Of a stretch of 64,000 nt of DNA, positions 1 through 64,000 are shown in pieces. A program made the translations under genes and the position numbers. Source of the stretch: Henricia sp. BOLD:AAB3569 (lineage: Eukaryota > Echinodermata > Asteroidea > Spinulosida > Echinasteridae); assembly GCA_037783545.1 (NCBI GenBank), contig JBBELK010001245.1:124001-188000 (forward strand), written 5' to 3'. Every line of letters begins with the position of its first letter. Within the stretch, counting starts at the first letter, position 1. Under the pieces are notes generated by a model, which was given only the letters and a program-made list of their open reading frames with translations, was not told the DNA's origin and did not search any database.

Positions 1-952
1 ATAAAGTAGGGGATTAAACTTAAAGGATGGTAGAGAATATCGAAAGGTAGGTCCAATTTGACAAAAAACGAAACACGTCCGACCCAACCGAAAGTCCCCG
101 AGGACGTAGTTTGCGACCGCGTGCTTATATAGCCAGCCTCAGTAAAACGAATTGCGTAATAGCCCCAAATACAATTGCCACACCATAATAAGGCCTAAAT
201 GCCTCTGCTTAAAATGATTTCTTGCCAAAACTTAGATAAATAAGAATACCAAAGTCGTCCCCTGAATACAAACTGGGGAAAAACACCTTTTTGCCCTGAT
301 TTTATTTCAAATGTGATTGTCCATAGGATGGTTATTTAAAATGCGTCATTTTGATGAACCTGACATAATTGTTTGACAGAGGGTTGGTAAAGTGGAGAAC
401 GGTTGTCTCGGTCGACCGAGAAGGAGGAGAAACCAATTTAATCAAAAATAAGCCCGGGCAGACGCCATCAAACGGAATAAAAATGAAATATTTGATATTT
501 TGTCAATTTGAAAGCTGGGAAGAGTTGATTATTCTGGCCATATTGACAAAGCGACCCGTCGTCATTGTCTTATCCAACGGTTTACTGCCGAACTGAAATA
601 GTATAAATATAATATATATCTTATTAGTTTCTGGGGGTCAACCGTTGCAGTCTCGTCGAATGGGGGCGCTTTTAAATACAATAATCACATGTATTTGCCA
701 AACAAAACATACTACAGGCCTGGAATACAAACAAATAAATAAATAAATATTTTTCTTGTAAATTGCAGTAATGAAATGAGGAAATAAATACGAAATGAAA
801 CACAAGAGAAACGAAATATGTTCAACTGTCTGGACGGTCGACCCTTGTCGAAAGACCAGTGAACATATATACCTTTCGACCCTTGGCAGAATGCCAAGCA
901 ATTAACATTGTAAGTACATGTGTTCTACACCTGTTGATGAATACAGGGAACC
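1..952. other. No gene recognised
   Basis: AT-leaning sequence with only short open frames, none resembling a known protein and none with convincing splice sites. No repeat with another part of the window was noticed. Confidence 0.5.
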
Positions 953-1068
953 GGGGGCGCGTTCAATAGCGCAATACGTATGCATACCGTACCGACAATA
1001 CCTTCAACTTCAAAGATATAGGAAAATACCCATTACTGGCATACCTATTGCGCTATTGAACACGCCCC
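953..1068. mobile_element. Short MITE-like inverted repeat
   Basis: A 116-bp element with inverted ends of about 30 bp. The left end reads GCGTTCAATAGCGCAATA and the right end is its near-exact reverse complement. The centre is unrelated. It has the size and form of a non-autonomous DNA transposon; no clear target duplication was seen. Confidence 0.6.
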
Positions 1069-1365
1069 ATGACAATGCAATACAAATATGTGCGTGGGGA
1101 AGTTTTTTCTACAAAAGTCAACAGTATCCTAGCTGTAGCCGTCAGTTGCAGAATCGGCATCACAGTGAAAAACACCATAACAGGGACGGATCTAGGAATT
1201 TTTTTCAAGGGAGGAGGTGTTCTGCCAATGCGAGTGCCGACAAATTCGTGGGGCGAGGGTTACCATTAATATTTATATCGGCATGTTGCCGACACTGGCG
1301 GACTCGCAGAACATGTATTACATTTAAAATTTAGCCAGAGCAGGGGGAGCGGTGTTTGACCACGC

Positions 1366-1548
1366 CTCCCCCCTCAACGCCTCCCCCCTCAACGCCTCCC
1401 CCCTCAACGCCTCCCCCCCCCCCCTCAACGCCTCCCCCTCAACGCCTCCCCCTCAACGCCTCCCCCCTCAACGCCTCCCCCCTCAATCCCCACCCCCACC
1501 CCCCCCACCTCCCCCCGTCCCGCCCCCCTACCCCCCCTCCCCCCATTT
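1366..1548. repeat. C-rich minisatellite, 15-bp unit
   Basis: Tandem copies of a unit close to CCTCCCCCCTCAACG run from about 1366 to 1490 and pass into nearly pure C with scattered A and T to about 1548. The proline/serine-rich open frames over it come from base composition, not from a gene. Confidence 0.85.
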
Positions 1549-1628
1549 CAATGTTGTTCGGAGTTGCGTCCGCCGCGGCGAGTCCCAACATTGAAATGGA
1601 GGAGGAGGAGGGGGGGGGGGGGGGGGTC
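1537..1628. repeat. Hairpin between C-rich and G-rich arms
   Basis: CATTTCAATGTTG and its reverse complement CAACATTGAAATG flank a CG-rich loop of about 28 bp. Outside them the left side is C-rich and the right side G-rich, ending in a run of more than ten G, so the palindrome extends through the simple-sequence arms. Either strand could form G-quadruplex or i-motif structures. Confidence 0.7.
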
Positions 1629-1816
1629 GAGATTGGCTCATTAATTTATAAATATGAAAGGCCCGCCCCCCACCCATACATGTAACACTGTGTAGTTAAA
1701 AAATACTTGCCATTTCTGTAGTAATCACAAACCGAGGACGTCCTCGATTTGCGAGGCGTCCTCGATACGACGGTAAATTTCCACATAGAGGACCTCGATT
1801 CGCGGCTTAGACGAGT

Positions 1817-2340
1817 CCACACATACACACAGCATGTGAAAGCATGCTTATAAAATATCGCAATAAAATCTACAATTTCTCATTCAAAACCTGATCATCA
1901 GACTCAAGAAATACTCACTGGGGGTTTCTTGGATGGTGTCTCTTACATAGAGAACATGTTGTTCATGGCAAAGCCATGTTTATGGCATAAAATGATGAGA
2001 AATGTAGAGGACAAATGCACTGTGTGCTGACAGAAACTTCCAGAATCCAAAAAGAGACCTTAGCAACCGGCCTAATCACCACAGCTGCCATCTACACATT
2101 ACTACGCCAAATAACAGTTCTCCAAAACGTCTCTTCCAGGCAATGTAAACAACGAGCATTATACTTTAAAACTATTAAATACACTTTTTGTAAGTTCTAG
2201 TGAATAAACCTATGGAACGAGTGGTAAATTTATTAAAATGTAGGGACTACTTATTCAGATACAGGACACTGTGTAAATCGGTTTAGGTCAATCAACTATA
2301 TGCAACATTTCAACAATGAGGGCGCACTTGCATTCCCCAC
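1817..2340. repeat. 524-bp direct repeat, copy 1
   Basis: Nearly identical to 5807-6330 in the same orientation, with a few substitutions and one-base indels. The pair enclose about 3.5 kb, which is the layout of long terminal repeats. However, no clear TG...CA ends or target duplication were found, so a segmental duplication or two copies of one repeat are also possible. Confidence 0.8.
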
Positions 2341-3574
2341 ACATTCCCTACTTTAAGACCACGCGACCCGAGTGGTCCGTTTAGAACAAAATTCAAGTGT
2401 GACCGAAATAAAAATCATGTTACATACACAGGATATATAATTAGTTGGCAACACTTGCACTTTAAGCTAAAAGTGGTTAAGGTATTTTCACATGTGCCTG
2501 AGGTCATCATCAGATTACATGTATAATATGTACACACAAATGGAAAAATGGGAAATAGACACATAGACCATTTTACCAACCAGCTTGTCTCAAATTACCA
2601 GTAGTACAAAGTAATTATATCACTTTGACACAGTAAAAGTGTTACAATACAAGCACAACTTGAAGTTAAACCTTGGTGGGTAACATATACAGTTCCTTAC
2701 ATGTATGTGTGCATGTAAATATACAGTACATATAACACTTGGTCATACAAAAATACAAGGCACAATATTCCCCAAATGAAGTACAACTTACAGTACAATT
2801 GTTAAGCATGGTCTAAGTGAACCTGGCCTACCCAACTGATCAAAACTGAACAAGTTACGGTACATGAAATCTTTCAAGATGGGATGCCACACGCTTGTGA
2901 AAATAGCAATACATGTCATATCATTTATAGAAAGGCATGACAATATCTGGATCATTCTGATTGGACAAGACACGTAATGAAAATCTGTTTCATAGCTACA
3001 GTTCTAACAAATATGAGTTGAAGGACCAGAAAGACTTTAAACAAGCAATATGTTAACAATTTCTCGGAACTAGAAATGCACAATTATACATACGTACATG
3101 TACACAAGTTTCAAACAAGTTCCAAATCAATACGAAAAGTGGTATAATACTTTTTTTCTGCGCAGCAGGATAAACTAAGTCTGCTTCAATAAATCACACA
3201 AACTGTATATGGAGATACAATTTCCGAAACATGTACTATAATCACATTGTTGAAACTTGCAAAGCAACAAGATACATGGTGAAGTATTATTTTCACCTAA
3301 AACTAGTACACATAGGCCTATTACAACAATGAGAGGCTAGCATACATCTATGTTCAGCAACACATATGTGAAGCCGACAAACCTCTCTCATTTACACACA
3401 ATATAAGAACACTCAAAAGTAACTGTAGGTTAAAACTAACCGGAGTAGCAATTTTGTATATTGCTTATCTATGTGCGATCAAAAATATTCACCTAAGTGA
3501 TTTGGCCACAGACCCCATAACCTCTTATAAACCACATGGGGCCATGAACATGTTACAACTCTCTCAACTGAAGG
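2341..3574. other. No gene recognised
   Basis: AT-rich sequence between the two 524-bp repeats, with no recognisable coding motif. It may be the inside of a decayed element. Confidence 0.4.
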
Positions 3575-4148
3575 CTATGCCTCACAAGAAGGAACAAATC
3601 TTGGTGGCACACAGGGGTTCCCTACTTTTTCTGTTGCTTTGCCCTTTAGCAAAGTCTGACCGTTTTTCAAGTCATCATCCACATGTGCAAACAAACTACG
3701 AGACCTGCAATCTTGCTTAATATCAGTGACAACTACAGGTTTAACAGGATTTGTATCATCAACGGAACATTTCAAATATTGATGTCACCTCTACCTTTAC
3801 TTCAGGAATGGCTGAACTTAAAGATTCAGAATTTACATCTCTGACTAAATCTGAACTAGAAACCTCATTAACAGGAGAAACTACATGTACATGGTTACAA
3901 CCAGTTTCATTCTGTTTTTCAAACAATTTGGAAATTATACTGAAATGGTCATTGAGAGCGGTATTGATGGTGTCAACAGCATTTCCAATCACAGTATCAT
4001 CTAACTGCTGTTTATCAACTGAACACACATCATCATCTTGCAGTACAATGTCTGAAAATGCACTGACTATATAGTTTGAGCTGACAAATAATTCGACCTC
4101 ACAACATTGTCTGGCAAAGACATGGTTGGAATTAAAATACAGGTACAA
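3575..4148 (-). pseudogene. Decayed unidentified ORF, one frame break
   Basis: On the minus strand an open frame from 4148 to 3759 passes, through an overlap at 3759-3775, into a second frame that stays open to 3575. Both halves have coding-like composition, rich in Asp, Ser, Val and Lys, with no low complexity. A splice acceptor-like CTATATAG lies near 4072, so the true start may be an exon edge. No family was recognised. Its position between the 524-bp direct repeats and beside a large palindrome suggests a relic of a mobile element. A shorter host exon with a sequencing error is the other option. Confidence 0.35.
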
Positions 4149-4542
4149 TTGTATACAGACAAAATATGGCTATCTGGCACCTAGACTCTGGTCTACACTT
4201 GACCCAGAAATGTACACTTACGTACTACAATAATGGTACCTCACTAAAGCCGATAAATACATGTCAAAATCAAGACAAAAGTATACAACCTGTACTTCAA
4301 AATATGCACCAACCCAAAATATAGGCTTACACAAAGCTATGCAAAATGCACAAATGCCAAGACATTTAAAACAGTCGGATTAATAACAAGTACACACCTA
4401 CCGGTGTAACAATACCGTAGCTCAAAACTATGTCATAGCTGAGTAACAATTCACACGTGTACAAATTTGACACACAAAAATGCTCAATGCAAAATAATCC
4501 AGGATTACACAAAAATCTGGTTAAAAGTGGTCAAAGTACAAA

Positions 4543-5188
4543 AATAAACCTTATCGACGTTCTCAATGCATTATGGGATTGGATGACAAAATTGCCCGGC
4601 CAAATGTGCATAAACCTATGAGGCGGACACCAACTAGGCAACTTTTTTACTCATTTTCACGAAAACCAAAAAGAGTTCAAGAATCAACCTCCCACTACTT
4701 TATCTTTGACACATATCAAACATACTGACAAACATGTCCCGAAACAAAAATGTTGCAAATGCGAGAAATCATCGGGGATTCCCTTCGTATCGGTAGTCGG
4801 AGTACCACGCTCGCAGCTCGGTATGCGCTATGCAACACACGCCTAGCCTGCGAGTCCGTCAGGCCACCCGCCTCGCAGTGCCGATACGGCGTGCGTTGAA
4901 GAGCGCATACCGAGCTGCGAGCGTGGTACTCGCACTACCGATACGAAGGGAATCCCCGATGATTTCTCGCATTTGCAACATTTCTGTTTCGGGACATGTT
5001 TGTCAGTATGTTTGATATGTGTCAAAGATAAAGTGGTGGGAGGTTGATTCTTGAACTCTTTTTGGTTTTCGTGAAAATGAGTAAAAAAGTTGCCTAGTTG
5101 GTGTCCGCCTCATAGGTTTATGCACATTTGGCCAGGCAATTTTGTCATCCAATCCCATAATGCATTGAGAACGTCGATAAGGTTTATT
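4543..5188. repeat. Large palindrome, 287-bp arms
   Basis: Arms 4543-4829 and 4902-5188 are reverse complements with very few mismatches, around a 72-bp loop that keeps weak symmetry. No coding sequence. It looks like a foldback or MITE-type element or a recent inverted duplication, and should extrude as a strong hairpin. Confidence 0.9.
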
Positions 5189-5806
5189 CCAATGTGAAAT
5201 TGTACAAAATTTTACATGTTGTTACTGCTAAGTGCTAAAGAGTAGTTTTGCGACGAAACGTATGCATGATGGTCAGTCCAGGATCCGGCATCATATCACG
5301 ACAAAAATTCCCGATGATAGCTGTATTTAGCAAACACCTGTGTCATACGTGTCCAAAGCAAGGGTGCCCAATCCTGCCTACTACGACGCCACTTTTGTAA
5401 TGAAACGGGAACACCACGACAGTGTATCGTGGAGATTCGATCCCCAAATTAATGTGGACGAGCACACCGGACAGTCAAGGCAATTATCAATCAGGAAAAC
5501 AGGCGATACAGTACAATGAAGTTAACACTAACAGCAGGAAAACATCATCGGGTATTTATTGTAGATCCTCGGTCATACAATCAAAGTGAATCATAAGTCA
5601 TTAGGACATGTATATAGACATCTCACTCAGCCAGAACTTGGAAGGATCGAGAAATTCCTCTCAAGTATGCAAGACAAAAAACCCCATTGCCTGCAGAGAA
5701 CACAAAAACAGTAGTGAATGTACAGATAACAGCACTGGTGAATATAGGAACATATGGTCAGCAATGTGTATGCATTATGTGCAGCCTACCATACACACAT
5801 ATATAG

Positions 5807-6330
5807 CCACACATACACACAGCATGTGAAAGCATGCTTATAAAATATCGCAATAAAATCTACAATTTTTCATTCAAAACCTGATCATCAGACTCAAGAA
5901 ATACTCACTGGGGGTTTCTTGGATGGTGTCTCTTACATAGAGAACATGTTGTTCATGGCAAAGCCATGTTTATGGCATAAAATGATGAGAAATGTAGAGG
6001 ACAAATTCATTGTGTGCTGACAGAAACTTCCAGAATCCAAAAAAGAGACCTTAGCAACCGGCCTAATCACCACAGCTGCCATCTACACATTACTACGCCA
6101 AGTAACAGTTCTCCAAAACGTCTCTACCAGGCAATGTAAACAACAAGCATTATACTTTAAAACTATTAAATACACTTTTTGTAAGTTCTAGTGAATAAAC
6201 CTATGGAACGAGTGGTAAATTTATTAAAATGTAGGGACTACTTATTCAGATACAGGCACTGTGTAAATCGGTTTAGGTCAATCAACTATATGCAACATTT
6301 CAACGATGAGGGCACACTTGCATTCCCTAC
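5807..6330. repeat. 524-bp direct repeat, copy 2
   Basis: Partner of 1817-2340, same orientation. The near identity implies either a recent event or gene conversion between the copies. Confidence 0.8.
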
Positions 6331-6956
6331 AAAAACAAAACAAATCATCACTTTGATAATACCAGTTAAGTTATAAATGTTACTCAAAATATATACATGT
6401 AAATCTGTCAACTTGTGCATACGTGGTGCATGCACCTACACGTATAACAATTACTGCACATATAATTGACCGGAATAATTTCATCAGGTAATTTCTATTG
6501 AAAATGTTATTACATGTATTCCTGTTGAAAACTTTTGCACTGCTGTACTGCAAAAGTCAATGGAAATTAAGGTATATGTTAAGGTTATCTCTCAGTTGAA
6601 CTATTTAACACAATTACATATAGTGTCTCAACACTGTTGTCTGCTTGTAAATCCATACTTCATTAATATTAAACCAGCTTTAATGATCAAACTTTTCCAA
6701 ATGATTGGCAGTTTTCCAAAAATTGGAAGAGAAAGACGATTTGGAGAAATGCGACGTCCAGGAAAAAACAGAGGTAAAACTCGTTTAAAAATTCTCTTAA
6801 AACCTGTAGGCCTACCCAAAAACAGTCAGCACTTTCCTCCGTGAAGGTGTTGGGCTTCACCTAAAAAAATTTTTTTTCAAGAAGTTGTCAATAGTTGTAA
6901 AATTTCGTACAAAAAACGAGGTGACCTGTGTGAAGTGCTTGCTAGAACTGAATACC
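6331..6956. other. No gene recognised
   Basis: AT-rich. A short run near 6700-6840 is open in both directions but resembles no known protein. Confidence 0.4.
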
Positions 6957-7230
6957 TTGTTGTTGTTGGCATCTTCGGCAACTAAGGCCCTTTATGCCAT
7001 CAACTATACGGTTTTAGCTTTAACTATACTATATTATCAACTTGAGATGACGAAGAAGGAGTTGCAGTTTTAGAAGTGGGAGGAAAACCCCCAGAGAAAT
7101 GCCCCAGGGGAAAACCCACGCGGTCAAGTAGGGACTGCAAACCCAATCCACATACACGCCCCGGATTCGAACCCGGGACCCCAGAGGTGAAAGGCGAGGA
7201 AAGAACCCGTACGCCAACCCGACCGCCCCG
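6957..7230 (-). mobile_element. tRNA-derived SINE (family C)
   Basis: Read on the minus strand, it starts with a tRNA-like head. This has an A-box region GGTTGGCGTA near 7210 and a B box GGGTTCGAATCC near 7170. A unique body follows and it ends in CAA-type triplets. It matches 51121-51402 over its whole length, which sets the boundaries. RNA polymerase III would be the expected transcriber. Confidence 0.85.
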
Positions 7231-7589
7231 AATACCTTTTGTTCCACTCTTTTATTTATACCATGCACTAGCAATTACGTAACACCTTGCTGCACCACTG
7301 AACACCTGGCAACGCGGTATGCGTTGTTCGAATTCCTAAGACAATTATTTCCCGCTATACTGCGAACCGCGGGAAATGAATAGTCTTACTTATACTAATC
7401 ATACAAAAATAAACTTTAAAGAATGGCACATAATATTGGCGGCAGCGAAGCACGTATAGCGCCGCCTATATAGAAAACTCCAAAGCATGTGAGGCAAATT
7501 ACGAATTTACATGTGTGTAATGATACTTAATTATCTGCCGTCTGTCTTAATGACTAAAGACCAATGTTTTGTGTTACTTGAAGACGCTT

Positions 7590-8205
7590 TTCAAGTGAAT
7601 CAACGATAGCCATCTTTACTTTCATCTCCCGTGTCTCCTAAGACAACGGTCCCCCACTTCATTATTGGCTGCTGCAGTTGCGCCCCCAGACCTTAAGGAA
7701 TGAATGCCAAAATTCATTCCTGGTGCAACGTCGGATAGCATCTTAATTATGCACTCTTTGGCCCTGGTGTAGCTAAGGGGTTTATCTTTGGCGATAAGCT
7801 TACATACACTTTTAAATCTAAAAGCGGGCTTAAACAAAAAATGATTAGATTCGGTACCGATACTCGTAGCTGACATGTATCTAAGCAACATTGTAAGTGG
7901 ACACGCTGATGTTGAGCCTTTGCTAATGACTACTTGATTGCCTGCTCTGAGCTGATCTGTTTTACTTTTACTTATGTTGACAAAGAAATAATCTGCATGA
8001 ATAGAGTAGACAAATCATTGGAGCGGATCGAGCTAAGCTCGTCGTACCAGCAAACACTGTTGTGATCATGGACAAATTTCTTATTTCGATTGGGTCTTTG
8101 CTATAGGCATACGTATCACATAGTTCAATAAGCATGTCAACCGTAACTGCATCTTTCTTTAAATTTGTGTGACCTGTTGTACGTTTTGCAGACTTTATAC
8201 TTTAT
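7590..8205 (-). pseudogene. Broken tyrosine recombinase
   Basis: The minus strand encodes the catalytic domain of a tyrosine recombinase of the type found in DIRS-like and Crypton elements and in stray eukaryotic recombinase genes. The longest open part (7891-7622) carries HSLRSGGATAAA, giving the HxxR catalytic pair at 7691-7702, then RHGR. The upstream segment reads SKSKTDQ and ISKGSTSACP, and further upstream LKKDAVTVDML, in other frames. At least two frame breaks are visible, near 8030 and at 7620, where the expected Trp after RHGR is a stop. The region that should hold the catalytic Tyr is scrambled. No reverse transcriptase was seen beside it. Confidence 0.8.
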
Positions 8206-8246
8206 ATTTCCATATCTGTAATAACAACGTCAACAAAATTGAGTCG

Positions 8247-8898
8247 TCAAAATGCAATTATAGATGCAATTAACGTGAATTTAAGTGGATTTAATTTTGA
8301 AGCTAGAATTCTGAGAAATTCGTATCCATCCATACTGCTCATTTCTGAATTACCACACTTCGCATTGCAACAGTTCACCAAAAAGATGGCAAACTTTCTG
8401 AGTGCGACTTTGTCACCAGGTGGGATTTTTGGCTGAATCCCAAAAAAATGTGCAACCATGGATGTATGTTTTTCACGAAACAAACCTGTGCCCCTCCCTT
8501 TGTCATTTACAGACATAACAATTGAACAATCTGACATTGTAAAGATGTTGGGAGTCTTCATCCAGGCAGACTTAAAGTGGGACGCGCACGTGAACTCAAT
8601 GATTAAACGCGCCAACTCTCGCTTGTTCATGCTCCGAAAACTCAAGTACCATAGTCTCACGATTTGTGATCTTGTCAGCATTTATGCATCCTTTATTCGA
8701 CCCTTGCTGGAGTACGCTTCACCTGTACTGTATGGGCAAGTAGTATAACAAAGCAACAGAGCGACGATCTGGAGAGAATACAGAAGCGAGCCTGCAGAAT
8801 CATACTTGCTTCCCAATACCAACACTACTCTGAAGCGTTGGATGTATGTAAACTGGACCAGTTGGAAAATAGGAGGGATCATCTTTTCCAGGTGTTTG
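8247..8898 (+). pseudogene. LINE reverse transcriptase, C-terminal part, segment 1
   Basis: Frames on the + strand read LNPKKC, then MLGVFIQADLKWDAHV, ANSRLFMLRKLK and IRPLLEYASP. They continue after a frame break near 8745 with LERIQKRACRIILASQY and ENRRDHLFQVFA. This series is typical of the end of non-LTR (CR1/jockey-type) reverse transcriptases. Stops and shifts at about 8435 and 8745 show it is dead. The sequence stops abruptly at 8898, and its continuation resumes at 10850 after an insertion. Confidence 0.85.
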
Positions 8899-10840
8899 CT
8901 AGTCTAGGCCCTAGACGGTCATTATGTGTTGGATACCCGACTGCCGCAAGAGGGCGTAATCACGCGATAGACTCGTTCGTAGTCCTATCACCATATCGTT
9001 TTGTCAAAATGACCGTCTAGGGAAACTCGTAAAATCCCCCCCCGAAACAGGGGGGAAATTTGTGCGCATGCGTTAGTTTTGTATGCAGATACGGGTAGAT
9101 TCTTCTTAACGCACGCGCACTTAAGAGCAAATAGCCTGGTACATGCACCGTACATGTACGTTCGGCGCTTATATCGTGTTGATTTGAAAGTTTCTTGTTG
9201 TTTTGTACGCGCCGTGGTTGATTTGACCGGTACGCGTTGTTGATTTCGCCGGGTGGCTCGCGCGGTTGCAAGGGTACGGTAGGCGAAGACTCCTTGCAAC
9301 GGACGGGTGGCGAAGTAACAGGCCGACGTTGGCGGTTAGGCTGCGGTCGGTCTGAAAAATACCCCGGGAAAATATACTTCGGGAAAAATCCATCTAGACC
9401 GCACGAGTTTTGAATTTTGCATAGAGTATAAGGCCCGACTAAAAACAAAAAGGAATTTCAAAAAAATATAAAAATTATATGCCGGCCCGATACACAGTGA
9501 GAGCCCAACGGAAAAAAAATACCATAGTTTGGCAGTTGAGACTCCGTACACTAAGTCAATGGCCTGGGTAGCGACTTGGAATAAAAAATAACCATTTCTA
9601 TTTTCAGTTAAAACCATTTTCACACAACAGACAAGTTGCAACAGCTATCAAAAATACTTTTGTTGCAAAAATTCATCAAGCAGTTCCTGTTTTATGCTTG
9701 TTAAAATGTGCCAAATTTACGTGCGGAGTCGTCAATAAAAATAAATAGACAGCAACTGTAAAAATTGTGATGTGATTTTGGTGATATTTTGGGGCGGAAA
9801 ATCTCACCACTGCACAGTACAAAGAAAACCAGCCCCAATAGGCCTGTACCAAAAATAAATCAGCCTGGCAGATTAAATGACAGAAACTAAAGTGCAATTT
9901 CACGCAGTCAGTCTATCAAGCTTGCAAACTTCGGTTACGGATTTGACCAAGTTGAAGTAATCAGTGTCGCGACTGCACGACTGATGATGTCACGGATTTC
10001 CAAGTCCCTATAGTATAGGCCTAAGGATTTATCTTATGACAGTGCTATTGCTGGTTTTAAGTTGACATTTTGAAAACCAACTGGGAGGGAAGGGGAATTT
10101 ATGTCACGAAAAAATGTTTCTCTCTTGTCGATCCTATGTTTTTGTGCCCGCACGAGTCGCCCGGTGTGCAGTATTTGCTTTTTGCGAGTTGCTTTCTTCC
10201 AGATTTCGTCAAGCATGGAGCTATTTATTATAGCTCCATGGTGTGACGATTTTCTCTGTTATGGGATGGTAAAATGAAATGTGTATCTGTCAAATATTCC
10301 AGATTATTTCCGAAGATTTCTGAACAATAGAGATTTAGGCCAATAAACTGTTCAACACACGATTAAGCTACGGCAACAAGCAGTGTTTTAATTTCACCCG
10401 GTTTTTTTTTTCATTCCAAAAAAATTAACAGCTTGAAAGATTATTTTCCCGAACCGGCGGGTTTTAAACTGGCAAATAGGTTCAACTGTGGTCTCGATTA
10501 TCTGTGGAACAGTACCTATCATTTGCAATGTCCTATACAATTGTATTTACAACAAAATCTCTAAATTGCCGTGTCGAAATCGTAAGTTTGCCGACGGCAT
10601 TACGATTTTCCCAGCCCGCGGCTTCGCCGTGCAGTCATGCCACGATGTGAGGACACAGGGGACTAGATATCGTGCATACATGCATAGTAAGCAGACGACA
10701 GTGCGCTCTGCATAACATTATGCATAACAGGTGCGCGCGCACGGCGCTGTCACTACGAGATTCCCTAGACGTTGTTATTGACTGTCTCGCGGCGATCGGT
10801 TTTCGGGACGGACGTTCAAAACGAAATAACAACGTCTAGG
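8899..10840. mobile_element. 1.95-kb DNA element inserted in the LINE (MULE-like)
   Basis: It interrupts the LINE exactly. GGTGTTTGC occurs just before the left end and just after the right end, consistent with a 9-bp target duplication. The ends carry TAGTCTAGGCCCTAGACG and its reverse complement. A 9-bp duplication points to the Mutator superfamily or a relative. Each end also carries an inner inverted copy of CCTAGACG (about 9006-9022 and 10764-10780). No transposase was recognised inside, so it is probably non-autonomous. The right boundary is accurate to within about 10 bases. Confidence 0.75.
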
Positions 10841-11045
10841 GCCTAGACTAGGTGTTTGCAGAAAAACTCCCAACATCCATTTTGAAAGGTCGCTAAACCT
10901 AAGCACATGCTACCATCTCAGACATACTAAGCGGGGTAGGCAAGGTCAGGTGTAGAACTGAACGATTTAAGAAAAGCCCTTTGCCTCACCTGATCCGCTT
11001 ACTGAATGGATCCTAATTGATTTTAATAAACTAAAGCCATACAGT
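10841..11045 (+). pseudogene. LINE, segment 2 and 3' end
   Basis: The sequence resumes at the duplicated GGTGTTTGC and continues the LINE protein: after QVFA the frame reads EKLPTSILKGR, then CRTERF and LIRLLNGS, matching the usual end of these proteins. AATAAA-like sequence follows near 11020. With segment 1 it forms one LINE copy split by an insertion. Confidence 0.75.
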
Positions 11046-11409
11046 TTTTTTATCTATTTTATCACATGCTCTATAATCTGTTTTGCATCGGGGTTTTTTA
11101 GTCTGATGTCCTGGAGATAATAAAAATCATCTTGGAATTTTTTTTGGGGGGGGGGATGGGGTTGGGTGCATGGGAGCCACTATCATACGTTCTATGTTTT
11201 GTGTAAATTTGTCGTGTATTCGGGGTATTTTTTGTCAGTTTCATCTGGTATTTCTTAATATTTTAATGTTAATAATGCTTTTTTTAATGGGATTATTATC
11301 TGCTATGTTTTAATATTTTAATGTTAATGATTATTTTTTCCTGCCAAATACTGTTAATCATGTTCAATTCAGCCCTTAGCTGCGATTCATGATTGATTTA
11401 ATAAACCAT
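11046..11409. other. No gene; G-run and AT-rich DNA
   Basis: Contains a short poly-T/poly-G tract near 11140-11160 and repeated TTTTAATGTTAAT phrases near 11255-11330. Nothing coding was seen. Confidence 0.4.
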
Positions 11410-12518
11410 TTAATGAAATAATGAAAGAGATTCTTCAGACTTGGTCTTGTACGCAGCTGCTAAAATGGGTGGCTGCCCATAATCTCTTTTCAGCAGCCAT
11501 TGCGCTCTCTCATATCCTTTAGCTGGTGGTTCTATCATAGGATCACTCTTTAATCAGCTCATGTGCCTCTCCTTTTGTGTATTTCAACAGCAGCTCTAAT
11601 CTTCTGGCTGCATCTTTTGTTTTGTCTTCAACCACGTATTTAAAATTCTTTATGAAGCTGAGGTAAGACAGTACATTAGTGCCATCAAAGGGGTCTAACT
11701 CTGCATTTGGGAGGGCAAATTCTTTCTGGTTTTGAACTATTTTGTCAAGGATTGATGCCAATTGTCGGCTGAGGCAAGGCACAACTTTGTTCACATGTGG
11801 ACTGGATGGCATTATTCTTTGGCTTGGAGCTCTGCCTTTGTGACTCCAACGTGATGTCAACATTATTCTTTTTTATCAATATGAAAAGGACTTGCAATAG
11901 GATTCAGTGAGCTCTGTGGTTCTTGCGTGCCTTTCATTACGTCTGCTGACCGCGGTCAACGTCAAGTGAAATGCCTTTCACTACTTCTTCACAAAGCTTT
12001 GCTGATGTTTGTGACAATACATCAACATTTTCTTGTTCCAACATTTTGGAAACTGCTCTGGCAGCATGGAGCTCTGCATTTATCTCTATTTCTTTTTGTT
12101 CTTGCTCAATTCTCTTAAATTCTTCTTCTATTTCTTGCCGGCGTCTTAGGGTCATGACCCTTTCTTGTACTCGGCGGATTTCTTCTTCTGCCTCTTCTAA
12201 ATGCAATTTTCTCTCAAGGAGGCGTTTGCGTTGTTCCAATCTATTTCTGTGTTGAATTGCTGCTGACTTTGCAGCCAACTCAACTTCACGCTGTCGGTTT
12301 TTGAATGCAAGTGCTGAAGTCGTGGTTCTAGCTGATACACATGAGGCATTGCTGTTCAAATGTCCGGCTACAGAAACACTGTCATGTGGCTGAATCTCTA
12401 CTCCGGCCCCGGTATCACTGTGTGCATGTAATGACAGCTCTGGCATCGACATGGCACTCACAGGGCTTTCATCATGAGAAACTTTATTATCTTTGTGAAA
12501 GGTTTCAGAAGTAGCCAT
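11410..12518 (-). pseudogene. Broken BEL/Pao-type gag
   Basis: On the minus strand an ATG frame at 12518 encodes 193 residues: a Ser/His-rich N-terminus, then a long charged coiled coil (about residues 75-150, rich in Glu, Arg and Lys). Further frames follow. The segment at 11863-11543 contains LDPFDGTNVLSYLSFIKNF and ARRLELLLKYTKGEAHELI. The last frame, down to the stop at 11410, contains PPAKGYERAQWLLKRDYG. That order is the signature of the gag-like N-terminal region (DUF1759 type) of BEL/Pao retrotransposons. At least three frame breaks are seen, near 11940, in an A-run near 11870, and near 11550. No protease, reverse transcriptase or integrase follows, so the copy is also truncated. Confidence 0.75.
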
Positions 12519-14060
12519 CTTCGAAAAGTTTATCTATTAGTATGCAACTTTTACTCTGCATAAACTATTTGCAAGTACATGTAGGCCTACTTCTAGCTGT
12601 TGCACGAGAATACTCTTGCCCAATATCCGGACAAATGACTGCTGCACTGTTGACAATTACAACTTGCCCAATATCCGGACAAACTTCCCCGATACTCCTA
12701 TTTCGTTTTCAGTCACAACATTTCACAATAACTTTTATCGATGTCTGGCGTCTTTTACTATGAAATGTTCACGATTTACGATCACAGTTTCAGTGTTCTT
12801 AGTCTTTACTCAAACGAAAAGCCGAGAAATATTCACTCACAGTTGTCAATCGACGGGTCGTTCAACTTTCTTTAGGTCCAATTTCTGAGTCCAAATTTCA
12901 CAAAATTCACGGTTTCACAAGTCTCATATAAGACGATAAATCTGTTTAATGAACACTCTGGACTTCCAAGTTAACACAACTTTCAGTTAAATCTGACAGT
13001 GATAAGAATATTCTGTAAACTTCGTCGTTAGGTAAAAGACGGTTTCAGACGTGCGGACTGCTGTATGGAGCACATGCTTTCTCAGTGTGTACTAATTGCC
13101 CCATAATTCTTTGCGGTCGTACGTTTCGTATGCAAATGATCTCCACTGGTTAAAGGCAATGTCAAATGCAAATTCGTACAAGTAAATCAATATGCAAATC
13201 ACACAGTTTTAAAGGGAAAATCAGCACAACAACATTATGGAAACTACAAGGACATTTAGCCATTTTCTGTTATTTTAATTTAATTTTAACTACTTGCCTT
13301 ATAAACAACTCAAAATACAAAAGACTTGTATATAATTGAAACATTTCAAGTTATTGAGTTGTAAATAATAGATATATCCCTTTATCTGCTGTAAATAATA
13401 GTTTGTGAAAACGTTAAACCAGTTGTGTTTGTCTTCCATCTTTTGCGTACAGGCGAGGTTCGTCTCCTAATTTAGGTAAAAAGGGGCGTTACTGTGACAG
13501 TGTGTAGCTGTCATAGCTGCTAAGGGGGATTCTTTGATGAACATCAAGTTTAGCCGTTTCTTTTCGCATGCTCTCCGATTTGTTGATAAAGCCCACTGCT
13601 GAGGCCGAAGATGGCACTAAAATTAACATGTATATATTGCTTTTTGCTAGAATACGCCTACATTTGCTTTCACAAAAATTAACATTCACAAAATTATACG
13701 TTTTTTTCCTCAAAAACCTGAAACTTTCAAGGTGTTTCCAAAGTTTGGATGGGTATTTTCTACTTCCAGCAGAGGATAATCCTGTAGTTAGAGGCTAGGC
13801 TACAAAAAAGCAAGTTTGTTGGGATTATATCCTGATTTAATCTATGTGGAATGAGCTGACCTGAATCGCGCATCTCAAAAACAGCTCTAAAAGTGCAGGT
13901 TTTCAGGGAGGATATTTAGGCAGATTGGCGCACTCTGTCTTAGCGGCTCTTAAGGATGCTGATGCAGCCAGCCTTGCCACAAGACGTGACCATACACGTT
14001 ACTGACTGATAAAATAATACATTAAACATCAGTAGTTAGAGAAGCTACACAAATTGTCTG
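12519..14060. other. No gene; 5' flank of the gag remnant
   Basis: TTGCCCAATATCCGGACAAA occurs twice, at about 12617 and 12663 (46 bp apart). The rest to 14060 shows no coding signal or repeat that I could place. Confidence 0.4.
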
Positions 14061-14400
14061 TACCCCTTCCATGCCAATTACTTGTCATTTATGACCGCCA
14101 TCTTGAGTTTGTGGCTTTTATCGTTTGTGGCAGGTTGGATTTACTTTTTATTGATACCAGTGAATTGCCTGACCATGAAAACCCTAGGGTAGACATTTAA
14201 ATCACTGTTCTACTCCAAATATTAAAGAAGTTACAGCCATTTCAGCGATTTTCAAGGTCAACGGCGGCCATCTTGGAATTGACCCAGATTTCACCTATTT
14301 CCGGTGGGTTGATTTCGGTAGACATTTTTCTGTCATTGACCACATTGAGTAGGACCAGAAACCGTTGAAAAACTTTTTGTTAGAATTTGTTTGGGGTAGT
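14061..14400 (+). repeat. Dispersed repeat, inverted partner at 44738-45075
   Basis: Contains GACCGCCATCTTGAG and GGCGGCCATCTTGG and ends with a GTCATTGACCACATTGA-like stretch. The reverse complement of 44738-45075 aligns along its length with many substitutions. It is therefore an old interspersed repeat. No coding capacity was seen. Confidence 0.7.
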
Positions 14401-14587
14401 GTACTATATCTACCCGTCTTTTAGCGTCGTTTCAGCCACGCCACCATTTATGCCGCGCCAGCGGACCGAATCTCACGGTGAGGGACATATTTTGTAAATT
14501 TTTTATATTTGATTGGATGCTACTTAATTGTGTTTTAGACGTTCCACCATATTATATACAACCTGGGTGTTTAGTTTCATGAATATA

Positions 14588-15426
14588 CAGGGTGGATAAA
14601 AAAAAATAAACCGAGATATTATTGCTAATTGTAACTGAAGTAGGGCAGTCACGTATGAATGAACGGGAGATATAATATGTTAGGATGGAATCTCCTCTTT
14701 AAAATGTCATCCTGATCATGTCATGGTGTTTCCGGTTGACTGAGCAGTGATCAATCTTATGCAAGGGTCTAGTTATGGATTTGCGCCACTTTCTTTAATG
14801 CATGGCATAGCCTGTTTGGACGCCGCACCAAGTATCCAGTAGCCAAGGACGCCTCGGAAATTAACATGTCGATAACAATTTTGGTGGGGAAAAACCTGCA
14901 TTTTCTTAAACAGAACATTCAGTCCAACATGGGAATGCAGCAAGTTTTTGTTGAGTCCAAGGTCTGGGCGAAGGAGAACTGGTCGGTAATCCGAGAAAAT
15001 TAATGCAATTCAACAATATCTGCATGCAGCAGGGAGAACGCAGCAGTCATAGAAAAAATGTTTTAGCAGGGACTGGCCCTAACCATGTTCAACACAATTG
15101 TTTGGTGGTACCCTTTACAGAATTGTGGCTCGTAAGACATCAACTGCTTTCTGGCGATCTTCAGAGGCATCTTAGGTTTAGCCAATGGATACTTGATCGT
15201 CCTAACAGGCCATGCCATGGTTCAGGCCATGACTGGACGCCATTGAATAAAGTGGCGCAAATCCCAAACTAGACCCTTGCATATCATTGATAACTGCTTA
15301 GTCAACCGGAAACATAATGACATGTTTAGGGTGTCATTTTAAAGAGGAGATACCACCCTAACAGACGACATCTCCCGTTTATTCTCCCGTTAAATATCTC
15401 GGTTTCGTTTTTTGTTATCCACCCTG
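14588..15426. mobile_element. 839-bp TA-flanked DNA element with long TIRs
   Basis: The termini are CAGGGTGGATAA and its reverse complement, flanked on both sides by TA, the target duplication of Tc1/mariner elements. Inverted arms of about 190-210 bp share phrases such as AACGGGAGAT and TTTCCGGTTGACT. The middle has no transposase frame, so it is non-autonomous. Lone arms of the same family occur at 37076-37290 and 62630-62840. Confidence 0.85.
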
Positions 15427-15427
15427 T

Positions 15428-16310
15428 ATAATTCCAGGCGATAGACAACAAATTAGATGTGATTCTAGCTGTGTCATTGTACAATGCAATGTAGGCCTAG
15501 CTAGCCTATATCATGTCATTGTCACCGTGTCATGTGCATGATATTAAGATACAGTTAAACATATATATAGTGGCCACCCAAGGGACCGACACAATTTGGC
15601 CAGTATAAGCAGGTGGCCCTTATATAGAGGTTTAGCGTACACATCCAGGAATATTCAAACATAAAAAAAACATACCACAGTGCAAGTCTATAGTTGAATA
15701 CTGCTAAAAGTGAAGTGTATGAAAGGTTTCCTCATTAAAAAGTTCAAAATATTTCAGTTTTTAATAATTTTTAAAGCTTCTCAAAAAAATTCTCAGAGTA
15801 GCTTGATTAATTGGGGCAATTTATTGTGTGTGGCCAGATTATCCAGGTTTAACTGCCATAGGATTGTTCATACAGAAATCCTAGTGTCCTGGCCACTGGC
15901 CGCGTTAGAGAGGGGCCCTAATATCAAGGTTCCACCTCCATATGTTTGTGTACAAACTTGTTTAGGACCGAACAAATGTGTCCACTTTTAATGTGGTTGC
16001 ATCATTATAGAGGTGGCCTGAAGAGCAGGTTTTACTGTACTACGTGTAGGCTTACACAACATGTTGGCGTATTAACGAGTGTATCGCTGTGCATAGCAAA
16101 GGGCATTTTTACGGGCATAGTTACATAAGTTAAGTTTAGGCTAGAGCTAATTCCTCTGAACATTAATTGCCCGGATCATGCAGACGCCAAGTGGCATGCA
16201 TGAATCATGGAGGAATTGTGGCCTAGGCTAGGCCTAAAAAGAAGACTGAGTGATAATACTACCAAAAAAGTATATGATTTGTATATTAAATGTGTGTGTA
16301 ATGATTTATT
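15428..16310. other. No gene recognised
   Basis: AT-leaning DNA with several TAGGCC-type palindromes. Short open frames near 15710-16130 resemble nothing known. Confidence 0.4.
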
Positions 16311-16313
16311 TTC

Positions 16314-16405
16314 TAGAAGCAGAAAGCCAAACTGTCGACTTGAGAACATCGACCACCAGGGTCTTGGATGAAGCCAGTGGCTCGACGACTAGTGTTGAGT
16401 GACCG
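16314..16405 (+). other. Possible 5' exon 1
   Basis: Bounded by an acceptor-like TTTTCTAG and a strong donor GTGAGC. One frame is open until a TGA near the 3' end, so it is more likely untranslated than coding. It is assigned to the ZU5/death gene only because of strand and spacing. Confidence 0.25.
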
Positions 16406-16576
16406 GGTGAGCATTACCGGTAGGCCTATACACTTTCAGTTAGCGTGTTTTTGGATTATGTAAAGTTATTTAAGATTAAACAATTATGTGGTTGAATATA
16501 ATTAATAAGCCTGCCTAAAGTGAATGTGTACATGCCCACAAAGTCCACAACATGTGAAATTTATCATCCTTTCAGG

Positions 16577-16720
16577 GTTTTGTCCTTTACGTAAACATTC
16601 GAACTGAAGTCCTGATGACTGGAGTTTTCCTTCTTATCCGACTTCACCTCTCTTCTGCTTACCGAAACAAGGGATATACAACCCCCGCCATTGTCTTAGC
16701 AAACGCAGTCAACACCCATT
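16577..16720 (+). other. Possible 5' exon 2
   Basis: Preceded by TCCTTTCAG and followed by GTGAGT. One frame is open throughout but ends in TAG exactly at the donor, and the other two have internal stops. An untranslated leader exon fits best; chance splice-site matches cannot be excluded. Confidence 0.3.
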
Positions 16721-16822
16721 AGGTGAGTTTGAAATTTCTTTTTTCCAATTGTTTAAAGTCCACGCACAGCCAACTATGGATTATACTTATAGCCAGTAAG
16801 CCCTATTATAATTTGATGTCAG

Positions 16823-16962
16823 TATAGACCGTATCGAATAGCCGCCATTTCGTGGGCAGTTTCTTTGTTCCTTGAGGACATCCATGGTTGCACATATTGT
16901 GCTTCGCGGTTTAAGTAACAAAAGGTGCCCCACGAATTGGCGGCTATTCGATACGGTCTATA
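16823..16962. mobile_element. 140-bp MITE
   Basis: Near-perfect inverted ends, TATAGACCGTATCGAATAGC and its reverse complement, include TA at both edges as expected for a mariner-type target. A half copy lies at 55052-55118. Confidence 0.85.
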
Positions 16963-17433
16963 CCCCGGTGTTGTGCTGAGTTGAGCAGGTCAGCTCGCGA
17001 GCTCGGTCCCAGTCGGGGTTCCAGTCAACTTCCTGCTTCCCCATAATTAACTTAGTCCATTGTCAACTGTGGGTATCCGATATCTGTTTTATAGATATCC
17101 GATATCTTTTTAGATATCCGTGCGTGCATGGATACCCACTGGCCTCATGCACTAAACCTGAACAGTATGGGAGAACCGTCCAATACTGGGTGAGGGCGGA
17201 TGTCCGCGAACTCAGCAGTGTGTGTCATCTTGTTTCCAGCGTCATTCGCTTAAAAAGTTTACAGCGTAGACTCATCACGCCATTCTTTTTTATCGGTTGC
17301 TATGCATGCAATTAACATGATTATCATGCCTGGTAAAAAACAGCTGACGTTCCTCCACCCTCACCCATAAGCCTACATTAAACAAATTTACTTTTTGTAC
17401 TTGTTAAGTTATTTATATGTGTATTTTACAGGT

Positions 17434-17535
17434 TGTTGTTCCAGACAGTTCCAACGAGGGACGTGAAGGAGAAAACGAAGAGGGCACAAAATTCACCAGT
17501 CGGGATTTCAACCCTCTGTCCTGGAAGATGCTGTA
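17434..17535 (+). other. Coding-like segment after TTTTACAG
   Basis: After a good acceptor the frame reads PDSSNEGREGENEEGTKF and reaches a stop 34 codons on. It could be a terminal exon of an alternative transcript or a chance frame. No donor precedes the stop, so it does not join the downstream exons. Confidence 0.25.
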
Positions 17536-18317
17536 GGCCTACCAGTTGAGCTATGAGGCAGTTGTGTACTCCCTCAGGTTTTACATACAAACTTGTTTTG
17601 CACTATTCAATGATCATTGAAATGAAACCCCCAATAGGACACGCGGGATTTGCCTTTTTATAATATTTCGTGAAAATGGTTAGTTTGATGGTAAAAACAC
17701 AAAAATAAAAAGGGGGAGGGGTCACGTGCCTTCCCTTTCCAGTGTCTCTCCCCCAGGCCCCTCCTCCACAAACAACATCCTGATATATGTATTGCCCTGA
17801 AAAAGGCAAGAAAAGTGGGGAAAAAGATTTTTTGAAAACGATATACTTTTAATAGCTGTGACTGCATGAATGCTGTGCTCTGATTATACATGTATGTATG
17901 GCAAATTGAAAATGAATTAATTCGGAGTGGAAGGGGAAGATGTATATTCCTACTCGCACACTCAGATTATGGAAAAATTGCATCGTATTATTACATTGGA
18001 CTTGTTCATCAACTCATGCAAAAAGTAGATGTACTAGACATTGTTTGAATTTGAACACTTTCTGTTTTGTATTCAAAGGTGTTTTGACGGTAATTGACGG
18101 TGCGCGAGTGCTCAATAGAGGGCGCTATTGATTCTGTACATGCGGGATGCGTGTTTTTTTTTTACACCGCAGCGAGGGGTACACCCCAATTTGTCAACCC
18201 GAATAGAGTCTAAGTTTCCAATGACTGACACTTCTCGAGTGACAATCTTGGAAATAGTGACAACTCTTACTCTCACTATTAGAGAAAAAGAAGAAACCGA
18301 GAAATTTCGGAAAATCC

Positions 18318-18400
18318 CAAACATGCATAGATTCGAACCAGGGACCTTATGATTACAAGTCGAGCTCTCTTCTAACCAGACCATGAAGCTGGTTGCAAAC
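18318..18400 (-). repeat. tRNA-like fragment
   Basis: Read on the minus strand it shows TGGTCTGGTTAGAAGAG (A-box-like), an anticodon-loop-like CTTGTAA, and TGGTTCGAATC (B box). Acceptor-stem pairing is poor, so it is probably the head of a tRNA-derived SINE or a dead tRNA gene. Confidence 0.45.
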
Positions 18401-18413
18401 CGACCGCATTCAA

Positions 18414-18472
18414 AACCCTAAATTCCTTTAAAATAACCAACCCTAAACCCTAACCCTGAACCCTAACCTATT
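18414..18472 (-). repeat. Interstitial telomere-like repeats
   Basis: Several degenerate CCCTAA units in a row (TTAGGG on the minus strand). It is a short relic, not a chromosome end. Confidence 0.7.
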
Positions 18473-19228
18473 ATATAGTCTCCTCTCAAGACGCTAAAAA
18501 GGTACAAACCCCATTGTTCTCCCCTCGCAGTGGTGTAACAAAAAATTACGCATGCGGGATCGCGGAAACCGTGTTCGCATGATCGTTTCAACATTCATGC
18601 TTTTGGCAACGTTTTTTGCCCCATAGTTGTAGAATAATCATTTAGTTTCATAGGACCCTGGATCTCAAACCAGCGGTAAGGACAGTATTTAGCTTTATTT
18701 GATGCTTTTAAAATTTGTTGCAGTTTTGGATGGATTTTCACCCCGTCCCGTGTGTTTACCTGGGGCGAGTTTGCAACGTTACTCGCCGCTGCAGGTAATA
18801 CCGCCCTCTCGCGGTGGTGTTGTCTGCGCCCGTGTTTTGGAAGCTTGTTACAGAGTTTTACTGTTTATTAAGTTATTACTGTTTAGTTTTAGTTTTCTTA
18901 CCGTATGGATAGGTTAAATTTTAACCCATTTGGGTTAAAGTTTAACCCAGGTAATTGTTCAGTGTGTGGACCAAAACTGTACTTGTCATGTGTGAAAAGA
19001 ATTGGGAAAATGTTGACTGCATTTTGCAATTTTTTAAAAGTGTCGATTTCACCTTTAAATGCTGCTCATTCATGCATGACATAAGGTATCGACCCACCAT
19101 TCTATGCATTGTACTAATCATTCCCACCAAGTTTCGTGTAATTCCAAAATTTACTTTGGGAGATATAATAAATTATTTAGAGGGGAACTTACTGTTGTTG
19201 AGGTGTTTATTAACAACTATGTAGTACT

Positions 19229-19350
19229 TCTAATTTCTAATTCTTCATGGGTTTCCTCACGCTTGCGAGTAACAGTGCAATGGGCACTATTGAGGAATCC
19301 TTGGTATGAATACAAGAAATAAATAAAAAAAAAATAATAATAATAATAAT
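19229..19350 (+). mobile_element. SINE family A, 3' tail only
   Basis: Matches the last third of the SINE at 46068-46432, including TGAGGAATCCTTGGTATGAA, and ends in A-rich then TAA triplets. The tRNA head is missing, as in a 5'-truncated insertion. Confidence 0.75.
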
Positions 19351-19431
19351 CAAATGAAGCTCTGAGCCCTTTATTTTCAATGTTATAAGCCTTATGAAAA
19401 CACTCTGAATCCGTTTCTATTTCTACTGCAG

Positions 19432-19541
19432 CCCATCTGGTTTAAGAGTAAGAACATCTACTTTCGATTCTGGGTTAGGCAGCAACACACACTCAAGCGC
19501 AAGTTTAAATGAGTTGAACGAGGATGATGACAGTATATCAA
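19432..19541 (+). CDS. ZU5/death gene: Ser-rich linker exon
   Basis: After TTTCTACTGCAG a frame reads RTSTFDSGLGSNTHSSASL followed by an acidic run NELNEDDDSIS, ending at donor GTATGT. Composition is that of a disordered cytoplasmic linker, common before ZU5 in UNC5-like proteins. The exon enters in phase 2 and leaves with one base over, which exactly fits the two bases that open the next exon. The exon before it was not found, so the true start of the protein is unknown. Confidence 0.7.
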
Positions 19542-19884
19542 GTATGTAGTAAACACTGACAAAACATTATCACTGACCAAAGTTAAATCTTTCCTCATGT
19601 AAAGAAATTTTCATTCGTAGAGAGCAGCGAACCATGGAGGCCTGTTAAAACCATTTACCACTTTTGTTAATAGGTCACGATTTTGTTTGACCACATTTAA
19701 CAAAATGCCTCATCCTTTTAGTTAGTAAGCGAGAAAGGGTATTATCCCATTGAAGAAACAACCATGACTCTAAATGTCAACAGTCTGCTTTAATATCTAT
19801 GTTATAGTGCAGTACTTTTTTATCCAGGAGTTTTAATGTTGTTACATGCTGTATAACTCATAAGCAACAAGATCATTATTTTTG

Positions 19885-19914
19885 GGGTTGGGGGGGGGGG
19901 GGGGGGGGGGGGGT
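19885..19914. repeat. Poly-G tract
   Basis: An almost uninterrupted run of about 27 G, a strong G-quadruplex candidate on the + strand. It is intronic in the gene model, and its length is likely to vary between individuals or be misread. Confidence 0.85.
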
Positions 19915-20072
19915 TCATACATCACATATTTTGTGCAAGAAAAAATAACAAACCATTTGTAAACGTTGAACAAAAATGTTCTTCTCTTTGAAATGTACTA
20001 ATAGTGCCTTGGCAGTAATGTTTGTGTCCATGAATTACTTTTGTGGTTAATTTTATCTTCGTCCATATGAAG

Positions 20073-20164
20073 ACAAGGACCGAGAAGCCAGTAAAACTCC
20101 AGAAGATTCCGTCATGAAGCCTGTCAAATATGTGACCAAAATGTCGCTTACTTTACATTCCTGT
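20073..20164 (+). CDS. ZU5/death gene: second linker exon
   Basis: 92 nt after an acceptor ending ATATGAAG and before the donor GTGAGT. The frame reads KDREASKTPEDSVMKPVKY, another charged, Ser/Thr-rich linker. The phase matches both neighbours. The acceptor is weaker than the others, so the 5' edge is the least certain point. Confidence 0.6.
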
Positions 20165-20381
20165 GTGAGTAAACGATTGGTTATAGTTTTTATTCAAATA
20201 TTTGATATTTAATATATTAAATTTTTAAAAATTGTATTACAGGTACTGCATGATCAAATCATATGTTAGTAGCAGCAGCAGTGTGTTGATTCTTGCACGT
20301 TAAAATAGGAATTAAGTAGAGCAAATGTTTCTTTCGCAGATCACAACTTTAATTTTCAGTTACTAAAATCTGTTGTTTCAG

Positions 20382-21032
20382 GTCAGAGGAGCACCATCCT
20401 GCCAAAAGACTCACCTACAGTTGTTGTTAGATGAATTCAACAATCAATTAGCTAAGATGAGTGTGAGCGACCGATGGAAAATGCACCTCCACCTGCCGTA
20501 CATCGCTCTCGGTTACTTTGACCATAGAGGAGGGAATCTTGATCTTGAGGACTATGGCGTCCACCTCACCATTCCACAAGGCGCATTAACCCAAGTCCAG
20601 GATCCTCAGCTAGTATACATCTACATTGATCCCACAGCACCACAACTCGAGAGAATCGCATCACCAGAGGTGCCGCTTTCACCCATGGTTCAGTGCGGGC
20701 CTCAGGGCTTGCAGTTTACGGAGAGTGTGGTTCTGTCGTTCCCACACAGTGCTAACGGAAATTATAAACAGATCACACCACTCATGTGCCATGACGATAC
20801 CACAGAGGGTGGATGGAAGGAATTTGATGGCAAGGCGATGATGTTCATGACAGATCGGAGAGTCGTTTTCCTGGTGGACCATTTTACTATATATAAACTA
20901 AGCGGGACACCCCCTGATGAAATGACTAAATTGCTGACGATAGGTGCCTTTGGGCCTGTCCTAGACCCAACAAGTCATCGGTCCAGAATTTGTGTTCACA
21001 GTTGGAACCACGGTGCTGTAGACAGTGAAAAG
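20382..21032 (+). CDS. ZU5/death gene: ZU5 exon (UNC5/PIDD-like)
   Basis: A 217-codon exon between TGTTGTTTCAG and the donor GTAAAT, phase 0 at both ends. A short helix-like lead (about residues 1-40) precedes a ZU5 domain (about 42-190). Its hallmarks are GGNLDLEDYGVHLTIPQGAL, then SPMVQCGPQGLQF and VVLSFPH, as in UNC5 and PIDD. ZU5 folds against UPA and the death domain and can hold the death domain inactive. The tripeptide HFT at 20880-20888 sits where PIDD carries its self-cleaving HFS. The end (GAFGPVL, then RICVHSW) begins the UPA domain. No membrane segment is visible in the exons found, so receptor or cytosolic form is undecided. Confidence 0.9.
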
Positions 21033-21222
21033 GTAAATTTCACATTGCTTTGTCATTTGACATCACGTCCAGGCAAGCCAAGCTAATTTCAACGTCTAAG
21101 TGCTGGAACTTGTAGCCATGTTATGAACGTCTAGGTTTATTTCTTGTTCTTGTCATGTATTGTATTGCATGTTTAAACCAAGCCTAGGTTTGTTCTGGAT
21201 GATGATCAGTAAACGTGCACAA

Positions 21223-21545
21223 GGTACCGTGGCCGAGTGGTTTGGGTCATTGACTCGCAATAATAAGTAAAAACTTGGGGTTGCTGGTTTGAGCCTCCCC
21301 AGGCCGCAGTTATACCTGTGCCCTTGAGCAAGGCACTGAACCACACTTGCTCCATCATTCGGAAGGGGTGTTAAGCCGTTGGTCCAGTGTGTTAGGTAAC
21401 GGTAACGCACTTTAAAGATCATAGAGCATTATTTCGTGAAGAGCAAGAGGATTCCCGGTGTCTCTGGCCGTTTCTAATTATTCATGGGTTTCCAATGGGC
21501 ACTTTTGAGGAATCCTTGGTATGAATACCAGAAAGCAACAATAAG
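21223..21545 (+). mobile_element. tRNA-derived SINE (family A)
   Basis: The head GGTACCGTGGCCGAGTGG resembles a Leu/Ser tRNA A box, with a degraded B box near 21285. The body contains the CCCTTGAGCAAGGCAC motif shared by many animal SINEs. It matches the copy at 46068 throughout. It lies about 190 bp into the long intron. Confidence 0.85.
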
Positions 21546-24310
21546 TCTGGTGTTTGTTAAAAACAAACACGCTGTTTCGGCCCTTTTTACTGATCTGGTT
21601 TTCGGCTCAGAAAACTGTAAATCTGTTTGAAAAATATTCATGTATACGCTCTAATTCCAGGTCATACATGCATGTAGATACTATTTAAAATACAAAAGTC
21701 GGTGTTGCTATAAAATTATTAACAGGTAACCTCGCCAAAATATTCTCTTTCGTGCGAGAACATAAAAATTGTCTTAACATTTGGAAAATGTCTCTCATCT
21801 TTTATATATTCCTCCAACCTACATCCCAGTGTATTAAATAAATACTGAAGTCATAATCGCGAATCACAGCTCTTTTGGGACGGTGGGAAGTTTGTATATA
21901 GGCAGTAGGCTGGAAAATGTCCGTTTCTAAATTTCTAGAGGGTTGTTGAATGGTTTAAAGCCTAAGAACAGCAAACGGTACCAATGTGATTTTTAAGTAT
22001 AGTTGTATTTGTGTAATCATTTCTGTGCAATGTGTTTTAATCCAACAATTTTTAGGTTTTTATGGTTGAAAAGTGCCGTCAAAAAATTCATCTTGGTTTT
22101 CTCACTCGAAATCGTTGGAAATGCATTCGATTTCGTTTGTGGAAGTACGTATTTTGATCAGGAGGCAATTTCTCTGGTTCTTATTCATTTGCGAGTTATT
22201 TAATTTCGTTTAAAGATATTCGCATTTGTTCGCAAATACATCCATGCAGATTAGAATTTGCATCATTCAAATACAAAGCATTAATTGAATCTTCATTGAA
22301 TTTAGCACAAACGCGGTGCTTGGGTGAATTTGAATGATTTTCGTTGGCTTTTCAAAGTTGAACTCACGTACATGTAGTTTTTAAATTTGAGTGTTGTATT
22401 TTCCTGATTTGCATGCTCGAAAAACCAACTTGAATGCTCTCTTTAAATAGTAGAAGGATGATCCCAAACTACATTCAAATTTGCACTAAAATGAATGCAT
22501 CTGAAACGAACTTGGGAGGTAATTTGTTAAAACTGAACGAGAAAACCTATAATAATTAAATTTAGGCATGCATCCTCGAATAACTAGAGACCTTGAGGAA
22601 AATATCAATTGCACTGCCGAAACAGCTAAACAAAAATCTGAACGAAAACAATATAGCTGTTTCGGCATTGCCGAAACAGCTAATAAACCAATGTAAAGTA
22701 CACCAACACGACAAACAAATCAAATATTAAAGGGACACACCGGCTTTGTTGGGCTATTTTGGGCTCGAAATAGACCCATACATTATTCCGAAGCGCTTTC
22801 CAGACGCCGTCAAATTTGGCCGTTTTTTAGCATTTAAAAAAAAATCAAGGTTAGTTTTGTGTCCAGCCGCATGAATGTTTTCTACTGCAGAACTGCACCA
22901 AATTCAACTCTGATTTACCCCCAATATTTATAAGATATTGACAAAAGAGAGACTATTTATACAGGTATGAAACAAAGTTGAACATATGTATGAAAATTCG
23001 AACATAAATGTTTGTTTCGAGAGTCCGGAGAGAGCGCGTGCTACGGCAGGATACCGTGGAGTGTAGGATATTTGCCCCGCGCAGCACGGCAAATACCCGC
23101 AGTCCACACTCGTCTGTTTGTGTTGCTTCGGTGTACGTTTGTGAAGATAAAACATGATGCCAACTCCCGGCTAGTATTGTCACAAGACGGTATTTTGGTT
23201 CTCCCTTCCACGCCCCGCCTACGCGCTGTACCCACTACCGATAGAGGGCGCCATTCACACTTTCACCTACCGAAATACGGTCTTGTGTGCTTTGGCAGGG
23301 TCACGTGCACGCGGTTCCCTGAGAATTCCATGCACATTCCAAGCGTACCGAGCGCATACCAATGACGTATGTAATGTTAAGTATGGCACCCAGACGTCTT
23401 CCTGTTGCGTTCTAGTTTCGCCGCGCTGTTAATAGTTAGGCCTACATGCCGAATTATTTATGGATAAAAATAATTTGTTTGCCAAGATTTGTGATCGAGA
23501 ACTACCCAGAGAAGTATGGGGATGCATATCCCGTGGTCCGAGGGGTAATCAAGAACTAGACTAGAGGAAGAAAAACAGCCATTTCCTCCATAGGGGCGAT
23601 TCTCCGGCGACTGTCTGTAAATTGTTTTTTCCACCGGCACCGGTATCGGCACAAGCGAGCCTGATCATGACAGTACACATGGTACATGACTTGTATTTGG
23701 TAAGTTGCCTCGGCCAAGTAGGCCTATAAACTGCGTGGTAGGCAAGGTTATTGTGAGAAATTATGGGCCATAAATAAATTGTAATCTCATCACACGCCGT
23801 CATTCATGGGATTAGGCGAGCTAGTACTAGGCCTAGGCCTCCATGTTTTTTTCCCATGACGAACGTTACAATACGTGTATGTACATGGCATGATAAAGTG
23901 CAGACAGTAATTGTATTTCTTTCAAAGAAAACAGTTTAGTATGTACTGGAACAAATATTTTGGAGATGTTTTACTGTCATACCTGCACTCGGGACCATGC
24001 AATAAAGAAAATACATGTCTATCGAAGGTATTGAAGTTAAGTTAGCTTTTTTTTTTTTTAAGAGTGGAAACGATTCTCAATTTTCTTAAACATTTGTTTA
24101 CCCTAGTTTTGTTTCAAATTTCGAATTTGATCCCAAGGATGGATCACTGACCATAAATCAAGGTGGTGTCCAGCAGCTAATTAATTATGAAAATTGTAAC
24201 TTGCGCAATCATTACAAATACATTTTGTACAATTACTGTACCTTCATCTAATTATTGCAGATAGTTGCACAGCTTTTTGCAGTCTTTTTTATTTTGTTTT
24301 TCATGTACAG
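21546..24310. other. Intron: no coding signal recognised
   Basis: Mostly AT-rich. A small inverted repeat, TGCCGAAACAGCTA and its complement, lies at 22615-22682. A CG-richer patch lies near 23020-23350 with no recognisable frame. Confidence 0.4.
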
Positions 24311-24450
24311 GGGGTGTTAATCTTCCACAGAAGGTGCAGCATTTCGCATGTGTGACAGCCAACTCGGAGAGTGACGCTCCTTCTGAAAGTCATCAACACC
24401 TGTTGCCTTCAGTTGACAGCCAAGAGGAGACGAGGGGAAAATTAGAATGA
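24311..24450 (+). other. Possible exon or pseudo-exon in the giant intron
   Basis: After CATGTACAG the frame reads QKVQHFACVTANSESDAP and then a Ser/Glu-rich stretch ending in TGA at 24450. It looks coding, but its entry phase does not fit the end of the ZU5 exon, and no donor precedes the stop. It could be a rarely used last exon reached through an unseen exon, or chance. Confidence 0.25.
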
Positions 24451-25042
24451 ATTATGTTTACTGGTCGCCCCTTATTCTCCTTAAAATGACTTAGAAACCA
24501 CCAAAACTTAAAAAACATTTTAAAGGAAGTGATTTTAGGAGTGAAAAACATTCAACAACTTCCTGGAAAATACGTCAACTTTTTCTGCCCTGTTTCATAG
24601 ACTTAACTCACGGCGTCTTAGTGGCAACCAGTAAACGGAATTCATACTGTTGCCTTCCCGGGTATTTGGGGTGTTACCCGGGGTGTGGGCAATCAGTTAA
24701 TAGTTAAAGGGAAATGGACTGGACACTTCCTTTGTTGACAGTCAAGGGTTGGTTTATTAACCTTACTTCATTTATTTACAAGTATACATAGCAGTAATAG
24801 ACTTAGATAATGGTAGCGTTAGATAATGGTAGCTTTAGAGTCTTCGAGCGGTTGGAATAACTCAAACAGTATTGCATAGCGACGACGGGCAAGCTAGTGA
24901 CCGGGCGTAGGTACGGGGGAGACACGGCCAACGGCAAGGGACTGCACCGATGTCTCAAGTGTTCGTATAAGACTATACGGGTACTAGGTTAACCAGGCTG
25001 GGTGGTGGCTCAATTCGAGGGGGCTCGCTAACGAGAGACTCG
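24451..25042. other. Intron: no gene recognised
   Basis: AT-leaning, then CG-rich from about 24880. It contains one short direct repeat (TTAGATAATGGTAGC) near 24800-24830. Confidence 0.4.
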
Positions 25043-25215
25043 GCCGGGTGTAGCGGAACTGGACCGCTACGCCGAGTGGGGCAACCGAAAGCCACGCACG
25101 GCGAGGTGTAGCGGGGGAGAGCCGCTACGCATACGCCGAGAGAGGCAACCGCAAGCCCGGCGAGGTGTAGCGAGAGGGAACCACTACGCCTACGCCGACA
25201 GACAACCGCAAGCCA
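25043..25215. repeat. GC-rich minisatellite with hairpin in each unit
   Basis: Three tandem units of about 55-60 bp. Each carries GGTGTAGCGG-type sequence followed by CCGCTACGC, and then GGCAACCG. Each unit can fold into its own stem-loop. The block is much richer in CG than its surroundings. Confidence 0.75.
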
Positions 25216-25992
25216 CCCACACCGAGGTCATACCAAGCACGGACGGTTCAGTGGCCGACGTCGCACAGCACCACTGAGCCGAGTGACTAAGCAACCGTAA
25301 TAGGTCAGTCGGAATGTCGTCGTCCGTGTAGGACTTTAATACTTAACCAGACCTAAACAAGTTGAGTCCTTATTTATTGTTGAAAGTAGAAATCGATGTT
25401 AAAAAGAAATTTTGAGGGTCCTTTTCGCGTTTTTCAGTGTCGGTTTTTGACGCTGGAACTACTTTGTTTTTCCCGGATTCACAACGAGTGCGTCGCCATT
25501 AAACAGGAAACCGATTGTTACTTCGCGACAGACAATACCATTATTTGTGGGGTGTGTGGTTTATGAAAATTGAAGCACATTGTCAATGTATACATTATGC
25601 AACCATCAGAATTGTGTTGTAGTAGAATAAATTCTTCTAGTTTCAAAATTTAAATCGTTGATGTGCTATAAAATCGACCACTCTGATGATTGGCCTTAAG
25701 TCTGGGATCCAGGCCTGTGAAATATAAATATACGGCATTTTAACGTCATGTCAGAGAGCCAGACTGAAATGTCCTTTTCGTGTATGGCGCGGCGCCGGCC
25801 GGCCAGCAACAATCATGATTTTCATCGATGAATCGCGAAAGATTGTATATGAGCAACAAATTACTCGTAAAAATAAAGTAAGTAATGAAGGTAACAATAG
25901 TATAGTAAGCTTTATGTTGCTAGCGGTCCGTGTTTGCTAATTCGTGGTTTAAGTGGCATAAATTCACAACTGAAAAACACACTCCAGGCACC

Positions 25993-28022
25993 AGCGCACA
26001 CGGCGTGGCCCGCCTATGTCAAAAGTTGAAGAACATGAGCGCCATTGGATGAAAACGGATCCAAACTTGAAATTTTACAAGGAATTCATTTTTTGGGGTC
26101 TCGCTTTCCGGAAAAACCGGGAAATGTGTCTAATTTGCAAAACGTCGAAAAATCCACGCAATCCATTGGTCTTTCAGCTATGAGACCATGTTGCACATTA
26201 GCTATAGGGTTTCAAGGGTCGGATGTTCTATTTTTCACCTCATTTCAGTGATTAGATATTGCGAATGAGCGGATAGGGATACATCGAGTCTAAATAGCTT
26301 ATAGATATTACCGCATATGTTTTGTCCCAAGTGACAATGATCATTGTAAATTTGACTTTAAATGTTGCCATAGGAATCGGGTCGCCAGGGTCTACCTGAC
26401 AAGCTTCTCGGGAAACATCTTAACAATTGAATACACTTACTAGCAGGTGGGTGGTCACCTGGGCATGGGAACTTGTTAAATCGACGAAACTCACGTGAGA
26501 TCGCGTTTAACAGCTTTCTCCCAAAACTGGCAGTTTCATTGTTTGAAGTTGTGGGAATCGGGTTCATCCAGATGATGGGTGAAATCCAGTCAGAAAATGA
26601 TAATAACCGCCGGGTGTGAAAATTAATGTCTCAATTGTGTTTCTTCTCACGCAGAATTATATTTAAGTATGGCGAGAAAAAGTGACATTTTAATATTCAT
26701 AGTAAAGGGGTTGTTTTAAAGAACCAACTACGGAGCTATGGAAGTGCCATCCAACTTGTTAAAATCCTAAACTAATTTATTCTAGGATGACAACATATTC
26801 GGTGCAAAATTCCGTCATCCTACATTCTAGATGTCGTTCTCCTAAGATAATTATTACAGGATGACGACACTGTGCTCTGAATATGTTGCATTCTGCGATA
26901 AATTACCTCAGGGTCTTATAAAACAAAGTCAGGTGGAATTTTATGCTATTGGAGTACACGAATTTGTCCGCGATAATGTAATTCTTCGTGCGCGCGTTAC
27001 GCGTACTCCAAGCGTGTTGTACGCGCACGCACATGACCGGGTACTTGTAGTGCACATTTTGCTTTCGGGCGCGTGCAGTTTCTGTGTGCGTGTGCGTGTT
27101 CCATAAGCGCTGAATAGGGCTCGTGCCAGCCTAAAAGGTGTTTAAGACTGGCTAGTCTTTATCGTCCTTTTAAGACTGGCCACGTGACGTGCTCTTAGCC
27201 AACAGGGATGCGTAAACTGTCCAAGGTATTTATTAATTGTATTTAAAGATATCTCTATAATTGAAAGCCTCAGCAGTTTTAAAGATAGCCTGAAATAATT
27301 AAAAACAAATTACTTTCATTTGAATAAATGTCACTTTTTCTCGCCATATATTCTGCGTGGGAAGAAACAATGATATTATTTTTTTCACACGAGGTGGTCA
27401 TCATTTTCTGAGAAGTCGCCCATCGTCTCGATATGACCCGGATTCTCAAAACTTTAATGAAACTACCAGTTTTTGGAGAAAGCCATTAATTAAACGCGAT
27501 CTCACGTGAGTTTCGTCAATTTGACAGATTCCCACGGCCAGGTGATCACCACCTGCCTGAGCACATTTAATGGTTACTTTTGTTACAGAATGATGTTTAC
27601 CGAGATGCACGTAGACCCTGGCGACCTGGTTCCTATGGTCACATTAAACATGATCACTTGTCACTTGGGACAAAGGATCCAACAGCACCTGCGGTAATAT
27701 CGCGAGTAAATTTAATATTTAGACTTGATTTTTCCCTATACCCGCTCATCAGCATCGTCCTATCACTGAAATGAGGTGGAAAATAGAACCCCCGACCCTT
27801 GAAACCCTATAGCTAATGTGTAATATGACCTAATACGTGAGAAATCAATGGATTTATGCAAATTTATCCAAATTATGCAAATTAGACAACTTTCCCGGTT
27901 TTTCCGGAAAGTGAGACCACAAAAAATGAATTCCTTGTAAAATTTCGAGTTTGGATCCGTTTTCATCCAATGGCGCTCATGTTCTTCAACTTTTGACATA
28001 GGCGGGCCACGCCGTGCGCAGT
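25993..28022. mobile_element. 2.0-kb foldback element
   Basis: Outer inverted arms of about 700 bp (25993-26700 and 27312-28022) start from CACGGCGTGGCCCGCCTATG and its complement, and run through AAACGGATCC to GGCGAGAAAAAGTGACATTT near the inner ends. The centre of about 600 bp is unrelated. There are short open frames in the arms but no transposase. The arms have diverged by indels and substitutions. Confidence 0.8.
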
Positions 28023-28552
28023 GTACACGGTACAGTGAACAATTAAGTGACAGCGACAGTCGTCCCGTTTTAAGACATCTCGACCGGTCACGGTCGAAAA
28101 ATTCGGAGAGAATTTGGTGGTTGATCATGGACAAACTATCATGCACGTTCGCTAGTTGAAACTCCATGCACTAAGTCTATGGAGCATGACAACAAAAATC
28201 CTAAGTGTTTTCAAAGAAAAACTTGATATTTTCTTATCGTGTTTCCAAACCAAATTTTACACTTTCTGGGGCATTTATGATCATGACATTGTTACTTTTA
28301 TTAGGAAGAATTAGTGGCGAACGTGTACGGTATTTATACCGTTCATCATGTCTTACGATCACGACCTTTTGCACAAAACATATGAGACTAAGTGTTTCCT
28401 CACAAACATTTTTTTTTCTAACTCAAAAATGTGGGTATCTCCATCAAATTTGCACTTACCGATGCTTGAGTCATTTCAAAAAAAGAAAAACATTCTGATC
28501 AACTTCTCAACCCTCAGTGCCATTTATTATTATCACCTATTACTCTCGTACG
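28023..28552. other. Intron: no gene recognised
   Basis: AT-rich sequence with short open frames of no recognisable family. Confidence 0.4.
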
Positions 28553-28559
28553 ATTTATT

Positions 28560-28735
28560 TATTAGGTGATCGGAACTCATTCCGATCACCTATTACTATT
28601 GTACGATTTCTTTGTCTTTTTAGGTGATCGGGCCAACAGCCCGATCACCTATTACTCTCGTACGATTTCTTTATTAGGTGATCGGAACTCATTCCGATCA
28701 CCTATTACTATTGTACGATTTCTTTGTCTTTTTTT
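28560..28735. repeat. Tandem GATCACC hairpins
   Basis: Three hairpins of the form AGGTGATCGG-loop-CCGATCACCT are each followed by TATTACT, CGTACGATTTCTTTG or close variants. The same set occurs at 57093-57207. Poly-T follows, then the type A repeat. Confidence 0.8.
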
Positions 28736-30300
28736 TTTTTTTTTTTTTTTTTTTCTTCTTTTTCCACTCAAACGTTTCCAGAGCTTTTCTTCAAAACGGT
28801 TCAAGCTATCAACTTGAAACTTTGTAGGAACATCAACCCCAATGTGAAGGTGTGCATACATGTGTGACGTCATTGTGACGTCATCGGGTATCAAATTACA
28901 ACCCAAAATGTTTTAAAATGCTTCCGTCTGGAAAACCACGTGACCCATGGTTTTCGTATTTGGCAGGTTTATAGATAAGATCATATTTTTGCACTTATTT
29001 AGCAACAATGCCCATCAAACCGAGCTGAATCTTTAAGAAACTAAGTACAGGCATAGGTCCTATGGCAGACTTTCACCAGCGTGTATAATATTATGATGGC
29101 ATCAAGCGTGACGTCATCGTGACGTCATCAAGTATCAAATTACACTCCCAAAAAAACCAAAATATGCATATTTTAAAATGCTTCCGTCTCGAAAACCACG
29201 TGACCCAGGATCTTCGTATTTGGCAGGTTTATAGATGACATTCTGTGCTACAATTTTCTTTGTGTGGGCATTTTCATCTGACCCTTCCTTATGGGGTCAA
29301 TTGGAGGTCAAAGTTCAACGAAACTGAGAATCTCAGTTTTTACACTTACCAGCAACAATGCCCATCAAACCAAGCTGAATCGTTAGTAAATTAGATACGG
29401 ACATAGGCCCTACGGCAGACTTTCACCAGAATGTATAGTATCATGATGGCATCAAGTGTGACGTAATCATGACGTCATCAGGTGTCAAATTACAAAAATT
29501 CAAAGGTTATTATTTCCAAAATTAATATCTCAAGAACCGTAATAGATACTTGAACAATTCTTTCACAACATAATAAGTCTAAATGAGCTGAAAAAATCAT
29601 ACGATGTCATGACCCCTGTGTGACGCCTACTTCCGGTCCAAACCGGAAGTTGTTCGAAAATGTGCATTTTTTAAGCGTTTTGAATGCAAATAGATTCAAA
29701 GTGGTAGTGAATTTGACCATATTTCTACGGAACGAAATGTTTCCACACATGTGGACTTTTTGACTATACCATTGGTGACGTCATCACATGGACGGTAGTT
29801 ACGTAATGTGGTGTCAAAATACGCAAATTTGGAGCTGAATTGTTTAAAAATGCTGTATATTGAGAACTACAGCAGATATTTGCATGATTCTTTCGCCACA
29901 TTTAAGAACTTGATGTTTATCAAATTGTTGAACAATTTGTGCACAACATTGTGACGTCATGATATCGTCACAGGTGTCAAATTACAAAAATTAAATGGTT
30001 ATTATTTCAAAAATTCATATCTCAAGAATCGTAATAGATACTTGAACAATTCTTTGGCAGCATGATAGGTCGCAATGAACTGAACAAATCATACAATGGC
30101 ATGACCCCTGTGTGACCCAAACCGGAAGAGGTTCGAAAATGTACACTTTTTTTAGCATTTTGAATGCAAATAGAGCCAAAGTGGTAGGGAATTTGACCAT
30201 AGTTCAACGGAACGAAATGTTCCCTCACATGTGGACTTTATGACTACATATATATACCACTGATGACGTCATCACGTGCACGGTGGTTACGTAATGTGGA
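28736..30300 (+). repeat. Type A repeat block, copy 1
   Basis: Starts with poly-T and TTTCCACTCAAACGTTTCC. Near 30000 it repeats its own 29500-29830 part. It matches 38693-40080 in the same orientation, but lacks about 95 bp near 28985 that the other copy keeps. It is full of TGACGTCA, CCACGTGACCC and a palindromic ACTTCCGGT...ACCGGAAGT at 29629-29650. No coding capacity. Confidence 0.8.
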
Positions 30301-31198
30301 GAAATTATTTGTTGGGTCCCTTGATAATTAAGCTAACTCAGTCGTTTGAGGGCGCTATGCCAAGCCTCCACTAATCTGACGATTTGCGCCCATATATAGT
30401 GCTCTACTTCTCATAATAGAACTTGTATCTAGGCGGCCTGTCTCGGGTCAGAGGTCATAATGTATATTTTTACGGAGGATGTCTGGGCCACACGGCCAAT
30501 GATATACACGTACGTGCGCGCGCGTGTAGTGAATAAGTCAGACAGACGAGACATAATAAGCAGGGCTTGATTTACAACCGAGAAATTTGGACTTTTGAAG
30601 ATGTAAAACTGCTAGTTTCCGTGGCATCATCGCCAGGAAAGTTGAATGAATACTTGATAGCACAATGACATTTACTTTTGGTGACTTAGCTGTTGTATCT
30701 TGGGTGTAATTATGTACGGCTAGCCTTAGTCGGCGGACCAGAGTAAATATGTCTTCTCCCCGAAAACTGTGAATGTGACATGTTGGAAATCGTTGCTGTG
30801 TTGGAAATAACATGGACATGGTGGACCGCAACTCAAGTTGACTGTAGCGTCAGTTTATTCTAGATGCAATTGAACCCCAACTCCCCACACTGCGTTATAC
30901 TACAGTAATATGATATCAAATGACAAAATCTTTAGAACTGTAATAGATATTGAAAAGATTCTTTCACACATATAGGCCAACATGTCAAAACTTGTTCTTC
31001 AGTAGATACTTGAACAATCTGTGCACACAATAGTAACGTTATGATGAGATTGACAATTATGACGTCATCAGATACACAATTTTAGCGTTTAATAGTCAGA
31101 GTCATGTCTTGAGAATTCCAATACCTTTTCAACATCAAACAACTCGAGTTTTCAAACAATCTCAAAACTGTGTCGTCATCATCATTTCAATGTTTATG
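30301..31198. other. Intron: unplaced sequence between repeat blocks
   Basis: No gene was recognised. The second half shares phrases such as TAGATACTTGAACAAT with the type A blocks, so it is probably diverged repeat. Confidence 0.4.
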
Positions 31199-31202
31199 TC
31201 AC

Positions 31203-31245
31203 CCGATCACCTTGCGTTTGTAAAAAACACAAACGCGAAGCTCTA
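31203..31245 (+). repeat. Hairpin terminus with degraded CTAG
   Basis: The stem GCGTTTGT/ACAAACGC (31214-31236) is followed by GCTCTATTG and then poly-T. Intact relatives at 34798, 38687 and 40380 read CTAG at this place. Confidence 0.55.
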
Positions 31246-32800
31246 TTGTTTTTTTTGGCTTTTTCGTTTAGGACGAAAAAGCCTTTGTTTTCGTTTTGAT
31301 TTTTTTTTTTTTTTCCGTTTTCTTCTGATTTGTTTCCCATAGACAAAGCGCATAGGCGTTGTCGGCGCTTTTTAAGGTTGTTCCCAAACATTGATCTTAA
31401 CCAAACTTGGTCACATCAAAGACATAGTATAAGAGGTGTGCACCCAAGAATGGCTTCATTGTGACGTCATCCGTTACGTCATTATAACACTTTAAAAATG
31501 CCTAAAAAGCGGAAAATTGCCGAAATATGCACTTTTTAAAATGGTTCCCTTGCCCAAACCACATGACCCAGGGTTTTCATATTTGGCAAACATTTAGATC
31601 AGATCATGAGCTTCAATGTTCTTAGTGTAGGCATTTTCATCTGACCCTTCCTTCCTGGGTCAATCGAAGGTCAAAGTTCAGCCAATTCAAAAATCACATT
31701 TTTTGTATTTGTTTGTACTTATGAAGCAATATTAGCTATTCAACCATGCTTGATTTTCATAAAACTAGGTACAGGCATGGGCCCCATCACAAACGTCCAC
31801 CACCATGTAGAACGTCACCATGACGTCAAGGATTACGTAATTATAATAATTTTAAAATGGCACAAAAATGGATTTTTCATCATGAAAATTACCAAAATAT
31901 GCATTTCGTAAAACGCTTCCCTGTATGAACCCACATGACCCAGGGTCTTCATATTTTAAATACATATATATCAGATCATGGGCTACAATGTTCTTTGTGT
32001 AGGCATTTTCATCTGACCCTTCCTTCCTGGGTCAATCGAAGGTCAAAGTTCAGCCATTTCAAAATTCACATTTGTTGTGTTTTTGTGTACTTATGAAGCA
32101 ATTTCAGCTATTAAAGTACGCTTGATTTTCATAAAACTAGGTACAGGCATGGGTCCCATCACAAACTTCCACCACCATGTAGAACATCACCATGACGTCA
32201 ATGATTACGTAATTATAATAATTTACAAATGGCAAAAAAGTGGATTTTCGTCCAAAAAATGCATTTCGTAAAATGTTTCCCTCTATAAAACCACATGGCC
32301 CAGCGTCTTCATATTTAGCAGACATTATAGATCAGATCACGGACTAAAATTTGCTTTGTGTAGGCATTTTCATCTGACCCTTCCTTCTTGGGTCAATCGA
32401 AGGTCAAAGTTCAGCCAATTCAAAAATAACATTTGTTGTATGTTTTTGTACTTATGAAGCAATATTAGCTATTAAACAACGCTTGATCTTTATAAAACTA
32501 GGTACAGGCATGGGCCCCATCACAAACTTCCACCACCATGTAGAACATCACCATGACATAACTGATTACGTAATTATGATAATTTAAAGTGGCAAAAAAG
32601 TGGATTTTCTTCATGAAAATGACCCTAAATGCATTTCGTAAAATGTTTCCCTCTATAAAACAACATGGCCCAGGGTCTTCATATTTAGCAGACATTATAG
32701 ATCAGATCATGGACTACAATGTTCTTTGTGTAGGCATTTTCATCTGACCCTTCCGTCCTGGGTCAATTGAAGGCCAAAGTTCAGCCAAGTCGCAATTTGC
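31246..32800 (+). repeat. Type B block: poly-T head plus 370-bp tandem units, array 1
   Basis: The head (poly-T, GGCTTTTTCGTTTAGGACG hairpin, then ACAAAGCGCATAGGCGTTG) is followed by about four tandem units of 360-370 bp. Each contains TCATCTGACCCTTCC, GGGTCAATCGAAGGTCAAAG and ACTAGGTACAGGCATGGG. The units here differ by many substitutions, so they are older than those in array 2. Confidence 0.85.
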
Positions 32801-32983
32801 GTAAAACCATGCATAAGTCACCCCGCCCCAGGCCATGCACTCGCGTTTTGCTACCGTGAAAGTGATATAGCGCCCTCATAGTTATACATGTATAGCTAAA
32901 GAGAGATTGCGCAATACGTGTAAACACATGTACTTGTTGTAAGTTGCGCGAACATGCAGTGCACGTCCCATTTAAAAACAAAA

Positions 32984-33700
32984 GCTTAATATAGGCCTGA
33001 AATAATTAAGTCATTGTCTAGATTTTATTGAACCATCTTTTAAAAATCTAATTACGAAATTGTCCTCCTTGGTCAAACTCTTTTCAATCTTAACTAATTA
33101 TGTGCTCTGATTTCTGCCTTTGATGACTAATATATGTATATCAGTATTTCGAGTAAACATCGCGTTTCCATCCCAAATGTGAACAAAACAAACTAAAAAT
33201 GAACAGTTTAGAATTCGCAAAGGGAAATCAAACTTGCCTCTAAACTGAGTTTTCAGGATAAACTTTTTAAATATTTAATTTATAACGCCATGTGACATTA
33301 TTACAAATAGTACTAATTTTACAGTAACTTAATTGATGTTTTTAAAAGTGCAAAAACTGAAAATTGCCATATTCTCAAATCTAAACAAGTCTTTTCTCAA
33401 TCGATGAAGGTAACTGTACTGTTTACATAATGTACATGTTATTTTGTTTTATATGAAATTTCGCCCAAGACTCTCTTAGTATAAATCCTGAACATACATG
33501 TTATGATACTCCTCAAGGAGCTAATTAAGTAATCAAAAGTTTTTACCTGCGCCATGACTTGGTATCTCACAGTTCATCAAACACTTGGAAGTGGCAGATC
33601 TGTATAGCAGTACACTCAGGCAAACTGACACAACTCAAAAACTGTTCATCATCAGGTATAAGATTAAATGAGCATACAATTTAATGTTTTCCATATTCAA
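32984..33700 (+). repeat. Type C repeat, copy 1
   Basis: Matches 37560-38260 in the same orientation and much of 63140-63990. Recognisable by CTTAATATAGGCCTGA, GTGCTCTGATTTCTGCC and CTCCTTGAGGAG-like ends. No coding capacity. Confidence 0.7.
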
Positions 33701-34760
33701 AATTCGTAACAAATCAGCCGATTCACCTATGATCGTGATTCATGCGCCATATACGGTCATTAACAAAGGTATTTAACTGATGATCTCATAATGACGTCAT
33801 CACGTGTCAGATTAAAGGTGATATAAATATTATAAATATGAAAAATTAACAAAGGCGAGCTACAACCCCGATTCCTTCCCATATACGATCACTAGCAAAG
33901 GTCGTTAACTTTTGGCTTTTCCGTTTATTTCTTCTTTTGATGTTTTCCCCATTGACATAACGCATGGGCGTTGCCGGCACTTTTTGAGGTTGTTCCCAAA
34001 CTTGAGGTTGTTCTTAAACAAACTTGGTAACATCAAAGACATATTAGAAGAGGTGTGCACCCGACAATGGCGCCATCATGACGTCATCAGGTGTAAGTTT
34101 AAAGGGGCATGACATTTTAATGTTTCCTTATGCAAAAATTCATTAAAAAAATCAACCGTTTGACCTACGATCTTGATTCTTTCGGCATATACGATCATTA
34201 ATAAAGGTCTTTCAGATGCCCACATGCCTTCACATTTGACCTCATTCCCTATTGGTCAAACAGACTTTGCCTTGCCATTTGAAACTGGTAAGAGGTATTT
34301 GGATGGGGTCAAAGGTGTTTGAGTTCGACTAGGGTGGGGTATCCAAAAAATATCGCCGTGACCTTGCTCACTTCCGGTAGAAACCGGAAGTGCATTTAAA
34401 TGAACCTATTTTGTAAAAGTGGGGAAAGCTGCCGAGATGCGGTTGGTAGTGTTAGTGTCTAAGGTAAATAGGGTTTCCAAAAATGTAAGTTTCTACGTCA
34501 TTCCATAAAAGGGTGCCCTCTAGCGGCAAAATTAAAAAGTCTTAAAATGCCCTTTGATAGCAGTGTTTGCGCAAATTAGCCCAATAGTGGTGAATATAGA
34601 GTGCGTCGACCACCAAACATGTCTGTATTGTTAAAACAATGATTACGTCATCAATCCTTTAAAGGTAACACATTAAAGGTAAACATTTTTTTAATTAAAT
34701 ACTTTATATACTTTTTGCAAGCTAAGCATGCTCATTTCTGAAGTTAAACAAATTGGAAAA
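33701..34760. repeat. Mixed repeat with head fragments
   Basis: Contains a diverged copy of the type B head (GCGCATGGGCGTTGCC-like at about 33960), TGACGTCA sites, and an inverted ETS-like pair CACTTCCGGT/ACCGGAAGTG at 34370-34391. No gene was seen. Confidence 0.55.
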
Positions 34761-34800
34761 AGCCCTACGCTCTGTTCATAGAACAGACGTAGCTCTAGTT
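34761..34800 (+). repeat. Hairpin terminus ending CTAG
   Basis: CTACGCTCTGTTC pairs with GAACAGACGTAG, followed by CTCTAG and T-rich DNA (CTAG at 34795-34798). It is repeated at 38651-38690 and, inverted, at 63363-63403. Confidence 0.7.
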
Positions 34801-37075
34801 TTTGGCTTTTTCGTTTAGAACGAAAAAGCCTTTGTTTTCGTTCTGATTTTTTTTTTTTTTTTTTTTCCTCTTCTGATTTTTTTCCCATAAACAAAGCGCA
34901 TAGGCGTTGTCGGCGCTTTTTAAGGTTGTTCCCAAACATTGATCTTAACCAAACTTGGTCACATCAAAGACATAGTATAAGAGGTGTGCACCCAAGAATG
35001 GCTTCATTGTGACGTCATCCGTTACGTCATTATAACACTTTAAAAATGCCTAAAAAGCGGAAAATTGCCGAAATATGCACTTTTTAAAATGGTTCCCTTG
35101 CCCAAACCACATGACCCAGGGTTTTCATATTTGGCAAACATTTAGATCAGATCATGAGCTTCAATGTTCTTAGTGTAGGCATTTTCATCTGACCCTTCCT
35201 TCCTGGGTCAATCGAAGGTCAAAGTTCAGCCATTTCAAAAATCACATTTGTTGTGTTGTTGTGTACTTATGAAGCAATTTTAGCTATTAAAGTACGCTTG
35301 ATCTTCATAAAACTAGGTACAGGCATGGGCCATATCACAAACTTCCACCACCATGTAGAATTTTACCATGACATAACTGATTACGTAATTATAATAATGT
35401 TAAAATGGTACAAAAGTGGATTTTTTATCATGAAAATTACCAAAATATGCACTTTTTTAAATGCTTCCCTTCCCAAAACCACATGACACAGGGTCTTCAT
35501 ATTTTACAGACATATAGATCAGATCATGAGCTTCAATGTTCTTAGTGTAGGCATTTTCATCTGACCCTTCCTTCCTGGGTCAATCGAAGGTCAAATTTCA
35601 GCCATTTCAAAAATCACATTTGTTGTGTTTTTGTGTACTTATGAAGCAATTTTAGCTATTAAGGTACGCTTGATCTTCATAAAACTAGGTACAGGCATGG
35701 GCCCCATCACAAACTTCCACCATCATGTAGAATTTTACCATGACATAACTGATTACATAATTATAATAATGTTAAAATAATACAAAAATGGATTTTTATC
35801 ATGAAAATGACCAAAATATGCACTTTTAAAATGCTTCCCTTCCCAAAACCACATGACACAGGGTCTTCATATTTTACAGACATATAGATCAGATCATGAG
35901 CTTCAATGTTCTTAGTGTAGGCATTTTCATCTGACCCTTCCTTCCTGGGTCAATCGAAGGTCAAATTTCAGCCATTTCAAAAATCACATTTGTTGTGTTT
36001 TTGTGTACTTATGAAGCAATTTTAGCTATTAAGGTACGCTTGATCTTCATAAAACTAGGTACAGGCATGGGCCCCATCACAAACTTCCACCATCATGTAG
36101 AATTTTACCATGACATAACTGATTACATAATTATAATAATGTTAAAATAATACAAAAATGGATTTTTATCATGAAAATGACCAAAATATGCACTTTTAAA
36201 ATGCTTCCCTTCCCAAAACCACATGACACAGGGTCTTCATATTTTACAGACATATAGATCAGATCATGAGCTTCAATGTTCTTAGTGTAGGCATTTTCAT
36301 CTGACCCTTCCTTCCTGGGTCAATCGAAGGTCAAAGTTCAGCCATTTTAAAAACCACATTTGTTGTGTTTTTGTGTACTTATGAAGCAATTTTAGCTATT
36401 AAGGTACGCTTGATCTTCATAAAACTAGGTACAGGCATGGGCCCCATCACAAACGTCCACCACCGTGTAGAATTTTACCATGACATAACTGATTACATAA
36501 TTATAATAATGTTAAAATAATACAAAAATGGATTTTTATCATGAAAACGACCAAAATATGCACTTTTAAAATGCTTCCCTTCCCAAAACCACATGACACA
36601 GGGTCTTCATATTTTACAGACATATAGATCAGATCATGAGCTTCAATGTTCTTAGTGTAGGCATTTTCATCTGACCCTTCCTTCCTGGGTCAATCGAAGG
36701 TCAAAGTTCAGCCATTTTAAAAACCAAATTTGTTGTGTTTTTGTGTACTTATGAAGCAATTTTAGCTATTAAGGTACGCTTGATCTTCATAAAACTAGGT
36801 ACAGGCATGGGCCCCATCACAAACTTCCACCACCGTGTAGAATTTTACCATGACATAACTGATTACATAATTATAATAATTTCATGAAAATTACCAAAAT
36901 ATGCACTTTTAAAATGCTTCCCTTGCCGAAACCACGTGACCCAGGGTCGTCATATTTTTTCAGACCTATAGATCTGATCATAGACTACAATTTTGTTCGT
37001 GTAGGCATTTGTATCTGACCCTTCTGTCCTGGTTCAATTGAAGGCCAAAGTTCAGCCAAGTCAACATTTGCGTAT
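34801..37075 (+). repeat. Type B block, array 2: six 370-bp tandem units
   Basis: The head is nearly identical to 31246-31690. The phrase CTTCCTGGGT recurs at 35199, 35571, 35941, 36311 and 36681, then a changed form near 37025. This gives a period of 370-372 bp and a shortened last unit. Units 35571-35940 and 35941-36310 look identical by eye. TGACGTCA and CATGACATAACTGATTAC lie at fixed places. No coding capacity. Confidence 0.9.
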
Positions 37076-37290
37076 AGACATGGTGGATTAAAAAAAAACG
37101 AAACCGAGATATTGTTGCTAATTGTAACTAAAGTAGGGCGCGTATGAATAAACGGGAGATATCATCTGTTAGGGTTGAATCTCCTCTTTAAAATGACACC
37201 ATGATCATGTCATTATGTTTTCGGTTGACTGAGCAGTGACCAGTGTTATGTCAGGGGCCTAGTTTTAGATTTGATCGTTCTCAATGACCG
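37076..37290 (+). mobile_element. Solo arm of the 14588-type DNA element
   Basis: Begins ACATGGTGGATT and shares ACGGGAGATATCATCTG and TTCGGTTGACTGAGCAG with the arms at 14588. It sits at the same position relative to a type B unit as the copy at 62630, so the composite was copied as one. Confidence 0.75.
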
Positions 37291-37559
37291 TTCTCAAATC
37301 AATTTTTACCGTGGCTGTCTATGCCCTGTGCCCTGTGTGACACGGCGCCGACCGAGACGGTGACACTGTAACTTTTTGCGTGGAAGCGGTCTTTTAACTG
37401 TGTCTACCACGGACGTGTAATTCAACAGAAGATGGTTTAATAAAAGGACAGTAAGTAGGATACAATCTTTTATGTTATTTCAGTCTTATTTAAGAGAGTC
37501 CACTCTCTACAAAAAGTATTTGTATGTTATTGAGGGAATGTCGTAGTAGGTTCAGTAAG
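37291..37559. repeat. Unit shared with 62841-63130
   Basis: Contains TGTGTGACACGGCG, ACCGAGACGGTGACAC and GTGTCTACCACGGACGTG, all of which recur downstream near 62890-62960. Confidence 0.65.
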
Positions 37560-38260
37560 GTGCAAAGCTTAATATAGGCCTCATATCATTAAGTCATTGT
37601 CAGGATTTTATTGAACCATTTTCAACAAATCTAATTACGAAATTGTTCCTTCTTGGCCATCCCCTTTAAATCTTAACAAATTATGTGCTCTGATTTCTGC
37701 CTTTGATGACTAATATATGTAGGCCTATATCAGTTTTTCGAGTAAACATCAGATTTCCATCCCAAATGTGAAGAAAACAAACTAATTATGAACAATCTTT
37801 TTTCGCTGACTACATTTTGAGACAGCAGATGAGTACTGATTTAGTAAAAATGAACAGTTTAGAATTCGCAAAGGGAAATAAAACTTGCCTCTCAACTACG
37901 TTTTCAGGATAAACTTTTTTAATTTTTAATTTTAAATGAAATTTGTCTCAAGACTCTCTTAGTATAAATCCTGAACCTACATGTTATGATATTCCTCAAG
38001 GAGCTAATTAAGTAATCAAAAGTTAAAGGAATCTTACCTGGACCATGACTTGGTATCCTCACAGTTCATCAAACACCTGAAAGTAGTAGATCTGTATAGC
38101 AGTAGTTCCCCTTACCCAGACAAACTGACACAACTCAAAAACGGTTCATCATCATGTATCAGATTAAAGGAGCATACAATTTAATGTTTTCCATATTCAA
38201 ACATTCATAACAAATCAGCCGATTGACCTATGACCATGATTCCTGCGCCATATACGGTCA
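37560..38260 (+). repeat. Type C repeat, copy 2
   Basis: Aligned with 32984-33700 and 63140-63990. It ends in a region with CATAATGACGTCATCACGTGTCAG at about 38286. Confidence 0.7.
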
Positions 38261-38650
38261 TTAACAAAGGTATTTATCTGATGATGTCATAATGACGTCA
38301 TCACGTGTCAGATTAAAGGTGCATAAAGTAAAATAAAATAAATATTAAAAAATACGAGCTACAACCTTGCAGACGCGCACATTGCTTGACCTTTGACCTC
38401 GTTTCTTAGTGGTCAAATCTTCGTTGGCTTATAATTTTAAAGTGATAACAAACAACACGCGACTCATAGTATTATGGTTAGGTATAGCCAAGCTTTAAAA
38501 AAAATTAAAAGGGTGACCTTTGACCTCGATAACCATTGGTCAAACAGTTGTTGGCTTATAATTTTAAATTGTTCAAAGATAGAGAATTTGGTTAATCATT
38601 GTATTCTGGTTAGGCGTTTTTCAAGTTTTGAAGTTAAAAAATGTGAAAAA

Positions 38651-38690
38651 GCCCTACGGCCTGTTCACAGAACAGACGTAGCTCTAGTTT
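38651..38690 (+). repeat. Hairpin terminus ending CTAG
   Basis: CTACGGCCTGTTC/GAACAGACGTAG stem, then CTCTAG (CTAG at 38684-38687), directly followed by the T-rich start of type A copy 2. Confidence 0.7.
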
Positions 38691-38692
38691 TT

Positions 38693-40080
38693 TCTTTTTC
38701 TTTTTCCACTCAAACGTTTCCAGAGGTTTTCTTCAAAACGGTTCAAGCTATCAACTTAAAACTTGGTAGGAACATCAACCCCAATGTGAAGATGTGCATA
38801 CAAGTGTGACGTCATTGTGACGTCATAAGGTATCAAATTACAAACCAAAAATGACCAAAATATGCATGTTTTAAAATGCTTCCGTCTGGAAAACCACGTG
38901 ACCCATGATCTTCGTATTTGACAGGCTTATATATCAGATCATGGCCTACAATTTTCTTCGTGTGGGCATTTTCATCTGACCCTTCCTTCTGGGGTCAATC
39001 TGAGGTCAAAGTTCAACGAAAACGAAAATCTAAATTTTTGCACTTATTGAGCAACAATGCCCATCAAACCAAGCTGAATCTTTAAGAAACTAAGTACAGG
39101 CATAGGTCCTATAGCAGACTTTCACCAGCGTGTTTAATATTATGATGGCATCAAGCGTGACGTCATCGTGACGTCATCAAGTATCAAATTACACCTCCCA
39201 AAAACCAAAATATGCATATTTTAAAATGCTTCCGTCTCGAAAACCACGTGACCCAGGATCTTCGTATTTGGCAGGTTTATAGATGACATTCTGTGCTACA
39301 ACTTTCTTTGTGTGGGCATTTTCATCTGACCCTTCCTTCTGGGGTCAATTGGAGGTCAAAGTTCAACGAAAACGGAAATCTCAGTTTTTACACTTACCAG
39401 TAACAATGCCCATCAAACCAAGCTGAATCGTTAGTAAATTAGATACAGACATAGGCCCTACGGCAGACTTTCACCAGCATGTATAGTATCATGATGGCAT
39501 CAAGTGTGACGTAATAATGACGTCATCAGGTGTCAAATTACAAAAATTCAAAGGTTATTATTTTCAAAATTCATATCTCAAGAACCGTAATAGATACTTG
39601 AACAATTCTTTCACAACATGATAAGTCTAAATGAACTTAACAAATCATACGATGTCATGACCCCTGTGTGACGCCTACTTCCGGTCCAAACCGGAAGTTG
39701 TTCGAAAATGTGCAATTTTTTAGCATTTTGAATGCAAATAGATTCAAAGTGGTAGTGAATTTGACCATATTTCTACGGAACGAAATGTTTCAACACATGT
39801 GGACCTTTTGACTATACCATTGGTGACGTCATTACATGGACGGTGGTTACGTAATGTGGTGTCAAATCACGCAAATTTGGAGCTGAGATGTTTTAAAATG
39901 CTGTATCTTGAAAACTACAACAGATATTGGCATGATTCCTTCGCCACATTTAAGAACTTGATGTTCAACATATTGTTCAACAATTTGTGCACAAAATTGT
40001 GACGTCATGATGTCGTCACAGGTGTCACATTACAAGATTTCAAAGGTTATTATTTCAACAATTCATATCTCAAAACGGTG
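38693..40080 (+). repeat. Type A repeat block, copy 2
   Basis: Same orientation as 28736-30015 and about 90 percent or more alike by eye. It carries the paired TGACGTCA sites at 39159 and 39170 and the palindromic ETS-like site at 39677-39698. At the end, CAAAACGGTGCAAGCTATCAAC repeats the block's own beginning (near 38735), as if a second block started and was cut off. Confidence 0.8.
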
Positions 40081-40147
40081 CAAGCTATCAACCCCCAGCT
40101 ATGGCGGATATGCAGGGAGGAGATATTAGTTACCGGATTAGTGTATA

Positions 40148-40270
40148 CAGCAGCCGATTTCACGAAACTTTACGCAATTGCGCAAGTCCACTTACGCCAT
40201 AAGTTATTGCGCAAGTAATGGCGTAAGTGGACTTGCGCAATTGCGTAAAGTTTCGTGAAATCGGCTGCTG
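40148..40270. mobile_element. Perfect 53-bp palindrome
   Basis: Arms 40148-40200 and 40218-40270 are exact or nearly exact reverse complements around a 17-base loop, starting CAGCAGCCGATTTCACG. It is a young foldback/MITE insertion or hairpin. Confidence 0.85.
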
Positions 40271-40340
40271 AACTTAAATTTTTGCCATTCCACAGGTGAT
40301 AACAACGTCTGAAATTCATCACAAAATGTTCCTTTAACCC

Positions 40341-40381
40341 GATCACCTGGCGTTTGTAACAACAAACGTCATACCTCTAGT
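40341..40381 (+). repeat. Hairpin terminus ending CTAG
   Basis: CGATCACCTGG, then a stem GCGTTTGT/ACAAACGT, then CTCTAG at 40375-40380, followed by TTAATG. This is the last repeat before non-repetitive DNA, so it probably marks a real element end. Confidence 0.65.
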
Positions 40382-40580
40382 TAATGTTAACTTGTTATTC
40401 ATTTTTCGGTTCAAAAGTGATGGGGACAAGGCACCAACCACCAGGTGCATTAGGGGTCAGGAAGTGAAGATTTCACTTACCTGAACAGTGATTGGATCAA
40501 AACTGTCAAGGAGCGAAGACTTCAGATGCAGCACATATTGTCCACACCTGTACCTACAATTGAGGCTCGAGGATAAACAG

Positions 40581-40633
40581 GATGATATCGCCGGTGAACC
40601 CAAACGTATGAGCAAGCGTCAAATGCCAACCAG
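40581..40633 (+). CDS. ZU5/death gene: alternative exon a
   Basis: 53 nt after GGATAAACAG and before the donor GTATTC. The frame reads DDIAGEPKRMSKRQMPT. Entry is phase 0, matching the end of the ZU5 exon. The two leftover bases match the entry of the next exon. The basic, Lys/Arg-rich peptide resembles no known domain. Exon edges are judged by eye. Confidence 0.5.
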
Positions 40634-40781
40634 GTATTCATCAAGTGATCTACAATTGTATTACACTTGTTTTAACGTCTAAAATTGTTTTAACGTCTGT
40701 ATTCTAAGCATCGATTTTAAAGAATGTAGATATGGATATTAAACAATTTTTTTAAAATTAGTTAATTGTTTTTTTCCCTAG

Positions 40782-40995
40782 ATCATTCTCCCGAAGAGGT
40801 GTATTTGGCAGAGAGCAGCCAACCCATGTCCACTCATTCCCAAAAGGAGATGGACCCGCGAAGGTGAAAGTCGTTCCCAAATGGCATGAAGGTGATACCC
40901 ACCAGCAGCAACTTCTAGACATTATTTACGTGACTGGAAAACTTTTAAAATTAGGAACAGCAGCACTACATAAGTGTTACAGTACAAGTAATTAA
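40782..40995 (+). CDS. ZU5/death gene: alternative exon b or last exon
   Basis: After TTTTTTCCCTAG the frame, in the phase set by exon a, reads SFSRRGVFGREQPTHVHSF. At 40863 there is a possible donor (AAG/GTGAAA) that would leave phase 0 and allow splicing to the UPA exon at 47576. If the donor is not used, the frame runs on (VPKWHEGDTHQQQLLDIIYV) to TAA at 40993-40995. A poly(A) signal follows 184 bases later. The second form would give a ZU5 protein without UPA or death domain. No similarity was recognised. Confidence 0.5.
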
Positions 40996-41178
40996 TTGTA
41001 TTTCCTTGTTATCTACACTACTTGACTCGCATTCTTGTCATTCCATTCCCTCATTGTGTGTATAAATGCAATCAGTTCATTTCTCCATTGTATGTGTTGT
41101 GCAATCACCTACAGGTACAATACGTTCTAGAGAAATCACTGAATTGTCATAATAATGCTTTGCGGGTTGAAGCTGTTT

Positions 41179-41184
41179 AATAAA
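41179..41184 (+). terminator. Poly(A) signal AATAAA for the alternative last exon
   Basis: AATAAA about 185 bp after the stop at 40995, with a GT/T-rich stretch within 40 bp (TGTTTTATTTCC). Supports a 3' end here but is a common hexamer. Confidence 0.4.
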
Positions 41185-42637
41185 GTGTTAAATAATTTGG
41201 AACATGTTTTATTTCCCCACAATTACAGTCGTAGTAATATGTTGATAAAGAGCCTTGTAGAAATTTAAGCCAATGCATGAAAGGTAAAAATAAAATATTC
41301 AAAACTTAAAACACCTTTAGTTTTCTTCCACAAAGATACCATATCATGTGATTGTTACCTTGCTTTCAACACTTTTAGTTTTCTTTTCTGCTCGTGAAGT
41401 AAAATTTTGGGGCTTTAAAGATAATGAAGACTTTGATGACGACTGACATTGCAAAAGATGAGGACAGCAGTGATGGTGCAATGAAGTATTGAAAAAAGGG
41501 GGAAAACTTTCTGAACTCCAGGGGCCGATTTCATGGCGCTATTGGCACGAAACATTACTTAGCAAATAATTTATCTGCTTTATATTGCAAAAGTTGATTG
41601 CCTGACAAAATATTGTGATATGTATTTACATGTGCACTAAAATGTTGATACTGTTTTTAAGCACAATTTGAAAATACAAATTTAGCTGGTCCCTCATCTT
41701 ACAAAGTAATTCATTAATAAAATCTGTGCTCGGCAAATTTGTGCTAAACAGCGCCAGGTACAAAGTTCATGGAGCTGTCCAGTACAGAAATGTGCTCAAC
41801 ATAAAGTTTATTTACTTTTCAAAATTGTTTCCAGCCAAATCTATGTGTGATTTTGTATTACGATTGACTTGTATCCAGGTACTTTAACCTCACAAAACGT
41901 CCCAAATTGTTTTGTAAATTTTGAGGTTCAGAATGTTTCGATTTACTGATCTTAATTTTCGGTTTGTGGAAATAAAGCAAGAAAATCAATTGATCACGTT
42001 CAAATGACGTCACTTCCTACAAATCGCCACGTGCATCCGAATTTTGAGCGTAGTTTTTTATGACGCGCATCGGCTGCGCCGTATTTCGAACAAATTTCGA
42101 GCAACACGCGCACGTGTTTGGAACATGTTACAGCGTGTGCGTGCGCGTACTTGATAGCGTTTAATACGCAGTCGCATTTCTTCCTACGAAGATGGCTTTC
42201 CCATTCAGTGGCACGTCCGTTCCGATTTTTAGATGTGGATCGGAAACCAGTCTAGCGCCGTATTCGAAAGGACGGATCACTTAATATATGGACGGGGCGG
42301 CCGATTTTAGCAGGGATTACACACTACGAACAAACGCAACAAATATTAATATTTTCAAACAGGAAGAATTTATTCTTCTCCCAACACGGTTTTAAAACAT
42401 TCAAATGCAGTTTCAATGGGTATATGATGCATTTATTGGCGGCGTACTTGAACTTTCATAAACTGCATACCCTACAAATAATGATACGATCCGACGCGCA
42501 ATGACACTCGAGAGCCTTGTCAGCTGGGCGCGCGGCGAAGCACTCATTGCTAATCCGATAGGAAGAAAGTAGTTTAAAGATACAAAACCAGAAAAAACGT
42601 AAAAAAGACCCTTACATTTTCTTTTTAACATCGATAT
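41185..42637. other. Intron: no gene recognised
   Basis: AT-rich to about 42000, then CG-rich with alternating CG/GCGCGTG near 42090-42150. No repeat partner was noticed. Confidence 0.4.
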
Positions 42638-42922
42638 ATGTTTTTACCAATCAATAAGGATTCTTACTGTGTAGCTCTGGTTAAGTATTTTGGGTGTTAC
42701 ACGGACGAGGAAATTCCGACTGACCTATATGCTCAGCGACAGTCTTATCGAACGGGACCGCTAACCGAATACGAACTCAGTCTGATCTTTCGCACCAACC
42801 AGTTTACTGAGAACGCATCAGTCTATATTCGAGATCGCCCTTTACCATGGTCACCATTCGCCGCCCGGATATCGCTTGCAAAAACGACACACCGAAGTGG
42901 ACTTCACTTGCCTTATTTATAG
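42638..42922 (+). other. Unidentified 94-codon ATG frame
   Basis: A true ATG opens a frame with mixed composition, for example VKYFGCYTDEEIPTDLY and YELSLIFRTNQF. No family was recognised and no splice or promoter evidence was seen beyond its being open. Being in an intron, it may be chance. Just downstream, CCTTATATGG near 43225 fits a CArG box. Confidence 0.2.
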
Positions 42923-43549
42923 AACTTCGGCAGCTAGTTACATGAATAAATATGAGGAGAGAACCAATGAAAAGGCGCCACCGTGTCCTCTTGCCACATG
43001 GTTGAGACCAAGGCTAGCGTCATGTATTAGCCTTGTGCAAAAAGGTAATAGCTAAAATAAGAAGTCAGAGCTGAGTCAGCAATCTTCTGAAGGACTATAT
43101 GACTTAGCCACGCCCAATCATGCGCTGATTCAGTTATGTAACGGCATCTCGCTTTCCGGATTGGCCCTTGAATAGCGTCAATGTACCGACGGTTTGGACC
43201 GACGGTTTAGCCAATCACAAAACCTTCCCTTATATGGCAGGTTTCTAGGCAACCCTGCCATGTTTACCGAAAACACAGCCACCTGTTTATGGGGAAAACA
43301 GAGCCGTCTTAATTTGTTCCACGCTGTCCACGTGTTTTGGTGTGGCAATGAGGCCGGAAAGCAAGATCTCGTTGTAGCGAATTTCGTGTGGTGAAATAGA
43401 GAGTGCTTCTAAATTATAAGACTGGAAATTATCAGTAATCTAGGTTCGCAGCAATACCAACAATTACCATGTACGAACACCCACTGGGACCTTACGCACT
43501 AAACCTATGAGACAACACTAACAAATTTGGAATTTTTCCTTAAACTCCT
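42923..43549. other. Intron: no gene recognised
   Basis: No coding or repeat signal apart from the CArG-like site near 43225. Confidence 0.4.
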
Positions 43550-43990
43550 GTCGCATACGTCGCAGGACGGGGTTACGACAGGCCTATGACAGAAAATAGG
43601 GCAAATCATGCGATAGTCATGTGACTGTCCTACGATATTTGGGTGTCCTGCGACGAAAAATTGCATCGTAGTGGACTGTCATGGGGTTTTGGTCCGGACC
43701 CCAAAAAAAATGTTTTCGGATTTGTTTTGCTTATGGCCATGTCGTGGCACAATCGTACGACTGTCCTATGACATGCTTACGATTATCGTACGATTTTAGG
43801 GTCTTCCAAGGCCCTCAAAATCATACGATAATTGTATGCATGTCGTAGGACAGTCTTAGGATCATTGCAGGATGGTCCTGCGATGCTCGTACGATTGTTG
43901 TTTTGTCTTGCGACAATGGTACGACAATAAAACAAATGTAGGACAGTCGCAGGACAATTGTACGATTTAACTATGATAGTGCCCATTTTT
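43550..43990. repeat. Dense array of CGTACGATT and GTCCTACGAC motifs
   Basis: TCGTACGA-like palindromes and GTCCTRYGAC recur in both orientations through about 440 bp. At the centre, arms of about 43 bp (43762-43804 and 43816-43856) form a hairpin around TCTTCCAAGG. It is probably a foldback element built of inverted motifs. Confidence 0.7.
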
Positions 43991-44737
43991 TCCTAGTAAC
44001 TACGGATCGCACGACATGATGTTCCTTTGTGACTGCGGCTAAGATGCTTCTAGCATCACCCCAACATCGTAGCCCAAAATATTTCGAACGATGCAAAATA
44101 TCCTGCGACGTAGATCACTAGAGCTTTAGTAAAACCATGATTATTTTCTCTTAATTTTGTGTTTTTTATCATCAAACTAACATTTATTCATGGTTTATAG
44201 ATCATAAAAAGGCAAATCATGGGTGTCCGAGCATGGTAATGAACCTGAAAATAAGGAGTTGCAAAAGAGTGGACCATGCATGAGATCGAGCAGGATTAAC
44301 ACAAGGAAAAAAAGATGATCTATGCTGGGAATTGGATCATTTCTTGGACACTTATTACTTAGAACGTTTTTTAAAAAGCCTATTTTTATTTACTCTTTAT
44401 TCTATGGTTTATGTCAATAACAATGGCCAACAGCTGCCGTTGACCGGGCCACCTTCCATGGTTGAATTGTGTATAAAAAATGTGCATGTACACATAATAA
44501 AGTTAGTCATATCACTTATATTTAACCTGAGATGTAGCCAGGCAGCATGTGGTAAGAAATTAAGGCCCGTGGGCATCGGATGATTAGAAAATGCCACATA
44601 GCTAGATGTCTTAATTACACCCCAAGGAACAAGAAAAACCATGTTGGCAAAATCTGAGTGGTTGCAGACGGCGGCCATCTTGGATTTCAAAAATTTCTGC
44701 TAGAAATTCGGGTATATTTTTTTGAAAAAAAGTTCCC

Positions 44738-45075
44738 CAACCTCCAACAAAATTTAACAAAATATTTTTCAGTGGTTTATGACAGGAAATGAATGTGGTG
44801 AATGACAGGAAAAAAGTCTATCAAATTCAAGTCACCAGAATGGGAAAAATCTGGGCCAATTCCAAAATGGCCGCCAATGACCTTGAAAAACGTTAAAATG
44901 GCTGTAACTTTTGTAATATTTGGAGTAAAACGGTGACTTAAATGTCTACCCTGGGGTTTTCAGTGTCAGGGAATTCACTGGTATCCGTGATATTTCAATC
45001 CAACCTTCGACAAACAATAAAAGCCACAAATTCAAAATGGCGGTCATAATATATAGGCATGGAAGGGGGTAGAGA
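44738..45075 (-). repeat. Inverted copy of the 14061-14400 repeat
   Basis: Its reverse complement follows 14061-14400 through GACCGCCATTTTGA, TTGTGGCTTTTA and GGCGGCCATTTTGG, with many substitutions. Confidence 0.7.
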
Positions 45076-45142
45076 AAATGGTTTTTCTAACTGCTTATGT
45101 CAGATGTAGCTTCTTTTATTGGTCAGTGATGTGCTCAACCAG

Positions 45143-45200
45143 ACCCCCCCCCCCTCCCCACCCCTCCCCCCCCCCCACCCCCCTCCCCTCCCCACCCCCA
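45143..45200. repeat. Poly-C tract
   Basis: C runs broken by T and A, about 58 bp. G-quadruplex/i-motif candidate. Confidence 0.8.
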
Positions 45201-45359
45201 TCTAGTGGCAAGATGGCTGCATCAGCCACCGTACGAGCCGCTAAGGCAGGGTGCGCCACTCTGCCAGAATTTTCTATCTGACAATCTGTATTTCTAGGAC
45301 TGGTTTAGAGACACGTAGTTCAGGAGGTCAGTTCATCCCACACAGTTTTTATCAACAAA

Positions 45360-45830
45360 TGACCATCCCAGCCCAGCCCAACCCTAAGCTCCGAAGTCTA
45401 GCCCGAGGCCGTCCCAGCCCAGCCCGATGCTACCCCAGCCCATGCAGCTCGAAGGCATATGTCCTGCCCGATGCCATCCGGCCCAGCCCGATGCCATCCA
45501 GGCCCAGTCCGATGCCATCCGGGCCAGCCAAAGCCATCCCAGCCCAGCCCAGCCCAAAGTCACCCCAGACCAAAGTCACCCCAGACCGAAGCCACCCCAG
45601 CCGAGCCTAAAGCCACCCCAGCCCAGCCCCAAGCCACCCGACCCCAGATGGAAGTTCAGAAGCCACACCCCGGCCCAACCCAAAGCCAGCCCGAATCAAT
45701 CCCGGCCCAGCTAGCCCCAAGCCACCCCGGCCCAGCGCAAAGCCACCCAGCCCAACCCCACGCCACCCGACCCCAGCTGGAAGTTCAGAAGCCACCCCGG
45801 CCCAACCCAAAGCCAGCCCGAATCAATCGA
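45360..45830. repeat. CCAGCCCAGCCC / AAGCCACCCC minisatellite
   Basis: Imperfect repeats of CCCAGCCC, AAAGCCACC and GATGCCATCC. A larger duplicated block around TGGAAGTTCAGAAGCCAC recurs at about 45648 and 45778. Pro/Ala-rich frames run through it in all three readings, which is expected for such DNA, so no gene is called. Confidence 0.85.
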
Positions 45831-46067
45831 ATCGTTTGTGACAGTCGTCAATGAGGCTTGCGCGTAGTTGCAACGGCTGGTAAAGCGTATAACCCGTCTT
45901 TTGAGCGTTTTTGTTAATTTTGCACTTCTTTAGTAAATTACGGGATAGTTTGATGATCTTTTTTCATAACGACCATCAAAAAAGTATTGTCAATGCTGCT
46001 ACATCTCTCAATCATGTAAACAATATAGGCCGGTGTGTACCTTTAACGGGCTCATGATTTGATATTT

Positions 46068-46403
46068 GGTACCGTGGCCGAGTGGTTAGGGCCATTGACT
46101 CGCAATCATGGGTGAAAACTTGGGGTTGCGGGTTCGAATCCGGCTGCGGTACCTGTGCCCTTGGGCAAGGCACTCAACCACACTTGCTCCATCCTTCGGA
46201 AGGGATGTAAAGCCGTTGGTCCAGTGTGTTAGGTAATTGGTAACGCACTCTAAAGATCTCAGAGCATTCTTTCGTAAAGAGCAAGGGGATTCCCCGGTGT
46301 CTCTGGCCATTTCTAATTCTAATTCTTCATGGGTTTCCTCACGCTTACGAGTGACAGTGCAATGAGCACTATTGAGGAATCCTTGGTATGAATACCAGAA
46401 AGA

Positions 46404-46432
<29 letters not shown>
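46068..46432 (+). mobile_element. Full-length tRNA-derived SINE (family A)
   Basis: Head GGTACCGTGGCCGAGTGG (A box), B box GGTTCGAATCC at 46131, body with CCCTTGGGCAAGGCACTC, and 3' end GAATCCTTGGTATGAA followed by about eight TAA/ATA triplets. It is the best-preserved copy and serves to delimit the others. Confidence 0.9.
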
Positions 46433-46435
<3 letters not shown>

Positions 46436-46439
46436 TATG

Positions 46440-46811
46440 CTTTAAAGGAGCGTGACCAGAGTTTCTGGAAAATAGTTTTCGATGTAACTTACCAATATTA
46501 TCAAGTAACTCCCATACACACCTCCCATGTCCCAAAAACCCGAAAACATTCGCAATTTCCAGTAAAATATTTTACAAAACTATCGAGTCGGCTTTCAGCG
46601 GATAAACGTTGATATACTGGAAAATTAGTTTACAAATAATCGGTGGATTTTCGACGATATCCTCGGAAATATGCGGCCTAGAAGCGCGGGAGTTTCAGTT
46701 TCGTAATCAGAAAAATATAACGGATGTTATGATATAAAAATCTCATGACCCATAAGGTAAGTCCCGGGGAGTTATGGGGAAAAAAAAGTGATCTGGTCAC
46801 ACTCCTTTAAA
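46440..46811. mobile_element. 372-bp MITE next to the SINE tail
   Basis: Inverted ends TTTAAAGGAGCGTGACCAGA and TCTGGTCACACTCCTTTAAA. The centre has no coding capacity. It sits directly after the SINE tail, as if inserted in the TAA run. Confidence 0.75.
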
Positions 46812-47575
46812 ACCACTTTACTCAGTTACAGTCATAAAAATCCTAATTAGAGGTTGTTTTGGGGGTTAAAACAAAGGTTTTTAGTTTTTATGCTAATGCG
46901 AATATGCATGAGACAAACACGAGACAAACACAGGAAAATCACTTTCAACTGTTCACAAAAGATTCCAACTTGTTGTCAATCTTCCTGGAACATTTTTAAA
47001 TCCATGGCTGTTTGAGTTTGTTTTCTATGTTGCCTGTTGTAAGCCATGACAAAACTGGGGGTAGAAACTGCAGCAATTTGCCACAAGTCCAACTTGAAGT
47101 CTTATGTTTTGTCTTAAACTTGTCCATTCTGTCTTCCTTACGTGATGTACTTTAAACAGCGCCCTCTGTCTGTAATTTATTACAATGAAATATTCAAAAT
47201 TGAAAAAGTCTACCTTTTATTGATTTTACATCAAAACGAACATTAGTATGTCTTGCTGAACAAGTAATCCGTCATATAAAGCACAATGCTAGGCACAGTG
47301 TTATTTAGCATGTCATCATCGGCACTTTTTAAAGGAGCCTTTCTGCCACAACTGAAACTTTCCCTTAGTCTTTTGTCTAGCGATATACCAACATCATTGA
47401 TGACCAACATCATTGATGAGTTTTCGTTTAGCGGTACCGCAAACACGAAGGGAGGAAATATTGTGGTAACTCCCTTCGTGCAGGTGGTACCACTAAAAAA
47501 AACTGCCGGTACCGCTGTCGGTGATTAGACATGTGTTTTCCCTTATTGATCTTTTTTGCCTTTCGTTTGCAAAAG
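46812..47575. other. Intron end; no separate gene
   Basis: Contains a hairpin CACGAAGGGAG/CTCCCTTCGTG (about 47444-47480) and a GCGGTACCG-type pair shortly before the UPA exon. Nothing coding was recognised. Confidence 0.4.
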
Positions 47576-47719
47576 AATGTGAAAAAACGAGAAAACGAGA
47601 TGGCCTCTGGAATGCTGGATGACTTCCGGAATCTTGTGTTTTTCTTGGATCATGGAGACTTGGTTGTGGAAGTAACTAAACTAGACGAAGGCTGGACTAC
47701 ACGTGGACCGAGTCAGCAG
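47576..47719 (+). CDS. ZU5/death gene: UPA exon 1
   Basis: 48 codons after a pyrimidine-rich acceptor ending TTGCAAAAG and before CAG/GTCGGT, phase 0 at both ends. The frame reads ENEMASGMLDDFRNLVFFL then GDLVVEVTKLDEGW. Together with the end of the ZU5 exon this resembles the UPA domain of UNC5 (helix, strand, then the hydrophobic segment). It joins the ZU5 exon directly without a gap, favouring skipping of the exons at 40581 and 40782 in the main transcript. Confidence 0.75.
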
Positions 47720-49330
47720 GTCGGTGCTTAGCCTTGTCCAAGGCCGTCCCCAGTTTTTTTTTTTTGCTGTACGAGAGAATATTGGGTCTAGCCAGAGACG
47801 TGGAGAAAATGTTCTCCACGTTTCTGGTCTAGCGCATGCAAACTGCACACGGCATCAAAACGAGCCACTGTGAAATAACGACTTCCGTAGTAAACCCGTA
47901 CGGCAACACACTGGCTGCGTACATACTGCGTACTAGCTGCGTACGGCCTGGCCTAGCTCGAAAGACAGCCTTGTGGAGTCTGCACTTCCGGGTTTAATGT
48001 TTGTCTTTATTTTGTCGGCCAGTTTTGGCCGAAAATGGGCGAGCTTTGGATATGCGGGTATGAATATTTAACATTTGTCTTTAGCCAATCAAGAACTTCA
48101 TGAGTACCACGTATGACGCGATGTATGCATTATGCATATAATGGCGTCATGCATGTTACGAGAACCGTGGCATGATCGATGGACGAAAACAACAAATATT
48201 CTCGGGTTCGTAGCATTTATTGTGCTTGTCTGTTTACGTATTTGATTACACTTCTGGTGGACGACGGTCGCAGTATGACAGCTTTCCTGAATGATTTGTG
48301 AGAGCTCTTAATACTGCCTTCGATGAACAAACTGGGGATCGCAGATCATAGCGTTTTTCAAACATAACCTTCCGTGCGTCGACCAATGAAATATCAGCTC
48401 ACGCTGGGTTGGTTTCCCTATATTACTGTAATGGTTTCGCTGGCTGAATGCAGAACCATCAAGGCGATGTTAGGACCGTACCGATACATGTACGTTCGTG
48501 TGTGCCTGGTCGTACCGCGGCGCGTTGTGAGCCAATGCCGCAACAGATTCCGTAGCTTGTAAGCGCTTTGTTTAGTTTTATCTTTAGCGGGTCGTCTAGA
48601 AGACAAGCCCAACGCCTTGATCAAGGCTAGTCGGTGCTATGATGTGGCTCTTCATATAAAAATGTCAGTACATGTTTTCAAGCTCAAAATGCGGTTAGAA
48701 ACAATTCATTTGTAACGTGGCTTTTGCAAAAATGTGTGGCTTATTAAACATGTATAATTAATGCTATTATGACGTCATTCTAATTATACTAATTTTATAA
48801 GAAACCACGGGTGCCAGATCTCGTATAAGCCTCGGCTTTTTATTTGGCATCTAACGTCTTCAGTTAGTGTATTTACTCTTGAACATAACACATGTATTCT
48901 AAAACACATGTATTCCTTAAAAATTGTTATGTTAAACTAAGAAAAATGTAATTCGAAGATGTATGAAACAATAAACTAAACTAAACTAAACTAAACATGG
49001 AAGACACGTGAATTGCATTAAACGTGAATAGACCCTCTACTTGCACGGAACCACCATTGGCAAAACAGCGAGGCTTCCCTTGCGTGAACAATGACTCCCT
49101 CGCGTCGTTACCATGTCGGTTGCTGTGACGTCGACTTTTGTCCATTAGTAAATATAGTGTATGCTCGGAAAGCCTCGTTTTGAATGCAACCATGCATGCA
49201 AGTGGTGAATTGGGGCTATGTCAGTTGTTCCCAGCACAATATATTGCTATCACCCAGTATCATACTCGGGTTGATATGTTTACCGATTTATATCTTGAAA
49301 TTATAAGGAATCTATTTGGGATATTTGTAG
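47720..49330. other. Intron: no gene recognised
   Basis: Includes a 46-bp hairpin (CCAGAGACGTGGAGAA/TTCTCCACGTTTCTGG, 47790-47830), a TAAAC microsatellite at about 48970-48995, and otherwise unplaced sequence. Confidence 0.5.
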
Positions 49331-49522
49331 TATATCAACAAAGAGAAGATATGTCACATTCCATCAAACTCGGTGACCTTTGACCTGACACAGCAGCAGC
49401 AGGCCGCAGCATCCAGTGCAAGTGATCCAGATCTCTACTGCAATGTGTTGAGTTACCAGAATTCGGCAGATAAGCACACGCGCTCCTGGAACAATGTCCA
49501 TTTTTCCATCTGCCCACAACTG
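49331..49522 (+). CDS. ZU5/death gene: UPA exon 2
   Basis: 64 codons between GGATATTTGTAG and CTG/GTCAGT, phase 0. The frame reads KEKICHIPSNSVTFDLTQ, a run QQQ and an Ala/Ser patch, and then SWNNVHFSICPQL. This fits the last strands of UPA (a hydrophobic strand, a loop, and an FSI-type final strand). The Gln/Ala/Ser loop is longer than in vertebrate UNC5. Confidence 0.7.
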
Positions 49523-49632
49523 GTCAGTACAAATTCATGGAACTATAAAAGTAAAAACACCACTACTTATAACGTATAACTTCTTGGGATAGCATGCACT
49601 TCTTGAGTTTTCTTGGGGAAAAGTAAACCGCT

Positions 49633-49800
49633 GTGCCATATAGCTCAGCTGGTAAACCATCTGCCTGATGTGTCGGAGGTCTCGGGTTCGAATTCCGATG
49701 ACCATATGATTTGTCTCTCATCCCATATTTGGTAACTGTTGTAACCCAATACTTTCCGCTTTCACAGTAATAAAAGGAATCTTTGCAAAACATACCACAC
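49633..49800 (+). mobile_element. tRNA-derived SINE (family D)
   Basis: Head with TAGCTCAGCTGGTA (A box) and GGGTTCGAATTCC (B box) about 35 bp apart, then a short body with TGTAACCCAATACTTTCC. Only one copy was seen in the window, so the 3' end is uncertain. A true tRNA gene is unlikely because the acceptor stem does not pair. Confidence 0.6.
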
Positions 49801-50030
49801 ACACCAAATAAACTTGTTAAGAAAAAAAAATATTATACGTGTATTAAATGTAATCATTTTTAGAGGACCTTACACATCTTTTCTTTTGTTCTCCTTTTTC
49901 GGCTTAATGTTAAATAAAGGCTTTTTTGAAAAATTTTGCCTGCAGAGTAAACAAGATGATCGTGCAAAAAGTAATCAAACAAGCCGTTGTAGGTGCATTA
50001 AGGTACGTATCAGGACACACGATGTGCTTA

Positions 50031-50191
50031 ATAGGGCGGTTTCACGCTGTCGCGGGTTACTAAACCCTCCGTGTTTGTCCTCCAGATCGGCAAGAGAACA
50101 GTACACGTTCAGAAACGCATTGTACTCTTCCCGTTTTGGAGGACAAAAATAGGGGATGTTTAGTGACCCGTGAATGCGTGAAATCGCCTTT
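50031..50191. mobile_element. Foldback MITE
   Basis: Arms of about 65 bp (50031-50096 and 50120-50191) begin AGGGCGGTTTCACGC and its near-complement. They include TTACTAAAC and TTTGTCCTCCA on both sides. The loop is 20-25 bp. Confidence 0.7.
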
Positions 50192-50369
50192 CTTCAGCAT
50201 CAGCTCAGTGATACAAATAATCAGAATCTTTCTCGCCTTAATTGCCTCTTGCCTCTAACACCAGGGAAGTAATGTCACTGGGTCAAACCGTGCACACTGT
50301 GCTTATTTGGAAAGACGTCCAAAATGTTTTCGTTCGTGTGACTTTTTTTACACACTAAAACGATGGATT

Positions 50370-50846
50370 TTAAGGTAACAGAGCCGCGGGCTTAAAACTT
50401 TCCGGGAAATATTTCCACATGCCCATAAGGAAAACTAAATTCAAACCTTGTCTATATGATAGACGTCCATATACAATTTTAATTCTCGAAACACATGACG
50501 AATCGCACCCGACGATCACGTCCGGACGTGCATTCGGGTAACTCCGGAAACTTTCGAAACGGGAGGAATAGTCGTAATCTTTTGGTCTTGGAACCTGACC
50601 AAATTTAATGTTGGAGTCATCGATACAATATACACTGGATGAAGTGTGCAATAGAAGTTGGCTATACGAGCATTGAAGCCATGCGCTGCGGCTGCCATTG
50701 TAGCCCACGAACAGTGATTTGCCTAGACTGCTCCCTGGTCCATGCCAGCGCTTGCATTCCACTTTATAACACATGTAGACCATGATGTAGACTAGTGAAG
50801 ACGGTATGACCAGTCTGGGCAAGGCATTGTACCTTGTTAGGTACAA
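50370..50846 (-). other. 158-codon open frame of unknown nature
   Basis: On the minus strand a frame of 158 codons is open. In a second frame, a 60-codon reading begins at 50698 with a good start context (ACAATGGCAGCC). Neither resembles a known protein. It lies in an intron of the ZU5/death gene on the opposite strand. A CG-rich start of an antisense transcript or chance are both possible. Confidence 0.2.
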
Positions 50847-51120
50847 TGGCGGAGGATGGCTTTTAGACGTCGTTGCTTCATCCAGTGTATATATATTGAC
50901 AGTTGGAGTTCACAATCTTCGCACTATAGTGTATACGTATTGCAAACTAACTACAGCTTCACAACTGTAAAAGTAGGACATTGCGGGTCCGAGTTTCGAA
51001 CAATGTGGTTTCACCGCGAGATTCCAATTTCTTCCGTGAATGCGATATCCATCATAGATTGATTCGCCATACTCATGAGATGTTTTCTACTGCTTTGGCA
51101 GAACGGAGTGTCTCAGAAGT

Positions 51121-51402
51121 TGTTGTTGTTGTATATTTTATGGCATCTTCGGCAACTAAGGCCCTTTATGCCATCAACTATACGGTTTTAGCTTTAACTA
51201 TACTTTGTTATCAACTTGAGAAGACGAAGAAGTAGTTGCAGTTTTAGAAGTGGGAGGAAAACCCCCAGAGAATTTCCCAGGGAAAAACCCACGCGGTCAA
51301 GTAGGGACTGCAAACCCAATCCACATACACGCCCCGGATTCGAACCCGGGACGCCAGAGGTGAAAGGCGAGGAAAGAACCGCTACGCCAACCCGACCGCC
51401 CC
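51121..51402 (-). mobile_element. tRNA-derived SINE (family C), copy 2
   Basis: Matches 6957-7230 over its length. On the minus strand it shows the A box GGTTGGCGTAGCGG and B box GGGTTCGAATCC, and it ends in CAA triplets. Confidence 0.85.
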
Positions 51403-51749
51403 TAATACTTGTACTAATTTTGTAATTAGAGACGTACGTTTACTGCCATGGTTCCATCCACAAGTACTGCTCAATTATGAGATGTTCCAAATATCAACAC
51501 AGCTACATTCCTCATGACATTTTACTTTCAAACCTCTAAAAAATGCATTGAACTATGACTATTGCGCTAAGGTCGTACTGCAAATTAAAAGAAAATCCCC
51601 CGAGTCCACAGTAAAATGGTAAAAATGCCTAACACATATGCTCAGGCACCGCCCTCGCATGGTCATTATTTGCATCAATCTCAGAAACCCCTCCCCTCTC
51701 CCACCATAGCCTCACGTGTCCTCTGTGCAATGGTTTTGTATTAATGTAC

Positions 51750-52030
51750 TGCACCTATCAATTGTTTCCCCCACTCCTCCCCACGGGCTACCCCACCTAA
51801 GAGGTTGGGATTGTCACTTTTTGCGTGACAAAATCCCCACCCCTGGGGTAACATTTAGGTGCCAAAAATCCCCACCCTCGGGTGCAAAACATACGCAAAA
51901 AAAATCACAGAAAATGGGTCAAATGCCCTACCCTGGGGCATGGAAAACATGACAAAACCCCTACCTAGGGGGTGGGGCAGCGCGGGGGGTGGGGGGACGG
52001 GAAGGGTGGGGGAAACAATTGATAGGTGCA
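51750..52030. mobile_element. 281-bp MITE with C-rich ends
   Basis: Ends TGCACCTATCAATTGTTTCC and its exact reverse complement, followed inward by CCCAC/GTGGG-rich DNA. No coding capacity. Confidence 0.8.
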
Positions 52031-53993
52031 TAATGAACCAGATGGCTTCAAGAAATACATGTACATGGACCAAAAATGTGGCAATCGGGCTTGGGAATCG
52101 ACGTCACGACACCATTATTTACGTCATTCTCGGCCGCCATACTTCAAGGTAGTGAGTGGTTGCTATGGGAACTGGCGTGCAACCTCGTCAAGTTTAGATG
52201 CGTGCGGCGCCCGCGCGATTCCATATCACGCAAACAACGACCCAGTAGTTGAATTCAACATGTCGCGGCGCGGCGCACGCGTACTGCACGCGTGGGAACA
52301 AAACTAGCTGAACGTATCGTTAAACTGTAGTGCAAAGTGCAAACAAATTAAACTAGTGCTTAACTAACTATGGTGGACCAAAAGTTTGGCCTACTAGGCC
52401 TTCGTCAGGGTGGTTGTTGGTCTTTGCAGTACAGTTTAAAAGTTTAACAGTGATACACAGCTGCGTACATCGCGCATGTTACTGCCAACAAACATGGCGG
52501 AAACCACTGCATTGTGACGTTGCATGACATCACATTCCCAAGCCATATAGGCTCCGCATATTTGCATATATGCAAATCTGACTCTGGGATCTGTGGGTCC
52601 TAACCGTAGCTGCTACGATAACACGAATCCGGTTGCTAATGACTCCTTCCCTGCACGTCCGCCATTACTGGGGGCCATCCACTGCCATGGACTGGGCGCT
52701 TTGTCTTGATGTTAAATCGAACAGCGCACAACGCGTACGCGTACACAGGCTTCGCAAGCAAATAAACGCGCAAAATTGTTCGAAGTGACAACACAAAACC
52801 CACAGTTCATGGCACTGGATGTCATTGAGTAAAATAAAATATCACACTGGAAAAAAGTACCGGGTAAGTGCCTTGTGCACCTGTTTGGGAAACGGCCGGC
52901 CTTGCGGGACCTATGTGAACACTATTGTCCGAAAGATTTCCAGTGCACCTCCCACCCTTACCTCCATGCATTTACTGTATTCTCTGTTTGACATATTATT
53001 TTTCTTTTAATATTTTTGTCGCCTCAAATTTACCTCTTGCAACTTTCAGCATGATTTGTGAAGTTCCGCATGGCCAGTACACGTGACATTACGTCACATA
53101 CACCGCTGCCAATGAGACCGGGCCTTAATAATGTGAATGCAGTATATCGTTCATGGCACAAAGGGCATATGGATATGCCGATACGTGCCATTCAATCTGC
53201 TACAACAACAACAACAATATCACACTGTATAGGGTTGCACCCCAGTAAATAGGGCTCCCATAGGAACCAATGCTAAATGCCCAATTTTCTAAAAATATTT
53301 AAAAATACTCACAACTCTCTCAGCTTCTCAGGACAACAACCAGAATAATCACCGAAGTCTCATCTTTTTAATTCTGTTCAATTTTATGGGGGTAATCTGT
53401 CACTTTTATTCCCTAATTTCCATTTGAAACAAAACTATCCCTACAACAGTGAAATTTGCTAATCAGACCAGCATCCATTTTGGAACAAAGGCACATACGC
53501 TACTGGGCAAAATAGGGCCACTTTTAGGAGCTACAGTGTTTAAAATGTTTATAATTGGAAGAAAAAATACCCCACATCGCGACGATAGTCATATTCTACA
53601 CAAGACCACACTCGTTCAGCTCGAAACTCTCCCTAATAAAGAAGAATTTGAGGGCATACAAAATATTCATGAGCTCGGCGCACAGATCTCTTCCTATTTA
53701 CTTGGGTGCACCCATAGTAGTGCCTGGTTCCTGAGCGAAGAAAGGCTGACATTTAAGTTGCAGAAAATGTGCAGAGCACGCGCACATAAAAGGAATTTGT
53801 CCGAACCTCTGCCGAACTGAAGGAAATGTTCTGTTCGGAAGTGCCATGTTCGGCAAAAACTCATTAGGTTCGTCCCTTCAGTTTTACGGGTCTAAACCAC
53901 TCGGCCACGGTACCCCACACAAAATATTTCTCAACTCGAATGATTGGTCAGAATATAAATGAGGATTTGTCTTGTTATAACCTTTGCTTTCAG
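52031..53993. other. Intron: no gene recognised
   Basis: A 123-codon open frame (53449-53820) starts without a good ATG context and resembles nothing. A 25-bp piece of SINE family A head lies inverted at 53890-53914. Confidence 0.4.
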
Positions 53994-54035
53994 GGTGCAG
54001 GGCCTTCCAGTGGAGATCTTTGTACCAATTGCAAA
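53994..54035 (+). CDS. ZU5/death gene: 14-codon micro-exon
   Basis: Between TTTGCTTTCAG and AAA/GTAAGG, phase 0 both ends. It reads GAGPSSGDLCTNCK, a flexible linker between UPA and the death domain. Small, but its splice sites are among the best in the region. Confidence 0.65.
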
Positions 54036-54140
54036 GTAAGGCATTTTTATAGAGCTCTTTTCTACAAAGTGTAATGTCAATATTTATTTTATTCTTGACT
54101 CGTTGGTCTTAGTTAAATTTCCAAACTACACTACCATTTG

Positions 54141-54440
54141 TAAAGGGGCGTTCACACTATCGCGAAAAATTAGCTTTGCGTGCGGCTGTGCCATTGGTTT
54201 GTACAGGAGCTGGTTTGCTGCTTCTGCGCTGCCTCTTGCAATGCGCAAAACATTTCAAGCTAGGTCAAAGCTAAAATTTGTTGAACTTTTACCGCGGTGT
54301 GTTGACCTTTCCAACGCACAGCCAATGGGTTATCAGAGAAGCCCCAAGTTACCGAAGTTGATTTTTTCATTTTGGAAAGATCAAAGATTGGGACCAGCGT
54401 GGCAGTGTGGTTTTCCCGCGATAGTGTGGACGCCCCTTTA
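54141..54440. mobile_element. 300-bp MITE between the last two exons
   Basis: Ends TAAAGGGGCGTTCACACTAT and its near-complement closing with CGCCCCTTTA. Most of a 112-codon open frame lies within it and is a by-product. Confidence 0.75.
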
Positions 54441-54520
54441 ACAAAACTTGGTTTTTCTAGATGAGTGCATGTAACATTTTTTTACACAAAACCAAACGCT
54501 GGTGACTTTCTACCATGCAG

Positions 54521-54892
54521 GAGCAAATCAAAAGAGGAATCCGTGAAATAGTGATCGGCAAAGTCAGAGCAGAGGATTTTGGGGGTTTACCACGAGAAAT
54601 CATTTATGAACTCTGCATCCATCTTGACAAAGAAGGAATCAACAACTGGATACAACTTGCCGAAAATCTCACCGGCTGTGGCCATGGTACAATAAGCGCA
54701 GCCATCAAGTCGGAAAGACTCGGGGCAAAGGACCTGCTGAAAATCTACTTTGAGATAAGTCGAAGACACGGAAAAGACAATGCAGAGTCGGTGAGGTGTC
54801 TTGTTGAAAGGTTGCATGAAATACACAACGACAAGGCAGTACAGATTATAGGGTTGGGAAATCCGGGTGCTGAAGCTGGTCCAGAAGGATGA
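54521..54892 (+). CDS. ZU5/death gene: death-domain exon and stop
   Basis: After TTTCTACCATGCAG the frame encodes 123 residues. The death domain spans about 20-105, with LPREIIYELCIHLD, NNWIQLAENLTG, RLGAKDLLKIYFEI and ESVRCLVERLHEI marking the helices. This matches the six-helix death fold of UNC5-type proteins, where the domain binds other death domains to start signalling. A short Gly/Glu-rich tail then meets TGA at 54890. Together with ZU5 and UPA upstream it completes the ZU5-UPA-death module. No kinase or caspase domain follows. Confidence 0.85.
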   Translation, partial: EQIKRGIREIVIGKVRAEDFGGLPREIIYELCIHLDKEGINNWIQLAENLTGCGHGTISAAIKSERLGAKDLLKIYFEISRRHGKDNAESVRCLVERLHEIHNDKAVQIIGLGNPGAEAGPEG

Positions 54893-55051
54893 GTATCAGG
54901 GTATGTGTTTCTACATGATGCATGCTTTTCTTTGCTCGTAAATGTGTCTTTGGGTTTAATCAGTTTACTTGTACTGGATCAGAACGGAACATTTTTAAAG
55001 TGTGAGTCATTGCCCAGGCAGTTCACAAAAGGTGATGTACTTTGGCTCTGA

Positions 55052-55118
55052 ATAGATCGTATCGAATAGCCGCCATCTTGGGGGCAGTTTCTGTTTCTTG
55101 AGGACATGCATGGTTGTG
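55052..55118 (+). mobile_element. Half copy of the 16823 MITE
   Basis: Begins ATAGATCGTATCGAATAGCC and follows the 16823 element through TTCTTGAGGACATGCATGG, then ends. The other inverted end is missing. It lies in the predicted 3' untranslated region. Confidence 0.75.
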
Positions 55119-55195
55119 AGTTGACCAATTTAAAGGACACAAATTTGACCAAAAGATGGCAGATATTTAAGAATTGCCATATTAGATTAGTTTAA

Positions 55196-55201
55196 AATAA
55201 A
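55196..55201 (+). terminator. Poly(A) signal AATAAA of the ZU5/death gene
   Basis: About 305 bp past the stop at 54892, followed within 20 bp by a T/GT-rich stretch. A reasonable 3' end, although the hexamer is common by chance. Confidence 0.45.
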
Positions 55202-56023
55202 TTTGTTTCATGTTTTACGACATGACTTGTATTGTTTTTTATGGCAACTTGTAAAGAGAAATGTAACATTTTTGCTACCTAAGACCAATGATAAAGTTTA
55301 ATTCTAAATGCCTTTAATGCACATGTACACGGTAATGTGTACATGGTTCTTTCGTAAACAGTCTACTTAATGCAGTATTGCCATTTTCAGATTTTTTTAG
55401 AGCATGTAACAAAATTAATCTGTATATGGCATAAACATTATTTTGTAATGTTTTCACACATGCAACACGTGCAGCTGGCCTCTGCATGCATTAATACTCA
55501 GATATGGCCAAATAAATCAAAGACAAAACACTCTATATGTTTTCCTGGTGAAAACTTGCACATTTATGCTTTATTTTGGCTAGTTTGCATGACGTCTGAA
55601 ATCATTATACAGTATGTAACATTTCTTTTCCCGAAAATCCATGTATCCAGGATGCGGCAAGCCTCAGAAATTCATGTATCCATCATGTGTAGTGCTTATA
55701 CGGATGTGCATGATGTATACATGCATTATGTATGTCTGTATTGCAAGCCCTCCACAGGATGCGACAATACATCCAAGTTATCAAAGTTGGATTTACTTTA
55801 AACTGGTGGGAACAATATCATTGTTTGGACTGTAATTTTTCTTACCTCGTACAAAGTATATATATTGTCTAAATCGCCTCTCACTTTGAAAAGTGCTTGA
55901 AGGAGTGTATTTAATTTCATTCACAGAAAATTTATCCGTAATGTGTGTGTCATACGTTTCAATCGCTCCATGGAGCATATTAAATTTAAATGGACAACGC
56001 ATAGCGCAGTACAGACACATTTA
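55202..56023. other. No gene recognised
   Basis: AT-rich, with ATGCAT/ACATGTAC palindromes. Open frames (for example 55370-55801) resemble nothing. Confidence 0.4.
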
Positions 56024-56480
56024 GGGAGCGCGTGTGGTCTAGTGGGTACGAAGCGGGACTCCCAATCAGAGGTAGGGAGCGCGTGTGGTCTAGTGGGTAC
56101 GAAGCGGGACTCCCAATCAGAGGTTGGGGTTCGAGCCCCACTTCGACCAACGTATCTGTGTCCCTGGGCAAGGCACTTAATCCCAGTTGCCTCGTCAACC
56201 CAAGCGATATATGGGAAGCTGTTAAGGGGAATGCCACAATCTAACTGCGGATAGGGTTGTGCGCCTGACCAGCAGCCACCTAGTTGGACTATCGAACAAA
56301 TCCTAAATGCTGGATTTTCGTCAAGGGGGATGCTTCCTCTTTAAGAGTTTATTTGCAAAAACAATCAAAATTGTGCATGTACCTGGTAATTCCCTGATGG
56401 CAGCGGTAATAATGGTAACAGCGCCTTGAGCACCCTGCTGGGTGGATATGTACGTGCGCTATACAAATATAATCATCATT
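56024..56480 (+). mobile_element. tRNA-derived SINE (family B) with doubled head and an inserted segment
   Basis: Head GGGAGCGCGTGTGGTCTAGT occurs twice in tandem, 51 bp apart, so the A box is duplicated. Only the second is followed by the B box GGTTCGAGCCC. The body holds CCCTGGGCAAGGCACTTAATC. About 90 bp (near 56285-56375) not present in the copy at 61347-61656 is inserted before GATGGCAGCGGTAATA. The 3' end is GCGCTATACAAATATAATCA. Confidence 0.85.
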
Positions 56481-56706
56481 ATCCGCGTTGCTTTTTCGAA
56501 CTGATATTTACACATCACAAGTCACTTTTACAAATTGAATGCGTTAATGTTGCATTTTGCTGGTTATTTTCTGAAAGGCAAGACGGAAAAACTTGAGGTA
56601 CATGCACAATGTTGATTGGCACTTATCTGTTTTTGCAAATAAACTCTTACAGAGGAAGCATCCCCCTTGACGAAAATCCAGCATTTAGGATTTGTTCGAT
56701 AGTCCA
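56284..56706. repeat. Inverted arms inside and after the SINE
   Basis: Arms 56284-56361 and 56629-56706 are nearly perfect reverse complements (GGACTATCGAACAAATCCTA and GCATCCCCCTTGACG among them). They enclose the SINE tail and 150 bp more. The left arm is the segment inserted in the SINE. Confidence 0.8.
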
Positions 56707-57092
56707 AACATCCCTCTTGCCGACGTGGATTTTTATTATTTTTTAATTGTCGGTTTTAAGTGGATAAATTGCAAGCAAAAGTTCGCTTTTCGAAAATGAG
56801 ATTTTCGCGATTTCTAAAACGCTCATTAGGTATTCATGATATGCGCGTGACCCCGTGACGCAATCCTGAGAAAGAGAAGTCAACACAATTGTTAGCTCCA
56901 TACGTTTACACGCAAAAAACTTGGAAAACCGTCTCTGTTAGATGGTGTTTTTTGAAGAATTGTGTTGGTCCAAAAAGCCAGAGATATGCCCAGTAGCTGC
57001 GTAGTTGTATGTTTTACCAGACACTTTGAAAAAAAAAGAGCAGAAGGATTTTCTTTTCTATTACCAAGAGAGAGAAAAATTAGTCGCTCATT

Positions 57093-57207
57093 AGGTGATC
57101 GGGCCAACAGCCCGATCACCTATTACTCTCGTACGATTTCTTTGTCTTTTTTAGGTGATCGGAAGTGATTCCGATCACCTATTACTATTGTACGATTTCT
57201 TTGTCTT
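57093..57207. repeat. GATCACC hairpins, second site
   Basis: Same hairpins as 28560-28735 (AGGTGATCGGGCCAACAGCC and its partner), followed by CGTACGATTTCTTTGTC. Confidence 0.75.
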
Positions 57208-57296
57208 TTAGCCTTTGTTTTCGTTTTGAATTTATTTATTTTTTCCGTTTATTTCTTCTTCTTCTTCTGATTTTTTTCCCATAGACAAAGCGCATG
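57208..57296 (+). repeat. Type B head, left half
   Basis: AGCCTTTGTTTTCGTTTTGA to ACAAAGCGC, then ATG, cut by the 4.77-kb element. The sequence resumes at 62067. Confidence 0.8.
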
Positions 57297-57693
57297 TACT
57301 CTAGTAGCTCATGGTGCTGTTGTATGCAATTTAATGTCCAGACCTAAACTCTTCAAGAATCCACTAAATGAAGGTCCAGGAACAATATTTGGTTGGTAAC
57401 ACATTTCCCACTGACGGCGAAATAGCTGAAATGGCCACGCCCCTTTTTTGGGCCACGCCCTTTTTGAGCGAAGTACTACCCATCCTAGGAGGTTGCCCGA
57501 CCACTCAAAATGTGCGCAATTGCCACATTATGGGAGGTCAGTAATACATTTTCATATCCAAAAGTAAATGGTTTGTAAGATAATTGCCAAAAACCGATTT
57601 CAGCATGTTACGCACTACAATTGTATAATACATGTACCACCAAGGCCACAACATAGGTATGACACTTTATCATATTACCTTTGTACCTTTTGT

Positions 57694-57855
57694 GGGAGCG
57701 CGTGTGGTCTAGTGGGTATGAAGCGGGACTCCCAATCAGCTAGAGGTGGTGGGTTCTACCGGTAGCCCCACTATGACCAACGCGCCTGTGTCCCTGGGCT
57801 AGGCACTTAATCCCAGTTGCCTCGTCAACCCAAGCGATATTTGGGAAGCTGTTAT
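57694..57855 (+). mobile_element. SINE family B, left-arm copy, shortened
   Basis: Head and CCCTGGGCTAGGCACTTAATC body are present. It breaks off at GGGAAGCTGTTA and is joined to TTTTGCATATTG, whereas the right arm continues for about 160 bp more. Confidence 0.8.
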
Positions 57856-57913
57856 TTTGCATATTGTTCCTATTTTGGAGTATTTGGATTTCTACACTTT
57901 TTGCCTTTACTAC

Positions 57914-59775
57914 TGTCGTATGATGGGAAATTTCGTACGAGTATTCATACGGGATCGTCACGACCAAATAAACGGAAGCCGACGCACGTAGTCCAGTCTT
58001 GGTTCGCTACTGTATACTGTTATTATTCAGTCTCACCACAAAATACAACACAGTCTAACAGATAAACATGATGAAAAGATCCATCGAGCGGTAAACGGAT
58101 CACAAACCAAGTGGACTTAGAAATAAAGTTGATCAAGTTCTAAAAGTAGACGAATCTATAAGCGGGTATTAACGCGGTTGTATAATGATGATAGCATAAC
58201 GGAGTACGTATACTATACGGATACGGATCCCTGCAAAACAACATAAAATACAGGAATTAAAATAAGGCTATAACACATCTACATGTATGTGCCAGTACAG
58301 TACAGTGCAACACAATATAAACTCTGTATATATGGTCACTTCAATGGGTGAACAGTGTCTCAAATATCACAACACCACAGTGAGGTCAATGGGTCAACTG
58401 CCCTTGTTTCACTCAGGTTAAGGTAATTAAATGCCCCATTCAAACAATGCACTAGTAGTAGGCTACACATATATTGTGTGTGCACTATATGCATACTAAC
58501 ACAAAACAATATGATATAATTCTTAGATGTATAAAGATATAGTTGAACACACTTTCAATGTAGGTTTGGAAGCTTTCCTCTTAAAAAAAGGAAATGCGCG
58601 ATAAAAAAATAATGCACGAAGGAAATAATCTTGGTAGTAATTAAAATGTGCTGTCACAAAACAACTCAAAAGAATGGGCTTCCACTGCTTATACACAGCA
58701 AATTCAAACAGTAGGACTGAAAACTAATCTCCTTAGATAAAACAAAATTATGCCTGTACCTTGGTACCGGAGCTGGGGTGATTTATACTACATAGTCATC
58801 ATCTCCAGGTAGCGCCAAAGCTAAACAAAAACAAGACCAAAACTAAGTGCAGTTTTGTCTTCATAATTCAATGCAGTATATAATAATCATTCCAAAGATT
58901 TGACAATGCAAGGTTCATTCATTGTATGGTTTAGATAAACTTCCACCAAGTTCGTACTTGAAAGGTAACATCGTGCAAGCAATTCACAAGAAAGTAATTC
59001 AAAGGGATAACCTTATAAAAAATCAGAAGAACAACTAAATCCTTATCAACATAAATCTAGAACAACAACTAGACTCAAACAAAATTCTCTCAAACGATTA
59101 CTTATTGTAAATATGCATATATGCAATTCACTAAAATAAAATGGAAAGAAACTTACTTACCCAAATATGGCTCAGCTTAGTGATAATTAGCAGCATAGCG
59201 GCTTGTATACATACAGAGCGGCATGCCCCGTCAGGCCAAATACAGGCCCTTATAAAGATAATTTGGCCACACCCATAGGGTTGTGGAAGGGTCATGTGAT
59301 CAATTTATTGTTCTAAGACCTGCTCTTTATTCATGAGGTGAACCCTCATTGGCTAGGAATTCAGCGATTATGTGATTTGGCCACTGGCTGATTGGTCCTA
59401 AGTTAGTAGTCATGTGACTTCGTGTTTGGTCAGCAGAATTTTGTGCTGAGTCTCAAAACAGGTCTCAGATCCTTGGACTAGCCAGATTTATTACTCGGAC
59501 CCTTAAAGTTGACATAAGCTTACTAAAAATAGTTTGTCCTAGAAGGTTATCCTTGAGTCAAAGAACATAAACTTGTTTACATGTACTGGAGAGGGTAACC
59601 ACAGGTCATTTACACATATATGTGACTGTGTTTGGTCAGCAGAATATTGTGCTGAGTCTCGGAAACAGGGTAGAATTTTAAGGTGTCCTCTGACTAAAGA
59701 ATGGAGGCACTATTTGTGTACACTGCATAAAATACAAGTGCATTTATATTGAGGATGATTTTCTCACCATCCGAC
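57914..59775. mobile_element. 1.86-kb insertion in the left arm
   Basis: The uninterrupted right arm reads CTTTACTACAGCCAC (as reverse complement). Here ACTAC stands on both sides of the inserted segment, a 4-5 bp target duplication. The insertion begins TGTCGTATGATGGGAAA and its other end, reversed, reads TGTCGGATGGTGAGAAA. It could be a solo LTR (TG...CA) or a TIR element. No frame above 60 codons lies within most of it. GTTTGGTCAGCAGAAT recurs at about 59425 and 59630. Confidence 0.75.
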
Positions 59776-59776
59776 A

Positions 59777-60213
59777 CTACAGCCACAAAACGTCACATTT
59801 TATGTTCCTTTCTCTGCAAGTGCACGTTTTGGTACTCATACATGATGTTGGGCATTTGCATGGAGGGGGCAGGTCATCGGGCCTGCACGATACTGGCATT
59901 ATCACTGGTGTTATGCCAACATCCGTTGCTTCATACCCATACTGGAGTGGATCTGGTTTGGTGACTGCATGAGTTGGGGCTTGCAACCACATCTTACACT
60001 GCAGATATGCTCACTTTACATGTATACATGTGTTCTCGTAGCGTTGATGAACAGCACAAGCTGGTTGAAGTCCAGTTCTTTCTTGGAGTTGTGGTACTGC
60101 TCCCATCGATATTTATCGAAAGTGGAACAGTCGGTCTTTTTAAATCCAGACACAGTTTTAGCATAGCTTGTTATCTGTGGTGACCGTTCTTTTACACCAA
60201 ACCCTTCCAGTAG
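59777..60213 (-). pseudogene. Left-arm partial copy of the cysteine-rich gene
   Basis: Minus-strand copy of the last 140 or so codons of the gene at 60214-61333, including the CKCPTSCMSTKTCTCRERN segment, 71 codons of which are identical to the right arm. It exists only because it lies in the inverted arm. Confidence 0.85.
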
Positions 60214-61333
60214 GGAAATTGGCTGAGAGTCTTTTCAACAGCATTCTTGCTACATGCTCCGAGTCCACAAGAATAGACACTATTGTTGATGTTTATCAAA
60301 AATCATCAATCAAGCAAATGGAACGGACACAGAGAAGTTATTCAGAACAAATCACTATCACAGTTAGGTCTGACAATCAAAAACTCCCTGTCGATCTTGA
60401 TGTGTTCTGGAGCTCAATGTTGAACAAAGTTCGGTTGCAGGAGTATGTCTTCAAGTGGATGCTGCAGAATGTCGAGTCGGACAAGGAGATCTTCTTTGGA
60501 GGAGTATATGGGGGTGAATGCAGGAACACGACAGAATCATGTTCCATATTAATGATGGTGTTGTGAAACACTGGGTTCAATCAGTCTTGGTTGACTCACC
60601 TGACACACATGACACAGAGTCTTTGTCAACCTCAACTTCTACTTCAACAAAACCTGGCAACTACAAAAGCTGTACGTGAAGCTTGGTACTAACCGGAAAA
60701 CAAAGACAATTGTACCAGTCCACCTGTTGGTTGATCAACTGGACACCGGTTTGGTGTCGTGTCTCCCAGCCATTCATGCTCTCAGCGGTTGCGACAGTAC
60801 CAGCAAGGTGGGTCCAAAGCTGTCTGGCCTGAAAGCATCCATGGATATCTCCCTACTGGAAGGGTTTGGTGTAGAAGAACTGTCACCACAGATAACGAGC
60901 AATGCTGAAAAGTTCCTTGTGTCTGGATTAAAGAAGACCGACTGTTCCACTTTTGATGAATATCGATGGGAGCAGTACCACAACTCCAAGAAAGAACTGG
61001 ACGTCAACCAGCTTGTGTGCTGTTCATCAACGCTACGAGAACACATACATGTAAAGTGAGCATATCTGCAGTGTAAGATGTGGTTGCAAGCCCCAACTCA
61101 TGCAGTCACCAAACCAGATCCACTCCAGTATGGGTATGAAGCAACGGATGTTGGCATAACACCAGTGATAATGCCAGTATCATGCAGGCCCGATGACCTG
61201 CCCCCTCCATGCAAATGCCCAACATCATGTATGAGTACCAAAACGTGCACTTGCAGAGAAAGGAACATAAAATGTGACGTTTTGTGGCTGTAGTAAAGGC
61301 AAAAAGTGTAGAAATCCAAATACTCCAAAATAG
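60214..61333 (+). pseudogene. Broken gene with HALSGCDSTSK and C-terminal cysteine motif
   Basis: A + strand reading in several frames. It holds WMLQNVESDKEIFFGG, VQSVLVDSPDTHD (offset by a shift near 60550), then LPAIHALSGCDSTSKVG, RWEQYHNSKKELDVNQL, TKPDPLQYGYEA and PPPCKCPTSC. These motifs in this order belong to a multicopy family of uncharacterised proteins of invertebrate genomes. Breaks are shifts near 60550-60670, an in-frame TGA at 61057, and a shift near 61290 before the final CGCSKGKKCRNPNTPK. The gene lies inside a transposon-like element, and its function is unknown. Confidence 0.75.
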
Positions 61334-61346
61334 GAACAATATGCAA

Positions 61347-61656
61347 AATAATAATAATAATGGTGGATTCTTATATTGCGGGGTGCTCCTGGCGCTGTTA
61401 CCAATATTACCGCTGCCATCAGGGAATCACCAGAACCATTTCGCTTCAACTAGGTGGCTGCTGGCCAGGCGCTCAATCCTAACAGCAATTAGATTGTGGC
61501 ATTCCCCTTAACAGCTTCCCAAATATCGCTTGGGTTGGCGAGGCAACTGGGATTAAGTGCCCAGGGACACAGGCGCGTTGATCATATAGTGGGGCTAGAA
61601 CCCACCACCTTTGATTGGGAGTCCCGCTTCATACCCACTAGACCACACGCGCTCCC
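61347..61656 (-). mobile_element. SINE family B, right-arm copy
   Basis: Minus-strand copy with head at 61656 and tail of ATT triplets at 61347. Complete apart from a weak B box. It supports the boundaries of the copy at 56024. Confidence 0.85.
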
Positions 61657-61805
61657 ACAAAAGGTACAAAGGTAATATGATAAAGTGTCATATATATGTT
61701 GTGGCCTTGGTGGTACATGTATTATACAATTGTAGTGCGTAACATGCTGAAATTGGCAATTATCTTACAAACCATTTACTTTTGGATATGAAAATGTATT
61801 ACTGA

Positions 61806-61831
61806 CCCCCTCCCCCCCCCCCCCCCCCCCA
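61806..61831. repeat. Poly-C tract in the right arm
   Basis: More than 20 C in a row; the corresponding left-arm site has none. Slippage expansion after the arms formed is likely. Confidence 0.8.
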
Positions 61832-62066
61832 TAATGTGGCAATTGCGCACATTTTGAGTGGTCGGGCAACCTCCTAGGATGGGTAGTACTTTGCTCAAAA
61901 AGGGCGTGGCCCAAAAAAAGGGGCGTGGCCATTTCAGCTATTTCGCCGTCAGTGGAAAATGTGTTACCAACCAAATATTGTTCCTGGACCTTCAATTACT
62001 GGATTCTTGAAGAGTTTAAGGCTGGACATTAAATTGCATACATCACCACCATGAGCTACTCTAGTA

Positions 62067-62629
62067 ATGGGCGTTGTCGGCGCTTCTTCAGGTTCTTCCC
62101 AAACATTGATCTTAACCAAACTTGGTGACATCAAAGACATAGTATAAGAGGTGTGCACCCAAGAATGGCTTCATTGTGACGTCATCAGTTACGTCATTAT
62201 AACACTTTAAAAATGCCTTAAGAGCGGAAAATTTCCGAAATATGCATTTCGTAAAACGCTTTCCTGTATGAACCCACATGACCCAGGGTCTTTATATTTT
62301 GCATAATTATATATCAGATCATGGGCTACAATGTTCTTTGTGTACGCATTTTTATCTGACCCTTCCTTCCCGGGTCAATCGAAGGTCAAAGTTCAGCCAT
62401 TTCAAAATTCACATTTGTTGTGTTTTTGTGTACTTATGAAGCAATTTTAGCTATTAAAGTACGCTTGATTTTCATAAAACTAGGTACAGGCATGGGCCCC
62501 ATCACAAACTTCCACCACCATGTAGAACATCACAATGACGTCAATGATTACGTAATTATAATTATTTAAAAATGGCAAAAAGTGGGTCAATTGAAGGCCA
62601 AAGTTCAGCCAAGTCAACATTTCCGTATA
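62067..62629 (+). repeat. Type B head, right half, plus unit
   Basis: Resumes at ATGGGCGTTGTCGGCGC and continues through TTGTGACGTCATCAG (62177) and one 370-bp unit, as at 31330-32060. Confidence 0.8.
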
Positions 62630-62840
62630 TACAGGGTGGATTTTTAAAAACGAAACCGAGATATTATTGCTAATTGTAACTAAAGTAGGGTGCGTATGAA
62701 TGAACGGGAGATATCATCTGTTAGGGTTGAATCTCCTCTTTAAAATGACACCATGATCATGTCATTATGTTTTCGGTTGACTGAGCAGTGACCAGTGTTG
62801 TGCCAGGGGCCTAGTTTTAGATTTGACCTTTCTCAATGCG
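62630..62840 (+). mobile_element. Solo arm of the 14588-type DNA element, copy 3
   Basis: ACAGGGTGGATTTTT followed by CCGAGATATTATTGCTAATT as in 14588 and 37076. Preceded, as at 37076, by CAGCCAAGTCAACATTT. Confidence 0.75.
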
Positions 62841-63139
62841 AGCAAACGTCGTACAAATAAATCTTTACCGAAGATGTCTATTCCGTGTGCCCTGTGTGAC
62901 ACGGCGTCGACCGAGACGGTGACACGGTAACTTTTAACTGTGTCTACCACAGACGTGTAATTCTACAGAAGATGGTTTAACAAAAGGACATGTGAGTAGG
63001 ATACAATCTTTTATGTTATTTCAGTCTTATTTAAGATAGTCCACTCTCTACAAGAAAGTAATTGTATGTTATTGAGGGAATGTCGTAGTTTTGCCGTGAA
63101 GCATTCATTCCAATGTTTGTTTTCTTCCTTTTAGGTTTA
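62841..63139. repeat. Unit shared with 37291-37559
   Basis: Matches in GTGTGACACGGCGTCGACC and TCTACCACAGACGTGTAATT. It has a 60-bp addition near 63085-63135. Confidence 0.65.
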
Positions 63140-64000
63140 GTAAGGTGCAAAGCTTAATATAGGCCTGATATCATTACGTCATTGTCAGGATTTTATTAAA
63201 CCATCTTAAACAAATTGTTCCTTCTTGGCCAAACTCTTTTCAATCTTAACAAATTATGTGCTTTGATTTATACCTTTGATGACTTATATATGTAGGCCTA
63301 TATAAGTTTTTTTTAGCAAACATCGGATTTCCACCCCAAATGTGAACAAAACAAACTAAAAACTAGAACTCCGTCTGTTTTATGAACAGAGCGTAGGGCT
63401 TTTTCACATTTTTTAAATTCAAAACTTGAAAAACGCCTAACCAGAATACAATGATTAACTAAATTATCTATTTTTGAACAATTTTAAATTATAAGCCAAA
63501 AACTGTTTGACTAAAATTCACCCTTTTCATTTGTTTTTAAAGCTTGGCTATACCTAACCATAATGCTATGAGTCCCGTGTTGTTTATTATCACTTTAAAA
63601 TTATAAGCCAACGAAGATTTGACCACTAGGAAACGAGGTCAAAGGTCAAGCAATGTGCGCGTGTGCATCATCATGACGTCATCAATTAACGACATTTGCT
63701 AGTGATCGTATGTGGCGCAGGAATCACGATCATAGGTCAATCGGCTGATTTGTTATGAATGTTTGAATATGGAAAACATTAAGTTGTATGCTCCTTTAAT
63801 CTGATACCTGATGATGAACAGTTTTTGAGTTGTGTCAGTTTGCCTGGGTGGGGGAGTACTGCTATACAGATCTACCACTTCGAGGTGTTTGATGAACTGT
63901 GAGATACAAAGTTATGGTGCAGGTAAAAACCTTTGATTACTTAATTAGCTCCTTGAGGAGTATCATAACATGTAGGTTCAGGATTTATACTAAGAGAGTA
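63140..64000 (+). repeat. Type C repeat, copy 3, interrupted
   Basis: Aligned with 32984-33700 and 37560-38260 at its start. At 63363 an inverted CTAG hairpin terminus begins, with the reverse complement of 38290-38680 (AATGATTAACTAAATT and AAAGCTTGGCTATACC). After that the type C sequence appears in the opposite orientation to the window end, where it is cut off. Confidence 0.65.
63363..63403 (-). repeat. Inverted hairpin terminus with CTAG
   Basis: CTAGAACTCCGTCTGTT pairs with AACAGAGCGTAG. It is the reverse complement of the ends at 34761 and 38651. Confidence 0.65.

Follow-up and report, generated by a model that had tools for sequence, protein, structure and literature searches.

A self-complementary element of 4.77 kb occupies positions 57297-62066 of the window, by which we mean the whole 64,000-nucleotide stretch of Henricia sp. 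DNA that was analysed (Table 1). A sequence-only reading had proposed that it carries kilobase inverted arms. These are real: positions 57297-57913 and 59776-60219 are complementary to 60847-62066, and the pairing consists of 11 ungapped pieces with 91-100% complementarity. Two further pairs in the window, at 76-77%, were unrelated short matches and were excluded from the arm pairing. The proposed arm length of about 1.05 kb is corrected to about 1.2 kb for the right arm. The left arm is split by an insertion of 1.86 kb, which is bounded by a probable 4-bp target site duplication (TSD), CTAC, at 57910-57913 and 59777-59780. Through this insertion and the loss of about half of the left SINE, the window copy exceeds the cleanest copy of the family, L031 (3055 bp), in length and in decay. 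The gene remnant is interrupted by an in-frame TGA at 61057-61059, and its XPG-like label derives from a motif comparison made on relatives.

Table 1. Features of the element and its immediate borders (window positions).
Feature	Position	Strand	Remarks
Target site duplication, left copy	57294..57296		ATG
Left tip	57297..57306	+	TACTCTAGTA
Left arm, outer part	57297..57913	+	Inverted copy of right end
tRNA-like SINE within left arm	57692..57854	+	Lacks about 155 of 309 bases
Nested insertion, later, 1.86 kb	57914..59776		Foreign to the original element; imperfect inverted ends (TGTCG...)
Left arm, inner part	59777..60219	-	Antisense gene 3' part
Loop (unpaired centre)	60213..60846	+	Gene sequence upstream of arm
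Gene remnant	60613..61293	+	C-terminal part of transposon protein; XPG-like motif (GCDSTS...), Cys-rich tail
Right arm	60847..62066	+	Collinear with right end of L065 except for SINE and small indels
SINE in right arm	61353..61658	-	Full length against 309-base query; same SINE as in left arm
Right tip	62057..62066	-	TACT-AG-AGTA reading inward
Target site duplication, right copy	62067..62069		ATG

The ATG duplication that had been read from the sequence is present at both ends, and joining the flanks by script with a single ATG gives GCGCATGGGCGTTG. Over about 600 bp spanning the junction, the joined site finds matches at two places in the window, 31280-31871 (88.8%) and 34827-35419 (89.4%), so that the empty site can indeed be read from within the window. 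The exact 14-mer GCGCATGGGCGTTG is absent from the window, which holds only three one-mismatch forms of it. Four places in the assembly share this insertion together with its flanks (C1245, C490 twice and C79; 99.4-99.97% over 3.1 kb). We take these places to be a duplicated locus, or haplotypes that the assembly kept apart, rather than four transpositions.

The window element is an old member of a mobile family, whose elements retain little of their gene, and not a local palindrome. Among the best candidates scored by genome search, 17 insertions were read at both ends, and 16 of these carry a perfect 3-bp TSD of varying sequence (GTG, ATG, GCA, TGT and CAA among them), L032 being the exception; where flanks were compared, in 12 copies with a TSD, they are mutually unrelated. 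The sequence-only reading had named copies with different ends or lacking TSDs as evidence against a transposon, and the opposite was found. Kilobase palindromes can arise by inverted duplication, and the recurrence of the locus at four places might be taken to favour a rearranged palindrome that never moved, but the TSDs of the dispersed copies already refute this reading, and the unrelated flanks and the empty site also speak against it; we give it practically no credence.

Read on one strand, the two 10-bp tips have the same sequence. At bases 5-6 every copy read at both ends has CT on the left, and 15 of the 17 have AG on the right (AC in L022, GG in C155); hairpin-like flipping of the tips was rejected for this reason. 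The idea that the tips belong to a longer target duplication was likewise rejected, since a random 3-mer lies outside the tips at both ends. The orientation of L032 was set from the tip itself; in C155 and C476 the orientation given by the tip is also that of the longer gene match. For C497, which offers two candidate right ends, the one with a matching flank was chosen.

The origin of the arms can be followed by comparison with L065, a relative of 6.0 kb (6007 bp) from this genome, which has the same tips, the TSD CAA and ordinary inverted repeats of about 226 bp. It carries a large gene with broken frames and is the only gene-carrying insertion found. When 13 non-autonomous copies were mapped onto L065, the left arm of the short elements proved to be an inverted copy of its right end, where the gene 3' end lies. 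The inverted copy reaches L065 position 4446 or about 5156, and forward sequence then follows from 4292 or about 4471. Junction microhomology was read in three types, at 1 bp (L023/L024), 3 bp (type 1) and 4 bp (the L032 centre deletion). The earlier suggestion that the arms hold the 3' end of the element's own gene agrees with the antisense gene 3' part in the left arm and the L065-collinear right arm.

The arms also contain a SINE, as had been claimed, partial on the left and full length on the right, which is absent from L065. Its boundaries, TTTTG, are identical in both arms of L031. We conclude that the SINE was copied together with an arm, and that arm symmetry formed or was maintained after the SINE had landed, as the first reading held. 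The SINE is called tRNA-like from an Rfam match obtained with L031, which stays under the gathering threshold (22.8 bits, E 0.19); ARAGORN found no tRNA gene in the window.

We consider it very probable that the window element is a non-autonomous element of fold-back type, derived from an Academ-like cut-and-paste DNA transposon. The type was founded, as we infer, when the right end was copied in inverted orientation, and it then amplified. There would have been one founding event, a switch of strands while an excision gap was being repaired, and closure of the gap by annealing within the old TIR of about 226 bp would have left the left tip in place. The product would have been an element with arms of about 1.9 kb (the L024 type), from which deletions around the palindrome centre may have given the commoner type with arms of about 1.2 kb. 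Transposase acting in trans presumably moved both types, the gene of L065 being broken. The window copy would afterwards have lost part of one SINE and gained its insertion. Inverted duplication via template switching is described for copy number variants in part of PMC10766183, where strand switching likewise yields inverted copies; the parallel with the window family is drawn by analogy.

Alternatively, ongoing gene conversion between the arms, more than shared descent from a single founding inverted copy, might be what keeps them alike. Four of ten type-1 copies (L021, L022, L030 and L032) have the same bases in both arms at positions 21 and 24, as conversion would have it, and in the other six these positions stay side-specific; side-specific variants persist, however, at positions 5-6 and around 1141-1178. 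Own-arm identity slightly exceeds cross-element identity, the excess being 0.2-1.4 points in the seven type-1 copies used. We regard conversion as an unlikely main cause and favour the single founding copy.

What is left of the gene in the window element belongs to a large protein family, abundant in this genome, with open frames of up to 1642 aa. In a two-sequence set searched with blastp, the two large protein pieces of L065 gave E 2.3e-39 and 1.5e-51 against L067, whose 1633-aa frame is intact, and 1.6e-30 and 5.9e-37 against the 1466-aa frame of L070. DDE-like motifs (DNxD, [FS]DxxxY and GxFH) are common to all three; the third acidic residue of the triad (LIES) is present in L067 and L070 and unaligned in L065. 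Sequence searches gave no Pfam DDE or solved-structure match to the family proteins, the two matches from one solved-structure search (E 0.53 and 1.6) being judged chance. CXC is the sole Pfam or NCBIfam family on the protein, as a C-terminal domain in a fragment of L067 (E 3.9e-5, above the Pfam cut-off); DUF6589 (0.014), PDDEXK_13 (0.0057) and Cap4 nuclease (0.077) fell below cut-off, and NCBIfam gave no match to the family proteins. Between L070 and L071 the whole flanks are duplicated.

Profile comparison lends moderate support to a putative XPG/FEN1-like region in the family protein. Compared with the genome's own XPG/FEN1/EXO1 exons, the XPG-like core scored 28.3 in hhalign (probability 39%), the top of 200 column shuffles being 22.4. 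Leave-one-out sets gave scores of 19.1-34.0 and probabilities of 2.8-74.9%, and two of the five scores fell short of the best shuffle obtained with the full set. Before L077 was included, the score had been 23.3 (9%; 60 shuffles, top 15.4). Pfam XPG_I had no match to the family proteins, and searched genome-wide at E<=10 it found five places, none among the family places listed. No relative turned up when prokaryotes were scanned with a FEN1 exon, and no helicase domain matched in L067 or L070.

The 3-bp TSD and the XPG-like region point to the Academ superfamily, which fits best, the comparison being with its description rather than with a reference Academ sequence. This superfamily of DNA transposons is reportedly the subject of work by Kapitonov and Jurka in 2010 and Kojima in 2020. 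Its proteins have an XPG-like nuclease region and a Cys-rich tail, to which the putative XPG-like region and the Cys-rich tail seen here would correspond; helicase is not known to be a superfamily-wide trait. A gene and TIRs of lesser length are typical of its members, unlike the window element, whose kilobase arms hold a gene 3' end and a SINE. PIF/Harbinger elements have 3-bp TSDs of the form TWA and were rejected on the TSDs listed above; EnSpm/CACTA termini begin CACTA or CACTG, whereas the termini here are TACTNNAGTAG. Mutator-type fold-backs were rejected because 8-10-bp TSDs are expected and 3 bp are seen.

The sequence-only reading had suggested an undescribed transposon. It is a real transposon with 3-bp TSDs; the word undescribed is weakened by the abundant protein family and its Academ-like traits, and the element is probably not an undescribed class. 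An undescribed superfamily, Academ-like only in XPG-like motifs and TSD length, would account for the lack of any Pfam or NCBIfam family except CXC and of a detected helicase. We find it improbable, however, since the putative XPG-like region would agree with Academ and the L067/L070-type proteins resemble what we take to be a widespread invertebrate family. TSD length also agrees with published Academ elements (3 bp in a passage of PMC5199201), the trait being present in 16 of 17 copies and in L065. The length of L065 is near the Academ mean of 5565 bp given for bivalve libraries in part of PMC10294476. Passages of PMC3627910 and PMC10799480 describe helicases in certain Academ elements, in contrast to the result for L067 and L070.

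Long inverted arms, a short middle and no intact transposase are fold-back traits, and the window family has all three. Classic Drosophila FB elements have internal tandem repeats in their arms. The family resembles Galileo, a P-superfamily fold-back in excerpts of PMC4168063, and Tetris, with TSDs of 8-10 bp among the mostly Mutator-superfamily fold-backs in excerpts of PMC4079207, in its long inverted arms, short middle and lost transposase; it differs from both in its 3-bp TSD, its protein family and its arms, made of a gene 3' end and a SINE. According to passages of PMC4079207, fold-back structure may evolve independently through gene loss and TIR elongation. Fold-backs are often found without a progenitor, Tetris (PMC4079207) being an example. 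Here a single assembly contains a gene-carrying relative as well as longer-arm, shorter-arm and centre-deleted forms. The change from an ordinary transposon to a fold-back can accordingly be followed at base level, and the family offers a testable case for the origin of long inverted repeats. Among the papers listed in the literature searches, whose reach stopped short of the primary Academ papers, none was seen to describe fold-back Academ elements.

Inverted arms with outward gene 3' ends also occur in two other distant families (L068/C1015 and L077/C245). That right-end inverted duplication is a built-in habit of the superfamily, whose own putative XPG/FEN1-like nuclease, acting on hairpin or flap intermediates, would repeatedly make self-complementary elements, is a distinctly doubtful proposal. 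Leaving the window family aside, the matches listed include eight pairs that lie close together on opposite strands, and in all eight the gene 3' ends point outward. At most six of these are independent (C1015 and C329 share flanks, C122 and C363 have identical scores); sequence was retrieved for C1015, C329 and C245. It seems that distant families within one superfamily have taken this path to the fold-back form more than once.

The window element carries ATG at each border, tips TACTNNAGTAGCTCATGGTG and inverted arms. When its two flanks were joined with a single ATG, the resulting empty site matched the surrounding repeat across the junction at two further places in the window, at 88.8% and 89.4% over ~600 bp. 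The insertion occurs together with its flanks at four places in the assembly (C1245, twice in C490, and C79; 99.4–99.97% identity over 3.1 kb), which, judged from these alignments, would represent segmental duplication or haplotypes retained in the assembly; the four were entered as one in the insertion counts.

Features of the window, with neighbouring and unrelated observations
Feature	Position	Strand	Remarks
Window element	57297-62066		
Insertion nested in left arm	57914-59776		1.86 kb; imperfect inverted ends TGTCGTATGATGGGAAAT / TGTCGGATGGTGAGAAAAT; probable 4-bp target site duplication CTAC; probably another non-autonomous DNA transposon
Further pieces of the SINE found in the arms	56024-56435		near the window element
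Tandem repeat arrays, unit ~370 bp	31512-32788; 35060-36880		copies match at 86% and 97%; repeat related to flank of window element
ZU5-domain frame	20367-21086	plus	E 2.9e-18; likely an exon of a host gene
Frames resembling tyrosine recombinase by eye	7622-8681	minus	HSLRSGGATAAANN; no Pfam match at E ≤ 0.001

The assembly searched comprises 740.7 Mb in 2104 contigs, and its size and contents suggest a eukaryote. The terminal 112 bases of the element matched it at 41 places or more. Fourteen regions were fetched, picked from paired or neighbouring end matches, and 13 had opposed ends; L034, with both ends on the same strand, was left out. Four further insertions read at both ends (C155, C476, C616 and C497, the last with two candidate right ends, of which the one with a matching flank was used) brought the total to 17, one-ended matches being outside the count. 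A perfect 3-bp target site duplication (TSD) of varying sequence bounded 16 of the 17 (GTA, AGA, TTT, GTG, TTA, ATT, TAG, ATG, TCT, TTC, TAT, ATG, GCA, TAA, TGT and TAC); L032 had none. Among 13 insertions whose flanks were cross-compared, namely 12 TSD-bearing copies and the gene-carrying relative L065, there was no similarity except between the two flanks of L028 itself. The remaining five (L032, C155, C476, C616 and C497) lie at other places with differing short flanks. The window element is a member of a mobile family. In L025, a third, internal end (501-817, at 817) suggests a nested or rearranged fold-back.

L065 (contig C118) is 6,007 bp long, has the same tips as the window family and is bounded by the TSD CAA. 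Its terminal inverted repeat (TIR) gave a match of 236 bp at 93.6% identity, but is ~226 bp within the element because 10 of the matched bases fall in the flank. In L065, the 10 bases bordering the element on each side (491-500 and 6508-6517) also come close to being inverted repeats of each other around CAA. A second copy in C622 is flanked by nearly the same reading frames, a likeness that probably reflects duplication of the region together with a single insertion.

Thirteen copies were mapped onto L065. Their right side is collinear with its right end, and the left arm is an inverted copy of that end. In L065 coordinates, L023 and L024 join minus-strand sequence at 4446 to plus-strand sequence at 4292. 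The corresponding positions are 5156 on the minus strand and 4471 on the plus strand in L021, L022, L027, L029 and L033; the junctions of L025, L026, L030 and L031 lie within ~20 bases of these, and L028 and L032 resemble the two forms after deletion of their centres. Microhomology at the junctions read was 1, 3 and 4 bp. The 5156/4471 junction could be derived from the 4446/4292 junction by deletion around the centre, so that one founding event would be enough.

The arms also carry a SINE, at L065 position 5651-5655. In L031 its boundaries were read and are identical in the two arms; for L029 the reading covers the start of the SINE in each arm, and for L024 the start in the left arm only; the window element has it in both arms, the left one shorter; and in the remaining copies an insert at this site in both arms is known only as a mapping gap. 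L065 lacks the SINE, which therefore either entered the right end before copying or was copied across later.

At the left tip, bases 5-6 read CT in all 17 copies and L065; at the right tip they read AG in 15 of 17 and L065 (AC in L022, GG in C155). Positions 21 and 24 are the same in both arms of four of ten copies of type 1, the commoner fold-back form. The left tip would stay in place if the right end was copied and annealing took place within the old TIR; alternatively, this tip may be kept as a requirement of transposition. Arms were compared in nine of the 13 copies. Own-arm identity was 97.0–98.9% in the seven of type 1 and 95.7% and 95.8% in two longer-arm copies; between different copies, opposite arms were 96.8–97.4% and same-side arms 97.1–97.8% identical. 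Present arm differences would thus seem mostly to reflect divergence from the founder, with limited conversion.

The gene of L065 consists of open stretches of 174, 647, 579 and 148 aa with broken frames. Elsewhere in the genome, L067 and L070 have unbroken open frames, of 1633 and 1466 aa, that match the 647- and 579-aa pieces. At least 97 matches were obtained when the nuclease region of L067 served as query and the best 150 of 204 candidates were scored; the open frames reached 1642 aa. The sole Pfam match above cut-off was a C-terminal tesmin-like CXC domain in an L067 fragment (E 3.9e-5); it fell just short in the full L067 protein (E 1.9e-4) and was sub-threshold in L068, from a distant family. 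DUF6589 (0.014), Cap4 nuclease (0.077), PDDEXK_13 (0.0057) and a few weaker matches lay below cut-off. The motif order before the Cys-rich tail (EEAD, SPDTDV, GCDSTS...GVGKK) resembles that of XPG/FEN1 nucleases. A profile of this region, compared with XPG, FEN1 and EXO1 exons that were identified by eye in this genome, gave E 3.2e-4, probability 39% and a score of 28.3, and the highest of 200 column shuffles reached 22.4; with one sequence left out, scores were 19.1–34.0, two of five under 22.4. Pfam XPG_I did not match these proteins. Of a putative DDE triad, the motifs DNxD and [FS]DxxxY are common to L065, L067 and L070, with the third acidic residue unaligned in L065.

The protein layout would fit Academ, and the element is a probable member of this superfamily, by comparison with descriptions of it. 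The TSD length agrees with the 3 bp given in an excerpt of PMC5199201, and the element length fits that in an excerpt of PMC10294476. By shape, the window element is a fold-back element, a form which excerpts report mostly for Mutator (PMC4079207), and for P (PMC4168063).

Two distant families also have inverted arms. L068 (C1015), whose protein is 29% identical to that of the window family, forms a palindrome of 5.4 kb; its arms, ~2.6 kb long, match at 98%, and the 3' ends of the gene point outward. A possible 3-bp TSD, TTA, appears after a one-base shift of the ends, a single case picked by eye. L069 is no independent case, because its flanks are the same. In L077 (C245), with outer ends fetched in part, the arms are at least 1.6 kb at 98.5%, and the gene 3' ends again point outward.
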